Of a DNA stretch of 64,000 nucleotides, positions 1 to 64,000 are shown in pieces. Made by a program: the position numbers and the translations under genes. The notes under the pieces are model-generated. The model was not told where the DNA came from. It made no database searches and saw only the letters and a program-made list of their open reading frames with translations. Source of the stretch: Chitinophagales bacterium. GTDB taxonomy: Bacteria > Bacteroidota > Bacteroidia > Chitinophagales > Chitinophagaceae. Numbering within the stretch: position 1 is the first letter of the stretch; each line of letters opens with the position of its first letter. Location of the stretch: contig JAJPKJ010000020.1 of the NCBI GenBank assembly GCA_021323755.1, positions 1-64,000 on the forward strand, given 5' to 3'.

Positions 1-2373
1 AAAATAGATAATCCGAATTCATTCAAGGTTTTATTGGGCGATTTTGTTACCACAGAAGATGGAACCGGTATTGTTCACACCGCCCCCGCTTTCGGCGCGG
101 ATGATTTTAAAATTGGTAAGAAATACAATATTGGCATTCTAACGATGGTTGACAAGCAAGGTAAGTTTGTGGATGGTCTTGGTGAGTTCAGCAATCGCTA
201 TGTAAAAAATTATAAAGACGACCCGAAATATGTGGATGTCAATGTAGATATCTGCGTAAAACTTAAAAAAGAGAACCGCGCTTTCAAGATTGAAAAATAT
301 GAGCACAGCTATCCGCATTGCTGGCGCACGGATAAACCGATCCTATATTATCCGCTTGATGCATGGTTCATTAGAACCACTGCATTAAAAGACAGGATGG
401 TCGAATTGAATAAGACCATCAACTGGAAACCAAGATCAACCGGCGATGGAAGATTTGGCAACTGGCTGGAGAATATGGTGGACTGGAATTTGAGCCGCAG
501 CCGTTTTTGGGGGACTCCCTTGCCGGTTTGGCGTTCAGAAGACGGGAAAGAAGAAATATGTATTGGGTCCATCGATGAATTGTTGACCGAATCAAAAAGG
601 GCAGATGAATTATTAGGTACTCATAATTCACAACTCACCAGCCAGGATCTGGACCTCCACAAACCTTTCGTCGATGAGATCATATTGGTGAGTGAATCCT
701 GCAAACCCATGAAACGCGATGCAGACCTGATCGACGTTTGGTTCGATTCTGGTGCGATGCCTTATGCGCAATGGCATTTCCCTTTTGAGAATATTGAAAC
801 ATTCGCTCAAAATTATCCGGCAGATTTTATCGCTGAAGGAGTCGACCAGACGCGTGGATGGTTCTATACTTTGCATGCCATCGCTTCATTAATAAAAGAA
901 AGTGTGATTGAGGAATTGCAGAAGGCAGATCTTCCCACAAAAGAGGTTGACGGGAGGGCTTTCAAAACCGTGGTGAGTAATGGTTTGGTGCTCGACAAGA
1001 ACGGGAACAAAATGAGCAAACGTGTTGGCAACGTGGTTGATCCCTTCAAGACCATTGAGCAGTTTGGCGCCGACGCGACGCGCTGGTATCTCATCACCAA
1101 CGCTTCGCCATGGGAAAGCATGAAGTTTGACATCGATGGCATTAAAGAAGTGCAGCGCAAATTCTTCGGCACCTTATATAACACTTATCAATTTTTTGCG
1201 CTCTACGCAAATGTGGATGGGTTTGGTTTTTCTGAAAAATACATCCCGATTGGTGAAAGACCGGAAATTGACCAGTGGATCCTTTCCTCATTGAATACAT
1301 TAATAAAGAAGACGACAGAAAATTTTGACGATTATGAGCCGACAATTGCCGGAAGGTTGATTGAAGATTTTGTGGATGCGCATTTGAGCAACTGGTATGT
1401 CCGTTTATGCCGGCGCCGATTCTGGAAAGGTGAATACGAGCAGGATAAAATCTCTGCTTATCAAACTTTGTATGAATGCCTTGAAACCATAGCGTTGTTA
1501 ATGGCGCCCGTTTCCCCATTTTTTGCTGACTGGCTTTTTACAAATCTGAATGAAGTGACAGGAAAGAGCAAGGTAAAGTCAGTTCACCATGCCGATTTCC
1601 CTAAGGCAAACGAATCATTTATCGATGAGGCCCTGGAAGAAAGGATGCAACTGGCACAGGATGCCTCATCACTCATTCTGTCTTTACGAAAAAAAGTAAA
1701 CATAAAAGTCCGCCAACCCCTTTTCAAAGTATTGATCCCTGTTCTCCATTCATCCATGCAAGAACAACTAGAGAAAGTGAGCGATCTGATAAAAACAGAG
1801 GTCAATATAAAGGAAATACAATACATTTCGACAACAGATGGATTCATCAAGAAAAAGATCAAGCCAAATTTCGTGGCTTTGGGGAAGAAATTAGGACCAA
1901 AAATGAAAGCGGTATCAGCCGCATTATCAAACTTTTCGCAGGAAGATATTTCGAAATTAGAAAAAGAAGGTTCTTATTCTTTGCAAATTGAGAACGAACC
2001 CCTAATATTACAAATTACTGATGTTGAGATCATCAGCGAAGATATTCCTGGCTGGATAGTAGCCAACAAAAACCTGCTTACCGTTGCTCTTGATATAACT
2101 GTTACCCCGGAACTTGCCAATGAAGGCAATGCCCGGGAACTCGTAAACCGCATTCAGAAGATAAGAAAAGACAACGGCTATGAACTTACCGATAGAATTT
2201 TTGTAAAAATTGAAGACGCTTCGGCATTAAAAGAGTCCATAACTCAATTTAATAGCTATATTTGCGCCGAAATTTTGGCAGATGCAATCGAATTAGTACC
2301 CGAAATAGCCAATGGCACTGAAATTGAAGTTAATGATGTTCCTTTAAAAGTGTTTGTTACAAAAAAAGATTAA
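1..2373 (+). CDS. ileS: isoleucyl-tRNA synthetase, C-terminal part (5' end outside window)
   Basis: Class I aminoacyl-tRNA synthetase that charges tRNA(Ile) in the cytoplasm. The frame is open from base 1, so the start and the HIGH motif lie upstream of the window. Visible are the end of the editing/connective region, the conserved stretch DWNLSRSRFWGTPLPVW near 480-530, GVDQTRGWF near 840, the KMSKR signature at 1009-1023, and the anticodon-binding region that follows. The long C-terminal tail without an obvious zinc-binding Cys cluster resembles the eukaryote-like IleRS type (inference). The DksA-like gene starts 4 bases after the stop, so the two are probably co-transcribed. The identity is very secure. 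Confidence 0.97.
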   Translation, partial: KIDNPNSFKVLLGDFVTTEDGTGIVHTAPAFGADDFKIGKKYNIGILTMVDKQGKFVDGLGEFSNRYVKNYKDDPKYVDVNVDICVKLKKENRAFKIEKYEHSYPHCWRTDKPILYYPLDAWFIRTTALKDRMVELNKTINWKPRSTGDGRFGNWLENMVDWNLSRSRFWGTPLPVWRSEDGKEEICIGSIDELLTESKRADELLGTHNSQLTSQDLDLHKPFVDEIILVSESCKPMKRDADLIDVWFDSGAMPYAQWHFPFENIETFAQNYPADFIAEGVDQTRGWFYTLHAIASLIKESVIEELQKADLPTKEVDGRAFKTVVSNGLVLDKNGNKMSKRVGNVVDPFKTIEQFGADATRWYLITNASPWESMKFDIDGIKEVQRKFFGTLYNTYQFFALYANVDGFGFSEKYIPIGERPEIDQWILSSLNTLIKKTTENFDDYEPTIAGRLIEDFVDAHLSNWYVRLCRRRFWKGEYEQDKISAYQTLYECLETIALLMAPVSPFFADWLFTNLNEVTGKSKVKSVHHADFPKANESFIDEALEERMQLAQDASSLILSLRKKVNIKVRQPLFKVLIPVLHSSMQEQLEKVSDLIKTEVNIKEIQYISTTDGFIKKKIKPNFVALGKKLGPKMKAVSAALSNFSQEDISKLEKEGSYSLQIENEPLILQITDVEIISEDIPGWIVANKNLLTVALDITVTPELANEGNARELVNRIQKIRKDNGYELTDRIFVKIEDASALKESITQFNSYICAEILADAIELVPEIANGTEIEVNDVPLKVFVTKKD

Positions 2374-2377
2374 CATT

Positions 2378-3247
2378 ATGGCAATCAAGAAGAAAGCAGC
2401 AAAGCCTGCTAAAAAGGCCACTAATTCCAAAAAGGCCGCTCCGGCAAAAAAAGCCGCGGCTAAGCCTATTCGTCATGCTGCGAAAAAGGTCGAGAAAAAG
2501 GCTGCTCCCAAAAAAGCTGCTCCGGCAAAAAAGCCAGTAGTTGCCAAAAAAGTGGTTGCTGCAAAAAAACATGTTGCCCCAGTCAAACATGTAGCCCCAA
2601 CTAAACATGTTGCGGGTAAAAAACTAGTGCCTGTTAAACATGTCGCCACAAAACCGGAAATAAAAAAAGTGCTCCCTAAACAGCCAGAGCATAAGCATGA
2701 GCACGTTAAGTCGACTATTTCTATTCCAATCAAGCAGGAACCTAAAAAGCCTGCCCCTCCGGCAAAGCCAACCAAAGTGGTTATCCCGGAAATCAAAACA
2801 AAAACGGTCCGCAAATATGAACCGTCTTTTACAAAATCCGTTTTAGACACCCCATTACATGAAATACAAGGTCCGACCATGAGATATAATGATAGTGAAC
2901 TTGCAGAATTCAAAGAATTAATTTTAAAGAAATTAGATGTTGCCAAAAAAGAATTGACTTATTTGCAGGGATTGATCACACGCAAGGATGAAATGGGCGG
3001 TGATAATGATGATGCCCGCTACATGACAATGGAAGATGGAAGCATGAGCATGGAAAGAGAACAGCTTAGTCAAATGGCAAGCCGCCAGATAACTTTTATT
3101 GATCATCTGGAAAAAGCGATGATGCGTATTGAAAACAAGACCTATGGGATTTGTCGCGTCACGGGAAAACTGATCGATAAGGCCAGACTCCGCGCAGTAC
3201 CGCATGCAACATTAAGCATCGAAGCAAAGCAAATGATGAACAAATAA
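2378..3247 (+). CDS. DksA/TraR-type protein with histone-H1-like Lys/Ala/Pro-rich N-terminal tail
   Basis: 289 residues from the ATG at 2378; a TTG start 24 bases upstream would overlap ileS and is less likely. Residues 1-150 are Lys-, Ala- and Pro-rich with repeated AKKA blocks and five KHVA repeats (for example KHVAPVKHVAPTKHVA), like bacterial histone-H1-like DNA-binding tails. Residues 165-289 match the DksA/TraR fold: a coiled-coil region, then YGICRVTGKLI and ARLRAVPHATLSIEAK. The canonical C4 zinc finger is degenerate: only the first Cys remains (C-R-V-T instead of CxxC, and no second CxxC pair). DksA proteins act in the RNA polymerase secondary channel; whether this one binds polymerase, DNA or both is unknown. 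A strong terminator follows. Confidence 0.85.
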   Translation: MAIKKKAAKPAKKATNSKKAAPAKKAAAKPIRHAAKKVEKKAAPKKAAPAKKPVVAKKVVAAKKHVAPVKHVAPTKHVAGKKLVPVKHVATKPEIKKVLPKQPEHKHEHVKSTISIPIKQEPKKPAPPAKPTKVVIPEIKTKTVRKYEPSFTKSVLDTPLHEIQGPTMRYNDSELAEFKELILKKLDVAKKELTYLQGLITRKDEMGGDNDDARYMTMEDGSMSMEREQLSQMASRQITFIDHLEKAMMRIENKTYGICRVTGKLIDKARLRAVPHATLSIEAKQMMNK

Positions 3248-3272
3248 TTTTTCCATAGAAGATTTACAATGC

Positions 3273-3302
3273 AAAGGATTGCTGATGCAATCCTTTTTTT
3301 AT
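3273..3302 (+). terminator. intrinsic terminator after the DksA-like gene
   Basis: Perfect inverted repeat AAAGGATTGC / GCAATCCTTT with a TGAT loop, running into seven T residues. It lies 25 bases after the stop at 3247 and ends the ileS/DksA-like transcript. Confidence 0.88.
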
Positions 3303-3397
3303 TGCTGATTTTGTGAAACAGAGAGTTTGTGATTTTTCTGTTAAGCCTGAAAATCAGTAATCCTTTTTATTTTTATGATCCAATCAAAATAAAATAT

Positions 3398-3847
3398 ATG
3401 CAACCAAGGTTTCTGCTGATAATCATGGCTCTAATTTCCGGCGCCATTCTTCCTATACAGGCAACCATTAATTTCCGTTTATCAAAAAATGTTGGTGGCC
3501 CCGTCATTTCCGCTTTCGTTTCATTCGCTGTGGGAACAATCGGCCTATTTATCTATTTATTATTATCAAAGCAGTTTAATGTTCGCAATTTTATTGCGCA
3601 ACCTTCTCCATGGTGGATATGGATCGGCGGTCTGCTTGGTGCCATTTATGTTTCAGCAATTGTAGTATTGGTGCCGCGGCTTGGCGTGGCATTGGCATTT
3701 AGTTTGGTGATCGCCGGGCAAATGATAACCGCCATGATATTCGATCATTTCGGATGGCTTGGTTTGAATATCCAACACATTTCCATAGGAAAGATCATCG
3801 GTGCGCTGTTGTTGATCGCAGGTGTTGTACTGATCAGAAAATTCTGA
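3398..3847 (+). CDS. DMT-family transporter, DUF606/YdcZ type
   Basis: 149-residue integral membrane protein from the ATG at 3398; this start gives the usual family length of about 150 and begins directly at the first membrane helix (MQPRFLLIIMALISGAILP). Four to five hydrophobic helices are visible, with the family motif QATINFRLSK-x-GG near residues 20-30 and GALLLIAGVVLIRKF at the end. DUF606 proteins are half-size members of the drug/metabolite transporter superfamily; the substrate is unknown. It stands alone, converging on the peptidase gene downstream, with no clear terminator in the 66-base gap. Confidence 0.85.
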   Translation: MQPRFLLIIMALISGAILPIQATINFRLSKNVGGPVISAFVSFAVGTIGLFIYLLLSKQFNVRNFIAQPSPWWIWIGGLLGAIYVSAIVVLVPRLGVALAFSLVIAGQMITAMIFDHFGWLGLNIQHISIGKIIGALLLIAGVVLIRKF

Positions 3848-3913
3848 TCCGATCCAGCCGGTGTGCGACAAGCAAGCACCTTAACCGGATTCATCCATGT
3901 TAGTCACAAAGAA

Positions 3914-6019
3914 TCATTTCCAGAAAATATCCGGCATCTGTTTATTTAGGAGATGATTATAAATGAACTCATAACTTTCATTTGTTGCCTGTATATTCTT
4001 TAATCCGCGAAAACCGTGACGCTCGCCCGGATAGATCATCATTTCAAAATGTTTATTTAGGTCCTCCAGTTTATTGATGAACTGAATGGTGTTTTGCATG
4101 TGGACATTATCGTCCATAGTTCCGTGTGTGATACGCAATAAACCCTTATAATTCTTTACATAATTCTGTGGCGCTGTCATTTTATATCCATCGGGATTAT
4201 CTTGTGGCGTACCCATGAATCTTTCGGTGTAATGTGTGTCGTACAAGCTCCAGTCAGTAACGGAATAACCCGCCATGCCATGCGTGAAAACATCCGCGCC
4301 ATAAGTAAGCGCCATGCAGGTAATGTAACCACCAAAACTTCCGCCGGTGATGCAAATTCTTGTTGTATCGACAAAGAATTGTTTGCGTAGCCATTTTCCA
4401 CAATCCATATAATCCTCGATCTCATATTTACCCATCTGGCGGTAAATATAATTTTGCCCGTCTTTGCCGAAATGCCCGCTGCTCCTATTATCCATCGCGA
4501 CCTGTATCAATCCTTCTTTTGCCCACCACTGGCTTCTTAAAAAACCATTGTTCCATCTGTCATAAACAGTGCCGGCATTAGGTCCGCCGTAAACACTGAT
4601 TAAAACAGGATATTTCTTATTGGGATCGAAATGGAGCGGATATATAACGGTCATGGGTAAGTCAAAAAGCCCGTCTGAAGATTTTACGCGAATCAATTCT
4701 ACTTTTGCCAGATCATAATTGTTGAATTCGCTCCCTTTACTATCACCGATTTCTCTTATTATTTTGCCTTTTGTATCCACCAACGCCATTTTTGTTGGCG
4801 TAGAAATATTGGAATAAGAAGTGATAAAATATTTTCCATTTGGCGAAAGACTGATCACATCGTGAGAATAATTTCCGAAACTTAATCGCGTTAATCCCTT
4901 TCCGTTCAACCCTGCCTTGTAAAAATCAAAGCGTGCAGAATTTTCTTTTCTTGCCTTGAAAAAAATGGTTTTTGTCTTTTCATCCACATAAACAATTTCA
5001 GTGACGGTATAATTTCCCTGCGTGATCGCATTAACAAAACTGCCATCGCTATTATACAGATACAAATGATTCCAGCCGGACCTGTCGCTCTTAATTATGA
5101 ACTGCTTTGCGTCATTGATAAAAGTGATCCGCCCATTGTCTGAAAGAGTGACCCAGGTCTTTTGTTTTTCATCATACAACTCTTTTTTGCTGCCGTTATT
5201 AATATTGACTGAATAGATCTTCAGGTTATTCTGCAATCGGGGCATCCATTGCACCCACAATGCAGACCCATCGGGCAGCCAATAAGGCAAGCCAAAATAT
5301 TGATCATCTTTTTCATTAAAATCTGCCCAAACGGTTGTCGGGTGATCAATTGAAGTAATGCCGATTTTTACTGATGGATTTTTATCGCCGGCTTTCGGAT
5401 AATGTTCATGCTCCAAAAACCCTTCATGACCTTCTGCATTATAGATCGGGAATACCGGGACTTGCGTTTCATCGAAATGAATGAAAGCAATATGTTTGCT
5501 GTCGGGGCTCCACCAAAAAGCTTTGTAACGACTGGCCCTTCCTAATATCTCCTCATAATATAACCACGCGGCATAGCCGTTGTAAATATTATCAGAACCA
5601 TCGCTGCTCAACTGGATCTCTTTTCCGGTATTGATTTCCCTGGCGTATAAATTATTTGTTTTCGTGTATGCAATCCATTTCCCATCCGGCGACGTTGTTT
5701 TGTTTCTTTCACCATTGGCATCATCATTTGACGATCTCGGCGTTTCAAGGGTTGAAGCACTCGGCACTTCATTCTTGTAAATAATAGCCTTGCCTGTTCT
5801 TACATCAACTGACCATAATTTTTGTTTTCCGTCTGCATCATCTTTTTTCGTTTCGATGTAATGATCATCATCGACCCAATCGTGAATATTGGGCAAAGCT
5901 TGCGTGATATCAGTGGCAGCCTTTTTAAAAATTTGTTCATAACCAAGTTCTTTTTTTTGCGCGCTGATGGTGGAGACAATAACGAAAATAAAAGAAACAA
6001 TAAATGCAGCTTTTCTCAT
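3914..6019 (-). CDS. dipeptidyl peptidase IV-like S9 serine peptidase, secreted
   Basis: 701 residues with an N-terminal signal peptide (hydrophobic core AFIVSFIFVIVSTISA, then QKKE). An N-terminal DPP-IV beta-propeller includes the YYEEILGR segment, corresponding to the glutamate pair that binds the substrate amino terminus. The C-terminal alpha/beta-hydrolase domain has nucleophile motif GGSFGGY near residue 561, Asp in THGTMDDNVH near 636 and His in GERHGFR near 668. Family members remove X-Pro or similar dipeptides from peptides in the periplasm. The motif differs slightly from the GWSYGGY of classical DPP IV, so the exact specificity is uncertain. A 157-base gap follows the upstream ABC gene on the same strand. 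Confidence 0.93.
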   Translation of the reverse strand: MRKAAFIVSFIFVIVSTISAQKKELGYEQIFKKAATDITQALPNIHDWVDDDHYIETKKDDADGKQKLWSVDVRTGKAIIYKNEVPSASTLETPRSSNDDANGERNKTTSPDGKWIAYTKTNNLYAREINTGKEIQLSSDGSDNIYNGYAAWLYYEEILGRASRYKAFWWSPDSKHIAFIHFDETQVPVFPIYNAEGHEGFLEHEHYPKAGDKNPSVKIGITSIDHPTTVWADFNEKDDQYFGLPYWLPDGSALWVQWMPRLQNNLKIYSVNINNGSKKELYDEKQKTWVTLSDNGRITFINDAKQFIIKSDRSGWNHLYLYNSDGSFVNAITQGNYTVTEIVYVDEKTKTIFFKARKENSARFDFYKAGLNGKGLTRLSFGNYSHDVISLSPNGKYFITSYSNISTPTKMALVDTKGKIIREIGDSKGSEFNNYDLAKVELIRVKSSDGLFDLPMTVIYPLHFDPNKKYPVLISVYGGPNAGTVYDRWNNGFLRSQWWAKEGLIQVAMDNRSSGHFGKDGQNYIYRQMGKYEIEDYMDCGKWLRKQFFVDTTRICITGGSFGGYITCMALTYGADVFTHGMAGYSVTDWSLYDTHYTERFMGTPQDNPDGYKMTAPQNYVKNYKGLLRITHGTMDDNVHMQNTIQFINKLEDLNKHFEMMIYPGERHGFRGLKNIQATNESYEFIYNHLLNKQMPDIFWK

Positions 6020-6176
6020 GTTGGTTGGTATTAATAAATTGAAATTAGTACTTGAAAGAAAATTAATCCGCCCGCTTGTGTAATTACATGGATTGGTGGA
6101 TCGTCTTTATAGCTGATGATGGCCCCGAATACATCTCACCGTTCTGCAACAATTCAAGCCGGCAATCTTCTGGCAT

Positions 6177-8003
6177 TCAATTCACTTCCTGCATTTCAAC
6201 AAGCTTGTTGTAAATGCCATTCATTGCAATTAAACCTTCATGCGTTCCCCGTTCAATAATCCTTCCCTTGTGCAATACGATGATCTCATCCGCATGGCGA
6301 ACCGTACTTAAACGATGGGCAATCACAATGCTCGTGCGGTTTTGCATCATATTATTGATTGCATCCTGGACTATGCGTTCGCTTTCTGTATCCAGAGAGG
6401 AAGTGGCTTCATCCAAAATCAATATCGGTGGATTTTTTAACACAGCGCGGGCAATCGTTAGCCTTTGTTTTTGTCCGCCGCTCAATCGTGCACCCCGATC
6501 GCCGATTATGGTTTCGTAACCATTTTCCAGTTCCAAAATAAAATCGTGTGCATTGGCAATTTTTGCTGCACGAAGAATATCCTCCTGGGTAACATGGTCC
6601 ATACCAAAAGCAATATTATTGGCAACAGTGTCATTGAATAAAATGGCTTCCTGTGAAACCATGCTCATCAAGCTTCGCAGACTTTTTAGTTTGATGTCTT
6701 TTATATCCGTACCATCAATATAAATGCCGCCGTCGGTAACATCATAAAATCTGGGTATCAGATCCGTCATGGTTGATTTGCCGGCGCCGCTTTGTCCCAC
6801 CAACGCGATCATTCTTCCTTTTTGAATCTTTAGATCAATTGCTTCCAAAACATTTGTTTGATCATATCTAAAGCTTACGCTTCGGAATTCAATTTGACCG
6901 GAAAAATCTTCTTTAATAATCGCATTTTCCCTTTCAGTGATCGGTTGCGGTGTATCCAGGATACGCAGCACCCGTTCGCCGGCAGCCAATCCGCGCTGCA
7001 TATATGAAATTGCATTGGCCGTATTTTTTGCAGGTTCAATTATTTGAAAATAAAAAGCGATGTAGGCGATAAACGCAGAGGCAGTTAAGGTGCTGTGACC
7101 GGTAAGGATCAAACTACCTCCATATATTATGATAACGATGATCACAAACACACCCATGAACTCAGAAAGCGGTGAAGACAATTCACGCTGATTCAAAGTT
7201 GATTTCAACGTTTTTGATAAAGCGCCGTTTTCCTTCCTGAACCTGTCGGTAACAAATTTTTCTGCATTAAATATCTTGATGATGCGAATGCCCGATATCG
7301 CTTCTTCTGCAAAACTCAATAACCTGCCGATAGATTCCTGGATATAATTTCCTTTTCTTTTTAATCTCCGGGATATGGTTGAAATAATAAATCCGGAGAT
7401 CGGGAAAAAGATGATCGTGAACAAGGTCAACTGGAATGAATAATAAAAAAGCATAATGAAGGTGGCAATGATGATCAATGGCTCTTTGAAAATAACCTGG
7501 ATAGAAGTAACCACTGTTGATTCAATTTCCACCACATCACTACTGAGAATGGCAAGAAGATTGCCTTTTTTTTCATGATGATAAAACGATAATGACTGAG
7601 TACTGAACTGATCGAATAATTTTTCGCGTAATTTTCTCACCAAACTCACCCGCATGCGCGTCAATACTTTTTGACTTAAAAAACCGAAAACATTCTTCAA
7701 TAACACGGATAATAAAATGATCATGCATACATATATCAATACCCCTAATTTACCATCCCGATGAATGTAAAAAGTGAGCCAGTAATAAAAAGCATCTTTA
7801 AAATAATTTAAAGAAAAACTAAAGGCGGGCAAAACAGTAACAGCATGGCTATTATCTTTTCCGAAAAGGGTATCCAGCAGGGGGATCAATAAAGAAAAAT
7901 TCAGCAGGCTGAATATTATGTACAGTAAAATAAAAACTGCGTACTCAGGAATGTAATGATGGTAAGGCTTTGAAAAGCTCAACAACCGCAGAAAAACCTT
8001 CAT
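6177..8003 (-). CDS. ABC transporter, fused permease and ATPase (MsbA/lipid-exporter type)
   Basis: 608-residue half-transporter. Residues 1-330 form a six-helix ABC transporter membrane domain. The ATPase domain has Walker A GQSGAGKST near 403, signature LSGGQKQR near 508, Walker B ILILDEATSS near 525, and an H-loop in VIAHRLSTV. Such proteins work as homodimers in the inner membrane, flipping lipid A precursors, lipids or drugs. Co-occurrence with a divergent glycosyltransferase 76 bases away is compatible with envelope lipid or glycan export, but the substrate cannot be read from sequence. Confidence 0.93.
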   Translation of the reverse strand: MKVFLRLLSFSKPYHHYIPEYAVFILLYIIFSLLNFSLLIPLLDTLFGKDNSHAVTVLPAFSFSLNYFKDAFYYWLTFYIHRDGKLGVLIYVCMIILLSVLLKNVFGFLSQKVLTRMRVSLVRKLREKLFDQFSTQSLSFYHHEKKGNLLAILSSDVVEIESTVVTSIQVIFKEPLIIIATFIMLFYYSFQLTLFTIIFFPISGFIISTISRRLKRKGNYIQESIGRLLSFAEEAISGIRIIKIFNAEKFVTDRFRKENGALSKTLKSTLNQRELSSPLSEFMGVFVIIVIIIYGGSLILTGHSTLTASAFIAYIAFYFQIIEPAKNTANAISYMQRGLAAGERVLRILDTPQPITERENAIIKEDFSGQIEFRSVSFRYDQTNVLEAIDLKIQKGRMIALVGQSGAGKSTMTDLIPRFYDVTDGGIYIDGTDIKDIKLKSLRSLMSMVSQEAILFNDTVANNIAFGMDHVTQEDILRAAKIANAHDFILELENGYETIIGDRGARLSGGQKQRLTIARAVLKNPPILILDEATSSLDTESERIVQDAINNMMQNRTSIVIAHRLSTVRHADEIIVLHKGRIIERGTHEGLIAMNGIYNKLVEMQEVN

Positions 8004-8019
8004 TCAAATAAGTTTGTTG

Positions 8020-8027
8020 TAAATTTG
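8020..8027 (+). promoter_or_regulatory. possible -7 promoter element for the GT2 gene
   Basis: TAAATTTG matches the Bacteroidota -7 consensus TAnnTTTG exactly, 52 bases before the ATG at 8080. I see no convincing -33 TTG at the right spacing. Confidence 0.38.
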
Positions 8028-8079
8028 CCTTGCAAGTTACATAAAATAGGCAGCCGAAGCATTTTGGCAAACAAGTACA

Positions 8080-8919
8080 ATGGAATTTATCAGCATCATA
8101 ACTGCCATCCACAATGGATTATCATTTAACAAAATTTACTGGGAATCTTTACAACAATATACCCATCATCCATTCGAACTGATTATAATTGATAATGTTT
8201 CCGAAGATGGCAGTGCAGCTTTTTTTGAGCAACGGGGATGCAGGGTGATCAGGAATGCTGCAAATTATTCTTACCCATATTGCCAAAATCAGGGTATACA
8301 TGCAGCCACAAGCGATTATTTGTTTTTTTTGAATAATGATATTATCGTTTCCCCACAATGGGATAAGCACCTTATTGACGCGAGTAAATTGCACGAACTG
8401 GATATACTCTCTGCTTCCGGCATTGAAAATATGGGCGATAGAAAAACCACGCAGGCACTTGACCGTAAATGGAAGCGTGTAAAAAATCCCTTAAAGATTT
8501 TTGGATTTGGAGAAAAGAATTTACGATTGATGTTTCGCCTGATGTATGGAAACTGGGAGAAATTTTGCAATAAGATTTTCGCAAAAAATGGTTTGCGTGT
8601 GGTGGAAGGAATTGTTGGCAATAATGTGATGATGACAAAAAGAGCAATTCAAATAATGGGACCATGGGATGAAACAATGCAATCGGCCGATTTCGATCTA
8701 TTCATGCGTTCCAAAAAAAGATCTCTTGAACATCAAGATATCAAACCTTGTCATATCGTACTTGGTGCATTTATCCATCATTACAACAGAATGACGGTAA
8801 AATATGCAGTGAAACCAAAACCTTTTGCTGATAAAAAAAATTTGATTGCCCTCAGCGAAAAATGGTCGGCAAAAGATTTGGAAATATTTCATCCAAATAA
8901 TGAAACACTAAGAAAATAA
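8080..8919 (+). CDS. family 2 glycosyltransferase
   Basis: 279 residues with a GT-A fold at the N-terminus: FISIITAIHNG, then IIIDNVSEDGS, and LFFLNNDI near residue 85, where NND stands for the usual DxD metal/nucleotide-sugar motif. The C-terminal third contains the MTKRAIQIMGPWDE segment common to GT2 enzymes that add sugars to envelope glycans or proteins. No membrane helices are evident, so it is probably a cytoplasmic or membrane-associated enzyme. Sugar donor and acceptor are unknown. rbfA begins 6 bases after its stop, suggesting one transcript. Confidence 0.88.
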   Translation: MEFISIITAIHNGLSFNKIYWESLQQYTHHPFELIIIDNVSEDGSAAFFEQRGCRVIRNAANYSYPYCQNQGIHAATSDYLFFLNNDIIVSPQWDKHLIDASKLHELDILSASGIENMGDRKTTQALDRKWKRVKNPLKIFGFGEKNLRLMFRLMYGNWEKFCNKIFAKNGLRVVEGIVGNNVMMTKRAIQIMGPWDETMQSADFDLFMRSKKRSLEHQDIKPCHIVLGAFIHHYNRMTVKYAVKPKPFADKKNLIALSEKWSAKDLEIFHPNNETLRK

Positions 8920-8925
8920 TATTTT

Positions 8926-9285
8926 ATGCAGGAAGGAAAACGACAAAAACAGGTTGCATCGCTTATTCAGCATGATTTGAATGATGTCTTTCAACGACTG
9001 GGTTTGACCATGATCGACGGGGGCATGGTTTCAATTTCTACTGTAAAAATGAGTCCTGATCTATTAGAAGCAAAAATTTATCTCAGCTTTTTCCAGGTGA
9101 AAGAGGTCAAATCAGCAATGAAACATATTGAAGATAAAAGTTGGGAGATAAAAAAAGAACTGGCAGCGCGGGTAAAACATCAGTTGCGCCGAATTCCGGT
9201 GCTTCACTACTTTGTTGATGACACACTTGATCAGGTTTTTAAAATGGAAGAACTATCTAAGAAATTAAAAGATAATGGTTCGTAG
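8926..9285 (+). CDS. rbfA: 30S ribosome-binding factor A
   Basis: 119 residues, the normal size for RbfA. The KH-like fold is recognisable from the N-terminal helix RQKQVASLIQHDLNDVF, the central ISTVKMSPDLLEAKIYLSFF strand-helix region and the C-terminal RRIPVLHYFVDDTLDQV, a family signature. It assists maturation of the 16S rRNA 5' end and late 30S assembly. It sits in a tight run with the GT2 gene upstream and the permease 34 bases downstream. Confidence 0.93.
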   Translation: MQEGKRQKQVASLIQHDLNDVFQRLGLTMIDGGMVSISTVKMSPDLLEAKIYLSFFQVKEVKSAMKHIEDKSWEIKKELAARVKHQLRRIPVLHYFVDDTLDQVFKMEELSKKLKDNGS

Positions 9286-9319
9286 TTGATATTTTACAAT
9301 CAACCATCAATCATAAACC

Positions 9320-10540
9320 ATGAATTTTCTCTTCGCCTGGCGATATTTCAAAGCAAAAAAATCTACTAATGCCGTTAATGTGGTTGCCTGGATCAGCATG
9401 CTCGCCATTATTGTCGGCTCTGCATCATTGATACTGGTGCTCAGTGTTTTTAATGGTTTCGAAGACCTTGTCAAATCCCTCTACTCTTCTTTTTATACTG
9501 ACCTGAAAATCTCTGCGCAAAAAGGGAAGATAATTAATGTCTCTGCAGAACAGTTGAAACAACTTTCAACAATCAATGGGATTGCGGTTTATTCTTTGTT
9601 AGCAGAGGATAATGCCATCTTACAAAATGGAGATTTGCCCACGATCGTTTATCTGAAAGGGGTTGATTCAAATTATATTCGGGTTGCCGGTATCGCCGAA
9701 AAAGTGGTGAGGGGAAAATTTGAACTTGGTGACGCCGATAATCCGCAGGTTGTTTTAGGTGTTGGTGTCGAAAATGCAATTGCTGCAGAAAGTGATAAAA
9801 GTGTTCTGCCCCTATCTGCGTATATTTTTAAAAAAGATGAAGCGACATCTTCCGATCCCATGAATTTGGTCAGCACAGAAAATATCATTAGTTCGGGAAG
9901 TTTTGCCATCCAGCAGGAATTCGATAACAAATATGCATTCACCAATCTTGCTTTTATGAAGCGCATGCTGGCCCTTCAACCCAACGAATACACCAGCATC
10001 GAAATAAAAGTGAGCGATGAAACAAAAACGGAATTAATAAAACAACAATTACAGCGTCTCTTTCCCGGCAACTACATTATTCAAACACGTTATGAGCAAA
10101 ACCAAAGTTTATACCATGTCATGAGAATGGAAAAATGGGTCATCTATATTTTGCTTACCCTAATTTTGATCGTTGCTGCTTTTAATATGGTTGGCGCTTT
10201 AACGATGTTGGTGATGGAAAAACAAAAAGACATCCATGTATTAAAAGCACTAGGCGCCAATAATGGTTTTATACAAAGGATTTTTTTGAGTGAAGGACTA
10301 TTGCTGGGATTGCTTGGAGGCTTTTCAGGAATTTTACTGGCAGTAATGATCTGCTGGTTACAGGTAAAATATAAATTAGTCCCATTGCAAGGCGGCTCTT
10401 TTCTTATTGATTATTATCCGGTGAAATTGGTGGCAACGGATTTTTTACTGGTGCTGACCACAATATTGGTTGTGGCATTACTGGCTTCATGGTTCCCTTC
10501 CCGCAAAGCCGCATTACAGCCAATTGAATTGAAAAGCTGA
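9320..10540 (+). CDS. LolC/LolE-type ABC transporter permease (FtsX-like family)
   Basis: 406 residues with the MacB/LolC layout: one N-terminal membrane helix near residues 22-45 (AWISMLAIIVGSASLILVLSVFNGF), a periplasmic domain of about 210 residues, then three C-terminal helices carrying the FtsX domain (NMVGALTMLVMEKQKDIHVLKALGA). These permeases pair with a separate ATPase to extract lipoproteins from the inner membrane, or in related systems to drive efflux or envelope remodelling. No ATPase is adjacent. Convergent with the transketolase half, separated by only 15 bases. Confidence 0.9.
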   Translation: MNFLFAWRYFKAKKSTNAVNVVAWISMLAIIVGSASLILVLSVFNGFEDLVKSLYSSFYTDLKISAQKGKIINVSAEQLKQLSTINGIAVYSLLAEDNAILQNGDLPTIVYLKGVDSNYIRVAGIAEKVVRGKFELGDADNPQVVLGVGVENAIAAESDKSVLPLSAYIFKKDEATSSDPMNLVSTENIISSGSFAIQQEFDNKYAFTNLAFMKRMLALQPNEYTSIEIKVSDETKTELIKQQLQRLFPGNYIIQTRYEQNQSLYHVMRMEKWVIYILLTLILIVAAFNMVGALTMLVMEKQKDIHVLKALGANNGFIQRIFLSEGLLLGLLGGFSGILLAVMICWLQVKYKLVPLQGGSFLIDYYPVKLVATDFLLVLTTILVVALLASWFPSRKAALQPIELKS

Positions 10541-10555
10541 CCAATCTGAACTACA

Positions 10556-11389
10556 CTAATAATCACCCAGTGTTTCCGGTAGCTGTGCCAGCGCTTTTTT
10601 AAACTGCTCGTCATTCGGCGCGCTACCATGCCAGTTGTGGTCGTTCTCCATAAAATCAACGCCTTTGCCCATAACCGTATGCATCATAATGGCAATCGGT
10701 TTGCCGTTGCCCGTAAGACTTTTCGCCTTATTCAGGGTTGCTATTACTTCATCCATATCATTTCCATTCATGGCTAAAGTTGTCCATCCAAAAGATTCGA
10801 ATTTTGTACGGATATCGCCTAAACCAGCCACACTCGCCGTAGTCCCATCAATTTGTTGGCCGTTCCAATCAATCGTGGAAATAATATTATCAACCTTGTG
10901 ATGAACAGCGAATAAAATGGCCTCCCAGTTTTGTCCTTCCTCTAATTCACCATCCCCATGCAAGGAGTAGACAATATTTTTATCATTATTGAGTTTTTTT
11001 GATAACGCAGCTCCAAGAGCAAGGCTCATTCCTTGTCCCAATGAACCGCTGGCAACGCGAACACCTGGAAGATGCTCATGCGTGGTTGGATGGCCTTGAA
11101 GCCGGGAGTTTATTTTTCTGAATGTGGAGAGTTCTTTGATATCAAAATAACCTGACCGGGCAAGCGCGGAATAAAATACCGGTGAAATATGCCCGTTGGA
11201 TAAAAAAAAGATGTCCTCATTTTTTCCATCCATGGTAAAATGGGGATTATGCTGCATCACCTCAAAATACAAGGCAGTAAAAAAATCCGCACAACCTAAT
11301 GATCCGCCGGGATGCCCGCTTGCTGCACCATGAACCATTCTTATTATATCTCTTCTGATTTGAGTTGCAATCGCTTTTAAATCAGCCAT
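10556..11389 (-). CDS. transketolase, N-terminal (thiamine-diphosphate-binding) subunit
   Basis: 277 residues corresponding to the PP domain of transketolase: HGAASGHPGGSLGCADF near the N-terminus, and the ThDP/Mg site GDGELEEGQNWEA followed by IDWNGQQIDG. With the C-terminal half it would interconvert C2 ketol units in the non-oxidative pentose phosphate pathway. Split transketolases are known in Bacteroidota and archaea, and the two halves are commonly neighbours. Here the C-terminal half is not adjacent nor elsewhere in this window, so it must be encoded elsewhere or supplied by another protein. Confidence 0.93.
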   Translation of the reverse strand: MADLKAIATQIRRDIIRMVHGAASGHPGGSLGCADFFTALYFEVMQHNPHFTMDGKNEDIFFLSNGHISPVFYSALARSGYFDIKELSTFRKINSRLQGHPTTHEHLPGVRVASGSLGQGMSLALGAALSKKLNNDKNIVYSLHGDGELEEGQNWEAILFAVHHKVDNIISTIDWNGQQIDGTTASVAGLGDIRTKFESFGWTTLAMNGNDMDEVIATLNKAKSLTGNGKPIAIMMHTVMGKGVDFMENDHNWHGSAPNDEQFKKALAQLPETLGDY

Positions 11390-11419
11390 GTTGTAATAGG
11401 TTTATTTTAATTTGGCGCA

Positions 11420-11427
11420 CAAAGCTA
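11420..11427 (-). promoter_or_regulatory. -7 promoter element for the transketolase half
   Basis: On the minus strand this reads TAGCTTTG, an exact TAnnTTTG match 30 bases before the start codon. A second exact match lies at 11460-11467 on the same strand. Confidence 0.48.
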
Positions 11428-11614
11428 ATGGAATTTATTTATTTGATTATTTATTAGAACAAAGTTAAACTTTTGTGCTATCTTGGCATCTCAATTGGCT
11501 TCGCAAGTGATCTAATCTGTTGGCTGACCTAAGGTTTAGTCCTAGTAAAATATGACATTAACTTGCATGCGAAAGTGAAGGGTTGTGGCGTTAGTAGCAA
11601 ATGTTTGTTAATGA

Positions 11615-11622
11615 TATTTTTG
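11615..11622 (+). promoter_or_regulatory. -7 promoter element for the WecA/MraY-like gene
   Basis: TATTTTTG, exact TAnnTTTG match, 19 bases before the ATG at 11642. It implies a very short 5' leader; no clear -33 element was found. Confidence 0.42.
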
Positions 11623-11641
11623 TACCAACAAAACCAAGCTG

Positions 11642-12790
11642 ATGTTTGATGTATTACTTTCAATAGTGATTTCATTCACTATAACTTTTTTAGCCATTCC
11701 TGTAATCATTACCGTAGCGGAAACTAAAAAGTTATTTGATGTTCCTGACGAACGTAAGGTGCATATTACACCGATTACTCCGCTCGGAGGACTTGCAATA
11801 TTCGCAGGTTTTGTATTTGGCTGTTTACTCACTATCCATTTTGGCTCTTCTTCAGAGTTTCAATTTTTTATTGCCGCTTCACTGGTAATATTTTTCCTTG
11901 GCTTAAAAGACGATATCCTGGTCATTTCTCCCATAAAGAAATTCATTGGGCAGGTACTCGCAGCCTTCCTGATAATTTATTATGGAGGAATACAGATAAA
12001 AAGCATGCATGGTTTTTTAGGAATGAACCAAATGCCGGAAATGTTCAGCCTGCTGCTGACCTATTTTGCGGTACTGGTAATCATAAACTCTTTCAACCTC
12101 ATTGATGGTGTAGATGGTTTGGCGGGAAGTCTGGGTTTGATGGCAACCACTATTTTCGGAATTTATTTTTTGATCATTGATATGCCCTCCTATTCCATTC
12201 TCGCATTTTCATTGGCAGCCTGCTTGCTTGCATTCCTGATATTTAATTTTCAACCGGCAAAGATCTTTATGGGCGATACCGGCTCATTATTGATTGGATT
12301 GGTCAATGCGATCCTGGTGATTAAATTTATCAATGTTGCCAATGCCCCTGATGTAAGCTATAATATTGCCGCCGCACCGGCGATCGGTTTTACCATTTTG
12401 CTGATGCCCTTATTAGATACCCTGAGGGTCTTTGGCATCCGAATATTTTACCGTCGTTCCCCCTTTAGCCCGGACAGGAACCATATACATCATTTATTAT
12501 TGGACAAAGGTTTCTCTCACCGCGCAGTTACGATAATACTGGTCCTGCTGAATTTTGCAGCCATTACCGCTGTTTATTTCGCGCGCACAACACTGAGCTG
12601 CACAACACTTATTTTTTGCTCCTTCATTTTCTTTTTTGGACTTATTGCTTTGTTCTATTACATGCCATCGCGTACAAGGCTTGTGGTCGCAAAACTTACC
12701 ACCAAAGAACAATCCAAGACAAATCTCAAACCATCTAAATTGGTTCCTTTTTCAAAAGACGCGAATACGATATTGGAACAGAAAAATTAG
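11642..12790 (+). CDS. undecaprenyl-phosphate sugar-1-phosphate transferase (WecA/MraY family)
   Basis: 382-residue polytopic membrane enzyme with about ten helices. Family signatures in order are VPDERKVHITPITPLGG near residues 32-48, NSFNLIDGVDGLAG near 149, FMGDTGS near 209, and PDRNHIHHLLLDKG near 277, the cytoplasmic His motif of the WecA branch. Such enzymes transfer a HexNAc-1-phosphate from UDP-sugar to undecaprenyl phosphate, the first step of O-antigen, capsule or teichoic-type polymer synthesis. The HIHH motif favours WecA over MraY (inference). No other polysaccharide genes are adjacent. Confidence 0.92.
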   Translation: MFDVLLSIVISFTITFLAIPVIITVAETKKLFDVPDERKVHITPITPLGGLAIFAGFVFGCLLTIHFGSSSEFQFFIAASLVIFFLGLKDDILVISPIKKFIGQVLAAFLIIYYGGIQIKSMHGFLGMNQMPEMFSLLLTYFAVLVIINSFNLIDGVDGLAGSLGLMATTIFGIYFLIIDMPSYSILAFSLAACLLAFLIFNFQPAKIFMGDTGSLLIGLVNAILVIKFINVANAPDVSYNIAAAPAIGFTILLMPLLDTLRVFGIRIFYRRSPFSPDRNHIHHLLLDKGFSHRAVTIILVLLNFAAITAVYFARTTLSCTTLIFCSFIFFFGLIALFYYMPSRTRLVVAKLTTKEQSKTNLKPSKLVPFSKDANTILEQKN

Positions 12791-12843
12791 CCATTCGCAT
12801 TCCCTTTCACAAATATTTTTCACACTCTTTTTTTGCGCAAGTT

Positions 12844-12851
12844 TACTTTTG
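12844..12851 (+). promoter_or_regulatory. -7 promoter element for frr
   Basis: TACTTTTG, exact TAnnTTTG match, 35 bases upstream of the frr ATG. Confidence 0.5.
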
Positions 12852-12886
12852 ATGTAGGTTTGCAGCATTCCAATCAATCTGATTTT

Positions 12887-13450
12887 ATGTCTGAAGATTT
12901 AGATTTTATCGTGGAAGAAGCTGATGACTCCATGAAAAAGGCAGTTACGCATTTGGAAGCTGAACTGATAAAAATAAGAGCGGGAAAAGCCAATCCGCAA
13001 ATGCTGGACGGATTGTCTGTTGACTATTACGGCTCACCTACTGTTATCAACCAGGTTGCCAATGTTTCTGTCATGGATGCACGAACCCTTACCATTCAAC
13101 CTTGGGAAAAAAATATGTTGCAGCCTATTGAAAGAGCAATTATTGGTGCCAATCTTGGCGTTACTCCGCAAAATGACGGCAATATTATTCGCCTGTTCAT
13201 GCCTCCCCTTACTGAAGAGCGAAGAAAAGAATTTGTAAAAAAAGCAAATGGCGAGGGCGAGCATTCAAAAGTAGCCATCCGAAGCATCAGGCGCGACGCC
13301 ATAGAACACATAAAAAAATTACAGAAAGACGGCTTGAGTGAAGATGTTGCAAAAGATGCAGAAAAAAATGTTCAGGAAATGACCGACAGATATATCACTT
13401 TGGTTGAGAAACATCTTTCGGTCAAAGAAAAAGAAATCATGTCTGTATAA
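12887..13450 (+). CDS. frr: ribosome recycling factor
   Basis: 187 residues from the ATG at 12887; the longer in-frame extension would run through the predicted promoter. Family hallmarks are LEAELIKIRAGKANPQMLDG near residues 22-41, VDYYGSPTVINQVANVSV, the central PPLTEERRKEFVKKANGEGE, and the C-terminal KHLSVKEKEIMSV. With EF-G it splits post-termination ribosomes in the cytoplasm. In many bacteria frr follows pyrH, but not here. A terminator-like hairpin follows the gene. Confidence 0.96.
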   Translation: MSEDLDFIVEEADDSMKKAVTHLEAELIKIRAGKANPQMLDGLSVDYYGSPTVINQVANVSVMDARTLTIQPWEKNMLQPIERAIIGANLGVTPQNDGNIIRLFMPPLTEERRKEFVKKANGEGEHSKVAIRSIRRDAIEHIKKLQKDGLSEDVAKDAEKNVQEMTDRYITLVEKHLSVKEKEIMSV

Positions 13451-13473
13451 AATATTTTCTTCTTTAAGAAAAC

Positions 13474-13520
13474 ACCCAGATTTTACAGCATATGATCCGT
13501 AAAATTTGGGTTTTATTTTT
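13474..13520 (+). terminator. intrinsic terminator between frr and the PPK2 gene
   Basis: Stem ACCCAGATTTTAC / GTAAAATTTGGGT (13 pairs, one G-U) with a 12-base loop at 13487-13498, followed by TTTATTTTT. Confidence 0.68.
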
Positions 13521-13544
13521 CTTACAAATGCCCAATAAAAAAAT

Positions 13545-14291
13545 ATGGCAAAGATTGAATTGAAAAAAATAGACACCCGAGCTCCAAAAGAAGTTGATAA
13601 AAAAGAAACCAAAGAAAAGCTGGAAAAAATTCTGGTTGAACTGGATGCTTTGCAAAATTTATTATATGCCGAATCAAAACATTCGATATTAATTGTGATC
13701 CAGGGCATGGATGCCAGCGGCAAAGATGGAGCCATTCGAAATGTTTTTGGAAAACTTAATCCGCAGGGAGTCGTGGTGCAATCTTTTAAAGAGCCGACAA
13801 AAGAAGAATTGGCACACGATTTTTTGTGGCGCGTTCATTTACACGCACCTGCAAAAGGAATGATCCAGATATTCAACCGCTCCCAGTATGAAGACATCTT
13901 AATAACACGCATTCATAAATGGTGCGATAATAAGACGGCAGCAAAACGCATGAAGGCGATCAATGATTTTGAAAAATTGTTAGAAGAACATAATGACACC
14001 AAAATATTAAAATTTTACCTGCACGTTTCACCCGAGGAACAACATGATCGCCTGGAAGAAAGAATCAACGACAGAACAAAACAATGGAAATATAACGAGA
14101 ACGATTTTAAGGAAGCAAAATTCTGGGACGATTACATGAAAATGTATGAAGATTGTTTTGAAAATTGTAATGACGTTCCCTGGACGATCGTTCCCTCCGA
14201 TCAAAACTGGTATAAAGAATTTATTATTGCCGCTGCAGTAAAGGCAACTTTAGAGAAATTAAATATGAGATTCCCCGGGCTGAAAAAATAA
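13545..14291 (+). CDS. polyphosphate kinase 2 family protein
   Basis: 248 residues. A PPK2 domain with Walker A GMDASGKDG near residues 53-61, the lid and substrate motif SFKEPTKEELAHDFLWRVH, and FNRSQYEDILITR, a strongly conserved PPK2 stretch. These cytoplasmic enzymes transfer phosphate between polyphosphate and nucleoside mono- or diphosphates. The single-domain size and layout fit the class that phosphorylates NMP or NDP from polyphosphate, but the class cannot be fixed by eye. It has its own transcription unit between two terminator-like hairpin regions. Confidence 0.93.
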   Translation: MAKIELKKIDTRAPKEVDKKETKEKLEKILVELDALQNLLYAESKHSILIVIQGMDASGKDGAIRNVFGKLNPQGVVVQSFKEPTKEELAHDFLWRVHLHAPAKGMIQIFNRSQYEDILITRIHKWCDNKTAAKRMKAINDFEKLLEEHNDTKILKFYLHVSPEEQHDRLEERINDRTKQWKYNENDFKEAKFWDDYMKMYEDCFENCNDVPWTIVPSDQNWYKEFIIAAAVKATLEKLNMRFPGLKK

Positions 14292-14386
14292 TTTTTTTGG
14301 CGATAATCCCGCATTGGCCGACGAATTTGGGTTTAAAATATTTGCCTATATTACAGTCGTTTCTTAACCACTAAAAACCAACTATT

Positions 14387-14755
14387 ATGGGAATGCTTAA
14401 AGAATTCAGAGACTTCGCTCTCAGAGGAAATGTTGTCGACCTTGCCGTTGCTGTTATCATTGGCGCAGCCTTTGGCGCAATTGTATCTTCTTTGGTTGAT
14501 GATGTAATCACTCCATTATTATTAACGCCTGCATTAAAAGCTGCCAATGCCCAGAATTTGGACCAGCTCTCGTGGGGCGCAGTCAAATACGGAAAATTCA
14601 TCTCCGCAATAATCAAGTTTGTCATCATCGCATTTATTCTTTTCCTTATTGTGAAATCCTTTAAATCCATTGAAAAGAAAAAAGTTCCTGCTGCCAGCGA
14701 ACCTTCACCAACAGAAAAACTATTGGCGGAAATTCGCGATGAACTAAAGAAATAA
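14387..14755 (+). CDS. mscL: large-conductance mechanosensitive channel
   Basis: 122 residues, normal for MscL. The N-terminal amphipathic helix (MGMLKEFRDFALRGN) precedes pore helix TM1 (VVDLAVAVIIGAAFGAIVSSLVDD), then a periplasmic loop, TM2 (FISAIIKFVIIAFILFLIV), and a charged cytoplasmic helix ending in LLAEIRDELKK. It is a homopentameric inner-membrane emergency valve for hypo-osmotic shock. Confidence 0.97.
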   Translation: MGMLKEFRDFALRGNVVDLAVAVIIGAAFGAIVSSLVDDVITPLLLTPALKAANAQNLDQLSWGAVKYGKFISAIIKFVIIAFILFLIVKSFKSIEKKKVPAASEPSPTEKLLAEIRDELKK

Positions 14756-14767
14756 TTTCATTTACCG

Positions 14768-14794
14768 TTGTCAGTTAATCTTGTTTTACATTTG
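14768..14794 (+). promoter_or_regulatory. promoter for the DUF3078 gene, inside the mscL terminator
   Basis: TTG at 14768-14770, 16-base spacer, TACATTTG at 14787-14794 (exact TAnnTTTG). Transcription from here would begin near 14800, within the terminator loop. Confidence 0.5.
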
Positions 14795-14836
14795 CAGTTT
14801 AAGATTGCAACAAGAGATTAACTGACAATTTTTTTT
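14768..14836 (+). terminator. long-loop terminator of mscL enclosing a promoter
   Basis: Perfect 13-base inverted repeat TTGTCAGTTAATC (14768-14780) / GATTAACTGACAA (14816-14828), extended inside by CTTGTT / AACAAG, then eight T residues (14829-14836). It lies 12 bases after the mscL stop. The loop holds the -7 element of the next gene. Confidence 0.7.
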
Positions 14837-14857
14837 GAACCAAAAAATGAGTGTTCT

Positions 14858-15796
14858 ATGAAAAGTTTTTGCTTATCTGCTTTTTTTTGTTTTTTGATCA
14901 TTACCCTGAATGCACAGGATAAAACTGTGCAGGATTTAAAAAATGCAGCCTCAAGAACAATTACAAAAGACCCAAAGGATACCATACCCAAAGTATGGAA
15001 AGCAGGCGGATTACTGAGTTTGACTTTTAACCAGTCAGCATTAAGCAATTGGTCGGCCGGTGGCGATAAATCGTCACTTTCATTTGCTGCCGGATTAAAT
15101 GCTTTTGCATTTTATAAAAAAGGAAAAAATGCCTGGGATAATACCATCGACCTCTCTTATGGATTGGTAAACACGACAAGCCTTGGCACAAGAAAATCTG
15201 CAGATCTTATTGATCTTCTCTCAAAATATGGCTATGATGTTGGCAAGAATTGGTACGTGAGCAGTTTGTTTAATTTCAGAAGCCAATTTGCAAAAGGCTA
15301 TGCTTATCAATCAGACAATACCAAAACACTCACCTCGGATGCTTTTTCTCCTGCCTACCTGTTGCTCGCACTGGGCATGAACTATAAACCGAACGATAAT
15401 TTTTCTTTCTTTATTTCTCCGGCAACCGCCCGTTGGGTTATTGTAACCAATGATTCATTGGCATCCGTTGCCGCATTTGGAGTGGATTCGGGTAAAAATG
15501 TAAGATTTGAATTTGGTGCTTACGCCAGCATCAGCTATATGAAAAAAATAAGTGCAAGTGCCACTTACACAGGAAGGCTCGATCTTTATTCAAATTATTT
15601 GAGAAACCCGCAGGACATCAGCATTTTCTGGACAAATATCCTCAACGTTAAAGTGACCAAGATCATTGAAATGAATCTTACACTCAATATGATTTACGAC
15701 AACGATATCAAATCGGTCAATAGTGATGGAACGTCCGGTGGGCCCAAACCGCAGATACAGGAATTGATGGGAATCGGATTAGCGTATAAATTTTAA
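14858..15796 (+). CDS. DUF3078-type outer-membrane beta-barrel protein
   Basis: 312 residues with a signal peptide (MKSFCLSAFFCFLIITLNA, then QDK). The conserved DUF3078 opening WKAGGLLSLTFNQSALSNW near residues 47-65 and the GGDKSSLSFAAGL strand follow; the remainder is alternating amphipathic strands with a C-terminal aromatic residue (GIGLAYKF), typical of outer-membrane barrels. Function unknown. It has its own promoter and is followed 20 bases later by scpA. Confidence 0.85.
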   Translation: MKSFCLSAFFCFLIITLNAQDKTVQDLKNAASRTITKDPKDTIPKVWKAGGLLSLTFNQSALSNWSAGGDKSSLSFAAGLNAFAFYKKGKNAWDNTIDLSYGLVNTTSLGTRKSADLIDLLSKYGYDVGKNWYVSSLFNFRSQFAKGYAYQSDNTKTLTSDAFSPAYLLLALGMNYKPNDNFSFFISPATARWVIVTNDSLASVAAFGVDSGKNVRFEFGAYASISYMKKISASATYTGRLDLYSNYLRNPQDISIFWTNILNVKVTKIIEMNLTLNMIYDNDIKSVNSDGTSGGPKPQIQELMGIGLAYKF

Positions 15797-15816
15797 TTTA
15801 TTAATAAAGAAATTCA

Positions 15817-16617
15817 TTGAACAATCTTGCATATAAAATCAAACTGCCTCAATTCGAAGGCCCTTTCGATTTATTGTTGTTTTTTATTGAACGCGATGAA
15901 CTGGATATTTACAATATTCCCATCACAAAACTGATAAAGGATTATCTGGATTACATACATTCTCAGGAAAAATTGAACATTGAATTATCCAGCGAATTCA
16001 TCGTGTTTGTTTCTACATTAATGCGCATTAAAGCAAAAATGCTATTGCCCCGCAAAGAGCTGGATGAGCAGGGCAATGAAATTGATCCGCGGCAGGAAAT
16101 AATCAACAAACTACTGGAATACAAAAAATACAAAGAAGCATCAGCTCAAATGGCGGAAATGGAAGCATGGCGAATGTTAATGCTGAGAAGAGGGAACCTG
16201 CAAAAAGACCTGTACCAGGTTGGCGAAGAAGCAAGCGAAGGAACAGAAATTCAAACCATTTCTCTATTTAAATTGATGAAGGCCTTTGAACGTGTGATGC
16301 TTCGCCTGCAGGAACGGCAAAACAAACCTGTTCACACCGTGGTCCAATACAACTACACCATGGAACAAAGCAGGGAGTACATGCTGAGTACAGTTCAACA
16401 GGAAAAGGTGATGGCCTTTGAAAAAGTATTTGAAGTTTGTGAAAACCGCATTCACGCCATTTTTCTGTTCTTGTCTTTATTGGAATTGATCCAGCAAAAA
16501 TTTATGACCATCATCATCGGTGAAGGAAGAAATAACTTCATTATAGAGTTCAACGAAAACCGCACAGAAGAAGATGAAATGTCATCAACCGCTGAATTAC
16601 CTGTTAATCCTGCATAA
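15817..16617 (+). CDS. scpA: segregation and condensation protein A
   Basis: 266 residues. The ScpA kleisin N-terminus is clear: YKIKLPQFEGPFDLLLFFIE, then ELDIYNIPITKL. The central part carries FIVFVSTLMRIKAKMLLP, and the C-terminal winged helix follows VVFLSLLELIQQK-type spacing (seen here as FLFLSLLELIQQKF). It bridges SMC heads with ScpB. The start is TTG at 15817; an in-frame stop lies 12 bases upstream and the conserved N-terminus begins at once, so no ATG is available. scpB is not adjacent. Confidence 0.95.
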   Translation: MNNLAYKIKLPQFEGPFDLLLFFIERDELDIYNIPITKLIKDYLDYIHSQEKLNIELSSEFIVFVSTLMRIKAKMLLPRKELDEQGNEIDPRQEIINKLLEYKKYKEASAQMAEMEAWRMLMLRRGNLQKDLYQVGEEASEGTEIQTISLFKLMKAFERVMLRLQERQNKPVHTVVQYNYTMEQSREYMLSTVQQEKVMAFEKVFEVCENRIHAIFLFLSLLELIQQKFMTIIIGEGRNNFIIEFNENRTEEDEMSSTAELPVNPA

Positions 16618-16647
16618 ACGCTGACGGAAAGTCTGAAAAACAACCCG

Positions 16648-16701
16648 ATCTTATAAGATATTTTTCTTGGTACCAATATTGATGTTTAAACATTAAATAT
16701 T
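16648..16701 (+). promoter_or_regulatory. three perfect palindromes upstream of the pirin pair
   Basis: ATCTTATAAGAT at 16648-16659, TTGGTACCAA at 16667-16676 and ATGTTTAAACAT at 16682-16693, the last flanked by AATATT on each side (16675-16680 and 16696-16701). They fill most of the 96-base gap before the first pirin and look like operator sites. I see no TAnnTTTG element in this gap. Confidence 0.45.
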
Positions 16702-16713
16702 AAAACAAATTGT

Positions 16714-17433
16714 ATGAGAACGATATTTTATCCTGCCTCTGAACGAGGTCATGTAGATATTGGCTGGCTTAATAGTCACCATTCCTTTAGTTTCGGACAT
16801 TGGTATGACCCTCAAAAAATTCATTTCGGCGCTTTACGCGTATTGAACGATGATATTGTAAAACCAGGCGCCGGCTTTGGTTTGCATCCGCACGATAATA
16901 TGGAGATCGTATCAATCCCATTGAACGGATCACTGGCGCACAAGGACAGCACAGGAACCGACGGTATTATCAAGACCGGCGACGTCCAGATCATGAGCGC
17001 CGGGAGCGGAATCAGCCACTCTGAATTTAATGCATCAAAAACAGACCCTGTAAATTTTTTGCAGGTATGGGTCATTCCAAAATTAAATAATATTAAACCG
17101 CGCTATGATCAGCAGACATTTGCAGTAGCTGACAGAAAAAATAAATGGCAAATCGTCGTGAGCCCGGATGAAGATGAAAACGGTGTCTGGATAAATCAGG
17201 ATGCGCGCTTTGCATTAACTGATATTGAAGCGGGAAAAGAAATTTCATTTTCAACGAAATTTAAGGGAAACGGGGTTTATATTTTTGTGATCAATGGAGA
17301 AGTGACAATAGATAATAAGACGATCTCCAAAAGAGATGCAATTGGTATTTATGATGCCGATTCATTTTCTGTAAAAGCAAACCAGCAATCAACATTATTG
17401 GCGATTGAAGTGCCGATGCTATCGCTGCAATAA
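16714..17433 (+). CDS. pirin family protein (YhhW/quercetinase-like), first of a pair
   Basis: 239 residues. The bicupin pirin fold is shown by the N-terminal HHSFSFGHWYDP, the metal ligands in GFGLHPHDNMEIVS and the downstream HSEFNASKTDPVNFLQVWV. YhhW/YhaK-type pirins bind iron or another divalent metal and can have quercetin dioxygenase activity; physiological roles are mostly unsettled. A second, divergent pirin starts 15 bases downstream, so the two form an operon. Upstream palindromes suggest dedicated regulation. Confidence 0.92.
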   Translation: MRTIFYPASERGHVDIGWLNSHHSFSFGHWYDPQKIHFGALRVLNDDIVKPGAGFGLHPHDNMEIVSIPLNGSLAHKDSTGTDGIIKTGDVQIMSAGSGISHSEFNASKTDPVNFLQVWVIPKLNNIKPRYDQQTFAVADRKNKWQIVVSPDEDENGVWINQDARFALTDIEAGKEISFSTKFKGNGVYIFVINGEVTIDNKTISKRDAIGIYDADSFSVKANQQSTLLAIEVPMLSLQ

Positions 17434-17448
17434 TTCTAAAAAACGATT

Positions 17449-18300
17449 ATGACAACAAGAACAATTTCAAAAATAGAAACTTCAACCGTTGAAATGGTTG
17501 GAGCAAACAAGGTTTTGCAGGCTTTACCAACCCGTAATTTAAAGCAGGTTGATCCATTTATATTAATTCACCACATGGTGCCAACGGTAGTGAAGCCCGG
17601 CGCTGATATCAGAATTCCGCCGCATCCGCACGCGGGTTTTGAAGTAGTAACTTATTTGATCGATGGAGAATTTTTTCATCGCGACAGTAAAGGGCATGAT
17701 GTTGTTGCAAGAGGCGGGGATATCAACTGGATGACCTCCGGCGCCGGCATCGTCCATTCTGAAGGACCAACGGAAAATTTTTTAAAGACAGGCGGAAAGC
17801 TTGAACTGATGCAGGTCTGGATAAATCTTCCTTCAAAATACAAATTTGTTGACGCCTCTTTTAGCAATTACCCTGCAGCCAATTTTCCCGTAATTGAAAA
17901 TGAGAACAGCTCTGTAAAAATCCTGATCGGTGATTATGAAGAAAAAAAATCCCCCGTCATCACCAAAACGCCGATGTTTTATTATCACATAAAATTAAAA
18001 TCAGGAAATGCATTGACCCTAAAAATTGATAATAATTTCACTGCTGCATTGTATATCATGAAAGGAAAGATAAGATCGCTAAATGAAGAAGCGAAATCGG
18101 GTCAGCTCATCCATTATAACGATGATGGGGATCAAATTTCATTTTCAGCCATTGAAGATGCAGACATTATCGCTTTTGGCGGACAGCCTTTAAAAGAAAA
18201 ACTGGTCAGTTATGGACCGTTTGTTATGAACAGCTTTGAAGAAATTCAACATGCTATCGCTGACTATGAAACGGGCAAAATGGGACAATTGGATTATTAA
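17449..18300 (+). CDS. pirin family protein, second of a pair
   Basis: 283 residues. The classical pirin N-terminal domain shows DPFILIHHM, PPHPHAGFEVVTYLIDGEFFHRDS with the His metal ligands near residues 60-64, GAGIVHSEGP near 103, and ELMQVWINLP. A C-terminal pirin domain follows with FGGQPLKEKLVSYGPFVMNS. It is longer and differs from its neighbour, so the pair is not a simple recent duplication. Probably a cytoplasmic metalloprotein; the substrate is unknown. Confidence 0.92.
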   Translation: MTTRTISKIETSTVEMVGANKVLQALPTRNLKQVDPFILIHHMVPTVVKPGADIRIPPHPHAGFEVVTYLIDGEFFHRDSKGHDVVARGGDINWMTSGAGIVHSEGPTENFLKTGGKLELMQVWINLPSKYKFVDASFSNYPAANFPVIENENSSVKILIGDYEEKKSPVITKTPMFYYHIKLKSGNALTLKIDNNFTAALYIMKGKIRSLNEEAKSGQLIHYNDDGDQISFSAIEDADIIAFGGQPLKEKLVSYGPFVMNSFEEIQHAIADYETGKMGQLDY

Positions 18301-18399
18301 GGCGACTCAAGGCTGGGTGAATCTTCTTTTCATTTTAATCCGGTGTTGAAAGGATCATTCATGATTGAGAAAATGAAAGAGTACGAATTAAAAAAACCA

Positions 18400-18975
18400 T
18401 TACTCGTCAACGCCAAATGCAAAAAAAGTATAGCGCGGTTTTGAGCCGTTTGCTGTCATCATCATCATATTCATAAAACCGTATTCCCCTGCTCCAAGCT
18501 TTGTTGCAGGGGAAATAATAAACAGATCAGTTCCTGATTTTTGAATATTACACAATACCTCCACATCACTACCGACATTTTTTTTCTTATTGAACATCCC
18601 GCCGCCACCACCCAGCACAGCTTCCCGCTCTGATTTGCCGGATTCAAATCTGTATAATTTGATCATCGCGGTAGGATCCATCATAGAGCTGTTCATCTTT
18701 ACCACAAACTTCATGTTGTCTGTTGACCTGATCCGGAAAGAAGATCTTCCTCCATCCATGACATAGGCAGTTTCACTTCCGCCAAACCCAAGTGCTTTCA
18801 TTTTGTTTTTCATCTCTGCCTGTATCCGCTCCAAAAGAGCAAGTGAATCTTGTTTTAGCAGATAAACATTATTGAGGTATTGTGGCTGCGGCACGGAAGC
18901 CTCTGCATTTTTGGCCTGTGCATGACCGTTGGTTATGCAAATACAAAGACAGAGTGCAAGAAGAATAAATCTCAT
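18400..18975 (-). CDS. secreted protein of unknown function
   Basis: 191 residues with a signal peptide (MRFILLALCLCICITNGHA, cleavage before QAK). The mature part has no family I recognise; it contains a Gly-rich turn VLGGGGGMFNKKKN and segments rich in beta strands. It follows the beta-barrel gene by 17 bases on the same strand and ends the signalling block. Possibly periplasmic or surface-exposed; no function can be assigned. Confidence 0.75.
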   Translation of the reverse strand: MRFILLALCLCICITNGHAQAKNAEASVPQPQYLNNVYLLKQDSLALLERIQAEMKNKMKALGFGGSETAYVMDGGRSSFRIRSTDNMKFVVKMNSSMMDPTAMIKLYRFESGKSEREAVLGGGGGMFNKKKNVGSDVEVLCNIQKSGTDLFIISPATKLGAGEYGFMNMMMMTANGSKPRYTFFAFGVDE

Positions 18976-18992
18976 AGAAAATGATTTGAAGA

Positions 18993-19652
18993 TTAGAAAC
19001 GATATCCTGCGTATAATTGAACAACGTTATTTTTTAGATTAATGTTGGGAACAAATGAAGGAGGAGCTGTACCGCCCGATGATGATGCCTGCTTATAAAG
19101 ATTTGCAAAACTGAGATTATACCTAGCCCCAATGACTACGCCCAAAACCGGATGCACTTCAATGCCTGCGCCCAATCCGTAATCAAACCTGTTATAAAAA
19201 CTAAGGATCTGATCGGCTTGCGCATTGCCAGTGGATTTTTGCGAACTGTCTGCCTTTGCATTAAGCAAATAGGACGTTTGTCCGCCAAATTGTATCTGAA
19301 CATACTTGGTAATATTGATCGCCATGAATTGCGAAAGCGTGATATAATCCAACTTGACAGATCCGCTGGATGAATCCGTAGAATAATCATATCCCTGCCG
19401 CGAAAAAGTTAATTCAGTTCTTGAGCTAAGAATGGATTTGGATGAAGGGGAAATAAATATGCCTGCATTAAAACCAGTTTGACTTTTGCTGTTAATAGAT
19501 GATGCATTGGTGACATTGGCAAAGTTCAACCCGAATTTAATGCCAATACCGATCGAATGATCTTCTTTGCTTTTCTTATCGGTTGGTTTATCCTGTTGTG
19601 CAAAACAATAGGAAGAAAGCAGGAGCAGAAAACAGCAGGTTGCGTTTCTCAT
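18993..19652 (-). CDS. outer-membrane beta-barrel protein (porin-like, OMP_b-brl type)
   Basis: 219 residues. A signal peptide (MRNATCCFLLLLSSYCFA, then QQD) precedes the N-terminal strand IGIGIKFGLNFANV; repeated amphipathic strands and a C-terminal aromatic (QLYAGYRF) follow. It resembles the small outer-membrane barrels common in Bacteroidota. It lies directly downstream of the response regulator and shares a 17-base promoter-region sequence with it, so it may be a target of that regulator (inference). Confidence 0.8.
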   Translation of the reverse strand: MRNATCCFLLLLSSYCFAQQDKPTDKKSKEDHSIGIGIKFGLNFANVTNASSINSKSQTGFNAGIFISPSSKSILSSRTELTFSRQGYDYSTDSSSGSVKLDYITLSQFMAINITKYVQIQFGGQTSYLLNAKADSSQKSTGNAQADQILSFYNRFDYGLGAGIEVHPVLGVVIGARYNLSFANLYKQASSSGGTAPPSFVPNINLKNNVVQLYAGYRF

Positions 19653-19693
19653 AAGTCTTTTTTTTGTAAGCTAAATCAGTTGCGGTTTTTGAA

Positions 19694-19710
19694 CAATAGA
19701 ACAAAAGTTA
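19694..19710 (-). promoter_or_regulatory. promoter-like 17-mer upstream of the beta-barrel gene
   Basis: Minus strand reads TAACTTTTGTTCTATTG, a TA-n3-TTTG variant of the -7 element. The same 17 bases occur at 20399-20415, before the response regulator, at nearly the same distance from the start codon (49 and 44 bases). Confidence 0.45.
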
Positions 19711-19729
19711 GAGGTGGGAAAAAAATGAT

Positions 19730-20362
19730 CTACAAATTTTTCCTGAGCGCTTTATTGATCGCTTCGGTGCGATTCTGTACATGCAGTTTTTCGTAAATAT
19801 TGTGAATGTGCTGGCGGACCGTGTTCACTGAAATAGAGAGCCTGTCAGCAATTTCTTTATACAATAATCCATTGGCAAGCAGTTGCAATATTTCATTCTC
19901 ACGATTGCTTAATATTTTTATCTCTGTGATTGCGTTTTTTTCATCACGAAACATCATAACCAATTTTCTTGCAATGTTTGCACTCATTGGCGAGCCTCCA
20001 TTATATAACTGCTTCAGCGATTCGGCAATTTGATCCAGGCTCGTATTTTTTAATAAATACCCCGATGCGCCTGCTTTTAAAGCCTCAAAAACTTTCTCAT
20101 CATTTTCATAAACAGTAAACATCATGAATTGTGAAGCAATATTATTATCACGCAACTGCCGTATACATTCGATCCCATTCATTCCCGGCAAATTAATGTC
20201 CATGATGACAATATCTGGTTTTAGCTTTCTTATTCCCGGCAATGCTTCTTCTGCATTGCTAAAAGTTGCACCAACAGTAAAATCATTATTCAAGGCGAGA
20301 AAGTTTTTTAAGCCTTCGCGCACTTCATCAAGGTCTTCAACTATTACTATTGAAATACTCAT
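19730..20362 (-). CDS. NarL/LuxR-type two-component response regulator
   Basis: 210 residues. The receiver domain (1-120) has acidic pocket VEDLDE, phosphoacceptor Asp55 in IVIMDINLPG, the switch Thr in MMFTVYE and Lys in GYLLKNTS. The C-terminal LuxR-type helix-turn-helix (145-205) reads LSNRENEILQLLANG...YKEIADRLSISVNTVRQHI. Its kinase partner is almost certainly the upstream propeller kinase, whose stop is 50 bases away on the same strand. Targets probably include the downstream barrel gene and itself, judged from the shared promoter-region sequence (inference). Confidence 0.95.
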   Translation of the reverse strand: MSISIVIVEDLDEVREGLKNFLALNNDFTVGATFSNAEEALPGIRKLKPDIVIMDINLPGMNGIECIRQLRDNNIASQFMMFTVYENDEKVFEALKAGASGYLLKNTSLDQIAESLKQLYNGGSPMSANIARKLVMMFRDEKNAITEIKILSNRENEILQLLANGLLYKEIADRLSISVNTVRQHIHNIYEKLHVQNRTEAINKALRKNL

Positions 20363-20398
20363 TTAATTATCGAAAGTAGTTTTCATGATATCAAAACC

Positions 20399-20415
20399 CA
20401 ATAGAACAAAAGTTA
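20399..20415 (-). promoter_or_regulatory. promoter-like 17-mer upstream of the response regulator
   Basis: Identical on the minus strand to the 17-mer at 19694-19710. Its first three bases are the TAA stop codon of the kinase gene, so the regulator may have its own promoter overlapping the end of the kinase gene. Confidence 0.45.
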
Positions 20416-23364
20416 TTGCAGCAGCCGGGCGCACAGTTCTATTCGCGTTCCGTTTTCATTTTTTATTTCTAAAGTACCCCCAATATCGCTCATCCTTTTT
20501 TGCATATTTGTTATGCCGTTGCTGAATGCCCTTGTCTTATTCGGATCAAAGCCGGTTCCATTATCGTGCAAAATTATTACCAGCGAATCGCTGATATTGA
20601 TGGTCATATTTACTTCGGTCGCCTGTGCATGTTTTACAACATTGTGCAAGGCTTCTTTTACTACCAGATAAATATTGCGACGAAATTCTCCGCTTACAAA
20701 GAGAACAGGAAAATTTTCAGGCGCCGCTATTTTACCGGTGATCCCATTTTGCAAAAGATATTCAACAGCATAAGAGCGCGTGTATGCAAGCAGGTCACTT
20801 AATGAATCATTTTTTTCGTTGAGCGCCCAAACGATCTCTCCCATCTTATCGATCATTTCTGCTGCATATTCCTTTATCTTGAAAATATCTTCATCAATGG
20901 GTCGTTCCTGTTGTTCTTTTATGCCGATCGTTTCGCTTAAAAACTTTATTCTTGACAATCCTGCCCCAAGATCATCATGCATATCCGTTGCGATCCGTGT
21001 TCTTTCCTTTTCAATCGCCTGTTGTTTTTCAAGAGCAATGCGTTGTTTCTCCAATTTTCTGCTGTAGTAAGAAATGGTAACAACAATAATTATTACAAGC
21101 ACTGCCAATAAAACCAGGATGCGAAACCACCAGCTTTGCCACCATGGAGGCAAGATGGAAAAAGAAAAAACCGCCATTTGCGGCGGATAAAATCCATTCA
21201 AAAAAATGGCTTTTATTTTCAAAGAATATTTTCCCGGTTCCAGGTTGACAAGATCTATTTCTGATTGAGATGATGGCTCACTCCAAGTCTTATTATTGCT
21301 CCCTTCAAGCAAATAGCTAAATCGCGTTTGTTTTTCATCATAAAAAGTTGGGGCAGAAACCAAAACAGAAATATTATTCTGCGTATAATTGAGTTCGACC
21401 GTTTTTTGTGTGTTGAACAAAATGCTATCGCCTATCTTTATTTGTGAGAATAACAATTGTGGCGAGAATTGATTGTTCGTGTAAAGCTCCTTTCCCAACC
21501 TGATGGCGGCATCCGCGGTTTGAATCCAATGTGTTCCGTTTTTTTGTGTATTTATTTTACTTACCTGTTGAAAGATATTATTGCTGCGGGTTATGTTGTC
21601 AACATAATATTCATTATTTTTTTCAACGATCTTATCAAGCCCCGCAGGCGAACACACCCAGATATTATTTGCATCATCGCAATGCAAATAGCTGATAAAA
21701 TTTTCCGACAAGCCGTTTTTGATGGTCAGTTGCTTTTTGAATTCTAAGGAATCATTTTGATAAGAATAGCAAACCAATCCGTGATCTCTCGTCCCTACCC
21801 AAACATTGCCGTTTTTGTCTGCGGCAATCGAGCGCGGTGAAACGTTCTGCAAAGCTTTACTAAATACATGCAATAACTGCATATAATGCCCGGTATCACC
21901 CGGGTTGATCTTATATAAGAACAGTTTTTTCGCCCGATTTGCGATCCATAAATAATTCCCCGCAATGCAGGCCTGATCTGCCAAATACCCGAGTTCACTG
22001 GTAACTGTTTTCCCATTTTGAAGAATGGCAACTGCCTTATCCGACACAGCAACCAGGTTCCCCTCATTATCAGCTACCAGACAAGAAAATCCGTTCTTAC
22101 CTGATGAATCTTTATACAATAATGAAGTGCTGAAACTATGCTCCTTGCTTTTAAAATTTACTTTATAAACTTCAAACTCATTGACCAAGTAAACCGATCG
22201 TGAAAAAGAATACAGGTTGTGAAAAGACGGATGATCTCTTCCAGCAAAAATTTCATCCGCATTATCATAGCGGAGCAAAATAGTATTGCGTGTGGCATCA
22301 TAAAACCATAATGAATCACTGCTGTTATCCGCTGATAAAAAACTCTCATGGAATCCTGGTCTCCATTCCGTAAATGATTCCAATTGCTGATTGACCATTT
22401 TGCAAATTCCAGAATGCGCTCCGGCAAGCCAGATGATATTTTCTTTGTCCTGAAAAAAAAATTCCTGCTCATTTTCCGGCAAACCATTCTGCAAATCAAA
22501 TAAAGTGCTTTTCCCCTTAACATCAATCTTCAAAACACCCAGCCCGAGCAACCATTCATTTTTTTCATTATCAAAAAAGACAAAAGCAGGGCCGAAGCTT
22601 TCTGGAATATGATATTGTGCTGAAGCATTTGTCAATAATATCTTCCCGGACTCCATGGCGGCCTTATCTATTTTGAAAAAACCGCTTTGGGTTGAGATCA
22701 GCACATCATTATTGGGAGTTGATGTTATAGAATAGATGGGTGATTGATTGAAGGAAATATTGGTCCCGCCGGTCTTAATATCATAGACGATCAATGTGCC
22801 CCTGCCGGGAAAGTAATTGTTATTTGGATCGGTGTAGATATATAGCCTGTGATCCACTTCAACGGCATGGTAAAGATTAATGATCTGTTTCTTTTCACTC
22901 TTATCTGTTAAAGAAATCTTGGTGAAAATATTTTTTTCAAACCGGAAAAGTCCTCCGTCTGAAATAGCGTAATAAAATCCGTCGCTGCATTTTATCAACT
23001 GGTTAATTACCGGGCAAAAATTATCTGCTGTCTGATAATTTTTCACTTCACCATGCACCATGTACTGCAGCTGATTTGTGTTCGGGACGATCCACAAGGA
23101 ATCATCGCCCATTTCAACAATATCATTGATCAAACTGGAAGCAAGTCCATTCTCCGGTGTATAGTTGGTAAACCGTGAACCATCATAAACGCTTAACCCG
23201 CCAAAAGTGGAAATATAGATCTTGCCCTTATTATCCTGGAAAATAAAACGCGCGCGATTATTTACTAATCCGTCTTTTGGTGTGTAATTCACAAACGCGT
23301 AGCGTTGCCCAAAACAGTTAGCATAAATAAAAAAGCATGCAAGAAAAACCAAGATTCGTTGCAT
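20413..23364 (-). CDS. propeller-Y_Y_Y sensor histidine kinase (HisKA_3 type)
   Basis: 983 residues. A signal peptide precedes about 620 residues of two-component-regulator propeller repeats (first blade YAFVNYTPKDGLVNNRARFI), a Y_Y_Y domain near 650-740, one membrane helix near 745-765 and a cytoplasmic kinase of the NarX/DesK class. The phospho-acceptor His lies in TDMHDDLGAGLSRIKFLSE near 795, the N box in KEALHNVVKHAQA and the G box in DNGTGFDP. The architecture resembles Bacteroides hybrid sensors but lacks a fused AraC regulator; its output is the separate NarL-type protein downstream. Ligand unknown. Confidence 0.93.
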   Translation of the reverse strand: MQRILVFLACFFIYANCFGQRYAFVNYTPKDGLVNNRARFIFQDNKGKIYISTFGGLSVYDGSRFTNYTPENGLASSLINDIVEMGDDSLWIVPNTNQLQYMVHGEVKNYQTADNFCPVINQLIKCSDGFYYAISDGGLFRFEKNIFTKISLTDKSEKKQIINLYHAVEVDHRLYIYTDPNNNYFPGRGTLIVYDIKTGGTNISFNQSPIYSITSTPNNDVLISTQSGFFKIDKAAMESGKILLTNASAQYHIPESFGPAFVFFDNEKNEWLLGLGVLKIDVKGKSTLFDLQNGLPENEQEFFFQDKENIIWLAGAHSGICKMVNQQLESFTEWRPGFHESFLSADNSSDSLWFYDATRNTILLRYDNADEIFAGRDHPSFHNLYSFSRSVYLVNEFEVYKVNFKSKEHSFSTSLLYKDSSGKNGFSCLVADNEGNLVAVSDKAVAILQNGKTVTSELGYLADQACIAGNYLWIANRAKKLFLYKINPGDTGHYMQLLHVFSKALQNVSPRSIAADKNGNVWVGTRDHGLVCYSYQNDSLEFKKQLTIKNGLSENFISYLHCDDANNIWVCSPAGLDKIVEKNNEYYVDNITRSNNIFQQVSKINTQKNGTHWIQTADAAIRLGKELYTNNQFSPQLLFSQIKIGDSILFNTQKTVELNYTQNNISVLVSAPTFYDEKQTRFSYLLEGSNNKTWSEPSSQSEIDLVNLEPGKYSLKIKAIFLNGFYPPQMAVFSFSILPPWWQSWWFRILVLLAVLVIIIVVTISYYSRKLEKQRIALEKQQAIEKERTRIATDMHDDLGAGLSRIKFLSETIGIKEQQERPIDEDIFKIKEYAAEMIDKMGEIVWALNEKNDSLSDLLAYTRSYAVEYLLQNGITGKIAAPENFPVLFVSGEFRRNIYLVVKEALHNVVKHAQATEVNMTINISDSLVIILHDNGTGFDPNKTRAFSNGITNMQKRMSDIGGTLEIKNENGTRIELCARLLQ

Positions 23365-23454
23365 GCTTAAATTTAAAACTAATTTTATGTACCGGGCTTA
23401 AGAAATACAATTAAACATCCTACGCCGCAGATTCTCCCAATTGTTCATCTTCAG

Positions 23455-25392
23455 CTATCCGTGCAAATTGCTTACTACGCTGATTTTATCCTTCATCATT
23501 GCCCTGATCGCTTCCGCAATTGCATTGGCATCATAATGACATTCGTTGTGAAGTTCTTTTAATGTTCCGTGTTCAATGATCTCATCGGGAATACCCAGCA
23601 TCTTCACTTCATTTTTATATCCGTGCTTTGTCATGAATTCTAAAATCGCGCTGCCAAACCCGCCAACTATCGTCCCGTCTTCAACAGTAAGGATTTTGTC
23701 AAACTTCTTTAATGCATCATGCAATAGGTTTTCATCCAGTGGTTTTGCAAAACGCATGTCGTAATGCCCAACATCCAATCCGTCCATCTTTAATTCACGT
23801 ATAGCAGCAGTTGCAAAATTTCCCGGATGACCAATTGAAAGAATGGCGATCTCTTTTCCCTCTTTTAATTTTCTTCCGGATCCTATCTTTATTTCTTTCA
23901 TCTCTGTTTTCCATTCGGGCATCACCCCTTCACCACGCGGATAGCGGATCACAAAAGGATTTGTTGTCGATTCCAATTGTGCGGTGAACATGAGGTTCCG
24001 CAATTCCGATTCATTCATCGGTGCGCTAACGATCATATTGGGAATACAACGCATGTATGCAATATCATAAGCGCCATGATGGGTTGGGCCATCCTCGCCA
24101 ACCAATCCGGCGCGGTCCAAACAAAATATCACCGGCAAATTTTGTATCGCAACATCATGCACGACCTGGTCGTAAGCTCTTTGCATGAATGATGAATAAA
24201 TATTGCAGAACACTTTCATGCCCTGTGTTGACATGCCCGCGCTTAAAGTCACTGCATGTTGTTCGCAAATACCAACATCAAATGCGCGATCTGGCATTTT
24301 TTCCATCATGAATTTCAATGATGACCCGCTTGGCATTGCCGGCGTTACTCCAAATATTTTTTCGTTCTTCTCTGCGAGCTCAATTATCGTATATCCAAAA
24401 ACATCCTGGTATTTTGGCGGTTGAACGGTTTCGAATTTCTTCTTGTAAATTTCCCCGGTGATCTTATCAAACAATCCCGGAGCATGCCATTTGGTTTGAT
24501 CTTTTTCCGCCAATGAATATCCTTTGCCCTTGGTGGTAATGATGTGCAATAATTTCGGACCGGGAATATTCTTCAGGTCGTTCAGCGTATCAACCAATTT
24601 AGAAAGATTATGTCCGTCAATCGGACCAAAATAGCGCAACTTAAGCGCTTCAAAAAGATTACTGCTCCTGCTCACAAAGCTCTTTATACTATGCTCTATT
24701 TTACTGGCGACATCACGGCTGAAGCGGCTTCCAACGGGAAGCTTTCCTAAAGCTTTCCAAATATCATCTTTGAATTTATTATAAGTTTGCGAGGTAGTGA
24801 TGTCCGTCAGGTATTCTTTCAACGCCCCGACATTCGGATCAATGCTCATGCAATTATCATTCAAAATGATCAACAGATCAGTATCCGAAACCCCGGCATG
24901 ATTCATCCCTTCAAAAGCAATGCCGGCCGTCAGGGCGCCATCACCAATGATGGCAACCGTTTTCCTGTCGCTCTCCCCTTTATATTTTGCAGCCATCGCC
25001 ATACCTAATGCTGCGCTGATCGAAGTTGAGGAATGACCTACACCGAAAGTATCATATTCACTTTCGCTGCGTTTGGGAAATCCGCTCAGTCCTTTATATT
25101 TTCTGTTTGAAATGAAATTATCTCTTCGACCCGTAAGTATTTTATGACCATAAGCCTGGTGACCTACATCCCAAACCAATTGATCATAGGGAGTATTGAA
25201 CACATAATGCAGGGCCGTGGTTAATTCAACAACGCCAAGGCTGGCTCCAAAATGTCCGCCATGAACGCTTACAATATCAATAATATACTGACGCAATTCA
25301 TCGGATAACCGTTGTAATTGTTCTCGGTTTAAGGCTTTAAGGTCGGCGGGACTATTAATCGTCTTCAGCAATGCCCCCGGGGCGATTTCCAT
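23455..25392 (-). CDS. dxs: 1-deoxy-D-xylulose-5-phosphate synthase
   Basis: 645 residues from the ATG at 25392; a TTG 54 bases upstream would add residues outside the family. It condenses pyruvate and glyceraldehyde-3-phosphate in the first step of the MEP isoprenoid pathway. ThDP site: GDGALTAGIAFEGMNHAG...LNDNCMSI. Other signatures: VHGGHFGASLGVVELT, WDVGHQAYGHKILTGR, GPIDGHNL, the transketolase pyrimidine domain with DVGICEQHAVTLSAG, and the C-terminal domain with FDKILTVEDG. It stands 90 bases upstream of the kinase gene on the same strand. Confidence 0.97.
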   Translation of the reverse strand: MEIAPGALLKTINSPADLKALNREQLQRLSDELRQYIIDIVSVHGGHFGASLGVVELTTALHYVFNTPYDQLVWDVGHQAYGHKILTGRRDNFISNRKYKGLSGFPKRSESEYDTFGVGHSSTSISAALGMAMAAKYKGESDRKTVAIIGDGALTAGIAFEGMNHAGVSDTDLLIILNDNCMSIDPNVGALKEYLTDITTSQTYNKFKDDIWKALGKLPVGSRFSRDVASKIEHSIKSFVSRSSNLFEALKLRYFGPIDGHNLSKLVDTLNDLKNIPGPKLLHIITTKGKGYSLAEKDQTKWHAPGLFDKITGEIYKKKFETVQPPKYQDVFGYTIIELAEKNEKIFGVTPAMPSGSSLKFMMEKMPDRAFDVGICEQHAVTLSAGMSTQGMKVFCNIYSSFMQRAYDQVVHDVAIQNLPVIFCLDRAGLVGEDGPTHHGAYDIAYMRCIPNMIVSAPMNESELRNLMFTAQLESTTNPFVIRYPRGEGVMPEWKTEMKEIKIGSGRKLKEGKEIAILSIGHPGNFATAAIRELKMDGLDVGHYDMRFAKPLDENLLHDALKKFDKILTVEDGTIVGGFGSAILEFMTKHGYKNEVKMLGIPDEIIEHGTLKELHNECHYDANAIAEAIRAMMKDKISVVSNLHG

Positions 25393-25493
25393 CTGCAAAT
25401 TTTTAAAGGGTAAAGTTACATTTTTTTGATCACCGATAAGCAGCAAAAGCTACCAGAAGCCCATAAATGCTGCCATTAATACAAAAGAACGTT

Positions 25494-25520
25494 TTGTGGC
25501 CTAAGAAAAGTATATTTTTG
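25494..25520 (+). promoter_or_regulatory. promoter of the LytS-type kinase gene
   Basis: TTG at 25494-25496, 16-base spacer, TATTTTTG at 25513-25520, an exact -7 match, 17 bases before the ATG. Confidence 0.5.
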
Positions 25521-25537
25521 AATCTAAGGTTCTACTT

Positions 25538-26596
25538 ATGGCTAAAGGAATAACACGATATTATTGGTGGTGCCAGATCGGTGGCTGGGGGCTTGTCGGT
25601 CTTTCCAATCTATTTTTTGCCCATATCTTCGACCGGGAAATTTCAGGAATATATTTTGTCCGCATTCTCACGGTGGTTGCTTCAGGCATCATCAGCACGC
25701 ATTTATTGAGGGCTTTCATAAAAAAAATGAATTGGCTCCTATTGCCTATTGAAAAGATATTGCCCAAACTGGTTATTGCGGTTATTATCACAACACTGGT
25801 TTTTATCCTTTTTCAAATGAGCGTTTACCAGGTATTCGATTTGTACGAACATGATAGCAAAAGAAAACTTGATTTCGCTACAAGATTATTCGCAAACGTT
25901 TTGGATCGCGGGATTTTTATTATCCCCTGGACCCTGATCTATTATTTCTATCATTATATTGAAAAAAGCCGCAAGCAACAATTTGATACGCTGAAATTAG
26001 AATCATTGGTAAAAGAGCTTGAACTAAAGACCATCAAATCCCATATTAATCCGCATTTTATCTTCAACGCCCTGAACAGTATCCGCGCGTTGATAGACGA
26101 AAACCCAAGCCGTGCAAGAACGGCAATCACTGAACTCAGTAATATTTTGCGCAGCAGCATGCAAGCCGAAAAATTAGAAACGGTTTCCTTTGAAAAAGAA
26201 TTGAATATTGTAAAAGATTACCTCGCCCTTGAACATATTCGCTTTGAAGACAGGCTTCGTGTGGAATACGAAATAGATGAAGACACGCTAAGCCAGCCAA
26301 TTCCGCCAATGATGCTGCAAACCTTGGTGGAGAATGCGATCAAACATGGCATCAGCAAACAGGTCCATGGCGGAAAAGTAAAGATCATATCCGATTTTAA
26401 AGACGATTATCACCAACTCATCATTCAAAATACAGGTTATCTCAACGGCTCGCTCTATGATGATGGCTTTGGATTAACCAGCACAAAAAATCGCCTGCAA
26501 CTGCTCTTCGGCGATAAGGCCAATTTCGATATCAAAGAAGTGAACGGTAACACAGTTGAAGCCACCGTATTGATACCGGTTGAATTAATTCACTAA
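25538..26596 (+). CDS. LytS/YehU-type sensor histidine kinase
   Basis: 352 residues. Four membrane helices occupy the first 145 residues. The His_kinase domain carries its phospho-acceptor His in the SHINPHFIFNALNSI motif near residue 172. The ATPase domain has PPMMLQTLVENAIKHGI (N box) and GFGLTSTKNRLQLLFG (G box). Kinases of this class usually partner a LytTR-domain regulator encoded next door. Here no such regulator is adjacent: the next gene is a TonB-dependent receptor 89 bases downstream. The signal is unknown. Confidence 0.93.
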   Translation: MAKGITRYYWWCQIGGWGLVGLSNLFFAHIFDREISGIYFVRILTVVASGIISTHLLRAFIKKMNWLLLPIEKILPKLVIAVIITTLVFILFQMSVYQVFDLYEHDSKRKLDFATRLFANVLDRGIFIIPWTLIYYFYHYIEKSRKQQFDTLKLESLVKELELKTIKSHINPHFIFNALNSIRALIDENPSRARTAITELSNILRSSMQAEKLETVSFEKELNIVKDYLALEHIRFEDRLRVEYEIDEDTLSQPIPPMMLQTLVENAIKHGISKQVHGGKVKIISDFKDDYHQLIIQNTGYLNGSLYDDGFGLTSTKNRLQLLFGDKANFDIKEVNGNTVEATVLIPVELIH

Positions 26597-26636
26597 AAAT
26601 CTTTAATATTCATTCAAAAAATAACTGCTAAATAAA

Positions 26637-26668
26637 TTTGGTTTATTTTATAAACTAATTTACATTTG
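26637..26668 (+). promoter_or_regulatory. consensus promoter of the TonB-dependent receptor, with an inverted repeat in its spacer
   Basis: TTTG at 26637-26640, 20-base spacer, TACATTTG at 26661-26668: a textbook Bacteroidota promoter. The spacer holds the inverted repeat GTTTAT-TTT-ATAAAC (26641-26655), which may be an operator. Confidence 0.68.
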
Positions 26669-26685
26669 AGATAAATTTATCAATC

Positions 26686-28935
26686 GTGAAAAAGATCTGG
26701 CTGCTTTTTGTTTTTATCAGTCTTCAAATTATTTCGCTTGCACAAACCAAAATACGCGGCAAAGTAAAAGATGGAAAAGGTCATCCGCTTGCCGGAGCAA
26801 GCATCAGTCTAAAAAATTCCTACGATGGCGCAACCAGCGACTCGCTTGGAAATTTCAGCTTCACGACCACAGAGCACGGGGATTTCATTTTGTCGGTAAC
26901 CAGTTTAGGTTATAAGGATTTTGAACAAGCCGTTACCCTAAAGCAAGAACCAATCATCATCAATGCGATATTAAAAGAAAAGCTAGATGAGATGCGCGCA
27001 GTGACCATTACCGCAGGTTCATTTTCAGCAGGCGACACAAAACGTGCTGCCGTATTAAGTTCTTTGGATGTGGCTACCACAGCAGGCTCAAATGCCGATA
27101 TTACCGCCGCATTAAAAACTTTGCCCGGCACAAGCCAGGTTGGTGAACAGGAAGGATTATTTGTCCGCGGTGGCGCAGGCTATGAAACAAAACAATTCAT
27201 TGATGGCCAATTAGTGAATAATCCATATTATTCAAGTGTCCCCGATCTCGCACAACGTGGTCGCTTCTCCCCTTTTCTTTTTAAAGGAACCGTTTTTAGC
27301 ACGGGCGGATATTCTGCATTATACGGACAGGCTTTATCATCTGCGCTATTACTCGAATCGATCGATCTGCCCGAACGATCAGAAATAGATGCTTCCGTTT
27401 CCCCCTTATTCTGGGGCGCCGGTACACAACAATTAGCACAAAATAAAAAATCATCATGGGGAATAAATTATGGATATACCAATGTTGGATTGTATTTTGA
27501 TGCAGTAAAACAAGATGTGGATTATTTCAAGGTACCGCAGTTTCATACCCTTGACGCAAACTTCAGGATAAAAACCAAGAGTGGGGGCATCATAAAATAT
27601 TATACAACATTCAGCCATAACCAGCTAGGTATAAGAAGACCCGATGTTGACAGCGCCGATCTAAAGGATGCTTTTGGTTTAAAAAATTACAATTGGTATA
27701 ATAATCTGACCTGGAAAGAATATTTGAACAATGGCTGGAAAATGAACCTGGGCATTAGTTACAGCACCAATAAAGACAATATCCTTCAACAGGTCCAGGA
27801 TGCGCAGGATCAACCCAAACCATTTCCGGATTCAAGTTTTTGGATGTTGTATAAGAACTTCACGCTTGTCCATCGTCAGGACCTCTCGCAGGGAAAGATC
27901 GTTCTTGAAAAAAAATTGGGCGGTATCAGTGCTTTGCGTTTCGGAAGTGAATATTGGTACAGTTATGATAATAGCAATTATAACGACACCGCATTAATTA
28001 AACTAAAGGATAATTACACAGCCCTTTTTGCTGAATCAGATATTTATCTTACCAATGAGATCGCTGCAAAAATTGGTGGACGTTTCGAATATTCTTCTAT
28101 CATCAATAGATCTGATTTTGCGCCGCGCGTTTCCCTTGCTTACAAAACCGGAAAAGATGCACAGGTTTCAATGGCTTATGGGATTTTTTATCAGAAACCC
28201 GAAAACGCTCAACTAGATTACGCAACCAACCTTGGTTACACAAAAGCAACGCATTATATTCTCAACTATCAAAAAATGTCGAATGACAGAATTTTCCGCC
28301 TGGAAGTTTATTACAAAAAATATGATGCGCTTGTAAAAACGATCCCTCTTTTTTATAATTATTATACCACATTCAATAATGGAGGGTCAGGCTATGCCCA
28401 GGGAATTGATTTTTTCTGGCGAGATAAAAAATCAATAAAGAACTTCGATTACTGGATCAGTTATTCTTATCTGGATACCAAACGTAATTATCTGAATTAT
28501 CCGGCCCAATTGATGCCAAATTTTGCCGCAACACATACAGCATCCCTTGTAATGAAACGATTCATCACAAAAATAAAAACGGGTTTTAATGTCACCTACA
28601 GTTTTGCATCGGGCAGACCTTATTACAATTTTATGCTTGACAATAACAATAAATTTTATATAGCGGATCAGGGAAAAACAAAGGATTACAACAGCATGAA
28701 CTTTAGCGCCGAATATGTCCCCAGTGTTGGGAACACCAAGGCAAAAACCTTTGTGGTGTTTTTCGTGAGCATGAGCAATGTGCTTGGATACAATGCCATT
28801 TACGGTTACAATTATTCATTTAACGGAGATACGAAGCAAGCAATCACGCCACCTGCAAAAAGATTCTATTTTTTTGGCATCTTTTTAAGTTGGGGCGTCG
28901 ACAGAAGCCAGGATGCCATTAATAATAATTTGTAG
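26686..28935 (+). CDS. TonB-dependent outer-membrane receptor
   Basis: 749 residues with a GTG start at 26686, directly before the signal peptide MKKIWLLFVFISLQIISLA. A CarboxypepD_reg-like domain (residues 21-98: KIRGKVKDGKGHPLAGASI) precedes the plug domain (about 115-225: LKTLPGTSQVGEQEGLFVRGG) and a long C-terminal barrel. It imports a large or scarce substrate across the outer membrane using TonB energy. No SusD partner follows, so a SusCD-type glycan role is less likely. The downstream genes are small membrane proteins, not uptake enzymes. Confidence 0.93.
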   Translation: MKKIWLLFVFISLQIISLAQTKIRGKVKDGKGHPLAGASISLKNSYDGATSDSLGNFSFTTTEHGDFILSVTSLGYKDFEQAVTLKQEPIIINAILKEKLDEMRAVTITAGSFSAGDTKRAAVLSSLDVATTAGSNADITAALKTLPGTSQVGEQEGLFVRGGAGYETKQFIDGQLVNNPYYSSVPDLAQRGRFSPFLFKGTVFSTGGYSALYGQALSSALLLESIDLPERSEIDASVSPLFWGAGTQQLAQNKKSSWGINYGYTNVGLYFDAVKQDVDYFKVPQFHTLDANFRIKTKSGGIIKYYTTFSHNQLGIRRPDVDSADLKDAFGLKNYNWYNNLTWKEYLNNGWKMNLGISYSTNKDNILQQVQDAQDQPKPFPDSSFWMLYKNFTLVHRQDLSQGKIVLEKKLGGISALRFGSEYWYSYDNSNYNDTALIKLKDNYTALFAESDIYLTNEIAAKIGGRFEYSSIINRSDFAPRVSLAYKTGKDAQVSMAYGIFYQKPENAQLDYATNLGYTKATHYILNYQKMSNDRIFRLEVYYKKYDALVKTIPLFYNYYTTFNNGGSGYAQGIDFFWRDKKSIKNFDYWISYSYLDTKRNYLNYPAQLMPNFAATHTASLVMKRFITKIKTGFNVTYSFASGRPYYNFMLDNNNKFYIADQGKTKDYNSMNFSAEYVPSVGNTKAKTFVVFFVSMSNVLGYNAIYGYNYSFNGDTKQAITPPAKRFYFFGIFLSWGVDRSQDAINNNL

Positions 28936-29057
28936 CCAGGATTCCATGAATCAAGATTCAGGCAAATGCCGAATAGTGATATTGGAATATAAGGGTGGGT
29001 CGAGAAGAAGTTGAAGAAAAACAAAGCTTTATTTCAAAAAAAATAAAAATAAATAAA

Positions 29058-29330
29058 ATGGACGCTCAACAAAAAGATGATCTGCTTTGGAAATTAGCAA
29101 AAAGAAGAGCCGGTTTTAAATGGAGTATTGCCATGTATATGACCATGAATATTTTTTTGACAGTACTATGGTTCATCACCACAAAAGGGGATGCCTTTTT
29201 TTGGCCTGCCTGGAGCATATGTGGCTGGGGAATGGGAATGGTATATCAGTACCTCAATGCTTATCACCTTGATGGCTTGCCAGGCGCGACGGAAGAATAC
29301 AAAAAATTAAAAAAACAAAATCATCAATAA
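29058..29330 (+). CDS. 2TM-domain small membrane protein
   Basis: 90 residues from the ATG at 29058. Two hydrophobic helices (WSIAMYMTMNIFLTVLWFI and WPAWSICGWGMGMVYQYL) flank a short loop, and the ends are charged. The pattern matches the 2TM domain of Bacteroidota, sometimes found fused to LytTR regulators or kinases; here it is stand-alone. It sits 17 bases before the next gene in what looks like a run of co-oriented genes following the TonB-dependent receptor. Function unknown. Confidence 0.8.
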   Translation: MDAQQKDDLLWKLAKRRAGFKWSIAMYMTMNIFLTVLWFITTKGDAFFWPAWSICGWGMGMVYQYLNAYHLDGLPGATEEYKKLKKQNHQ

Positions 29331-29346
29331 ACAAAAAACAATTACC

Positions 29347-29973
29347 ATGAAAAAGTTAGTACTCATTTCTTTTGTGCTCGCAGCATTTTTCGCCAATGCA
29401 CAAAGTGATAAATATGTTGCAGCGATGAAAAAAAATCTCACGTTGATGGATTCAGCAAAAACTACTGCCGATTTTCAAAATGTGTCCAACGCTTTTGAAA
29501 GAATTGGCGATGCTGAAAAAACACAGTGGCTGCCTTATTATTATGCGGGTTTGGCCTTGACGATCCCTGCCTGGACAGATCAAAAATTAGATAAAGATGC
29601 AAATTCGGAAAAAATAAAGGCTTTTTGTGATAAAGCGGAAGCTATCGAAAAAAATGCCGAAATATCCGCCATTCGCAATATGGCTGCGACACAACAAATG
29701 TTGATTGACCCGCAAACACGCTGGCAAACCTATGGCATGGAAGCAAGCAAGGAATTACAAAAAGGGATGCAGCTCGATCCAAATAACCCACGCCTGTATT
29801 ATTTGCAAGCCATGAGTTTATTTAATACTCCCGAACAATTTGGTGGTGGAAAAGATAAGGCAAAACCCATTTTTCAAAAATCAGTTGACTTATTCAAGAA
29901 ACAGGATCATAAACCATTATATCCGGATTGGGGTCAGAAACAAGCAGAAGATATGCTGGCAAAATGCCAATAA
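29347..29973 (+). CDS. periplasmic TPR-like protein
   Basis: 208 residues with a signal peptide (MKKLVLISFVLAAFFANA, then QSDK). The mature part is helical and resembles tetratricopeptide repeats: WLPYYYAGLAL, then AEAIEKNAEISAIRNMAATQQM and GMQLDPNNPRLYYLQAMSLF. TPR proteins serve as scaffolds; the partner is unknown. It lies between the 2TM protein and a membrane protein/regulator pair. Confidence 0.78.
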   Translation: MKKLVLISFVLAAFFANAQSDKYVAAMKKNLTLMDSAKTTADFQNVSNAFERIGDAEKTQWLPYYYAGLALTIPAWTDQKLDKDANSEKIKAFCDKAEAIEKNAEISAIRNMAATQQMLIDPQTRWQTYGMEASKELQKGMQLDPNNPRLYYLQAMSLFNTPEQFGGGKDKAKPIFQKSVDLFKKQDHKPLYPDWGQKQAEDMLAKCQ

Positions 29974-30043
29974 GTTGAATGGCTTACCGGGTTTTTGCAA
30001 TTCAACCCATTCTTACTAAAAGAACAACTATAAATTTAAAATA

Positions 30044-30637
30044 ATGTCAGAAGAAAAACCATTAACGCAGGAAGAAAGCCTCGCATTAATAACCAGTATG
30101 ATCAGCAAAGCAAAATGTGATTATGAAGAAACAGGAATAAGCGCTTTGATGTGGGGAAGCATTGTTTGCTTTTGCAGCATTATTTCTTTTGCCGGTTTCT
30201 ACCAGCATTGGGTCTGGGCAAACTACGTTTGGTTCCTGACCATTGTTGCGGTGATCCCCCAGATCATTATTGCCATTCGCGAGAGCAAAAGAAGAAAATT
30301 CAAATCCCATAATGATGATGCCATGAGCGGCATCTGGATAAGTTTTGGCGTTGGCATTTTTTTAATGTCTTATTTCGTCAATCTCTTTAAAGTTGAACAC
30401 GAGGGCTCTCTCTATATTATTTTTTATGGCATCCCCACTTTTGCAACAGGTTTAGCAAGAAATTTTAAACCCATGATCATTGGCGGAATCATTTGCTGGG
30501 CAATCGCCATCGTCAGTTTTTATATTTCATTTCCCGACATCATGCTCTTAACCGCACTGGCTGCCATTATTGCTTGGTTTATTCCCGGGTTGATTTTGAG
30601 AAGAAGATATCAGAAACTAAAGAATGAAAATGTTTAA
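30044..30637 (+). CDS. multi-spanning membrane protein of unknown function
   Basis: 197 residues: an N-terminal acidic cytoplasmic helix (SEEKPLTQEESLALITSMISKAK), then about six hydrophobic helices, then a basic tail RRRYQKLKNENV. No catalytic motif is visible. Its last 14 bases overlap the start of the winged-helix regulator, implying translational coupling and a functional pairing, possibly as a membrane sensor or transporter controlled by that regulator (inference). Confidence 0.75.
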   Translation: MSEEKPLTQEESLALITSMISKAKCDYEETGISALMWGSIVCFCSIISFAGFYQHWVWANYVWFLTIVAVIPQIIIAIRESKRRKFKSHNDDAMSGIWISFGVGIFLMSYFVNLFKVEHEGSLYIIFYGIPTFATGLARNFKPMIIGGIICWAIAIVSFYISFPDIMLLTALAAIIAWFIPGLILRRRYQKLKNENV

Positions 30638-30920
30638 AGATCTTGACCCCATATTGCATTCCCAGCTACGCCTTGCCGTTATGAGTTTGCTCATTAGCGT
30701 GAAAGAAGCGGAGTTCACGTTCATCAAAGAAAAGACAAACGCCAGTGCTGGCAATATCAGCGTGCAGATAAATAAATTGAAAGATGCCGGCTATATCAAT
30801 GTGCTAAAACAATTCAAGGATAATTATCCGCAAACCATTTGTAAAATCACTCCACTGGGAATAAAAGCTTTTGAAGAATATGTAAAGAATCTGCAAACCT
30901 ATTTAAGCATAAAAAAATAA
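30624..30920 (+). CDS. small winged-helix transcriptional regulator (MarR/ArsR-like)
   Basis: 98 residues forming a single winged-helix DNA-binding domain: LHSQLRLAVMSLLISVKEAEF, recognition helix region TNASAGNISVQINKLKDAGYI, wing PQTICKITPLGIKAFEEY. It matches the HTH_34-type stand-alone winged helix without an effector domain. The start overlaps the preceding membrane protein gene by 14 bases (ATG at 30624; a second ATG is two codons later). Likely to autoregulate its operon. Confidence 0.85.
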   Translation: MKMFKDLDPILHSQLRLAVMSLLISVKEAEFTFIKEKTNASAGNISVQINKLKDAGYINVLKQFKDNYPQTICKITPLGIKAFEEYVKNLQTYLSIKK

Positions 30921-30945
30921 AACCTCTTTCCTTTGCAGAAAGAGG
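30911..30945 (-). terminator. intrinsic terminator of the T9SS-type gene
   Basis: Perfect stem CCTCTTTC / GAAAGAGG with a 7-base loop (30923-30945). On the minus strand it runs into TTTTATTTTTTT (30911-30922). It lies 38 bases past the stop at 30983. Confidence 0.78.
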
Positions 30946-30982
30946 CTTAGGGTTTAGCTACCTCTGATTAAAACCGAACTGC

Positions 30983-31708
30983 TTAGCTCTTTATCAATTG
31001 TAAATTCATTCTTTCATTACTGTTCACAATAATCTCAAGCATGTAGGTTCCTGCCTGCAATTTGCTTGTTCCGGCAAGGGCAAATTTATTGTCGCCGGTT
31101 TCCGCCCCTGTGGACTTTCTCATGACCTCATTACCATTCTTATCCGTCACTTTTATCACTACATAAGAACTTTGTTTTAGCTGCACGTTTACTTCAATAT
31201 CATTAACAGAAGGATCGGGCGTAACACTGATCGCTTCTACACTTTTGCTGTTGTAGGATCTGAGAATAAGTACTTTTGAATAAACTGCTTTGCTATCTGC
31301 ATCTGTTTGCCTAAGGCGGTAATACAAATCATTCTTTTTCGCAACCGAGGCTTTGAAATTATCTTCAAAACTATAATCGTTTGATGAATTTGCTGTTCTT
31401 GTTGCTTCGCCGACTTTTTCAAAATTTGTTCCGTCAATACTTCTTTCAATATCAAAATGGCTTACATAATTAACAGCATTAATATTCCAATGCAGGTTAA
31501 CGGAATTACGAAAATAGGTAGCGTTAAAACTTACCAACTTTTCAGTCAAAATCGTTTTTGCAGAAAGACTTTTATTGTTTACAACAGTATCAATCGCGTT
31601 CCGCCCAGCGATCACTGTTTTGTGAATGGGTAATGGGTTAGCAAAAATTGCAAATGAGGTTAATAAAAATGTAGGTAATAACAGGATGCGTTTTACTTGT
31701 TGTTCCAT
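30983..31708 (-). CDS. secreted protein with type IX secretion-like C-terminal sorting domain
   Basis: 241 residues. An N-terminal signal peptide (RILLLPTFLLTSFAIFA) precedes a fibronectin-like segment common in Bacteroidota surface proteins (NSVNLHWNINAVNYVSHFDIERSIDGTNF is interrupted by no catalytic motif). A C-terminal domain of about 75 residues follows, ending LQAGTYMLEIIVNS...MNLQLIKS, as in T9SS type A sorting signals. It is unusually small: little remains besides the fibronectin-like part and the sorting domain. Probably surface-anchored; role unknown. Confidence 0.78.
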   Translation of the reverse strand: MEQQVKRILLLPTFLLTSFAIFANPLPIHKTVIAGRNAIDTVVNNKSLSAKTILTEKLVSFNATYFRNSVNLHWNINAVNYVSHFDIERSIDGTNFEKVGEATRTANSSNDYSFEDNFKASVAKKNDLYYRLRQTDADSKAVYSKVLILRSYNSKSVEAISVTPDPSVNDIEVNVQLKQSSYVVIKVTDKNGNEVMRKSTGAETGDNKFALAGTSKLQAGTYMLEIIVNSNERMNLQLIKS

Positions 31709-32027
31709 CGTTGTAAAATTTCAGAAGTTAATAATAAAATTTCCATTGTACGGGAACGCAACAACATGGTAAATTCAAAGGATGGATACTAATGAATTAA
31801 TTTTGTGTTTTAAGGTAGCGATGAAATGCTTTAAGCATTACGTAAACAGATACTGCAAACCGTCAGGCAGTGCGTTTACAACATTTGGGTTTTTTTGGGA
31901 ATTGGGGGTAGAAAAGGGACGTTTACTACCAGTTAGAATTATCAGGGATGAGTAAAGATAACCATCCACCTTAATCTTTGCAACTGTTTTGCCAAAAAAG
32001 TTTTAATTCTCATTAATGTTCTGACAA
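31709..32027. other. 319-base intergenic region with a hairpin, no gene seen
   Basis: Between the starts of the T9SS-type gene and the end of pdxA. It holds the palindrome ATGCTTTAAGCAT (about 31828-31840) and an inverted repeat at 31842-31879, GTAAAC..ACTGC / GCAGT..GTTTAC with a 10-base loop. On the plus strand a run of seven T residues follows about 10 bases later. No ORF of note, no exact TAnnTTTG on the minus strand. It could hold a small RNA or regulatory site. Confidence 0.4.
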
Positions 32028-33122
32028 TCATTCCTCTGTTTCTTCCAGGCTCTCATCTTCAACATTGGCCAATACTGTTGCCGTCATCTTTTTGAGTGGA
32101 TTCTTATTATTTTCAGCATATTCAATTCTGTTCTCGATAATATCAATGCAGGCATAGATCGCAGCAATAAAAGACGAAGTATCAGCCTTGTTTTTTCCCG
32201 CAATGTCAAAAGCCGTTCCATGATCAGGAGATGTTCGTACTGCGGGTAAACCTGCAGTGTAATTCACGCCCTCGCCAATGGCAAATGATTTGAATGGAAT
32301 CAGCCCCTGGTCGTGGTACATTGCCAAAACAGCATCAAATTTCTTATATTGACTACGCGCAAAAAAAGCGTCCGCGCTATAAGGGCCAAACACAAGCATG
32401 CTTCGTTTTGCATCTTTAATGGCTGGCTTAATGATCTCTTCTTCTTCCTTGCCGATTAATCCTTCATCGCCCGCATGCGGATTCAATCCAAGCACGGCGA
32501 TCTTTGGTTTCTCAATTCCAAAATCTTTTTGAAGACTTTCTTTCAGGATATTCAGCTTTGATAAAATTCCTTCGCGCGTAATCTGAGAGGCAATTTCCTT
32601 TACCGGAATGTGTTCAGTAACCAATCCCACCTTCATGTTTTCAGCGGTCATTAACATTAATACATCATTTACCCCAAAACTCTGTTTTAAAAACGGGGTA
32701 TGACCGGTAAAATTGAATTGCGCTGATTGAATGTTCTTTTTATGAACAGGCGCAGTAACCAATCCTTGAATTTTATTTTGTTTCAGCGCTTCCACTGCGG
32801 CCGATAATGATTTAACCGCATAAATGCCACCTGCCTCGGTCAATTGCCCCGGAGTTATGGCAATTTCTTCTTCCCAGCAATTAAATATGTTAACCTGTTT
32901 ATGACTGATCCGATTGAACTCCTTTGTGCTCTGATAATTGAAATTGATTTCGGGTATTGATTTCCGGTAGAAATTAATGATTTTGTTGGACGCAAAAATC
33001 ACAGGCGTGCATAATTCCAGCAACCGATGATCAGAAAAAGTCTTTATTACCAGTTCCGTTCCAATGCCATTAATGTCGCCAATTGAAATTCCGATCAGCG
33101 GTCGTTGTTGTTGAGAATTCAT
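32028..33122 (-). CDS. pdxA: 4-hydroxythreonine-4-phosphate dehydrogenase
   Basis: 364 residues from the ATG at 33122; an upstream in-frame start would add 10 non-conserved residues. It performs NAD-dependent oxidation in the DXP-dependent route to pyridoxal phosphate. Family signatures: GISIGDINGIGTELVIKTF, VTAPVHKKNIQ, FTGHTPFLKQ (metal-binding His), MYHDQGLIPFK and VRTSPDHGTAFDIAGK. The C-terminus is a little longer than average and acidic (EDESLEETEE). Divergent from ksgA; pdxA-ksgA adjacency is common in bacteria. Confidence 0.96.
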   Translation of the reverse strand: MNSQQQRPLIGISIGDINGIGTELVIKTFSDHRLLELCTPVIFASNKIINFYRKSIPEINFNYQSTKEFNRISHKQVNIFNCWEEEIAITPGQLTEAGGIYAVKSLSAAVEALKQNKIQGLVTAPVHKKNIQSAQFNFTGHTPFLKQSFGVNDVLMLMTAENMKVGLVTEHIPVKEIASQITREGILSKLNILKESLQKDFGIEKPKIAVLGLNPHAGDEGLIGKEEEEIIKPAIKDAKRSMLVFGPYSADAFFARSQYKKFDAVLAMYHDQGLIPFKSFAIGEGVNYTAGLPAVRTSPDHGTAFDIAGKNKADTSSFIAAIYACIDIIENRIEYAENNKNPLKKMTATVLANVEDESLEETEE

Positions 33123-33211
33123 GCTTGATATTTTCGAACGATAAAAATACAATTAATTTGGTTGCCAGCTGCCAGGTCCTGATAAGCGGCAGGCAAGAAC
33201 GATTAAAGATT

Positions 33212-33219
33212 TACTTTTG
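33212..33219 (+). promoter_or_regulatory. -7 promoter element immediately before ksgA
   Basis: TACTTTTG, exact TAnnTTTG match, only 9 bases before the ATG at 33229. If used, the mRNA would be leaderless or nearly so. Confidence 0.48.
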
Positions 33220-33228
33220 TATGAGTCT

Positions 33229-33981
33229 ATGTACACACTAAAAAAATCGCTGGGTCAGCATTTTTTGCGCGATGAAAACATCAGCAAAAAAATTGTGGCA
33301 ACACTTCAACAACAAAAATTCGATCAATTGGTTGAAGTTGGCCCCGGTGCAGGCGCATTAACAAAATATCTCTTACCAATTGAAAATATCGATTTTAAGG
33401 CAATCGAAATTGACGATGAAAAAGTGAATTTCTTATTGAAGACATTTCCTTCATTGCAGGATAAAATAATTGCCGGCAGTATCCTGGATATTGAAAAACC
33501 ATTCACGGGAAAATTTACCGTGGTGGGTAATTTCCCGTATAATATATCCACCCAAATTGTTTTTAGGATACTGGATTGGAAAGATGATGTTGAGTGTATG
33601 ATCGGCATGTTCCAAAAAGAAGTTGCCCAACGCATTGCTGCAAAACATGGCAATAAGATCTATGGAGTGACCAGTGTACTGGTACAGGCCTTTTTTGAGG
33701 TTGACTATTTATTTGAAGTGCATGAACAATCCTTTGATCCGCCCCCAAAAGTAAAAAGCGCCGTTGTACGATTCAGACCCAGGGCTCAACGCAAAACATT
33801 GAAGAGTGAAAAAGATTTTTTTATTTTGGTGAAGACCGCTTTTAACCAGCGAAGAAAAACATTACGCAATGCCGTAAAGAATTTATTTGAAGAGAAGGTC
33901 CTGCAAGAAGAAATTTTTAATAAACGCGCCGAACAATTATCCGTGGATGATTTTGCAGCACTAACGTTTAAGATGAAATGA
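33229..33981 (+). CDS. rsmA: 16S rRNA dimethyladenosine transferase
   Basis: 250 residues (also called KsgA) from the ATG at 33229; a TTG 12 bases upstream overlaps the predicted promoter. It dimethylates A1518 and A1519 of 16S rRNA during 30S maturation. Motifs: [20 protein letters not shown]-binding [14 protein letters not shown], catalytic [13 protein letters not shown] (the NxPY-type motif is NFPY), and [16 protein letters not shown]. Its last four bases overlap the start of the dehydrogenase gene (ATGA). Confidence 0.97.
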
Positions 33982-34916
33982 TAAGATCTATGATAAAGAA
34001 AGTTATTATTACCGCCAAGGTTCATGAATACTTAAAAGAACGGTTATCAAAACAAGGTTATGAGATCATTCATTTACCGCAGATCAGTTATGAAGATCTG
34101 CAAGAACAAATTGCAGACGCAGAGGGATTGGTTGTTACCACCCGCCTAAAAATTGATAAGAACATCATGGCCAAAACGTCAAAACTTAAGTGGATCGGAC
34201 GTTTGGGAAGCGGCATGGAATTGATTGATGTGGCTTACGCAGAGACCAAAGGAATCAAATGCGTAAGCAGTCCTGAAGGAAATCGCAATGCTGTTGGCGA
34301 GCACGTGCTCGGCATGTTACTGAACCTGATGAATAAAATATCTTCATCACAAAAGGAGATCCGTGAAGGAAAATGGATTCGTGATGCCAATCGCGGAACT
34401 GAACTCACCGACAAAACCGTCGGCATTATTGGTTTTGGAAATACTGGCAGCGCATTTGCAAAACTGTTATCATCGTTCAACGCGACAATTCTTGCTTATG
34501 ACAAATATCAATTCGGATTTGCAAAAGGAAATATCCATGAAGCAAATAGGGAGCAGATAGAACGATATGCTGATGTCATCAGTTTGCACGTTCCCCTGAC
34601 CGATGAGACATTCCATCTTGCCAATGACGCCTTTTTCGATTCTTTGCAAAAGAAGCCATACTTTATCAATGCATCTCGAGGCAAGGTACACGATACACAA
34701 GCTGTTATTAAGGCTTTACAGACCGGAAAGATTTCCGGGGCGGCTTTGGACGTTCTGGAAAATGAAAAATTAGACACTTATTCCAGCGATGAAAAAAAGC
34801 AATTGGATTGGATGGTAAACCAACCCAATGTTATCGTAACACCACATATCGCGGGTTATAGCAATGAGGCATTTTACAAGATGGCAAAAGTGTTATTGGA
34901 CAAACTGGGACTTTAA
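33978..34916 (+). CDS. D-isomer-specific 2-hydroxyacid dehydrogenase
   Basis: 312 residues. An N-terminal catalytic lid precedes the NAD-binding Rossmann motif [16 protein letters not shown] near residue 150; the C-terminal catalytic region has [14 protein letters not shown] (Arg near 233), a Glu in [10 protein letters not shown] and the catalytic His in [11 protein letters not shown] near 285. It could be a 3-phosphoglycerate, glyoxylate or lactate-type dehydrogenase; the lack of an ACT domain rules out the long SerA form. The start overlaps rsmA by 4 bases (or uses the ATG four codons later), so the genes are translationally coupled. Confidence 0.92.
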
Positions 34917-35013
34917 TCGATAATAAGCGGATATAATAATCCGAAAACCTTTTCCTGCCTCGTTTTCAGCCCGCTGAACCAGGATTTTACCATTAAAAAG
35001 ACCGTTAAATTCA

Positions 35014-35043
35014 TTTGGCTTTTCAAAAAAAAAATTATCTTTG
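35014..35043 (+). promoter_or_regulatory. consensus promoter of greA
   Basis: TTTG at 35014-35017, 18-base A-rich spacer, TATCTTTG at 35036-35043, an exact TAnnTTTG match. The expected start of transcription is near 35049, only a few bases before the leader hairpin. Confidence 0.68.
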
Positions 35044-35056
35044 TACATATAAATAG

Positions 35057-35102
35057 TGCAACGCTTCAGCAAAACTGAGGCGTTGTATTTTTTTTCTTTT
35101 TT
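35057..35102 (+). terminator. terminator/attenuator hairpin in the greA leader
   Basis: Stem 35057-35069 / 35075-35087 (13 pairs, two G-U, no mismatch) with the 5-base loop CAAAA; the core is CAACGCTTCAG / CTGAGGCGTTG. It is followed by eight T, one C and six T (35088-35102). It sits between the greA promoter and the greA ATG, so most initiations could end as an RNA of about 50 bases. It could also stop read-through from the upstream dehydrogenase gene. Confidence 0.82.
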
Positions 35103-35111
35103 ACAAACGAA

Positions 35112-35117
35112 AGGAGG
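35112..35117 (+). promoter_or_regulatory. Shine-Dalgarno sequence of greA (unusual here)
   Basis: AGGAGG, part of AAGGAGGG, four bases before the ATG at 35122. None of the other start regions I inspected in this window has such a sequence. It fixes the greA start. Confidence 0.8.
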
Positions 35118-35121
35118 GATT

Positions 35122-35595
35122 ATGAGTGGCATAACCTATTTGACAAAGGATGCGTACGAACATTTAAAAGCAGAATTACAAAAGCTCAAAACCGTTGATC
35201 GCCCGGCCGCATCGCGAGCAATTGCAGAAGCGCGCGAAAAAGGTGATCTGCGCGAGAACGCAGAATATGATGCTGCCAAAGAAACCCAAGGGCTTTTGGA
35301 AGCAAAGATTCAAAAGTTTGAAAGCGACATGGCAAACGTTCGCATCATCGACGAAGAAAATATCGATACAAGCAAGGTATCCATATTAACAAAAGTGACT
35401 GTTACCAATTTGAATTTAAAAAGACAGGTCACCTATCATTTGGTCTCTGAAAAGGAAGCTGATTTAAAATCCGGAAAAATTTCGGTAACCTCACCCATCG
35501 GAAAAGGCTTATTGGGTAAGAAGATCGGCGAAACCGCCGAAGTAACGGCTCCCGCCGGAGTAATAAAATTCAAGATCGAAAACATCACAGTTTAA
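35122..35595 (+). CDS. greA: transcription elongation factor GreA
   Basis: 157 residues, standard GreA length, from the ATG preceded by AGGAGG. The N-terminal coiled coil carries the acidic tip AREKGDLRENAEYDAAKE (residues 34-51), with the Asp/Glu pair that stimulates transcript cleavage by backtracked RNA polymerase. The C-terminal FKBP-like domain ends with SPIGKGLLGKKIGETAEVTAP. It acts in the RNA polymerase secondary channel. The leader contains a terminator hairpin, so expression is probably controlled after initiation; autoregulation by GreA is an inference. Convergent with rpiA. Confidence 0.97.
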   Translation: MSGITYLTKDAYEHLKAELQKLKTVDRPAASRAIAEAREKGDLRENAEYDAAKETQGLLEAKIQKFESDMANVRIIDEENIDTSKVSILTKVTVTNLNLKRQVTYHLVSEKEADLKSGKISVTSPIGKGLLGKKIGETAEVTAPAGVIKFKIENITV

Positions 35596-35619
35596 ATAGC
35601 TTGGAATAAGCCAGGCTAT
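35596..35619. terminator. hairpin between convergent greA and rpiA
   Basis: ATAGCTTGG / CCAGGCTAT with a 6-base loop, one G-U pair, filling the 25-base gap. There is no T-run on either side, so termination strength is doubtful. Confidence 0.4.
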
Positions 35620-35620
35620 A

Positions 35621-36310
35621 TCATTTGAATTTTATCTCTTCAACCCTTCCATCTCCATAAGCAATGATGGCTTTTGTGGTCATGTTGATGAACAATCCAG
35701 TTTCAACAACTCCGGGAATAAGATGCAAATTTTCATTGAGCAAAAACGCGTCCTCAATTTTTTCGCAATAGCAATCAAGAATATAATGCTGATGATCGGT
35801 AATAAAAATTTTACCCTCTTTTTCCCGCAATTTTATCTCTTTACAAACACCTGATTGCAGTATTTTTTTCCAAACCTGTTTGTATCCAAAAGAGATCACT
35901 TCAACCGGCAAAGGAAATTTACCCAGTTGCTTCACCAGTTTTGTGTAATCTGCGATAATGATCAGCTCCTTTGAGGCACTGGCAACAATTTTTTCCTGCA
36001 ATAAGGCGCCGCCGCCGCCCTTGATCAATTGTCCTTTGGGGTCAATTTCATCGGCGCCGTCAATGGTTAACGATAATTGGTCAACTTTATCTAAGTCACT
36101 GACCGTTATGCCTGCCTCTTTTGCCAGTTGTGCTGATTGTGCCGAGGTGGGCACAACGGTAATATTCAACCCTTGTTTCGTTCGTTCGCCCAATTCCTGT
36201 ATCAGCCAATAAACTGTGCTCCCTGTTCCCAAACCAATTGTTGCTCCTTGCTTTACAAAATCAGCGGCATTTGCACCAGCCCTTTTTTTTATTTCTTCGC
36301 TAGATAACAT
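35621..36310 (-). CDS. rpiA: ribose-5-phosphate isomerase A
   Basis: 229 residues. It interconverts ribose-5-phosphate and ribulose-5-phosphate in the pentose phosphate pathway. Signatures: IGLGTGSTVYWLIQEL near residue 25 (phosphate site), LTIDGADEIDPKGQLIKGGGGALLQEKIVA (seen across residues 82-112, catalytic Asp and Glu), ADYTKLVKQLGKFPLPVEV, and the C-terminal GVVETGLFINM. The gene lies 9 bases downstream of the frameshifted cbpM on the same strand, so it may share that transcript. Confidence 0.97.
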   Translation of the reverse strand: MLSSEEIKKRAGANAADFVKQGATIGLGTGSTVYWLIQELGERTKQGLNITVVPTSAQSAQLAKEAGITVSDLDKVDQLSLTIDGADEIDPKGQLIKGGGGALLQEKIVASASKELIIIADYTKLVKQLGKFPLPVEVISFGYKQVWKKILQSGVCKEIKLREKEGKIFITDHQHYILDCYCEKIEDAFLLNENLHLIPGVVETGLFINMTTKAIIAYGDGRVEEIKFK

Positions 36311-36319
36311 TTACAATTT

Positions 36320-36630
36320 TTATTTAAGATCATTTTCAAAATGTTCATAAAAAACCAACCGGTTCTTTAACTGAAGAATTTCTTGTTGCAGATGCTCCAT
36401 CCTTTGTAACAGGTGTGAAACCACATCAAGATTTTGAGCGTCTATCTCAAGCTCCTGGTGCAAGCGGATGAGTTTTTCCAATTGGCCCAACTGTTCAAAA
36501 GGCAAATATGTTTTTTGCTCAACAATGGTGGTTTCGATCAACCCATTCTCTCAAGCAATTGAATAAATTGAATATCCAAATGATGATAACTGCAAAATTC
36601 TGTGACTGAAATGAGGCTTTCATTTTCCAT
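36320..36630 (-). pseudogene. cbpM: cbpM-like chaperone modulator, frameshifted
   Basis: CbpM regulates the DnaJ-like protein CbpA. An ATG at 36630 opens a 30-residue frame, MENESLISVTEFCSYHHLDI and on to LLERMG, ending in TGA at 36540-36538. The protein continues in another frame from 36541 as LIETTIVEQKTYLPFEQLGQ through the helical LEIDAQNLDVVSHLLQRMEH region. Restoring one T (GGTTG to GGTTTG) would give about 103 residues, the normal family length. It follows the equally frameshifted cbpA by 9 bases. It could be a true pseudogene, a sequence error, or two coupled frames (TTG overlaps the TGA). No canonical slippery heptamer is present. Confidence 0.75.
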
Positions 36631-36639
36631 AAAATATTT

Positions 36640-37529
36640 TTACATCGTTGACAATTTTTTGAACAGTTCCTTTTGTTCGTTAGTAAGATTTGTTGGTAAT
36701 TTAATATTCCACTTAATATACAAATCACCAAACTCGCCCTCTTTTTTATATACCGGAAACCCTTTTGTCTTAAGTCGGATACTGCTACCATTCTGTATTT
36801 CAGGTTTCACCGTTATTTTCACAGTACCGTTTATGGTATCGATTGTCTTTTCTCCGCCAAGCAAAGCGGTATATAGGTCAATATCTTCATTAATATAAAT
36901 ATCGTTCCCTTTTCGGTGATATCTTTTGTCATCGGGGATTATAAATGTAATGTACAGATCACCGTTAGGTCCACCATTAATGCCAGCAGAGCCATATCCG
37001 CTCAATTTTATTTTTTGTCCATTTTCCACACCGGCAGGAATGGTAATGCGCACATTTTTTCCGTCAACAGTCAGCGTTTGCTTATGTGTAGTGTAAGCAT
37101 CTTTTAAATGAAGATGCAATTCCGCATTATAATCATTACCCCGAAATTTTGTTTGCCGGCCTCCACTGCCTTCGGCATGCTGACCAAACATTGCAGAGAA
37201 GAAATCAGAAAAATCCGTGTCATTAAAATTGCCGGAAAAATTATAGCCGCTGTCGCCTTGCGTTTGCTGATGCCGTTGTTGCTTTGCTTGTTCGAACTGT
37301 TCTGCATGCTGCCAGTCTTTCCCGTATTGATCGTATTTTTTTCTTTTTTCAGGATCGCTCAATACTTCATTTGCCTCGTTTATTTGTTGAAATTTTTTAT
37401 TGGCTTCTTTATCATTTGGATTAAGGTCGGGATGATGTTTGCGCGCAAGTTTGCGGTATGCTTTCTGATCTCCTCTTCAGACGCATTTTTGTTTATTCCC
37501 AATATTTTGTAGTAGTCAATAAATTCCAT
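36640..37529 (-). pseudogene. cbpA: cbpA-like DnaJ-class co-chaperone, frameshifted in the J domain
   Basis: The ATG at 37529 opens [20 protein letters not shown], a J-domain start. After EEIRK (near 37461-37464) the frame is lost; the next frame reads [20 protein letters not shown] with the essential HPD, and continues through [17 protein letters not shown], a linker and the two DnaJ C-terminal substrate-binding domains ([10 protein letters not shown]...[19 protein letters not shown]). There is no Cys-rich zinc domain, as in CbpA. Restoring one A (AGAAAGCA to AGAAAAGCA) repairs the gene to about 297 residues. Without it, a J-less fragment of up to 240 residues could still be made from an internal start. 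Confidence 0.8.
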
Positions 37530-37577
37530 GAATCAGCTATTGTTATGCCTAAGACATCAATATCTTACGCGATTTTG

Positions 37578-37640
37578 CACGAATTACGCGAATTTAGAGA
37601 AGAGCTTTGTATTTATTCGTGTAATTGGCTGAAATTCGTG
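37578..37640. repeat. degenerate AATTCGTG repeats in a divergent intergenic region
   Basis: CACGAATT at 37578-37585 (followed by ACGCGAATTT), ATTCGTG at 37615-37621 and AAATTCGTG at 37632-37640: copies in both orientations between the cbpA start and the HIT gene. May be an operator set or a genome-wide intergenic repeat. Confidence 0.4.
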
Positions 37641-37673
37641 TTTTATTTTTTTATCCTTTTAATTATTGCGATC

Positions 37674-38066
37674 ATGACCATTTTTTCAAAAATAATCGCC
37701 GGTGAAATTCCAGCTTATAAAATCGCAGAAGATGAAAATTTTTTTGCGTTCCTGGATATTTTTCCGCTTCGGGAAGGACATACATTAATAGTTCCAAAAA
37801 CGGAAACAGATAAATTTTTTGACTTGCCTGATGATTATTTGAGCAAATTATTACTGTTCGCAAAACCGATAGCCCATGCCATAGAAAAATCATTTCCCTG
37901 CAATCGCTGCGGATTATCTGTTGTTGGATTGGAGGTTCCGCATGCCCATCTGCATTTGATTCCCATTGACAGCGCAGATGATCTGAATTTTACGCGAGGG
38001 AAAATAAAAGTAAGCCCGGAGCAGTTAAGAACTGCGCAGGAAAGAATCATTACAAATCTGAAATAG
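37674..38066 (+). CDS. HIT family nucleotide hydrolase/transferase
   Basis: 130 residues from the ATG at 37674; the upstream in-frame extension crosses the intergenic repeats. N-terminal IFSKIIAGEIPAYKIAEDE is typical of HINT-type proteins, and the histidine triad is HAHLHLIP near residue 99. HIT proteins hydrolyse AMP-lysine or dinucleoside polyphosphates, usually as cytoplasmic dimers; the physiological substrate is not predictable. In many Bacteroidota this gene follows greA; here rpiA and cbpMA separate them. Confidence 0.93.
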   Translation: MTIFSKIIAGEIPAYKIAEDENFFAFLDIFPLREGHTLIVPKTETDKFFDLPDDYLSKLLLFAKPIAHAIEKSFPCNRCGLSVVGLEVPHAHLHLIPIDSADDLNFTRGKIKVSPEQLRTAQERIITNLK

Positions 38067-38087
38067 TTTCAAATCCTTCTTATTCAC

Positions 38088-38657
38088 TTATCTCTTGCGG
38101 TTCACCCTGGCCGGATTTTTTTTAATAAAATCCTCCCAGCCATTTATTTTTTTTGCGGGCGAATTACCCAATCCATTATTTTGAAAGTGATGACATACTG
38201 CGACTGCAAGCGCGTCAGAAGCATCGTAATGTTTTATTTCCTTTTTAAAAAGCAGGATATGCTGCAGCATTTTCCAAACCTGTTCTTTATCAGCGTTGCC
38301 ATTTCCCGTAATGGATTGCTTTATTTTTCTTGGAGAATATTCGGTCACGGTTAAACCCGCCTGTATGGCTGAAGCGATCGCTACCCCCTGCGCCCGACCA
38401 AGCTTTAGCATACTCTGCACATTTTTGCCAAAGAATGGAGCTTCGATAGCAAAATCCTGGGGCTGAAATTCTTCGATCAGCTCTTTTACTTTTTTATGAA
38501 TGAGATGCAATTTCTCATGCGGATCTTTTTTGGAGGCCAACTTCAGCACGCCCATTTCCAGCAACATTGGTTTTCCGTTTTGTATTTCGATAATGCTGAA
38601 ACCCATCATCAATGTGCCTGGATCTATGCCTAAAATTATTTTGGAATGCTTTTGCAA
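38088..38657 (-). CDS. ruvC: crossover junction endodeoxyribonuclease RuvC
   Basis: About 189 residues from a TTG at 38657, the nearest start before the conserved IILGIDPGT; no ATG is available and the ORF could extend to 38714. It resolves Holliday junctions with RuvAB. Catalytic acidic residues are visible as Asp in GIDPG, Glu in AIEAPFF, and the Asp pair in HYDASDALAVAVCHH. The basic C-terminus (NPARVNRKR) fits DNA binding. Divergent from the flippase-like gene with only about 22 bases between the chosen starts. Confidence 0.93.
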   Translation of the reverse strand: MQKHSKIILGIDPGTLMMGFSIIEIQNGKPMLLEMGVLKLASKKDPHEKLHLIHKKVKELIEEFQPQDFAIEAPFFGKNVQSMLKLGRAQGVAIASAIQAGLTVTEYSPRKIKQSITGNGNADKEQVWKMLQHILLFKKEIKHYDASDALAVAVCHHFQNNGLGNSPAKKINGWEDFIKKNPARVNRKR

Positions 38658-38666
38658 CAGGAGATT

Positions 38667-38674
38667 TATTTTTG
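38667..38674 (+). promoter_or_regulatory. -7 element before the flippase-like gene
   Basis: TATTTTTG, exact TAnnTTTG, with TTTTG at 38639-38643 (23-base gap). It lies five bases before the GTG at 38680, so a transcript would be leaderless. Confidence 0.35.
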
Positions 38675-38679
38675 ATGCG

Positions 38680-39681
38680 GTGATCGTAAACAAAAATATC
38701 AAATTAATAGTCAACTATTTGCTCGGACCAATAGTATTCCTGCTATTAATCTATTCTATTTATCACCAAATTGTAAGGCAACACAACTGGCAACAATCCC
38801 TGCAACAAATAAGATCAGCCATTGCAGGCGCCGCTCAATGGAAAATAGGACTTGTTTTTCTATTCATGTTTTTTAATTGGGGATTAGAAGCCAGAAAATG
38901 GCAATTGGTCATTCGCTCGGTGCAGCGAATCAATTTTACCAGGGCTTTCAAAGCAACGTTAACCGGCATTACGATGGCTTCTTTTACTCCAAACCGCACC
39001 GGCGATTATTTTGGACGAATGTTGTATATAGAAGAAGGCAAACGCGCCCAATCAGTTTCACTGACCATAATGTGCAGTTTTGCGCAACTAATAATAACAT
39101 TGATAACCGGATGCGCGGGCATTATCTATCTAAAATGGTATTTGCATGCGCATCAGCCTGCAGAACAAAATATTTTTCATTTCTGGCTGAATATACTGCT
39201 CACAGGCACAGCGCTGATGCTGGTGATTTTTTTATTTGTTTTTTTCAAACTGTCGTGGTTGGTCAAATTGCTTAAAAACAACCGGTTTGCAGGAAAATTA
39301 TTTTCCTATCTAAAAGTTTTAGAAGATTTTAACGCAACCTTCCTGCTACATATTTTGTCTTTATCGTTACTTAGGTATATTGTTTTTGTGATTCAATATT
39401 ATCTGATGTTTTCCGTTTTTGGATTATCATTGTCCTTAGTGGAAACATTTGCTGGCATGAGTGTAGTATTTTTGGTGATAACGATCGTACCTACTTTCAC
39501 TTTTCTAACGGAGCTGGGTGTACGATGGGAAGCAAGCATTCAGATCATGGAATTGTTTGGCGTAGGTACAGTTGGCATATTTGCGGCGAGTTTCGGAATT
39601 TGGTTTATTAATTTAATAATTCCTGCATTGATTGGCAGTTTATTAATTTTAGGCATTAAACTTTTTAGAATCAAACCATAG
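38680..39681 (+). CDS. lysylphosphatidylglycerol synthase-like membrane protein (UPF0104/flippase type)
   Basis: 333 residues if the GTG at 38680 is the start; this removes an overlap with ruvC and begins just before the first helix (LLGPIVFLLLIYSIYHQI). About eight membrane helices are visible, with the family motif TPNRTGDYFGRMLYI near residue 110 and the AFKATLTGITMASF segment before it. Related to the flippase half of MprF and to AglD-type proteins, without any aminoacyl-transfer domain. Presumed role: moving or scrambling a lipid or lipid-linked compound in the inner membrane. The next gene starts at the base after its stop. Confidence 0.85.
   Translation: MIVNKNIKLIVNYLLGPIVFLLLIYSIYHQIVRQHNWQQSLQQIRSAIAGAAQWKIGLVFLFMFFNWGLEARKWQLVIRSVQRINFTRAFKATLTGITMASFTPNRTGDYFGRMLYIEEGKRAQSVSLTIMCSFAQLIITLITGCAGIIYLKWYLHAHQPAEQNIFHFWLNILLTGTALMLVIFLFVFFKLSWLVKLLKNNRFAGKLFSYLKVLEDFNATFLLHILSLSLLRYIVFVIQYYLMFSVFGLSLSLVETFAGMSVVFLVITIVPTFTFLTELGVRWEASIQIMELFGVGTVGIFAASFGIWFINLIIPALIGSLLILGIKLFRIKP
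38691..38698 (-). promoter_or_regulatory. -7 element before ruvC
   Basis: Minus strand TATTTTTG, exact match, 33 bases before the ruvC TTG. It lies within the start of the divergent gene; no good -33 seen. Confidence 0.33.
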
Positions 39682-40476
39682 ATGAAAATATTTACAACAG
39701 CGTTTATTCTATTGTCATCTGTTTTGTCGCTCCCGCTGCGCATCGAGGAAGATCCGTGCATTACGCACAATTATGCTTTTCTGGCAGGCGAATCCATTAC
39801 CTATAAAGTTTACTACAAATTGGCCGGAGTCTATGTTGGTGCGGGTGAAGCCGTTTTTACATCCGCCCTCGATCAAATAAATGGCAAACCGGTTTATCAT
39901 GTTGTTGGCGATGGGAAAACCTACAGTTTCTATGACAATTTTTTTAAGGTAAGAGACAAGTATGAATCTTATATTGACACCCTTTCTTTGCAGCCATATA
40001 AATTTATCCGCAACGTAAATGAAGGAGGCCATAAAACTTACGAAAACGTAACGTTTAACAAAATCACCAATACGGCACTCACCAATCAGGGCGTTTTTAA
40101 AGTTCCCCAATGTGTGCAGGATGTGATGAGCTCCATGTATTATGCGCGCAATGTAGATTTCAGCCATTTGAAACCCGGAGACAAGATCCCTTTTTCCATG
40201 TTTCTCGATAATGAAGTCCATGAACTATACATCCGTTATTTGGGAAAGGAAACCGTAAAAACAAAATATGGAAAATTCAGGGCGATAAAATTCAAACCAT
40301 TATTGCTCAAAGGCACCATATTCGAAGGTGGCGAGAAGATGACGGTTTGGGTTAGTGATGATGCCAATCATATCCCGGTTCGTGTAGAAAGCCCCATAGC
40401 CGTGGGAAGCGTTATTGTTGATATGATTGATTTCCGCAATCGTCGTCATCCGCTAAGTTCATTGACGGATTTATGA
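39682..40476 (+). CDS. DUF3108 domain protein, exported
   Basis: 264 residues. Signal peptide MKIFTTAFILLSSVLSLPLR; the mature part opens with LAGESITYKVYYKLAGVYVGAGEA, the DUF3108 signature, and includes VQDVMSSMYYARNVDF and a C-terminal MTVWVSDDANHIPVRVESPIAVG. The fold resembles lipid-binding periplasmic proteins of the LolA/LolB type (inference). Its start abuts the stop of the flippase-like gene, so the two are very likely one operon acting on an envelope lipid. Confidence 0.87.
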   Translation: MKIFTTAFILLSSVLSLPLRIEEDPCITHNYAFLAGESITYKVYYKLAGVYVGAGEAVFTSALDQINGKPVYHVVGDGKTYSFYDNFFKVRDKYESYIDTLSLQPYKFIRNVNEGGHKTYENVTFNKITNTALTNQGVFKVPQCVQDVMSSMYYARNVDFSHLKPGDKIPFSMFLDNEVHELYIRYLGKETVKTKYGKFRAIKFKPLLLKGTIFEGGEKMTVWVSDDANHIPVRVESPIAVGSVIVDMIDFRNRRHPLSSLTDL

Positions 40477-40518
40477 TTGGAGATATGTCCCAATCCACCC
40501 TATACTTCAAATTATCCT

Positions 40519-41397
40519 TCATACTTCACTAAGCTTAAACATCTCGGCATTTCTTATCCCTTTGTCTGTTTGTTGAAGAGTACAACATTCATAAATTGGA
40601 TCGTGTTCAAAAAAAAGAATGTAGTTATTCTTAACAGCTTCAGCTAAAAAAGATTTTTTTTCACGCAAAGTGGTTAGCGGAAACATATCATAGGCCATTA
40701 TATAAGGCAATGGAATATGACCGATGGATGGGAGAAGATCGGCCATATAGACAATTGTTTTTTCTTTATACAAAATTTGTGGAAGCATCATGGCTTCAGT
40801 GTGACCATTTACGAAGCGGATAGAAAGCGCCTCAATGATATTGGATGTTGCTTGACCGGTGAGCGCTGATTCCCGATTTGCACCTGACGATTCGCCACTC
40901 ACCATTTTCAGTTGCCCGCTTTCTTGAATGGGTAAAATATTTTCTTTTAAAAAGCTGGCTTTCTCTCTGTCATTGGGTTCGGTCGCCCATTTCCAGTGCT
41001 GTTCATTGCTCCAGTATCTTGCGTTTTTAAATGCCGGAATTAATTTATCCCCTTTGCGGATAATGCTTCCGCCACAATGATCAAAATGTAAATGCGTTAA
41101 GAAAACATCAGTAATATCATCAGGATGGAAGCCATATTTTGCCAGTGAAGAATTCAATGTATCATCCCCATACAAATAATAATGGCTTAAAAATCGCGCG
41201 TCCTGCTTATCTCCTATTCCATTATCAATTAAAATAAGATTCTTTCCATCCTCAATCAACAGGCAACGCATTGCCCAACCGCATAAATTATTTTCATCCG
41301 CAGGATTAAGTTTTTGCCAAATGGATTTTGGGACGACGCCAAACATTGCGCCGCCATCCAGTTTAAAAAATCCGGTTTCGATCGTATATAATTTCAT
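40519..41397 (-). CDS. MBL-fold metallo-hydrolase
   Basis: 292 residues. Metallo-beta-lactamase fold with the metal motif THLHFDHCGG (HxHxDH) near residue 115, further ligands in RFVNGHTEAMM near 212 and a late Asp/His (MADLLPS, FFEHD). The N-terminal IETGFFKLDGGAMFGVVPK resembles lactonase/hydrolase members rather than beta-lactamases. No signal peptide, so cytoplasmic. The start overlaps the MFS stop by 4 bases, pointing to an operon with uppP and the MFS gene. Substrate unknown. Confidence 0.88.
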   Translation of the reverse strand: MKLYTIETGFFKLDGGAMFGVVPKSIWQKLNPADENNLCGWAMRCLLIEDGKNLILIDNGIGDKQDARFLSHYYLYGDDTLNSSLAKYGFHPDDITDVFLTHLHFDHCGGSIIRKGDKLIPAFKNARYWSNEQHWKWATEPNDREKASFLKENILPIQESGQLKMVSGESSGANRESALTGQATSNIIEALSIRFVNGHTEAMMLPQILYKEKTIVYMADLLPSIGHIPLPYIMAYDMFPLTTLREKKSFLAEAVKNNYILFFEHDPIYECCTLQQTDKGIRNAEMFKLSEV

Positions 41398-42674
41398 GCG
41401 ATTACCATTTTATTTTTCATGCGCACAAACATCAGCAAAACAAAGCCGACAATAAAATAGGTCATTAATGCAAGAACGGAATTGCGCATGCCATTTGAGA
41501 TTTCAGATACAAATCCGAACGATAAGGTTCCAAGAACTGTTCCGATCTTATCGCATACATCATAAAAGCTAAAATAAGAAGCCGTGTCTTTTGTTTCGGG
41601 CAAGAGCTTTGAATATGTCGAACGGGACATGGATTGAATTCCCCCCATTACCAAACCAACACAAAAAGCAAGTATATAAAATTGCATTGGCGTTGTGGTG
41701 ATATAGGCAAAAATGCAAATGCCGATCCATCCGATGATGGCAACGGCAAGCGTGAAAATATTATTGGTCTTTTTAGAAAGAATTGAAAAAAGATAAGCTC
41801 CGAAAATGGCCACCAATTGAATGATCAGGATGGTTGCGATCAATTCGGTGGATTTCATTTTTATTTCATCGGCAGCAAAATAAGTCGCCATATACATTAC
41901 CGTCTGCACCCCCATGTTATAAAAGAAAAAGCTGGCAAGATATCTTTTCAGCAAAGGATAATGACTTAACTGATTCCATACTTTTTTTAATTCATAAAAA
42001 CCATTTACGAAAATGCTGTGTTCGGGATGTTGCTCGGAAGCTTTCGATGGTGGCAACACATTAAAAGTCACTTGTGCGAAGCCAGCCCACCATAGACCAA
42101 CGGAAACAAAGGAAAACCGCGCCGGCCATGATCCCCAGCCGAGGTTCAGATTATCATTGAGAATGATGACGACAAGACATAATACCATTAATATCACGCT
42201 GCCGATATAACCCAATGCATACCCTTTGGCACTTACCCGATCCTGATCTTCTTCGGCTGCAATCTCCGGCAGATAAGCATTATAAAACACGATGCTTCCG
42301 CAATAACCAATAGCAGCTATAATGGACAGCAATAATCCGAAGCCAATATTTTCTTTTGTAAAAAAGATCATAGAGATACACGCAATACAACCCAGGTAAC
42401 AAAAAAATTTCATGAATGCCTTTTTGTTTCCTTTATAATCTGCGATGGAAGAAAGTATCGGAGATAAGATAGCAATGATCAAAAAGGAAATGGAAATAGC
42501 ATATGAAGCGAGTGCATTTCTCTCAATGGCCCTTCCAAACATGATGACCTGTTTGGGCGCGATAGAAGTGTAATATGCAGGGAAAACAGTGGATGCAATG
42601 ACCAGACTGTATGTGCTGTTTGCCCAATCGTACATTGCCCAACCGTTAATGACTTTTTTAGAAGCTGTTTGCAT
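41394..42674 (-). CDS. MFS transporter (UMF1/Atg22-like)
   Basis: 426 residues with about 12 membrane helices. The N-terminal INGWAMYDWANSTYSLVIASTVFPAYYTSI is the signature of the UMF1 family related to yeast vacuolar Atg22; later motifs are YNAYLPEIAAEEDQDRVSAKGYALGYIGSV (split over residues 130-160) and GGIQSMSRSTYSKLLPE. Probably exports or imports a small metabolite such as amino acids; the substrate is unproven. Follows uppP by 50 bases and overlaps the MBL gene. Confidence 0.88.
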   Translation of the reverse strand: MQTASKKVINGWAMYDWANSTYSLVIASTVFPAYYTSIAPKQVIMFGRAIERNALASYAISISFLIIAILSPILSSIADYKGNKKAFMKFFCYLGCIACISMIFFTKENIGFGLLLSIIAAIGYCGSIVFYNAYLPEIAAEEDQDRVSAKGYALGYIGSVILMVLCLVVIILNDNLNLGWGSWPARFSFVSVGLWWAGFAQVTFNVLPPSKASEQHPEHSIFVNGFYELKKVWNQLSHYPLLKRYLASFFFYNMGVQTVMYMATYFAADEIKMKSTELIATILIIQLVAIFGAYLFSILSKKTNNIFTLAVAIIGWIGICIFAYITTTPMQFYILAFCVGLVMGGIQSMSRSTYSKLLPETKDTASYFSFYDVCDKIGTVLGTLSFGFVSEISNGMRNSVLALMTYFIVGFVLLMFVRMKNKMVIA

Positions 42675-42724
42675 CTGATCAAATAAGAATGAAAAATTTA
42701 TAATGGCCTACCTGTAGCATAATA

Positions 42725-43522
42725 TCATTGTATGACCCCTTTCCAAATCAACAATAACAAAACAATTCCGGCTACAATTCTATAGTATCCGAATAATTTG
42801 AATCCATGCTTTTGTAAAAAGCCGATGAAAAATTTTATGGCGATCATCGCAATAACAAATGCCACGATATTGCCAAGAAGCAGTGCATGAATATTAGCAT
42901 GATTGTGCAATAAATCCGGGTTGTCTTTGTAAGCCTTGTATAGTTTGTATCCCGTTGCGGCAAACATGGTCGGCACAGCAAGAAAAAACGAAAATTCAGC
43001 AGCAAGTTTGCGCGTGAGTTTTTGTTGCATGCCGCCAACGATGGAAGCGCCGCTGCGGCTTACTCCCGGAATCATCGCCAGGCATTGCCAGATGCCGATG
43101 ATAAATGCTCGGGGTGCCTTGATCTGAGACTCATGTTCAATGATCGGTTTTGAAAAAAGATTGTCCACAAAAAGTAAAATAACACCTCCAACCAATAAGC
43201 TGATGGCAACCGTTAAAGGACTTTCCAGCAATTCATCAATTTTTTTAGATAATAAAAACCCAAGAATGATGGCGGGTATAACGCCAATGATCAGCTTAAC
43301 ATAGAATTGCCAGCGACTGAAATCGAAAAACTTTTTCCAATAAAGAACAACTACGGCCAGGATGGCTCCGAGCTGCACCGCCACTTCAAAGAGTTTGGTG
43401 AATTCATCTTTTTCAATGCCCATAAAACTGCTGGTGATGATAAGATGGCCGGTTGATGAAATGGGAAGAAATTCTGTCAATCCTTCTACTATAGCCAGAA
43501 TGATCGTTTGAATGCTGTTCAT
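42725..43522 (-). CDS. uppP: undecaprenyl-diphosphatase
   Basis: 265 residues (also called BacA). It recycles undecaprenyl diphosphate to the monophosphate carrier for peptidoglycan and other polymers, in the inner membrane. Conserved motifs: [16 protein letters not shown] near residues 13-28 and [13 protein letters not shown] near 153, with about eight helices. Upstream on the same strand lie DUF3098 and ftsX, the order usual in Bacteroidota, but a strong terminator at 43587-43620 separates them here. Confidence 0.96.
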
Positions 43523-43587
43523 TCAGTTTTGGTTTGGTTAATGCGTAAAAATAATGATAATAAGGTGAAAGGCGCTGAGTTTATGAC

Positions 43588-43620
43588 AGAAAAAAAGCGA
43601 TAGAGAATGCTCTATCGCTT
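43588..43620 (-). terminator. intrinsic terminator after the DUF3098 gene
   Basis: Perfect 11-base stem AAGCGATAGAG / CTCTATCGCTT with a 4-base loop (43595-43620), followed on the minus strand by a T-run (A-run at 43588-43596 on the plus strand). It lies 23 bases after the stop at 43644. Confidence 0.85.
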
Positions 43621-43643
43621 GTAAAAATTATTTTATCAATTCT

Positions 43644-43919
43644 TTATTCATTCTCCTTTTTCTTTTTGAACAACGCAAAGATTTCGATTCCTAAACCTGC
43701 AATTATTAAGATCGGAGCAACTGTAATGCGAGTAAAACTATACACTTCATCTTTATTGAAAACATTCGGGTCCTTGCTTTTTCCGCCACCCATTAAGATC
43801 AATCCTAATCCAACAATGACAATTCCGATAATCATCCAGCGATAATTATCTTTTCCGAATAAAGGGGTTGTATCAAAATTTTGCTTATTGGAAGCTTTTA
43901 CTTTTTTTGTTTCTGCCAT
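43644..43919 (-). CDS. DUF3098 domain protein, two-helix membrane protein
   Basis: 91 residues from the ATG at 43919. Basic N-terminus, then FGKDNYRWMIIGIVIVGLGLILMGGG (DUF3098 signature near residues 20-46), SKDPNVFNKDEVYSFTRITVAP, and a second helix ending in KKKKENE. Function unknown, but it is conserved next to ftsX and uppP in Bacteroidota, suggesting a role at the division site or in envelope synthesis (inference from context). Confidence 0.87.
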   Translation of the reverse strand: MAETKKVKASNKQNFDTTPLFGKDNYRWMIIGIVIVGLGLILMGGGKSKDPNVFNKDEVYSFTRITVAPILIIAGLGIEIFALFKKKKENE

Positions 43920-43937
43920 GTTGCGAAAATTGAGGGG

Positions 43938-43945
43938 CAAATATA
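43938..43945 (-). promoter_or_regulatory. -7 promoter element before the DUF3098 gene
   Basis: Minus strand TATATTTG, exact TAnnTTTG match, 18 bases before the start codon. Confidence 0.43.
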
Positions 43946-44061
43946 GGGAAAAGTCGGCAGTCAGAAAGTCCGATATCGGATATAGGATGCCGGGCGCAGA
44001 GATCGCCATCTCCCATTAACAATAAACCATTTGGACCGCCGACCTCCGGTATCCGATCTCA

Positions 44062-44934
44062 TCAATACAGATCATCCAGTTTCATCTTCAAATACTTGAT
44101 GACACTGCGATGAGTGCTGCCCAGTGAGATCAATACGCCCAACAATATCATCGCAAAAAATAATGAGCCCAATAAAGTATAATCTCGTAAAGCGCGGATT
44201 TCAGGGATCCATCTCTCCGTTAATAAAATGATGGCGAGAATTCCGGCAACGGCGATCAATCCGCTTATTAATCCGTTGATGAGTGCGCGAATATCCATTG
44301 GTTTTGCAATGAACCATCGCGTGGCACCCACCATTTGCATGGTCTTAATGATAAAACGGTTACTGAACATCGCCAGACGAATGGTATTATCAATTAGAAA
44401 AATGACCAGGACAGATGTGAGTATGGCAACGATCAGCAGGGCCAGACTTATTTTGCTTATATTATTATTGAGGTTCATCACGAGCGATTTGTTATAATGC
44501 ACATCGCTCACATTAATGTTTTGAGAAAGATCGGCCTGAATTTTTGCCAGAGAATCAACCGAAGCATAATCGCTTTTTATTTTAAAATTGATGCTTGCCG
44601 GCAACGGGTTCTTATCCAATACAGAGGCCCAGTCAGTATTACCATCTTGCAAGTATCTTTTTTTGGCGATGTCTTTTGTTATGTATTCGTAGCTTTTGAT
44701 GTAAGGCTGTGAGGCAACATATTGAACCAGCGCGGCGCTGTCTTTTGCGCTGATGTTCTCGCGGACATAAACCTGCACTTCAATATTTTCACGAAAGGTT
44801 TGCCCGAGTTTATTGGCATTGATAACTATCCAGCCAAGCATACCCAAAAAAAACAACACCAGGGAAACGCCGAGGATAACCATAAAATAAGATGGTTTGG
44901 AGCGTTTTGCAGAACCTTTGCCAAATTGAGCCAT
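44062..44934 (-). CDS. ftsX: cell division protein FtsX
   Basis: 290 residues. One N-terminal helix (YFMVILGVSLVLFFLGMLGWIVI) precedes a periplasmic domain of about 130 residues (VYVRENISAKDSAALVQYV... as the first strand-helix) and three C-terminal helices with the FtsX motif MVGATRWFIAKPMDIRALINGLISG. With FtsE it forms an ABC-type complex at the septum that activates peptidoglycan hydrolases. ftsE is not adjacent. Downstream DUF3098 and uppP are in the typical Bacteroidota order. Confidence 0.92.
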   Translation of the reverse strand: MAQFGKGSAKRSKPSYFMVILGVSLVLFFLGMLGWIVINANKLGQTFRENIEVQVYVRENISAKDSAALVQYVASQPYIKSYEYITKDIAKKRYLQDGNTDWASVLDKNPLPASINFKIKSDYASVDSLAKIQADLSQNINVSDVHYNKSLVMNLNNNISKISLALLIVAILTSVLVIFLIDNTIRLAMFSNRFIIKTMQMVGATRWFIAKPMDIRALINGLISGLIAVAGILAIILLTERWIPEIRALRDYTLLGSLFFAMILLGVLISLGSTHRSVIKYLKMKLDDLY

Positions 44935-44974
44935 GATGAAAAAACTTTTTTGCGTTAGTGAGAATAGTAATGCG

Positions 44975-44982
44975 CAAAAATA
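44975..44982 (-). promoter_or_regulatory. -7 promoter element before ftsX
   Basis: Minus strand TATTTTTG, exact match, 40 bases before the ftsX start; TTG at 45000-44998 gives a short 15-base spacer. Confidence 0.42.
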
Positions 44983-45004
44983 ACAGATTTAGCAGCACAA
45001 TCCG

Positions 45005-45012
45005 TAATTTTG
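45005..45012 (+). promoter_or_regulatory. possible -7 element for leuS
   Basis: TAATTTTG, exact match, 233 bases before the leuS start. If used, leuS has a leader of over 200 bases. Confidence 0.3.
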
Positions 45013-45185
45013 TTGCCTTCTAAAACGAGACAGAGATTGCATTATTTTGGAACACAAAGGCTTTAACTTTTTCCCAACTTTTTGCGTTCGCAGGTTACCG
45101 CTCAATAGTTAACTGTTGATGAATGCGAGCCAAAGATGTTAAGAAGCGTACCGATGCTGGCAAAAAATAAATAAATAGAGAATGT

Positions 45186-45227
45186 CTCAATTGCTCAATG
45201 AGAGGGTTGGGCAATTTAGAAATTGAG
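45186..45227 (+). promoter_or_regulatory. alternative hairpins in the leuS leader
   Basis: AATTGCTCAA (45189-45198) / TTGGGCAATT (45207-45216), ten pairs with one G-U and an 8-base loop. CTCAATT (45186-45192) can instead pair with AATTGAG (45221-45227). The two helices share bases and so exclude each other; the second reaches to within 19 bases of the GTG start. Confidence 0.4.
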
Positions 45228-45245
45228 TAATTAAAAATATTGTTT

Positions 45246-48200
45246 GTGGAATATAATTTCAGAAAGATTGAAGAGCATTGGCAGAATGAATGGAAAAAGA
45301 ATGATGTTTATAAAGTAAGTAATGATTCTCCGAAGCCAAAGTATTACGTGCTGGATATGTTCCCGTATCCTAGTGGCGCGGGTTTGCATGTTGGGCATCC
45401 GCTCGGATATATTGCCAGCGATATTTTTGCACGATACAAGAGATTAAAAGGATTTAATGTTTTGCATCCCATGGGTTATGATGCCTTTGGCTTGCCTGCG
45501 GAGCAGTATGCCATTGAGCATGGGATACACCCTGCAGTAAGTACGGCAGTTAATATTGAAAACTTTCGCGCGCAGTTGGATAAAATTGGTTTTTGTTTTG
45601 ACTGGAGCCGTGAAGTGAACACGAGCAAACCTGAATATTATAAATGGACACAGTGGATTTTTTTGAAGCTGTTCAAAAGTTTTTACAACCGCAAAAGCCA
45701 AAAAGCGGAAAGTATTGAATCGTTAATAAAAATTTTTGAACAGGAAGGAAACATAAATCATCCCTTCCCGGTTGCTGGTTTCCAGCTGCCTGTTACCGGC
45801 ATAGGGCATGAATCTTCGAGCAACGAGTTCACGTCCCAACAATGGAACAAGTTTGACGAATTCACACAACAAACAATTCTCATGGAATATCGCCTCGCAT
45901 ACTGTGGTTATGGTGAGGTGAATTGGTGCGAAGCATTAGGAACTGTTTTGGCAAACGATGAAGTGATCAACGGGGTGAGCGAACGTGGCGGGTATCCGGT
46001 GGTGAAGAAAAAATTGCGCCAGTGGTACTTACGCATTACTGAATATGCAGACAGGTTACTCGAGGGACTGCAGCATGTCGATTTCAGCGATGCAATGAAA
46101 GAAATGCAGAGCAACTGGATTGGAAAAAGTTATGGGGCAGAGATCAGCTTTGAGATACAGGATACAAAAAACAAGAATAAAAACCTCGGAAACGAGATTG
46201 CGAATTCCGAAGCACGTATCCCGAATCTCATCGTTTACACCACCCGCCCTGATACCATCTTCGGCGTAGACTTTATGGTAATTGCTCCCGAGCATGAATT
46301 GATAGGAAGAATAACTTCCCGAGAGCAACAGACAGTGGTTGAGGAATATATCGCTTATGTAAAAAGCCGCAGTGACCGCGAAAGACAGGCTGAGAAAAAG
46401 ATCAGCGGCGTCTTTACCGGCACTTATGCAATCAATCCCTTTAATAAAAGAGAGATCCCGATTTGGATCAGTGAATATGTGCTGGCTGGCTATGGGACCG
46501 GCGCAATAATGGCTGTCCCTTGCGGAGATGAACGTGATTTTAAATTTGCGAAGCATTTTAATATTCCCATCACCAATATTATTGGTGAATATTTTAGTGG
46601 AGAAGAAGCGAATGCAACCAAAGATGCAATATTGACCAACAGCGATTTTTTGAATGGCGTCGTGATGCGTGATGCGATCGGGATCGTCAATAATAAAATA
46701 GAAGAACTTGGCATTGGAAAAAAGAAAGTGAATTACAAAATGCGTGATGCTGCTTTTAGCCGCCAGCGCTATTGGGGCGAGCCGTTCCCGATCAAATGGA
46801 CTAACGGCATTGCCTATCCGTTAAATGAAAATGAACTGCCATTAGAATTGCCGCATGTTGACAGTTATAAACCCGGACCGGAAGGCGAAGGTCCATTGGC
46901 AAATATTCCTTCATGGACTGAACAACACTTAGAAACCAACACGATGCCCGGTTATGCCGGAAGCAGTTGGTATTTTTTGCGATACATGGATCCGCATAAT
47001 GATGCTGAATTTTGCAGCAGAAAAGCAAGTGATTACTGGGGACAGGTTGATCTTTATATCGGCGGAACAGAACATGCAGTTGGGCATTTATTATATAGCC
47101 GAATGTGGACGAAAGGCTTGTACGACTTAGGGTTGATCGGACATGACGAGCCGTATAGAAAATTGGTCAACCAGGGCATGATACAAGGAAGCAGCAGGTT
47201 TGTTTACAGATTGAATGAATGCACTTTTTCGATCAATGGACAATCTGGAGATGCCAAAGATCTACCTCAAATATTTATTTCGAAAAGTATTTTTGATGGT
47301 TTAAATGAAAACAAAACAGGATTGATCGATGAGATAAGCACTGCATCCACAAAAGCGTTAGAAATCGAATTCCGTAAAGAGAACATAATTTTTGAATTCA
47401 AAAAAAGCATACCCATTCATGTTGATGTAAATATTGTAGATGGAGTTGAGCTAGATATCGATGCTTTTAGAAATTCAAGAATTGAATATGCAAACTCAAT
47501 TTTCATTTTTGATAATTTCACTTTTTCGACAAAAGATCTGCAAGCCCAAGTAGAAGGAAAATACATCTGCGGAACTGAAGTGGAAAAGATGAGTAAAAGA
47601 TATTTCAACACTGTTAATCCAAACGATCTGTGTGAGCGATATGGCGCTGATACGTTCCGCATGTATGAAATGTTCCTTGGCCCGGTGGAACAAAGCAAAC
47701 CCTGGGACACAAAAGGAATTGAAGGAGTGCATCGGTTCTTAAAAAAATTATGGCGCCTGTTTTATGATGAAGTGAAAGGAAAAGTCTGGAATGAACAAAA
47801 AGCAAACGATTCAGAATTAAAAGTGCTGCATAAAGCAATTAAGAAAATAGAAGAAGATACAGAGCGTTTTTCCTTTAACACGGGGGTGAGCGCAGCCATG
47901 ATCGCTGTTAATGAACTCAGTGACCTGAAATGCAATAAAAAAGAGATTCTTGAACGGCTATTGATCTTGCTCACTCCTTACGCGCCCCATATCTGCGAAG
48001 AGTTATGGCATTTGACCGGAAATCAAGCAACAATACTTGATGCAGCTTATCCAAAGGCCGAAGAAAAATATCTGATCGAATCCACTAAAAATTATCCCAT
48101 CGCCATTAATGGCAAAACCAGAGCAGAATTGAATATTTCCCTTGATGCAACCCAGCAAGAGGTTGAACAAATTGTGCTCTCCAATGAAACAATCAAAAAA

Positions 48201-48269
48201 TGGCTAGATGGAAAGCAACCCAAAAAGATCATCTATGTGAAAAACAAGATGATCAATGTGGTGATATGA
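45246..48269 (+). CDS. leuS: leucyl-tRNA synthetase
   Basis: 1007 residues from the GTG at 45246, matching the usual EYNFRKIEEHWQNEW start; a TTG two codons earlier is also possible. Class I synthetase charging tRNA(Leu). HIGH-type motif GLHVGHPLGY near residue 46; CP1 editing domain with YTTRPDTIFGVDFMVIAPEH and GYGTGAIMAVPCGDERD; KMSKR near 781. It has a long Bacteroidota-type insertion of about 130 residues before KMSKR (from RFVYRLNE to GKYICGTEVE). A structured leader precedes it. Confidence 0.97.
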   Translation: MEYNFRKIEEHWQNEWKKNDVYKVSNDSPKPKYYVLDMFPYPSGAGLHVGHPLGYIASDIFARYKRLKGFNVLHPMGYDAFGLPAEQYAIEHGIHPAVSTAVNIENFRAQLDKIGFCFDWSREVNTSKPEYYKWTQWIFLKLFKSFYNRKSQKAESIESLIKIFEQEGNINHPFPVAGFQLPVTGIGHESSSNEFTSQQWNKFDEFTQQTILMEYRLAYCGYGEVNWCEALGTVLANDEVINGVSERGGYPVVKKKLRQWYLRITEYADRLLEGLQHVDFSDAMKEMQSNWIGKSYGAEISFEIQDTKNKNKNLGNEIANSEARIPNLIVYTTRPDTIFGVDFMVIAPEHELIGRITSREQQTVVEEYIAYVKSRSDRERQAEKKISGVFTGTYAINPFNKREIPIWISEYVLAGYGTGAIMAVPCGDERDFKFAKHFNIPITNIIGEYFSGEEANATKDAILTNSDFLNGVVMRDAIGIVNNKIEELGIGKKKVNYKMRDAAFSRQRYWGEPFPIKWTNGIAYPLNENELPLELPHVDSYKPGPEGEGPLANIPSWTEQHLETNTMPGYAGSSWYFLRYMDPHNDAEFCSRKASDYWGQVDLYIGGTEHAVGHLLYSRMWTKGLYDLGLIGHDEPYRKLVNQGMIQGSSRFVYRLNECTFSINGQSGDAKDLPQIFISKSIFDGLNENKTGLIDEISTASTKALEIEFRKENIIFEFKKSIPIHVDVNIVDGVELDIDAFRNSRIEYANSIFIFDNFTFSTKDLQAQVEGKYICGTEVEKMSKRYFNTVNPNDLCERYGADTFRMYEMFLGPVEQSKPWDTKGIEGVHRFLKKLWRLFYDEVKGKVWNEQKANDSELKVLHKAIKKIEEDTERFSFNTGVSAAMIAVNELSDLKCNKKEILERLLILLTPYAPHICEELWHLTGNQATILDAAYPKAEEKYLIESTKNYPIAINGKTRAELNISLDATQQEVEQIVLSNETIKKWLDGKQPKKIIYVKNKMINVVI

Positions 48270-48403
48270 GTAGCGCTTTGAGTCAGTAGCCACAGGCAGT
48301 AAGGATCGCCCACTGTCCAGAGCTCAAGCTCGCCGTTTTCTTGGATGAATGGTTTTATCATTATTATTTTCATTTGTACTTTCATTTCCCAAAAACAAAA
48401 ACG

Positions 48404-51400
48404 ATGAGAATATTCTTGATTGCTGCATTTTTTCTTTTTTCATTTTCCTTGTCAGCCCAAAACAGCGAAGCGTATTTCCTTTCCAATCCCTGCCTCACCC
48501 CTGATGGGCAATATGTCATTTTCAGTTTTGAAGGCGATTTGTGGAAAGCCGACATAAAAACCGGCACTGCTTTGCGTATTACGGCCATGCAGGGTTATGA
48601 AACAAGTCCACGGGTCTCGCCGGATGGAAAATGGATTGCCTTTACTGGCCGCCAATATGGTAACGGTGATGTATATGTGATGTCGATCAATGGTGGCGAT
48701 ATTAAACAGATCACCTTTCACAGCAGCAATGATGAAGTGAATTCATGGAGTTGGGACTCGAAATATATTTATTTTACTTCTAACCGGATGGGGCAGCAAT
48801 CGGGTTTTAAAGTGAGTATCAATGGAGGAACGCCGCAGCGTGTTTTCGGAAATTATTTTTTCCTCTACGATCACAATCTATTCGAACACCCGACAAGTGG
48901 TGAGCTATTTTTTAATGACACCTGGGAAAGCAGCAACCAGGTTCAGCGAAAACATTATAAAGGTCCGTTCAACCCCGATATTCAATCCTATAACCTAAAA
49001 ACAAAACAGTACAAACGTTACACCGATTATATCGGGAAAGATTTTGGCGCAACGCTCGATAAGAATGGAAATATTTATTTTATCTCTGACGAAGCAAATG
49101 GTGAATATAATTTGTACACTTTTGATAATGGGAAAAAGACGGAGCTTACGGATTTTAATAGTTCAATAAAAAATGCAATCGTCAATGCAAACGGCGGCAA
49201 AGTAGTTTTTGAAAAAGGTTATCAATTATACCTGTACGACGTTGCTGCAAAAAAATCGGAGAAGCTTAATATTTTTATTACCCGCAATGATGTTCTGCCA
49301 AAAGAAAAAGACTTTGATGTCAAAAGCAATATTTCCAATTTTGATGTTTCCCCGGATGGTAAAAAAATTGCCTTCACCTCGCGCGGCGAATTATTTGTAA
49401 GTGATATTGAAGGAAAATTTGTTGAGCAAATAAAAAAAGGGACTGCAGAAAGGGCGCGCGAAGTCAAATGGCTGAGTGACAATAAAACATTATTGTTCAA
49501 CCAAACAGTTGACGGATATTTAAACTGGTTCACCATCGCCGCCGATCAAAGTGCTCCGTTAAAACAACTTACCAAAGACCAGCGTGATGATCGTTCCCTT
49601 GTTTTTAACAAGGAAAAAACCAAAGCAGTCTATTTGAGCGGGCGCGATGAAGTGCGCATCATGGATCTGAAGACCTTTGAAAGCAAAACTGTTGTAACTG
49701 ATGAGGTATGGGCGTTCGAGGGTTCAGACCCGGTTTTTTCTCCCAACAGCGAATACATTTGCTTTACTGCTTTCAGAAATTTTGAGCAGGATATTTTTGT
49801 TCATAATCTCAATACAAACAAGACGATCAATCTTACCAACACCGGCATTACAGAATCCAGCCCGGTCTGGTCCCCGGATGGAAAATATATTTATTTTGAA
49901 TCATCACGATTAAAGCCTTCTTATCCATTTGGATTGCAGGACCCACATGTGTATAGATTGCCGCTGGAAAAATTTTCTGACCCTTTTATTTCTGACAAAT
50001 ACAGTGAATTATTCAAATCTGAGAAAAAAGACTCGGCAAAAAAAGATACAGTTGTGCACCCCATCATGATTGACGCAAATAATATTATGGAAAGAATTGA
50101 GCAGATCAGTCCGTCATTTGGTTCACAGTATTTATTAACGGTACTCCAAAAAGGAGATAAAACAACTGTTCTTTACAGCAGCAATCACGACCAGGGAAAA
50201 TTTTCATTATGGAAAACAACCCTTGAGCCTTTTGAGCAAAACAAAACAGAAAAGATAAATGGTGCCGAATCTGGCGGTTTTGGTTTTTCCGCAAGCGGAG
50301 ATAAATATTTTCTGTTAACAAATGGGAATATTTTTAAATTGAATCTTGATGGCAACAAAACGGATATCATAAATATCAGTCACACATTCCGAAAAAATCT
50401 TTCCGGGGAGTTTAAACAAATGTTTTACGAAGCCTGGGCCCAACTGGATGAAAATTATTACGATGAAAAATTTCACGGTATCGACTGGAAAAAAACACGG
50501 GATCATTACAGCCAGTTTCTCCCCTATATCAATACAAGAGCAGACCTGCGCGTATTGCTCAACGATATGGTTGGCGAACTCAATTCCTCGCACCAGGGAT
50601 TTTTCAGTAATGGCGATGAGGAATCCATAAAACTTTCTAACCGCACGATGGAAACAGGAATTCTGTTTGAAGACAATGATCCTTACAAGGTAAAATATGT
50701 TGTGAAAAGATCGGCAGCTGATAAAGCAGGGATCAATGTTCAGGCAGGAGATGAATTAATCAAAGTAAATGATGTTGACGTCGACAAAACCGTTGACAGG
50801 AGTTTTTATTTTACGCAACCATCTTTAGACCAGGAGCTGAAATTAACGTTTGCGCATAGTGGAAAACAATACGACGTGAAACTTCATCCCGAAAGCAGTT
50901 TGTTTGGAGATCTATATGAGGAGTGGATCGATAATAATCACAAACGTGTTGATGAACGCAGCAATAATAAGATCGCATACGCCTGTATGAAAAATATGGG
51001 TGAGGGTGAATTGGATCAATTCATCATTCACATGACGGAAGAGTTGAATAATAAACAAGGGTTGATCCTCGATCTTCGCTATAACACCGGCGGGAATGTG
51101 CACGATGAAGTGTTGAAGTTTTTATCACAACGTTCTTATCTGCAATGGAAATATCGCGAAGGCAAACTCGCACCTCAGTCAAATTTTTCTCCTAGCGATA
51201 AGCCAATTGTTTTGTTGGTTAATGAACAGAGTTTGAGTGATGCGGAAATGACAACGACGGGTTTTAAGGCGCTGAAATTGGGAAAGATAATCGGCAACGA
51301 AACCTATCATTGGATAATATTCACCAGTGGTGCGGGTTTGGTTGATGGTTCGTTTGTTCGTTTGCCCTCATGGGGTTGTTTCACCCTTGACGGAAAAGAT

Positions 51401-51520
51401 ATTGAAGCCAATGGAGTAAAACCGGATATTTTGGTTGTTAATACTTTTGAAGATAAAATAAATGGCCGCGACCCCCAGATCGACAGAGCTGTTGATGAAA
51501 TCTTAAAACAGCTGAAATAA
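48404..51520 (+). CDS. tricorn-like S41 protease with beta-propeller and PDZ domains
   Basis: 1038 residues from the ATG at 48404, followed by signal peptide MRIFLIAAFFLFSFSLSA. Two TolB/WD-type propeller regions cover residues 25-600 (repeats such as VSPDGKWIAFTGR, SPDGKKIAFTSRG, SPDGKYIYFESS). A tricorn C1-like helical region near 680-760, a PDZ domain near 765-850 and an S41 peptidase domain follow. The catalytic Ser lies in NEQSLSDAEMTT near 944, and LILDLRYNTGGNVHDEV precedes it. This is the bacterial tricorn-protease layout; being exported, it probably degrades peptides in the periplasm. The M23 gene starts 2 bases downstream. Confidence 0.93.
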   Translation: MRIFLIAAFFLFSFSLSAQNSEAYFLSNPCLTPDGQYVIFSFEGDLWKADIKTGTALRITAMQGYETSPRVSPDGKWIAFTGRQYGNGDVYVMSINGGDIKQITFHSSNDEVNSWSWDSKYIYFTSNRMGQQSGFKVSINGGTPQRVFGNYFFLYDHNLFEHPTSGELFFNDTWESSNQVQRKHYKGPFNPDIQSYNLKTKQYKRYTDYIGKDFGATLDKNGNIYFISDEANGEYNLYTFDNGKKTELTDFNSSIKNAIVNANGGKVVFEKGYQLYLYDVAAKKSEKLNIFITRNDVLPKEKDFDVKSNISNFDVSPDGKKIAFTSRGELFVSDIEGKFVEQIKKGTAERAREVKWLSDNKTLLFNQTVDGYLNWFTIAADQSAPLKQLTKDQRDDRSLVFNKEKTKAVYLSGRDEVRIMDLKTFESKTVVTDEVWAFEGSDPVFSPNSEYICFTAFRNFEQDIFVHNLNTNKTINLTNTGITESSPVWSPDGKYIYFESSRLKPSYPFGLQDPHVYRLPLEKFSDPFISDKYSELFKSEKKDSAKKDTVVHPIMIDANNIMERIEQISPSFGSQYLLTVLQKGDKTTVLYSSNHDQGKFSLWKTTLEPFEQNKTEKINGAESGGFGFSASGDKYFLLTNGNIFKLNLDGNKTDIINISHTFRKNLSGEFKQMFYEAWAQLDENYYDEKFHGIDWKKTRDHYSQFLPYINTRADLRVLLNDMVGELNSSHQGFFSNGDEESIKLSNRTMETGILFEDNDPYKVKYVVKRSAADKAGINVQAGDELIKVNDVDVDKTVDRSFYFTQPSLDQELKLTFAHSGKQYDVKLHPESSLFGDLYEEWIDNNHKRVDERSNNKIAYACMKNMGEGELDQFIIHMTEELNNKQGLILDLRYNTGGNVHDEVLKFLSQRSYLQWKYREGKLAPQSNFSPSDKPIVLLVNEQSLSDAEMTTTGFKALKLGKIIGNETYHWIIFTSGAGLVDGSFVRLPSWGCFTLDGKDIEANGVKPDILVVNTFEDKINGRDPQIDRAVDEILKQLK

Positions 51521-51522
51521 TT

Positions 51523-52224
51523 ATGGAGTTTGATTCATCATTAATAACAACATTAAAGGATCACCGGGGTGAATTTCATCCCGTTGTTCCGTTCAATCCC
51601 AATACAGATAAATTATTACTGTTCGATTTCACTGAAAACAATAAAGAACTAACTGCGGATCAAATTGCAAACACGGAAAAGTTTTCTCATTATATTAATG
51701 CGCAATTAAAAGAACATGTTTGTAAATATGGTATTGGCGGGTATAATGAACACCGCACACTCTACGCGCGAAGCAAACATTTTGATGCAGCAGAAGAACC
51801 CCGGCGTCTTCATCTTGGCACTGATATTTGGGGCGACGCGGGAACAAAAGTAATATGCCCCATTAATGGTATCGTTCACAGTTTTGCATTTAATAATAAT
51901 GACAGCGATTATGGCGCAACAATAATATTGACCCACAATATTGCAGGAATGAGCTTTTATACTTTATATGGCCATCTAAGTCTGAACTCAATCAAAAACC
52001 TTCAGGAAGGGAAAAGAATTTCTGCCGGAGATGTTTTTACTGAATTCGGAATGCGCTTTGAGAACGGCAATTGGCCTGCCCACCTGCATTTTCAAATTAT
52101 TATTGACATACAGGACTGGAAAGGAGACTATCCCGGTGTTTGTAAATTTTCTGAAAAGAAAAGATGGCTGGAAAATTCTCCTGATCCGGATCTCATTTTG
52201 AATATGAATCGCTTCCTGAAATGA
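51523..52224 (+). CDS. M23 family metallopeptidase
   Basis: 233 residues. LytM-type fold with zinc ligands in RLHLGTDIWGDAG (HxxxD) and AHLHFQ, plus YGATIILTH and FYTLYGHLSLNS between them. M23 enzymes cut peptidoglycan crosslinks or act as LytM activators. No signal peptide is visible, which is unusual for a cell-wall hydrolase, so a cytoplasmic or non-classical role is possible. Cotranscribed with the S41 protease (2-base gap). Convergent with the next gene, 3 bases away. Confidence 0.9.
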   Translation: MEFDSSLITTLKDHRGEFHPVVPFNPNTDKLLLFDFTENNKELTADQIANTEKFSHYINAQLKEHVCKYGIGGYNEHRTLYARSKHFDAAEEPRRLHLGTDIWGDAGTKVICPINGIVHSFAFNNNDSDYGATIILTHNIAGMSFYTLYGHLSLNSIKNLQEGKRISAGDVFTEFGMRFENGNWPAHLHFQIIIDIQDWKGDYPGVCKFSEKKRWLENSPDPDLILNMNRFLK

Positions 52225-52227
52225 TGC

Positions 52228-52512
52228 CTACAAGAAAACGCAGACAATTTCTTCCCATTCTCTTTCTAAAGAATAATCCGGCATTAGTTTACCGGCTTTG
52301 CGATACCAATATTCAGCATTCCACAGGTCTCCTTCTTTGCGATGCAGGTATGCATGAATCAGGGAGCCGTTTTTATCATCAATGTTTTGCGCGATGTCGT
52401 GAGCTTTTTCCCAATTATCTTTTTGATCATACCATAATGCTTTAAGATAATTGGATAGATTACCCGATGGATGATTGGCAGTGAGCGTTGTTTTGAATTC
52501 CTGTAAGGTCAT
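52228..52512 (-). CDS. small helical TPR-like protein
   Basis: 94 residues, helical, with a single TPR-like hairpin: YLKALWYDQKDNWEKAHDIAQNI followed by AYLHRKEGDLWNAEYWYRKAGK (residues about 22-44 and 54-75). No signal peptide and no catalytic motif. Similar short proteins are common in Bacteroidota; function unknown. Convergent with the M23 gene. Confidence 0.75.
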   Translation of the reverse strand: MTLQEFKTTLTANHPSGNLSNYLKALWYDQKDNWEKAHDIAQNIDDKNGSLIHAYLHRKEGDLWNAEYWYRKAGKLMPDYSLEREWEEIVCVFL

Positions 52513-52591
52513 AATGACCTTATAAAATTAAAAAGAAAAATTCCGTAATTATTTATTGTGCTGTTATTATTTTTTGATAAAATCGAAAAGT

Positions 52592-52860
52592 TTACAGGGA
52601 TTCTAAAAAATCGATCAGCTGGTTTCTTTGCGGGCTGCTCAATTGCATGAACTGCTGTTTTGCATTTTTTGCTTCGCCATCATGCCAAAGGATCGCAAAT
52701 GCTGGATGTCACCGCGCTGACCAAACTATCATTTTGTGGTAGCGCGGTGTTGTTGGTAAAATCAAGAACGACCTGTTGCTCCACTGTTGAAAAATCCGTG
52801 CTTGCTCCAGTCCCCCGCAGCTTTATGACAAGCGCTTAAAAAAGGAATCATGCTGTTCAT
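52592..52860 (-). pseudogene. degraded remnant of a di-haem (thiol) oxidoreductase gene
   Basis: On the minus strand, directly after the Rieske gene (ATG at 52860, three bases past its stop). Recognisable pieces lie in different frames: SACHKAAGDWSKHGFF, then VEQQVVLDFTNNTALPQND in a second frame, then AILWHDGEAKNAKQQ and SSPQRNQLIDFLESL with stop at 52594-52592. The last pieces resemble the C-terminus of DUF1111-type di-haem oxidoreductases, in which a HDG-x-A segment precedes a terminal LIDFLxSL helix. The family is about 400 residues or longer, so most of the gene is missing. Confidence 0.55.
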
Positions 52861-52862
52861 GG

Positions 52863-53294
52863 TCAGGATTGATTGAGATTAATGATCAGGTTTTCGTGAT
52901 CTATTGCAACAGGGTATTTCTTCAAGGGATGAGAGGCAGGTCCTTTTGTTACTACCCCTTCTTTATTAAACTGACTTCCGTGTAAACTACACGTGTATCC
53001 ATTGCCGGCAGGAATGAGCTGGTTGCTTTGATGGGTGCATTGCAGCAAAATGGCCTCGTAGGTGTCATCATTTTTTTTCATCACGGCAATATCATAAAGC
53101 CAACCTTTGGGCCGAACAAACTGTAAACCTGATTGTGTAAATCCGGCAACAGGAATTTGCACCTGGTTATTTATTATCTCCGTTTTGACAACCTGGTACG
53201 CCGGACCACATGCACCAAGCTCTGACAGCAAAAAGCCTGAGCCCGCCAGCAGGCAAATGTTGCAGGATGATTTTATGAATTGTCGTCGTTGCAT
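52863..53294 (-). CDS. exported Rieske [2Fe-2S] protein
   Basis: 143 residues. The N-terminus RRQFIKSS looks like a Tat signal, followed by a hydrophobic stretch and a possible lipobox ending at Cys29 (ELGAC). The Rieske ligands are visible: Cys86-x-His88 (CTHQ) and Cys102-x-x-His105 (CSLHG), only 13 residues apart, so the cluster domain is compact. It is an electron-transfer protein on the periplasmic side; partner unknown. Lies between a porin gene (upstream) and the di-haem oxidoreductase remnant (downstream) on the same strand. Confidence 0.9.
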   Translation of the reverse strand: MQRRQFIKSSCNICLLAGSGFLLSELGACGPAYQVVKTEIINNQVQIPVAGFTQSGLQFVRPKGWLYDIAVMKKNDDTYEAILLQCTHQSNQLIPAGNGYTCSLHGSQFNKEGVVTKGPASHPLKKYPVAIDHENLIINLNQS

Positions 53295-53399
53295 TGAAAT
53301 AAGGTGGTTTTATCTTGTTGCTGCAGATAGATCCGCACAAGTGGCGATGCAACAATGTTTAATAATAATAACCATGATGGTCGCATAAGAAAATCTATT

Positions 53400-54644
53400 T
53401 TAAAAAGAATATCCGATGCCAATATTGAGGAACTGATCGCTTTGTTTATAGGGGAATGCGTTTGGCGAAGGATTAATGACCAGATCCGGATTTTGCCTAC
53501 CGGTATATAATAACCGCACATCTGCTTTGATTGTGATGTTTGGAATGGGTAAATAATTAATACCGGCAATAATGTGTGTTTGTTTTTGGGTGCCGTCGTA
53601 AATGCCGTTTGAGGGAATACTGGAATTCATGTTCAGTATTTCGCACCTTGCAAATGTGATGAATTGCTTGGTTGCCTGTTTTTTGTAAAGCCAGTCAAAT
53701 CCTAGTTCCGCATAAGCGCCATACATTCCGGAAGGAGTATTTTTTGCATAAGCTGCATTTAATTTATCTGCATCCGGATAGGAGATATACGTTCCGAGAA
53801 TTTTAAAGCCAACTCCGTTTTTTGCGTACCGCATATCTGCTTCGCCAAGATAAAGTGGTGTACCAAATGCTCCGCTATTCAAGCCCAAACTATCCGAGTC
53901 GCGGGGACCTAAAGCAACCGTTCCACCCGCATAAGCAGCGAACTGGAATTTGAAATCGCTCACATGAATTTGCAGGGAAGCCGTAATCGCAATGTTATTT
54001 GCAGACGCATCGCTACCCAAACCTTCGCCTTCCCCAATGCCGGTGTCGTGTTCAAAATTTGCACTGTTCAATCCATTAATGATCGCAACGCTATAATTCA
54101 ATGGAAGCCTGTCGGAAGAACCGTAATAACCGACACCGATCTCGCGCCATGTTGTTGGAATAATCAATTGTTCGACTAGTGGTCGCTCAACGCCATTAAA
54201 ATTTACTGGCAAATGATTTTCGTTGGTGATGCCTATGCGCGGAGTAAACAATCCTGCGATGATATACTGACGAGCATTCAGGTTGAATTTTAAAAATGCT
54301 TGTTCCATTGCGACATCACCTTTTCCGCTGGAATGATCATCGCTCTTAGTTCCCGTAACAATAGCATGTTCTATTTCAAGCTCCGTGAATAAACTGATCC
54401 TTTCATTGAACTGATGGCCCACAAAAAGCACAGCCCTGTCTAAAGTTACCAATGATTGATGCTGGTTAAAATCGCGTTGATAAAATGCGTCACCATAACC
54501 GGAGATTACGGTCTTATTATTATTCGCTCCCCTATTCAATGAATCCTCACTGGTAATTAATTTTTGAGCCTGTGTCTGATATTGCTGCGCAATTAATGGA
54601 TGCATCAGAAAAGAGGTTATAAAAAAAAAGAATGATTTTTTCAT
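53400..54644 (-). CDS. porin-like outer-membrane protein
   Basis: 414 residues from the ATG at 54644, giving a signal peptide MKKSFFFFITSFLMHPLIA. The mature chain alternates amphipathic strands (VISGYGDAFYQRDFN, ISLFTELEIEHAIVTG, YIIAGLFTPRIGI) and ends with aromatic SDQFLNIGIGYSF, as in phosphate-selective or general porins of Bacteroidota. Likely a 16- to 18-stranded outer-membrane channel. It opens the redox cluster; the next gene, 105 bases downstream, is the Rieske protein. Confidence 0.85.
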   Translation of the reverse strand: MKKSFFFFITSFLMHPLIAQQYQTQAQKLITSEDSLNRGANNNKTVISGYGDAFYQRDFNQHQSLVTLDRAVLFVGHQFNERISLFTELEIEHAIVTGTKSDDHSSGKGDVAMEQAFLKFNLNARQYIIAGLFTPRIGITNENHLPVNFNGVERPLVEQLIIPTTWREIGVGYYGSSDRLPLNYSVAIINGLNSANFEHDTGIGEGEGLGSDASANNIAITASLQIHVSDFKFQFAAYAGGTVALGPRDSDSLGLNSGAFGTPLYLGEADMRYAKNGVGFKILGTYISYPDADKLNAAYAKNTPSGMYGAYAELGFDWLYKKQATKQFITFARCEILNMNSSIPSNGIYDGTQKQTHIIAGINYLPIPNITIKADVRLLYTGRQNPDLVINPSPNAFPYKQSDQFLNIGIGYSF

Positions 54645-54755
54645 GTTGCAAAAATCATCTCCATTGGTTTCCAAGCCTTACGGATTTGGTAAATCGGTTT
54701 ATGTTATCGGGAAAAAGAAGGATGGAATTTGCGTAGCTTTATTAAAAAGATTTTT

Positions 54756-55223
54756 ATGAAAACGATTATAGCGTGTTTATTTATGATCACCATAATATTA
54801 ATCATTAACAGTTGTAATCAACATCCCGTTACTGATGATAAGCAAGCTGCGATTGATTCTTTAAAAACGATCATTAATCAATTAAAACCCGGACTTGGCG
54901 AGTATATGTTACAGATAAGATATCATCACGATTCACTTGGAAAAGCGATAATAAAAAAAGATTATCAAAGAGCAGCATATGAAATAGATGAAATAAAAGA
55001 AACAGGAGAAAAAATTGAGCAGCTTAATATAACCAATGATAAACTTCAAAAACCATTTGCATTTTTCTATGAAAAATATTTAGAAACACCATTACAGGTT
55101 CTTGCGGATGCAGCAGCAAAAAAAGAAGATGCGGTTTTAAAAACAAACTTCATTGGATTAACCAATAACTGCAATAGTTGTCATCACGAAAACAATATGG
55201 CGTTTATGAAAATAGAGCCCTGA
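54756..55223 (+). CDS. mono-haem cytochrome-like lipoprotein
   Basis: 155 residues from the ATG at 54756. Lipoprotein signal (MKTIIACLFMITIILIINSC, lipobox Cys20). The mature part is helical (residues 25-130, charged), with one CxxCH haem-attachment motif at the very C-terminus (NNCNSCHHENN, near residue 140). This arrangement resembles a small cytochrome c of the c'/b562 helical-bundle type (inference), with the haem site in the last helix. Divergent from the porin gene; probably part of the same redox module. Confidence 0.8.
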   Translation: MKTIIACLFMITIILIINSCNQHPVTDDKQAAIDSLKTIINQLKPGLGEYMLQIRYHHDSLGKAIIKKDYQRAAYEIDEIKETGEKIEQLNITNDKLQKPFAFFYEKYLETPLQVLADAAAKKEDAVLKTNFIGLTNNCNSCHHENNMAFMKIEP

Positions 55224-55297
55224 ATGGCCAATGGTTTATTGCGAGTGGTGGATGGACTTGAAACTTGCAGGCTTGACTGCTCAGGTTCCGGGAAAAA

Positions 55298-56239
55298 TCA
55301 GTGCAGCAATAATTCGCAGGGCTTAAGTCCTGTATGTTTTTTAAATGCAGTAGAGAAATGAGAAATAGAAGAATAACCGAGCAACACAGAAACATCAGTA
55401 ACACTTAATCCTTTTTCGTACAACAAATATCTTGCATGTTCCATGCGCTGGCCCTGGTAAAAATCAAAAATAGTTGTCCCGAACATTTCTTTAAACCCTT
55501 TTTTCAAATAGCATTCATTGATGGCGACTTTGCGGCTGAGGGCTTTAATGGTAAGAGGTTCACCGATATGTTGTAACAATATTTCTCTTGATTTAGCAAT
55601 TTTTTCACGGTCTGCTTCATTCGCCAAAAACTTGCATTGAAAATTCTCCACTTCTCTTTCACCCAGCATGCATTCCAAACTATACAACAGCAGCATTTGC
55701 GTTTGTGCATTTACATAAATATTTTCCAGACTGTCGGTGTAAGTATGATTCAGCAGCGATTCAAGCACCAGGCGGCTTCTTCCACAAAGAGACAATATTT
55801 TTGAAAAAGAAGATTGATGCCTGAAGTTGAGAATATTATCCGTTAATGTATTCTGCAATTTGCCAGACCTTACAAATTGCGTTAAATGAACCGGAGAAAA
55901 CCGGAAACTGAAAATATCCACGCTTTCTGTTCTTTCCGAACAAGTGTACGACGCATTTAATTTGCATGAATTGCACTCCGTTTCTTTTTGCTTGCAATAA
56001 ACATTCCCGGCAACACAAAAACGCAGTTCAAAATAATTTTCTTTGGGTTTATCTTTTTTGTAATGGTAAACCATCATCCCAAGGTCATCAAGATTCCATT
56101 GCAGATTTTTATGATAACGTTTGATCGAATATTGCACAGAGCCGGGAATTTGCCTTTCTTTTTCATAAAGTAAATTCAGCTGATCCTGCATTACAGGCTG
56201 CTTATACGCTACGCTTAATATATCCAGTGGCTGATGCAT
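55298..56239 (-). CDS. AraC family transcriptional regulator
   Basis: 313 residues. The C-terminal 95 residues are the double helix-turn-helix: REILLQHIGEPLTIKALSRKVAINECYLKKGFKEMFG, then MEHARYLLYEKGLSVTDVSVLLGYSSISHFSTAFKKHTG (both seen in pieces). The N-terminal 200 residues form a sensor of unknown type that includes four Cys residues (KQKETECNSCKLNASYTC), a possible metal or redox site. It may control the adjacent redox cluster; the convergent cytochrome lipoprotein gene ends 74 bases away. Confidence 0.92.
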   Translation of the reverse strand: MHQPLDILSVAYKQPVMQDQLNLLYEKERQIPGSVQYSIKRYHKNLQWNLDDLGMMVYHYKKDKPKENYFELRFCVAGNVYCKQKETECNSCKLNASYTCSERTESVDIFSFRFSPVHLTQFVRSGKLQNTLTDNILNFRHQSSFSKILSLCGRSRLVLESLLNHTYTDSLENIYVNAQTQMLLLYSLECMLGEREVENFQCKFLANEADREKIAKSREILLQHIGEPLTIKALSRKVAINECYLKKGFKEMFGTTIFDFYQGQRMEHARYLLYEKGLSVTDVSVLLGYSSISHFSTAFKKHTGLKPCELLLH

Positions 56240-56249
56240 AATGAAGCGG

Positions 56250-56257
56250 CAAATTTA
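56250..56257 (-). promoter_or_regulatory. -7 promoter element before the AraC-type gene
   Basis: Minus strand TAAATTTG, exact match, 10 bases before the start codon, implying a nearly leaderless mRNA. Confidence 0.43.
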
Positions 56258-56428
56258 CTGTTAAAACATGATATATTGAGGCTTTATGAAACTATAAACC
56301 GTCGTTCCCATTTTATGACCATTACATGACTTTTTAAGAAAAAAAGATGCCTGCAACCATTGTGCAAAAATTGATTGAAAAAGACCAAAAATCCTGCTGT
56401 AAAAAACTGCTGGAAGCCTTATTTTTCG

Positions 56429-56436
56429 TACATTTG
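56429..56436 (+). promoter_or_regulatory. -7 promoter element of gyrB
   Basis: TACATTTG, exact TAnnTTTG match, 47 bases before the gyrB ATG. Confidence 0.52.
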
Positions 56437-56480
56437 CAACCTCTATTAATTCACTGTTAACTGGTTTATTCTACACTTAA

Positions 56481-58463
<1,983 letters not shown>

Positions 58464-58571
58464 TGCTTTTTTGGCTTGCAATTTGTAAATTCTTTATCTT
58501 TAAACACAGAACAGGCTTAAATTTCGCGATTTCCAAAAAAAATAAATTTACTAACCAATCAAAAATTAAAC

Positions 58572-58778
58572 ATGTCTGAACACGTAAAGCTTACAGCATA
58601 CAACGTAAAAACCAAAGAGAAAAATGTCACCATGCACGATGCTGTGATCACCAAGACAGCTAAAGGAGCGTACATGGCGCAGGGCAATGACGGCAAAGGC
58701 AACAAGCTCACTACTTTACTTGGCGAAGAAAAAGCGATGGCCGCCATCAAAGCCGGTATCGCAAAACAGGGCTGGTGA
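58572..58778 (+). CDS. 68-residue conserved-looking small protein
   Basis: 68 residues, basic, soluble: MSEHVKLTAYNVKTKEKNVT, then a central HDAVITKTAKGAYMAQGNDGKGNKLTTLLGEEKAMAAIKAG. The sequence pattern suggests a small beta-sheet followed by a helix, similar in feel to single-stranded nucleic-acid-binding or zinc-ribbon-like mini-proteins, but I recognise no family. It has its own terminator downstream and sits 108 bases after gyrB. No function assigned. Confidence 0.7.
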   Translation: MSEHVKLTAYNVKTKEKNVTMHDAVITKTAKGAYMAQGNDGKGNKLTTLLGEEKAMAAIKAGIAKQGW

Positions 58779-58796
58779 TTTTTTGTAAACCCATAT

Positions 58797-58840
58797 ACTA
58801 AAAAGCGGTTGCCCTTTGGACAGCGTTTTAGTACTTTTTC
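58797..58840 (+). terminator. terminator after the 68-residue protein gene
   Basis: ACTAAAA (58797-58803) / TTTTAGT (58826-58832) with an imperfect G+C-rich inner stem, followed by ACTTTTTC. It lies 18 bases past the stop. Confidence 0.58.
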
Positions 58841-58939
58841 AATAGGAGTATTGGTTTTTATGGCATCCTCCCTGCATTGAGGCCCGGTGCTGGCCCATCA
58901 AACGCTAAAAATATTCTTTCTCCCTGCTTAAAAATGTTA

Positions 58940-58962
58940 AAACCCCGCTTCTTGCGGGGTTT
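58940..58962 (-). terminator. intrinsic terminator after the DUF1501 gene
   Basis: Perfect stem AAACCCCGC / GCGGGGTTT with a 5-base loop, 25 bases past the stop at 58988. On the minus strand the stem is followed by TAACATTTTTAAG, a weak T-run. Confidence 0.7.
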
Positions 58963-58987
58963 GCCATTTATAATGAAGAGCACGAAT

Positions 58988-60187
58988 TCAGATAAAAGAA
59001 AGATGATCATATTGCGCACCCAAAATCCGCTTATCATCTGCCCCGAGCCATTTATTCAGAACGGTTGCATAGACCGCTTTAAAATCGATTGCATATTTCA
59101 GATCGCCTTCATTCAAATCATTCAGATCGGGCATGGCATTGATCAATCCTTTTTGTTTTAATCCTCCACCTATTAAAAACATATTGTTAGCCGTCCCATG
59201 GTCGGTTCCCCCACTTGCGTTTTGAGAAACACGTCGTCCAAATTCAGAAAAAGTCATCATCAGCACATCCTGGAAACGATCATTCGATTTGAGATCGGAA
59301 ACGAATGCTTTTACCGCGTCGTTCATTTCCGTAAATAATCTTTGCTGTTGCATTTGTTGATTAACATGAGTATCAAAACTGCCCAGAGAAACATAATAAA
59401 CCTTTGTATTGATATCGGAAAAAATCAATGAAGCAATTGTTTGCAAATCCTTTCCCAGACCAGTTTTTGGATATTGCGCTGAGCTCGGTCGCAATTTGCT
59501 CTGCTGGTAAATATAATCTGCACTCGATAATGTCTCAGACATCACTTTATATAAATAATCAACAGGCTGCTCTTCACCATTCATCTTATGTTCCGCAGAA
59601 ATGTCTTTAAAATATTTTTGATGACTTGTATTATACAAGCGATTGGGATCTTTTAATGCAAGTCCTTTTATTCTTTCTCCCTTTAAAACGAGGCTTAAAA
59701 TATCATCTATTTCCATTGCCTGCGTTGGCTTATCACAGCCCGCGCATTGCGCATCCAAATATCTTCCCAACCACCCCGTTGAAATAAAACGATTGCTGTC
59801 GCTCGCTGTTTGCCAAATATCCATGCTGCGAAAATGCGAGCGATCCGGATTGGGATAACCAACACTATTCATGATTGAGAGACTTCCATCACCATACAAA
59901 TCCTTGAATCCTGCCAATGCAGGATGCAGGGCGACCTCATCGGTTATCAATAATGATTTTTCTTTTTCAATTCCGAGATGCGGACGAACACGATAATAAA
60001 TATCATTGCGTACCGGAATCACCGTATTCAATCCATCATTTCCACCGCTCAGCTGCAATACCACCAGTACTTTGTTTCCCGGTGGAACCATCTTTGGCAT
60101 CTCAAAAGGCTTTAAGAATTTCGGCAACATAAAAGATGCCGTCGCCAATGAACCTGCCTGTAAAAATTCTCTTCGTTTAATTAACAT
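58988..60187 (-). CDS. DUF1501 family exported protein
   Basis: 399 residues. Tat-type signal KRREFLQAGSLATASFMLP. The sulfatase-like DUF1501 fold is recognisable from LVVLQLSGGNDGLNTVIPVRNDIYYR, HPALAGFKDLYGDGSLSIMNSVGYPNPDRSHFRSMDIW (in pieces near residues 80-120), and DVLMMTFSEFGRRVSQNASGGTDHG near 315. These proteins are exported with a DUF1800 partner in many Bacteroidota and Planctomycetes; activity unproven. Starts 7 bases inside the end of the DUF1800 gene. Confidence 0.93.
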   Translation of the reverse strand: MLIKRREFLQAGSLATASFMLPKFLKPFEMPKMVPPGNKVLVVLQLSGGNDGLNTVIPVRNDIYYRVRPHLGIEKEKSLLITDEVALHPALAGFKDLYGDGSLSIMNSVGYPNPDRSHFRSMDIWQTASDSNRFISTGWLGRYLDAQCAGCDKPTQAMEIDDILSLVLKGERIKGLALKDPNRLYNTSHQKYFKDISAEHKMNGEEQPVDYLYKVMSETLSSADYIYQQSKLRPSSAQYPKTGLGKDLQTIASLIFSDINTKVYYVSLGSFDTHVNQQMQQQRLFTEMNDAVKAFVSDLKSNDRFQDVLMMTFSEFGRRVSQNASGGTDHGTANNMFLIGGGLKQKGLINAMPDLNDLNEGDLKYAIDFKAVYATVLNKWLGADDKRILGAQYDHLSFI

Positions 60188-61650
60188 AATTGATATTCTG
60201 GAGTACTCATTAATTGAATGGTCACTGACTTGATAAAACCTTCTCTATTGCTATTATCCGTATATTTTCTCAATATGCTTTCCTCAACGGTGTTTTGGGT
60301 TTGCAGAACCGTTGTTGAAATAGTGCTCACTAAATTTTCTTTTTGAACATTATTGAACTTCGTCAGATACTTATCCCAATTGATTTGCGCCTTGATCATT
60401 TGACCCCCGTTGATTTTTCCAAATCCTTTAATACGCATGGCATCATTATTCATTTCCCGCACGCCCATCATTTGATCATCATCATCTTTTGGTTTTAAAT
60501 CGAATTGATCAGATGCATAGATGATTTCAGGGATCCGAAGCCGAAACATTAATGTAGAACTATCGATCCAACTGGTTCCTCCCGGCCACCCGGCCACATT
60601 GGGAGGATAGAATAATAACTGTCCGAGTAAGCGTTGCACGATCAGCATCACGTCTTCATTTTCGATATTCATTGGCAGCATTCGCCGAATACCGACAATC
60701 AATTCAATCGGCGATTTTATTTTTGATCCTATATTTCTTTCACTGTAAAACCAATCGCTCGTAAAAATATCTTCCATCAACGATTTGATATCATAATTAC
60801 TCTGATAGAAACGATTGCCCAACCACTCCGCTTTCTGTTCATCAACATTATCGTTTACAAAAAAGCGATAAATCTTTCTTGCAATAAATTGGGCGGTATG
60901 CCTTTGTTCCAGCAAAATGTTCAAGACATCGTCGCCATCAAGATTTCCGCTTTTGCCTAAAAAAGTCTTATCTCCATTGTCATGCTGAAATTTTCTGAAA
61001 ACAAATTCACCCTGCAGATTTGCCCCCCAGCCTGTAAATGCCCGGGCAGCCTGCTTGACATCATCTTCTGTATAATTTCCTCTGCCCATGGTAAAGAGCT
61101 CCATGACTTCGCGCGCAAAATTTTCATTGGGATGATCTTTTCTGTTTTGATTGTTATTCAAAAAATTGATCATCGCTGCGCTTTTACTCACCTCGCGAAG
61201 CAGATCACCAAAATTTCCCAATGCATTCTTGCGGATGGTAGCCAATAACAACTGCTGGTAAAAAATATTGAGGTTGCGCGATGCAAAATGTCCATGCCAG
61301 AATAAACTCATTTTTTCCCGCAACTGCGCATCGGTATCAATCATTTCATTAAGCCAGGCAAGGTTTAGGCTTTTAAGATCCTGTTGCGATTGTTTGCGAA
61401 AATCTTTTTTCTCATCTGCCGACAAGTCTTTTTTTTGAAGCTTGCTGATATCATCAATTCCCATCGTTAACCCTTTAAGGAAATTGCTGGCAACATCAAT
61501 ATATTCGGGAGATTTTGAAGAAGCGCTGAAGATCGCTTTGGATAAAGATTTTTGAGAGATCGCTGATAGCTGATCAAGGTCTTCAACCATCGGGCCGAAG
61601 CCTGCACGCCACATGAGATGCTGGTTTTTCAATTGGTTGGTTATGACCAT
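60181..61650 (-). CDS. DUF1800 family protein
   Basis: 489 residues. Family signatures are LMWRAGFGPMVEDLDQL at the N-terminus, MSLFWHGHFASRNLN near residue 110, NENFAREVMELFTMGRGNYTEDDVKQAARAFTGW near 175-210, and PPNVAGWPGGTSWIDSSTLMFR near 350. No classic signal peptide is seen, although such proteins are often exported with DUF1501. The two genes overlap by 7 bases and form an operon, suggesting they act together on the cell surface or in the periplasm (inference). Confidence 0.92.
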   Translation of the reverse strand: MVITNQLKNQHLMWRAGFGPMVEDLDQLSAISQKSLSKAIFSASSKSPEYIDVASNFLKGLTMGIDDISKLQKKDLSADEKKDFRKQSQQDLKSLNLAWLNEMIDTDAQLREKMSLFWHGHFASRNLNIFYQQLLLATIRKNALGNFGDLLREVSKSAAMINFLNNNQNRKDHPNENFAREVMELFTMGRGNYTEDDVKQAARAFTGWGANLQGEFVFRKFQHDNGDKTFLGKSGNLDGDDVLNILLEQRHTAQFIARKIYRFFVNDNVDEQKAEWLGNRFYQSNYDIKSLMEDIFTSDWFYSERNIGSKIKSPIELIVGIRRMLPMNIENEDVMLIVQRLLGQLLFYPPNVAGWPGGTSWIDSSTLMFRLRIPEIIYASDQFDLKPKDDDDQMMGVREMNNDAMRIKGFGKINGGQMIKAQINWDKYLTKFNNVQKENLVSTISTTVLQTQNTVEESILRKYTDNSNREGFIKSVTIQLMSTPEYQLC

Positions 61651-61816
61651 TAAGAAAAATTTTGATTTTGACTATTATCAAAACGTAAGGTTTAAGAAGA
61701 AAATTTTTTTGTGCCCGGAGCTTTAACAAATAATTGAACATCGCCACCTTTGCACTTCCCGGCGGAAGAAATCAAGGCTATGCATCGTTAACGACTCTAC
61801 ACTGCAAAAATATTGA

Positions 61817-63088
61817 TCATGAAATCACGGAGTGACCAAAATAGCTGTGCAACACTTCCGGCAAATCAATTCCGTTCTCTGTTTGATGGTTTTCCAGAAG
61901 ACAGGCCACTATACGGGGTAATGCGAGTGAGCTGCCATTTAGTGAGTGGACGAGTTGCATTTTATTATGAGCATCTTTAAATCGAATTTTCATTCGGTTG
62001 GTTTGGAAGGTTTCGAAATTGCTTACCGAACTCACTTCCAGCCATTTTTGCTGTGCTGCGCTGTAGACTTCAAAATCGTAAGTAAGCGCAGAAGAAAAAC
62101 TCATATCGCCTCCACATAATTTCAAAATGCGGTATTGCAAATTCAAAGTGTTCAATAATTCTTCGACATGGCTTACCATTTCTTCCAATACATCATAGCT
62201 TTTTTCCGGGTGAACCAATTGAACAAGTTCTACCTTATCAAATTGATGCAAACGATTCAATCCACGAACGTCTTTTCCATAACTTCCGGCTTCGCGGCGA
62301 AAACATGGCGTATAAGCAGTCATCTTAATGGGTAAATCATTTTCTTTTACAATTTCCCCTCGGTAAATATTGGTAACCGGAACTTCAGCCGTCGGTATCA
62401 GATAAAATTTGTCTTCAGTTACATAATACATCTGTCCTTCTTTATCGGGCAGTTGGGTAGTCCCGAATGCGGAATCTTCATTCACCATTATCGGCGGTTG
62501 AATTTCTGTGTAACCCGCCTTAGTATTGTAATCAAGGAAATATTGTATTAATGCACGCTGCAATTTTGCCCCTTTATTAATATAAACCGGAAATCCGCTT
62601 CCCGTGATCTTATTCCCCAATTCAAAATCGATCAAATTATATTTCTTTGCTAAATCCCAGTGTGGCGCTGCATTTGCCGGCAATTGTTTTTTTTGCCCAC
62701 CTTCTTTTACAGCAACATTATCTTCAGGGGTTTTTCCCGGCGGGACCTTTGCAGAAGGAAGATTGGGAAGGATCAGGATTTTTTCATTCAGTTTATTTTC
62801 TGTTTCTGCAAGTTGTTCAAAAATGGGCTGCAAAGAAGATTTCAGTTGAGAGACCTCAAGTTTTTTTTCTTCAGCCTTTTCATTTTCTTTTTTAGCTATC
62901 AGTTGTCCGATCTCTTTAGATGCCACATTTAATTTCGACTGAACATTATCAGATTCCGTTTGCAGCTTTTTCCGTTGCTCATCAAGACTGATCACCTCAT
63001 CAACCAAACCCAGTTCTTTAAAATTCTTGATCGCTAATCTTTCTTTCACCAGCTCCTTATTATCGCGTATAAATCGAATGTCTAACAT
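61817..63088 (-). CDS. serS: seryl-tRNA synthetase
   Basis: 423 residues. The N-terminal long coiled-coil arm (residues 30-100) binds the tRNA(Ser) variable loop. The class II core has motif 1 around YTEIQPPIMVNEDSAFGTTQLP, motif 2 FRREAGSYGKDVRGL, and motif 3 LALPRIVACLLENHQTENG. Charges tRNA(Ser) and tRNA(Sec). Its own promoter precedes it. Confidence 0.97.
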   Translation of the reverse strand: MLDIRFIRDNKELVKERLAIKNFKELGLVDEVISLDEQRKKLQTESDNVQSKLNVASKEIGQLIAKKENEKAEEKKLEVSQLKSSLQPIFEQLAETENKLNEKILILPNLPSAKVPPGKTPEDNVAVKEGGQKKQLPANAAPHWDLAKKYNLIDFELGNKITGSGFPVYINKGAKLQRALIQYFLDYNTKAGYTEIQPPIMVNEDSAFGTTQLPDKEGQMYYVTEDKFYLIPTAEVPVTNIYRGEIVKENDLPIKMTAYTPCFRREAGSYGKDVRGLNRLHQFDKVELVQLVHPEKSYDVLEEMVSHVEELLNTLNLQYRILKLCGGDMSFSSALTYDFEVYSAAQQKWLEVSSVSNFETFQTNRMKIRFKDAHNKMQLVHSLNGSSLALPRIVACLLENHQTENGIDLPEVLHSYFGHSVIS

Positions 63089-63104
63089 CTTTTAAAAATT
63101 TTGG

Positions 63105-63132
63105 CAAAGGTAATTGGATAAGCGCAGAACAA
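63105..63132 (-). promoter_or_regulatory. promoter of serS
   Basis: Minus strand TTG at 63132-63130, 17-base spacer, TACCTTTG at 63112-63105 (exact -7). The element ends 16 bases before the start codon. Confidence 0.55.
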
Positions 63133-63296
63133 CAACGGCACAAAGATTGAGAAGAATTAGGGAACAGGATCCAGGGCTAAAGGCTTAAATAGTGCCCGGA
63201 AAGAATAAATATTCTTGCTGAGGATCGGTGATTTAATCTTGAACCTTTTTCCTTAAACCTTACCATAAAATCTTAATTTCACAACAAATCTGTTAT

Positions 63297-63626
63297 ATGG
63301 ATCACGGCATGATTACTACCAGCTTTCAATTAGACGGATATAAAATAACGCAAAATCTCGGCATAGTGAGAGGAATCACCGTTCGCTCAAGAAGCTTATT
63401 GGGCAATATTGCCGGTGGAATTCAATCTCTTTTTGGAGGGCAGCTTTCTATTTATGTTGAGCTATGTGAAACAACCCGCGAAGAAGCATTCCAATTGATG
63501 GTTCAGCACGCCGAACAACGGGGTGCGAATGCTGTCATTAATATGCGCTACGATGCAAATGAGGTATTGAACGGAGTCACCGAAGTACTCGCTTACGGAA
63601 CGGCTGTTGTCGCTGAGAAAATTTAG
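63297..63626 (+). CDS. YbjQ/UPF0145-type protein
   Basis: 109 residues, standard for the family. Recognised by TTSFQLDGYKITQNLGIVRGITVRSRS, GGQLSIYVELCETTREEAFQLMVQHAEQRGANAVINMRYD (in pieces) and the C-terminal EVLAYGTAVV. Members form pentameric rings and are often annotated as heavy-metal-binding; the role is unknown. Stand-alone gene, converging on the acetyltransferase. Confidence 0.9.
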   Translation: MDHGMITTSFQLDGYKITQNLGIVRGITVRSRSLLGNIAGGIQSLFGGQLSIYVELCETTREEAFQLMVQHAEQRGANAVINMRYDANEVLNGVTEVLAYGTAVVAEKI

Positions 63627-63688
63627 CGGGCAGTAAAAAGTTTCTGGTGCGCAGAATTTGAGGAAAGAATTTTTATTTGACCCAGTTG

Positions 63689-64000
63689 CTACTCGCTACC
63701 CCCCGTTTGCTTTTTATAAACATCTGCGTTATAAATATGCATCACACGCTTGGGATTTTCTAATGGTTCAAATCCAAACTGTTCATACAATCGGTGCGCA
63801 TCACGGGTTCCCAGCATCCACCTTCGAAAGCCCTGCAAATGCGGATGAGCCATGATGACTTCCATCAGCCATTTGCTCAATCCTTTTCCGCGATAATTTT
63901 CATCAATAAAAACATCTGCCAAATAGCCAAAAGTTGCATGATCTGTAACAACGCGGGCAAAACCGATCTGCTTTCCATAATAATACATACCAAAACATGA
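63689..64000 (-). CDS. GNAT family N-acetyltransferase, C-terminal part (5' end outside window)
   Basis: The frame is open to base 64000 (residues SCFG precede MYYYGKQIGFARVVTD), so the N-terminus is beyond the window. The GNAT core is visible: strand AYLADVFIDENYRGKGLSKWLM with the acetyl-CoA motif R-G-K-G-L, and the C-terminal LGTRDAHRLYEQFGFEPLENP. Typical small GNAT enzyme; the acceptor (antibiotic, polyamine, protein) is unknown. Confidence 0.9.
   Translation of the reverse strand, partial: SCFGMYYYGKQIGFARVVTDHATFGYLADVFIDENYRGKGLSKWLMEVIMAHPHLQGFRRWMLGTRDAHRLYEQFGFEPLENPKRVMHIYNADVYKKQTGGSE

Follow-up and report, generated by a model that had tools for sequence, protein, structure and literature searches.

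In the window, by which the whole analysed stretch of 64,000 nucleotides is meant, the greA gene is preceded by a promoter that is followed almost at once by a terminator hairpin, which raises the question of what an intrinsic terminator does between a promoter and its gene. The answer that emerges from comparison of greA leaders is that transcription of greA is probably held back just after it begins. Direct reading of the sequence found promoter, hairpin, T tract, AGGAGG and greA just where the initial annotation had placed them. The promoter comprises a -33 element TTTG (35014–35017, + strand) and, 18 bases further on, a -7 element TATCTTTG of the form TAnnTTTG (35036–35043, + strand). It fits the Bacteroidota consensus of TTTG at -33 and TAnnTTTG at -7, as described in the text of PMC7366714. 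Judged from the -7 element, transcription is expected to start at 35048–35050 (+ strand), about 8 nt before the stem. The terminator hairpin (35057–35087, + strand), which is defined by direct reading, fold, covariation and a covariance model, has 13 pairs, two of them G-U, and is composed of the 5' arm TGCAACGCTTCAG (35057–35069), the loop CAAAA (35070–35074) and the 3' arm CTGAGGCGTTGTA (35075–35087). It runs directly into a T8-C-T6 tract (35088–35102, + strand; T8 at 35088–35095, then C and T6). Further downstream lies the Shine-Dalgarno (SD) sequence AGGAGG (35112–35117, + strand), six bases with purines around them, separated by the four nucleotides GATT from the ATG at 35122.

The greA gene itself (35122–35595, + strand), whose product frees RNA polymerase from stalling, encodes 157 amino acids and matches TIGR01462 with 169.7 bits at a cut-off of 139. 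Upstream on the same strand lies a gene for a D-2-hydroxyacid dehydrogenase of the phosphoglycerate type (33978–34916), whose top NCBIfam match, TIGR01327, reaches 220 bits and stays under its cut-off of 454. The convergent downstream neighbour is rpiA (35621–36310, - strand; TIGR00021, 267.7 bits), given here as context only. The greA reading frame is open upstream through the hairpin (35056–35121) as far as a GTG at 35056, so that automatic annotation may place the start of greA too early.

The stem of the window has a predicted energy of -19.3 kcal/mol (z -7.4), a value as good as which was found in 0 of 200 shuffles. In a scan of positions 30000–40000 the hairpin stood first in the list of 19 terminator-like sites, which upholds, for this part of the window, the earlier claim that it is as good a terminator as any there. 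For comparison with the organism's own genome a sample of 422 kb was used, made up of the window and of up to 20 kb from the start of each of contigs 1–20. It contains 204 leaders of genes with at least 120 codons and free upstream DNA. Of these, 26 carry a terminator-like hairpin (dG ≤ -8) no more than 150 nt from the gene, and the order promoter motif, hairpin, gene occurs in a single one, that of greA. The arrangement in the greA leader of the window is well above chance. A covariance model of the hairpin returned the greA leader as its best own-genome match (E 5.7e-9), followed by the opposite strand of the same hairpin (E 0.12) and by two further sites at E 1.06; of 3717 first-look candidates, 150 were scored. 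In each of 19 out of 19 genomes of the genus the model gave one match at E ≤ 0.01, located at greA, with 150 first-look candidates scored per genome.

The comparative set comprises 266 distinct greA leaders. The genus contributed 30, other genera of the family 68 and other families of the order 20; a further 79 belong to named records collected through similarity of the protein, and the widest group, spread over the GTDB phylum, has 69. Two rows and no others were removed, L032 because it duplicates L020 exactly and L001 because it is a copy of L002; duplicates were defined as exact copies of the last 120 nt, and some species may be present both in the named set and among the other genomes. 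Starts of greA were set by the nearest ATG, those of control genes by the first ATG of open reading frames of at least 120 amino acids. With related, non-independent loci counted individually, 248 of the 266 have a terminator hairpin (dG ≤ -8) no more than 150 nt away from greA, compared with 22/266 when the same test was applied to dinucleotide-shuffled leaders. The hairpin is present in 30/30 leaders of the genus, 68/68 of the family, 17/20 of the order, 68/79 named records and 65/69 of the widest group. Eighteen loci miss the threshold, eleven with a weaker hairpin (-3.5 to -7.8) and seven without any (L058, L072, L164, L185, L196, L197 and L209). Leaders of neighbouring genes with free upstream DNA at the same loci served as controls, and 78 of 354 carry a hairpin with a T tract; a hairpin alone is therefore not rare, and it is its constancy and position that are. 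The complete order of promoter, hairpin and gene separates the two sets far more sharply, with 161/266 greA leaders versus 2/354 control leaders. These counts support the proposal that a greA leader terminator comparable to that of the E. coli GraL RNAs exists in the Bacteroidota, and its conservation reaches further than the initial annotation had supposed.

By group, the full order was observed in 22/30 (genus), 56/68 (family), 10/20 (order), 57/79 (named) and 16/69 (widest) leaders. In view of the last figure, the promoter side is established mainly nearer to the lineage of the window, and the low count in the widest group may reflect other promoter sequences there. Among the 255 greA leaders with a hairpin of dG ≤ -6, 175 have the promoter motif TANNTT[TC]G in the 60 nt that precede the hairpin, compared with 3–9% in shuffles, at a median distance of 6 to 9.5 nt from the stem depending on the group. 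The distance from the end of the hairpin to the ATG has a group median of 30–35.5 nt.

Distant greA leaders possess recurring stems of their own, each followed by a T-rich tract (..AAAGTC[AG]GC.. and GATCGCCGCAGCC.., in L176–L179 and in L140, L141, L143 and L144 of the widest group). Leaders of the kind described here are also carried by Flavobacterium species (for example L064 and L099), so that attenuation should be testable in that genus. Outside the Bacteroidota, 3/10 plasmid- or chromid-borne greA genes have a terminator hairpin no further than 200 nt away, as does the single Bacteroidota record of that sample; this sample, 11 of 30 hits picked by eye with five start codons guessed and several records that may be misfiled chromosomes, says little. 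The greA leader hairpin is old within the Bacteroidota, a partial answer to the earlier suggestion of a convergent or ancient device; outside the phylum the small sample gives a patchy picture.

Covariation of the stem, named in the initial annotation as a check, was found in all three alignments that were built. Alignment A1 (family) comprises 81 of the 98 hairpins of genus and family. A2 (order) holds 27 sequences, namely 16 of the 17 order hairpins, 5 named and 6 from family or genus, with L217 and L052 left out. A3 (Flavobacteriales) holds 25 of 27 hand-picked hairpins, with L054 and L057 left out and some long-loop hairpins never listed. In A1, 93.7% of the cells pair and 64 cells are double-changed as against 17.4 after shuffling; the count of pairs showing any double change, five, does not exceed the shuffles, of which 419 of 500 reached five. 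In A2 double changes occur in 13/13 pairs, a result matched by 0/500 shuffles. In A3 96.5% of the cells pair, 4/8 pairs show double changes (3/500 shuffles), and covariation amounts to 0.293 versus 0.209. With rows that were picked by eye for alignability, which favours clean covariation in A1–A3, the alignments indicate that the stems of greA leaders covary and that the structure is under selection.

Within the family the stem sequence is conserved on both arms beyond the needs of pairing and the loop is variable; between families the stem sequence differs. The hexamer GCGTTG is found in the 3' arm of 95/98 genus and family hairpins, whereas in hairpins downstream of greA at the same loci, a mixed and partly spurious set that provides a rough yardstick, the commonest 6-mer reaches 5/54. 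In L024, L247 and L268 the hairpin that was counted lacks a CGTTG arm, and the conserved hairpin of L024 is situated further upstream. The longer motif GCGTTGT[AC]TTTTTTT is present within 250 nt in 30/30 leaders of the genus. Eight of these 30 (L006, L009, L010, L012, L018, L021, L024 and L026) have more than 40 nt between the conserved T tract and the ATG, most of them with palindromic sequence there and with hairpin and SD intact on either side; in L024 the ATG follows 165 nt after the end of the T tract.

The most obvious alternative is that the hairpin is a mere 3' terminator of the upstream dehydrogenase gene and that greA is transcribed from another promoter. This is compatible with the genus, where a dehydrogenase lies upstream of greA in 30/30 loci and on the same strand in the 29 with a callable neighbour; since it is present in all 30, the genus alone could not decide the matter. 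Moreover, at co-directional loci a median of 60 nt separates the upstream stop codon from the start of the hairpin, as would fit a 3' terminator. Against this reading, 160 loci have a hairpin (dG ≤ -8) and no dehydrogenase match within 600 nt upstream; in 155 of them there is no match in any of the upstream DNA, which in 4 of these spans under 500 nt. Likewise, 57 loci have a hairpin (dG ≤ -8) beside a divergent neighbour. The hairpin is therefore not simply the terminator of the dehydrogenase, which answers the refuting condition set in the initial annotation; a plain 3' terminator would be expected only together with that co-directional gene, contrary to both counts. The position of the promoter motif also speaks against it: it lies upstream of the hairpin, with just 5 of 255 leaders showing it between hairpin and ATG, and the span from hairpin to ATG is too short for a promoter plus leader. 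On these grounds a role confined to ending the dehydrogenase transcript is very improbable.

The preferred reading is that the hairpin represents a start-site-proximal intrinsic terminator in the greA leader, acting as a GraL-like attenuator, to which, on sequence evidence, we assign a probability of about 0.78. RNA polymerase would start at about 35049 and form the hairpin almost immediately, and at the U tract it would either release an RNA of about 40–55 nt or read through into greA; over the leaders as a whole, the released RNA would measure about 30–55 nt. With a start assumed about 5–6 nt past the -7 element, the predicted terminated RNA has a median length of 42 nt (5–95%: 31–54, n=168). 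The start site, termination in the cell and the efficiency of termination are what we infer here. Of the 163 leaders with the motif, 116 have no more than 5 nt ahead of the stem, and a stem so few nucleotides past the predicted start leaves no room for an aptamer, a leader peptide or an upstream antiterminator. Any control would have to be exerted on the polymerase or on the terminator. Owing to the analogy with E. coli GraL, the most likely sensor would be GreA, which by acting on polymerase that has paused or backtracked would alter the ratio between stop and read-through as a feedback; taken by itself, this step is tentative, its odds lying somewhat below even.

Several other forms of leader control were considered and rejected. 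A leader-peptide attenuator would have no room for a short open reading frame if the predicted start is right. A riboswitch, T-box or other Rfam leader finds no family at gathering score: between 34700 and 35700 there are 5 matches up to E 1, none near gathering, the top one with 26.7 bits versus 65. An alternative antiterminator structure was dismissed as its duplex is close to that of shuffled sequence; when the 5' arm is paired with downstream RNA, four of five groups differ from shuffled sequence by no more than 0.4 kcal/mol, the genus shows a small advantage (-7.75 vs -6.82 shuffled), and the pairing is stronger than the terminator in 3/248 leaders. Masking of AGGAGG by the U tract in the read-through mRNA is likewise not significant (fold -8.4 kcal/mol, z -0.68).

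Two narrower versions of the attenuator are included in the probability given above and overlap with it. According to one, the leader is constitutive, a terminator of fixed efficiency that merely lowers greA expression and senses nothing. The near absence of competing pairing and the little or no space upstream of the stem are what such a leader would look like; however, a weak promoter would presumably achieve the same more cheaply, and a stem so fixed within a lineage (GCGTTG in nearly all family hairpins) suggests more than a fixed stop, so that this version appears rather unlikely. The other holds that the main product is a short trans-acting small RNA and that attenuation of greA is secondary. 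It could draw on the conservation of both stem arms beyond pairing needs and on E. coli GraL, which according to the text of PMC6829880 also acts in trans, but the RNA would consist almost entirely of the hairpin, leaving few bases unpaired, its loop is variable, and its stem differs from family to family. As the principal function, a trans-acting RNA is considerably less probable than the constitutive leader.

The closest known system is the greA leader of E. coli, for which the text of PMC6829880 reports that the terminator stops about two thirds of transcripts, that the GraL RNAs from promoter P1 measure 49–59 nt, and that GreA raises termination in vivo, not in vitro. Both leaders carry an intrinsic terminator with a U-rich tail, the RNA predicted here is of a size similar to that reported for GraL, and the detector used in this work finds the GraL hairpin (-18.6 kcal/mol). 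However, the sequences are unrelated, and the geometry differs: 19 nt precede the GraL hairpin, whereas the Bacteroidota stem lies a few nucleotides past the predicted start, and the GraL hairpin ends 102 nt before the ATG, compared with about 30–35 nt in Bacteroidota. A sigma-E promoter is a feature of E. coli greA.

In the text of PMC2965389, Naville and Gautheret (2010) described 5' terminators as over-represented before greA, where they form the seventh-ranked family, and proposed them to be attenuators. Their greA- and rnk-leaders come from Proteobacteria, bacilli and Clostridia, which bears on the question of convergence or ancestry, and each has an antiterminator, unlike the Bacteroidota greA leaders, in which none better than chance was found. 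The main text of that article contains no word starting with 'Bacteroid' or 'Flavobacteri'. Nor is greA named in the text of the Flavobacterium psychrophilum paper PMC9723704 or of the B. thetaiotaomicron papers PMC10994844 and PMC7366714. PMC9723704 lists 64 structured 5' regions, among which the greA leader may be found; in the texts of this literature we found no report of a Bacteroidota greA leader, and supplementary tables may list one. As far as the text of PMC2965389 goes, greA leaders are already known as a kind of attenuator, and what is new is their breadth in the Bacteroidota and the start-site adjacency without an antiterminator. If the proposed reading is true, attenuation of greA is widespread across this phylum with its different promoter type, and is no enterobacterial or Firmicute detail. 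The layout with the hairpin at the start would then constitute a minimal system in which a polymerase factor controls a terminator without an RNA switch; how this is done is a question that GraL, as described in the text of PMC6829880, leaves open.

The AGGAGG before greA follows a pattern of its own. It is present in 26/30 leaders of the genus, 20/68 of the family, 0/20 of the order, 3/79 named records (L036, L044 and L056) and 1/69 of the widest group, versus 0/76, 0/133, 0/24, 0/198 and 2/112 control genes at the same loci in the same order of groups. Conservation across Chitinophagales, which the initial annotation had proposed to check, is hence found in the genus and in part of the family, and not in the other families of the order. 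A five-base SD adds 9/69 greA leaders in the widest group (L169, L173–L175, L180, L186, L187, L189 and L196) as against 1/112 controls there, and thus a weaker SD at greA may be common in distant lineages. On a tree of 118 Chitinophagales GreA proteins the trait, defined as an SD of five or six bases and present in 48 rows, changes 12 times, compared with 37.5 times with shuffled labels, and 10 of the 12 changes are forced by well supported branches. On this tree, whose bootstrap had not settled, a well supported branch sets apart 82 rows that include every carrier. By these distributions AGGAGG is a genuine trait, specific to greA and found mostly in one clade of the Chitinophagaceae, and it was gained and lost separately from the hairpin. 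The view of hairpin and AGGAGG as one conserved device, put forward in the initial annotation, was accordingly abandoned: the hairpin is phylum-wide and the AGGAGG clade-bound. With its SD, greA joins the few SD-bearing genes of bacteria that are poor in such sequences.

A likeness exists to the rpsU leader described in PMC9976891, where a strong SD is likewise found on a single gene in an SD-poor phylum; rpsU, however, is a ribosomal protein gene with 9–13 bp of pairing, and greA is absent from the main text of that article. The likeness invites the explanation that the AGGAGG of the clade ties greA translation to ribosomes with a freed anti-Shine-Dalgarno, lacking bS21 or bS18/bS6, and hence to ribosome assembly. 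The enrichment in genus and family over the controls without a single AGGAGG is in its favour, as are the bS21-less ribosomes of F. johnsoniae, which according to the text of PMC9976891 prefer strong SDs. On the other hand, the mechanism as given there needs extended pairing, below -13 kcal/mol for rpsU, for which six bases are short. The rpsU gene of the organism's own genome (L323) shows only AAAGGAT, although in other members of the phylum an extended SD is frequent at rpsU (text of PMC9976891), and a search of this assembly with two exact patterns did not find the 16S 3' end. A link to ribosome assembly appears improbable. A still bolder combination would be a phylum-wide, start-adjacent terminator directly gauging the activity of GreA on the polymerase, together with a trans-acting RNA of fixed stem and a clade-specific SD reading ribosome assembly; it would imply no alternative RNA fold, an abundant short hairpin RNA and a stem fixed per family, and is, taken as a whole, slightly more doubtful again.

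In the own-genome sample AGGAGG precedes 2 of 292 genes, greA and rplI, the gene for L9 (L270:18996–19439; PF01281, PF03948). The gene upstream of rplI is presumably rpsR, judged by its end sequence.
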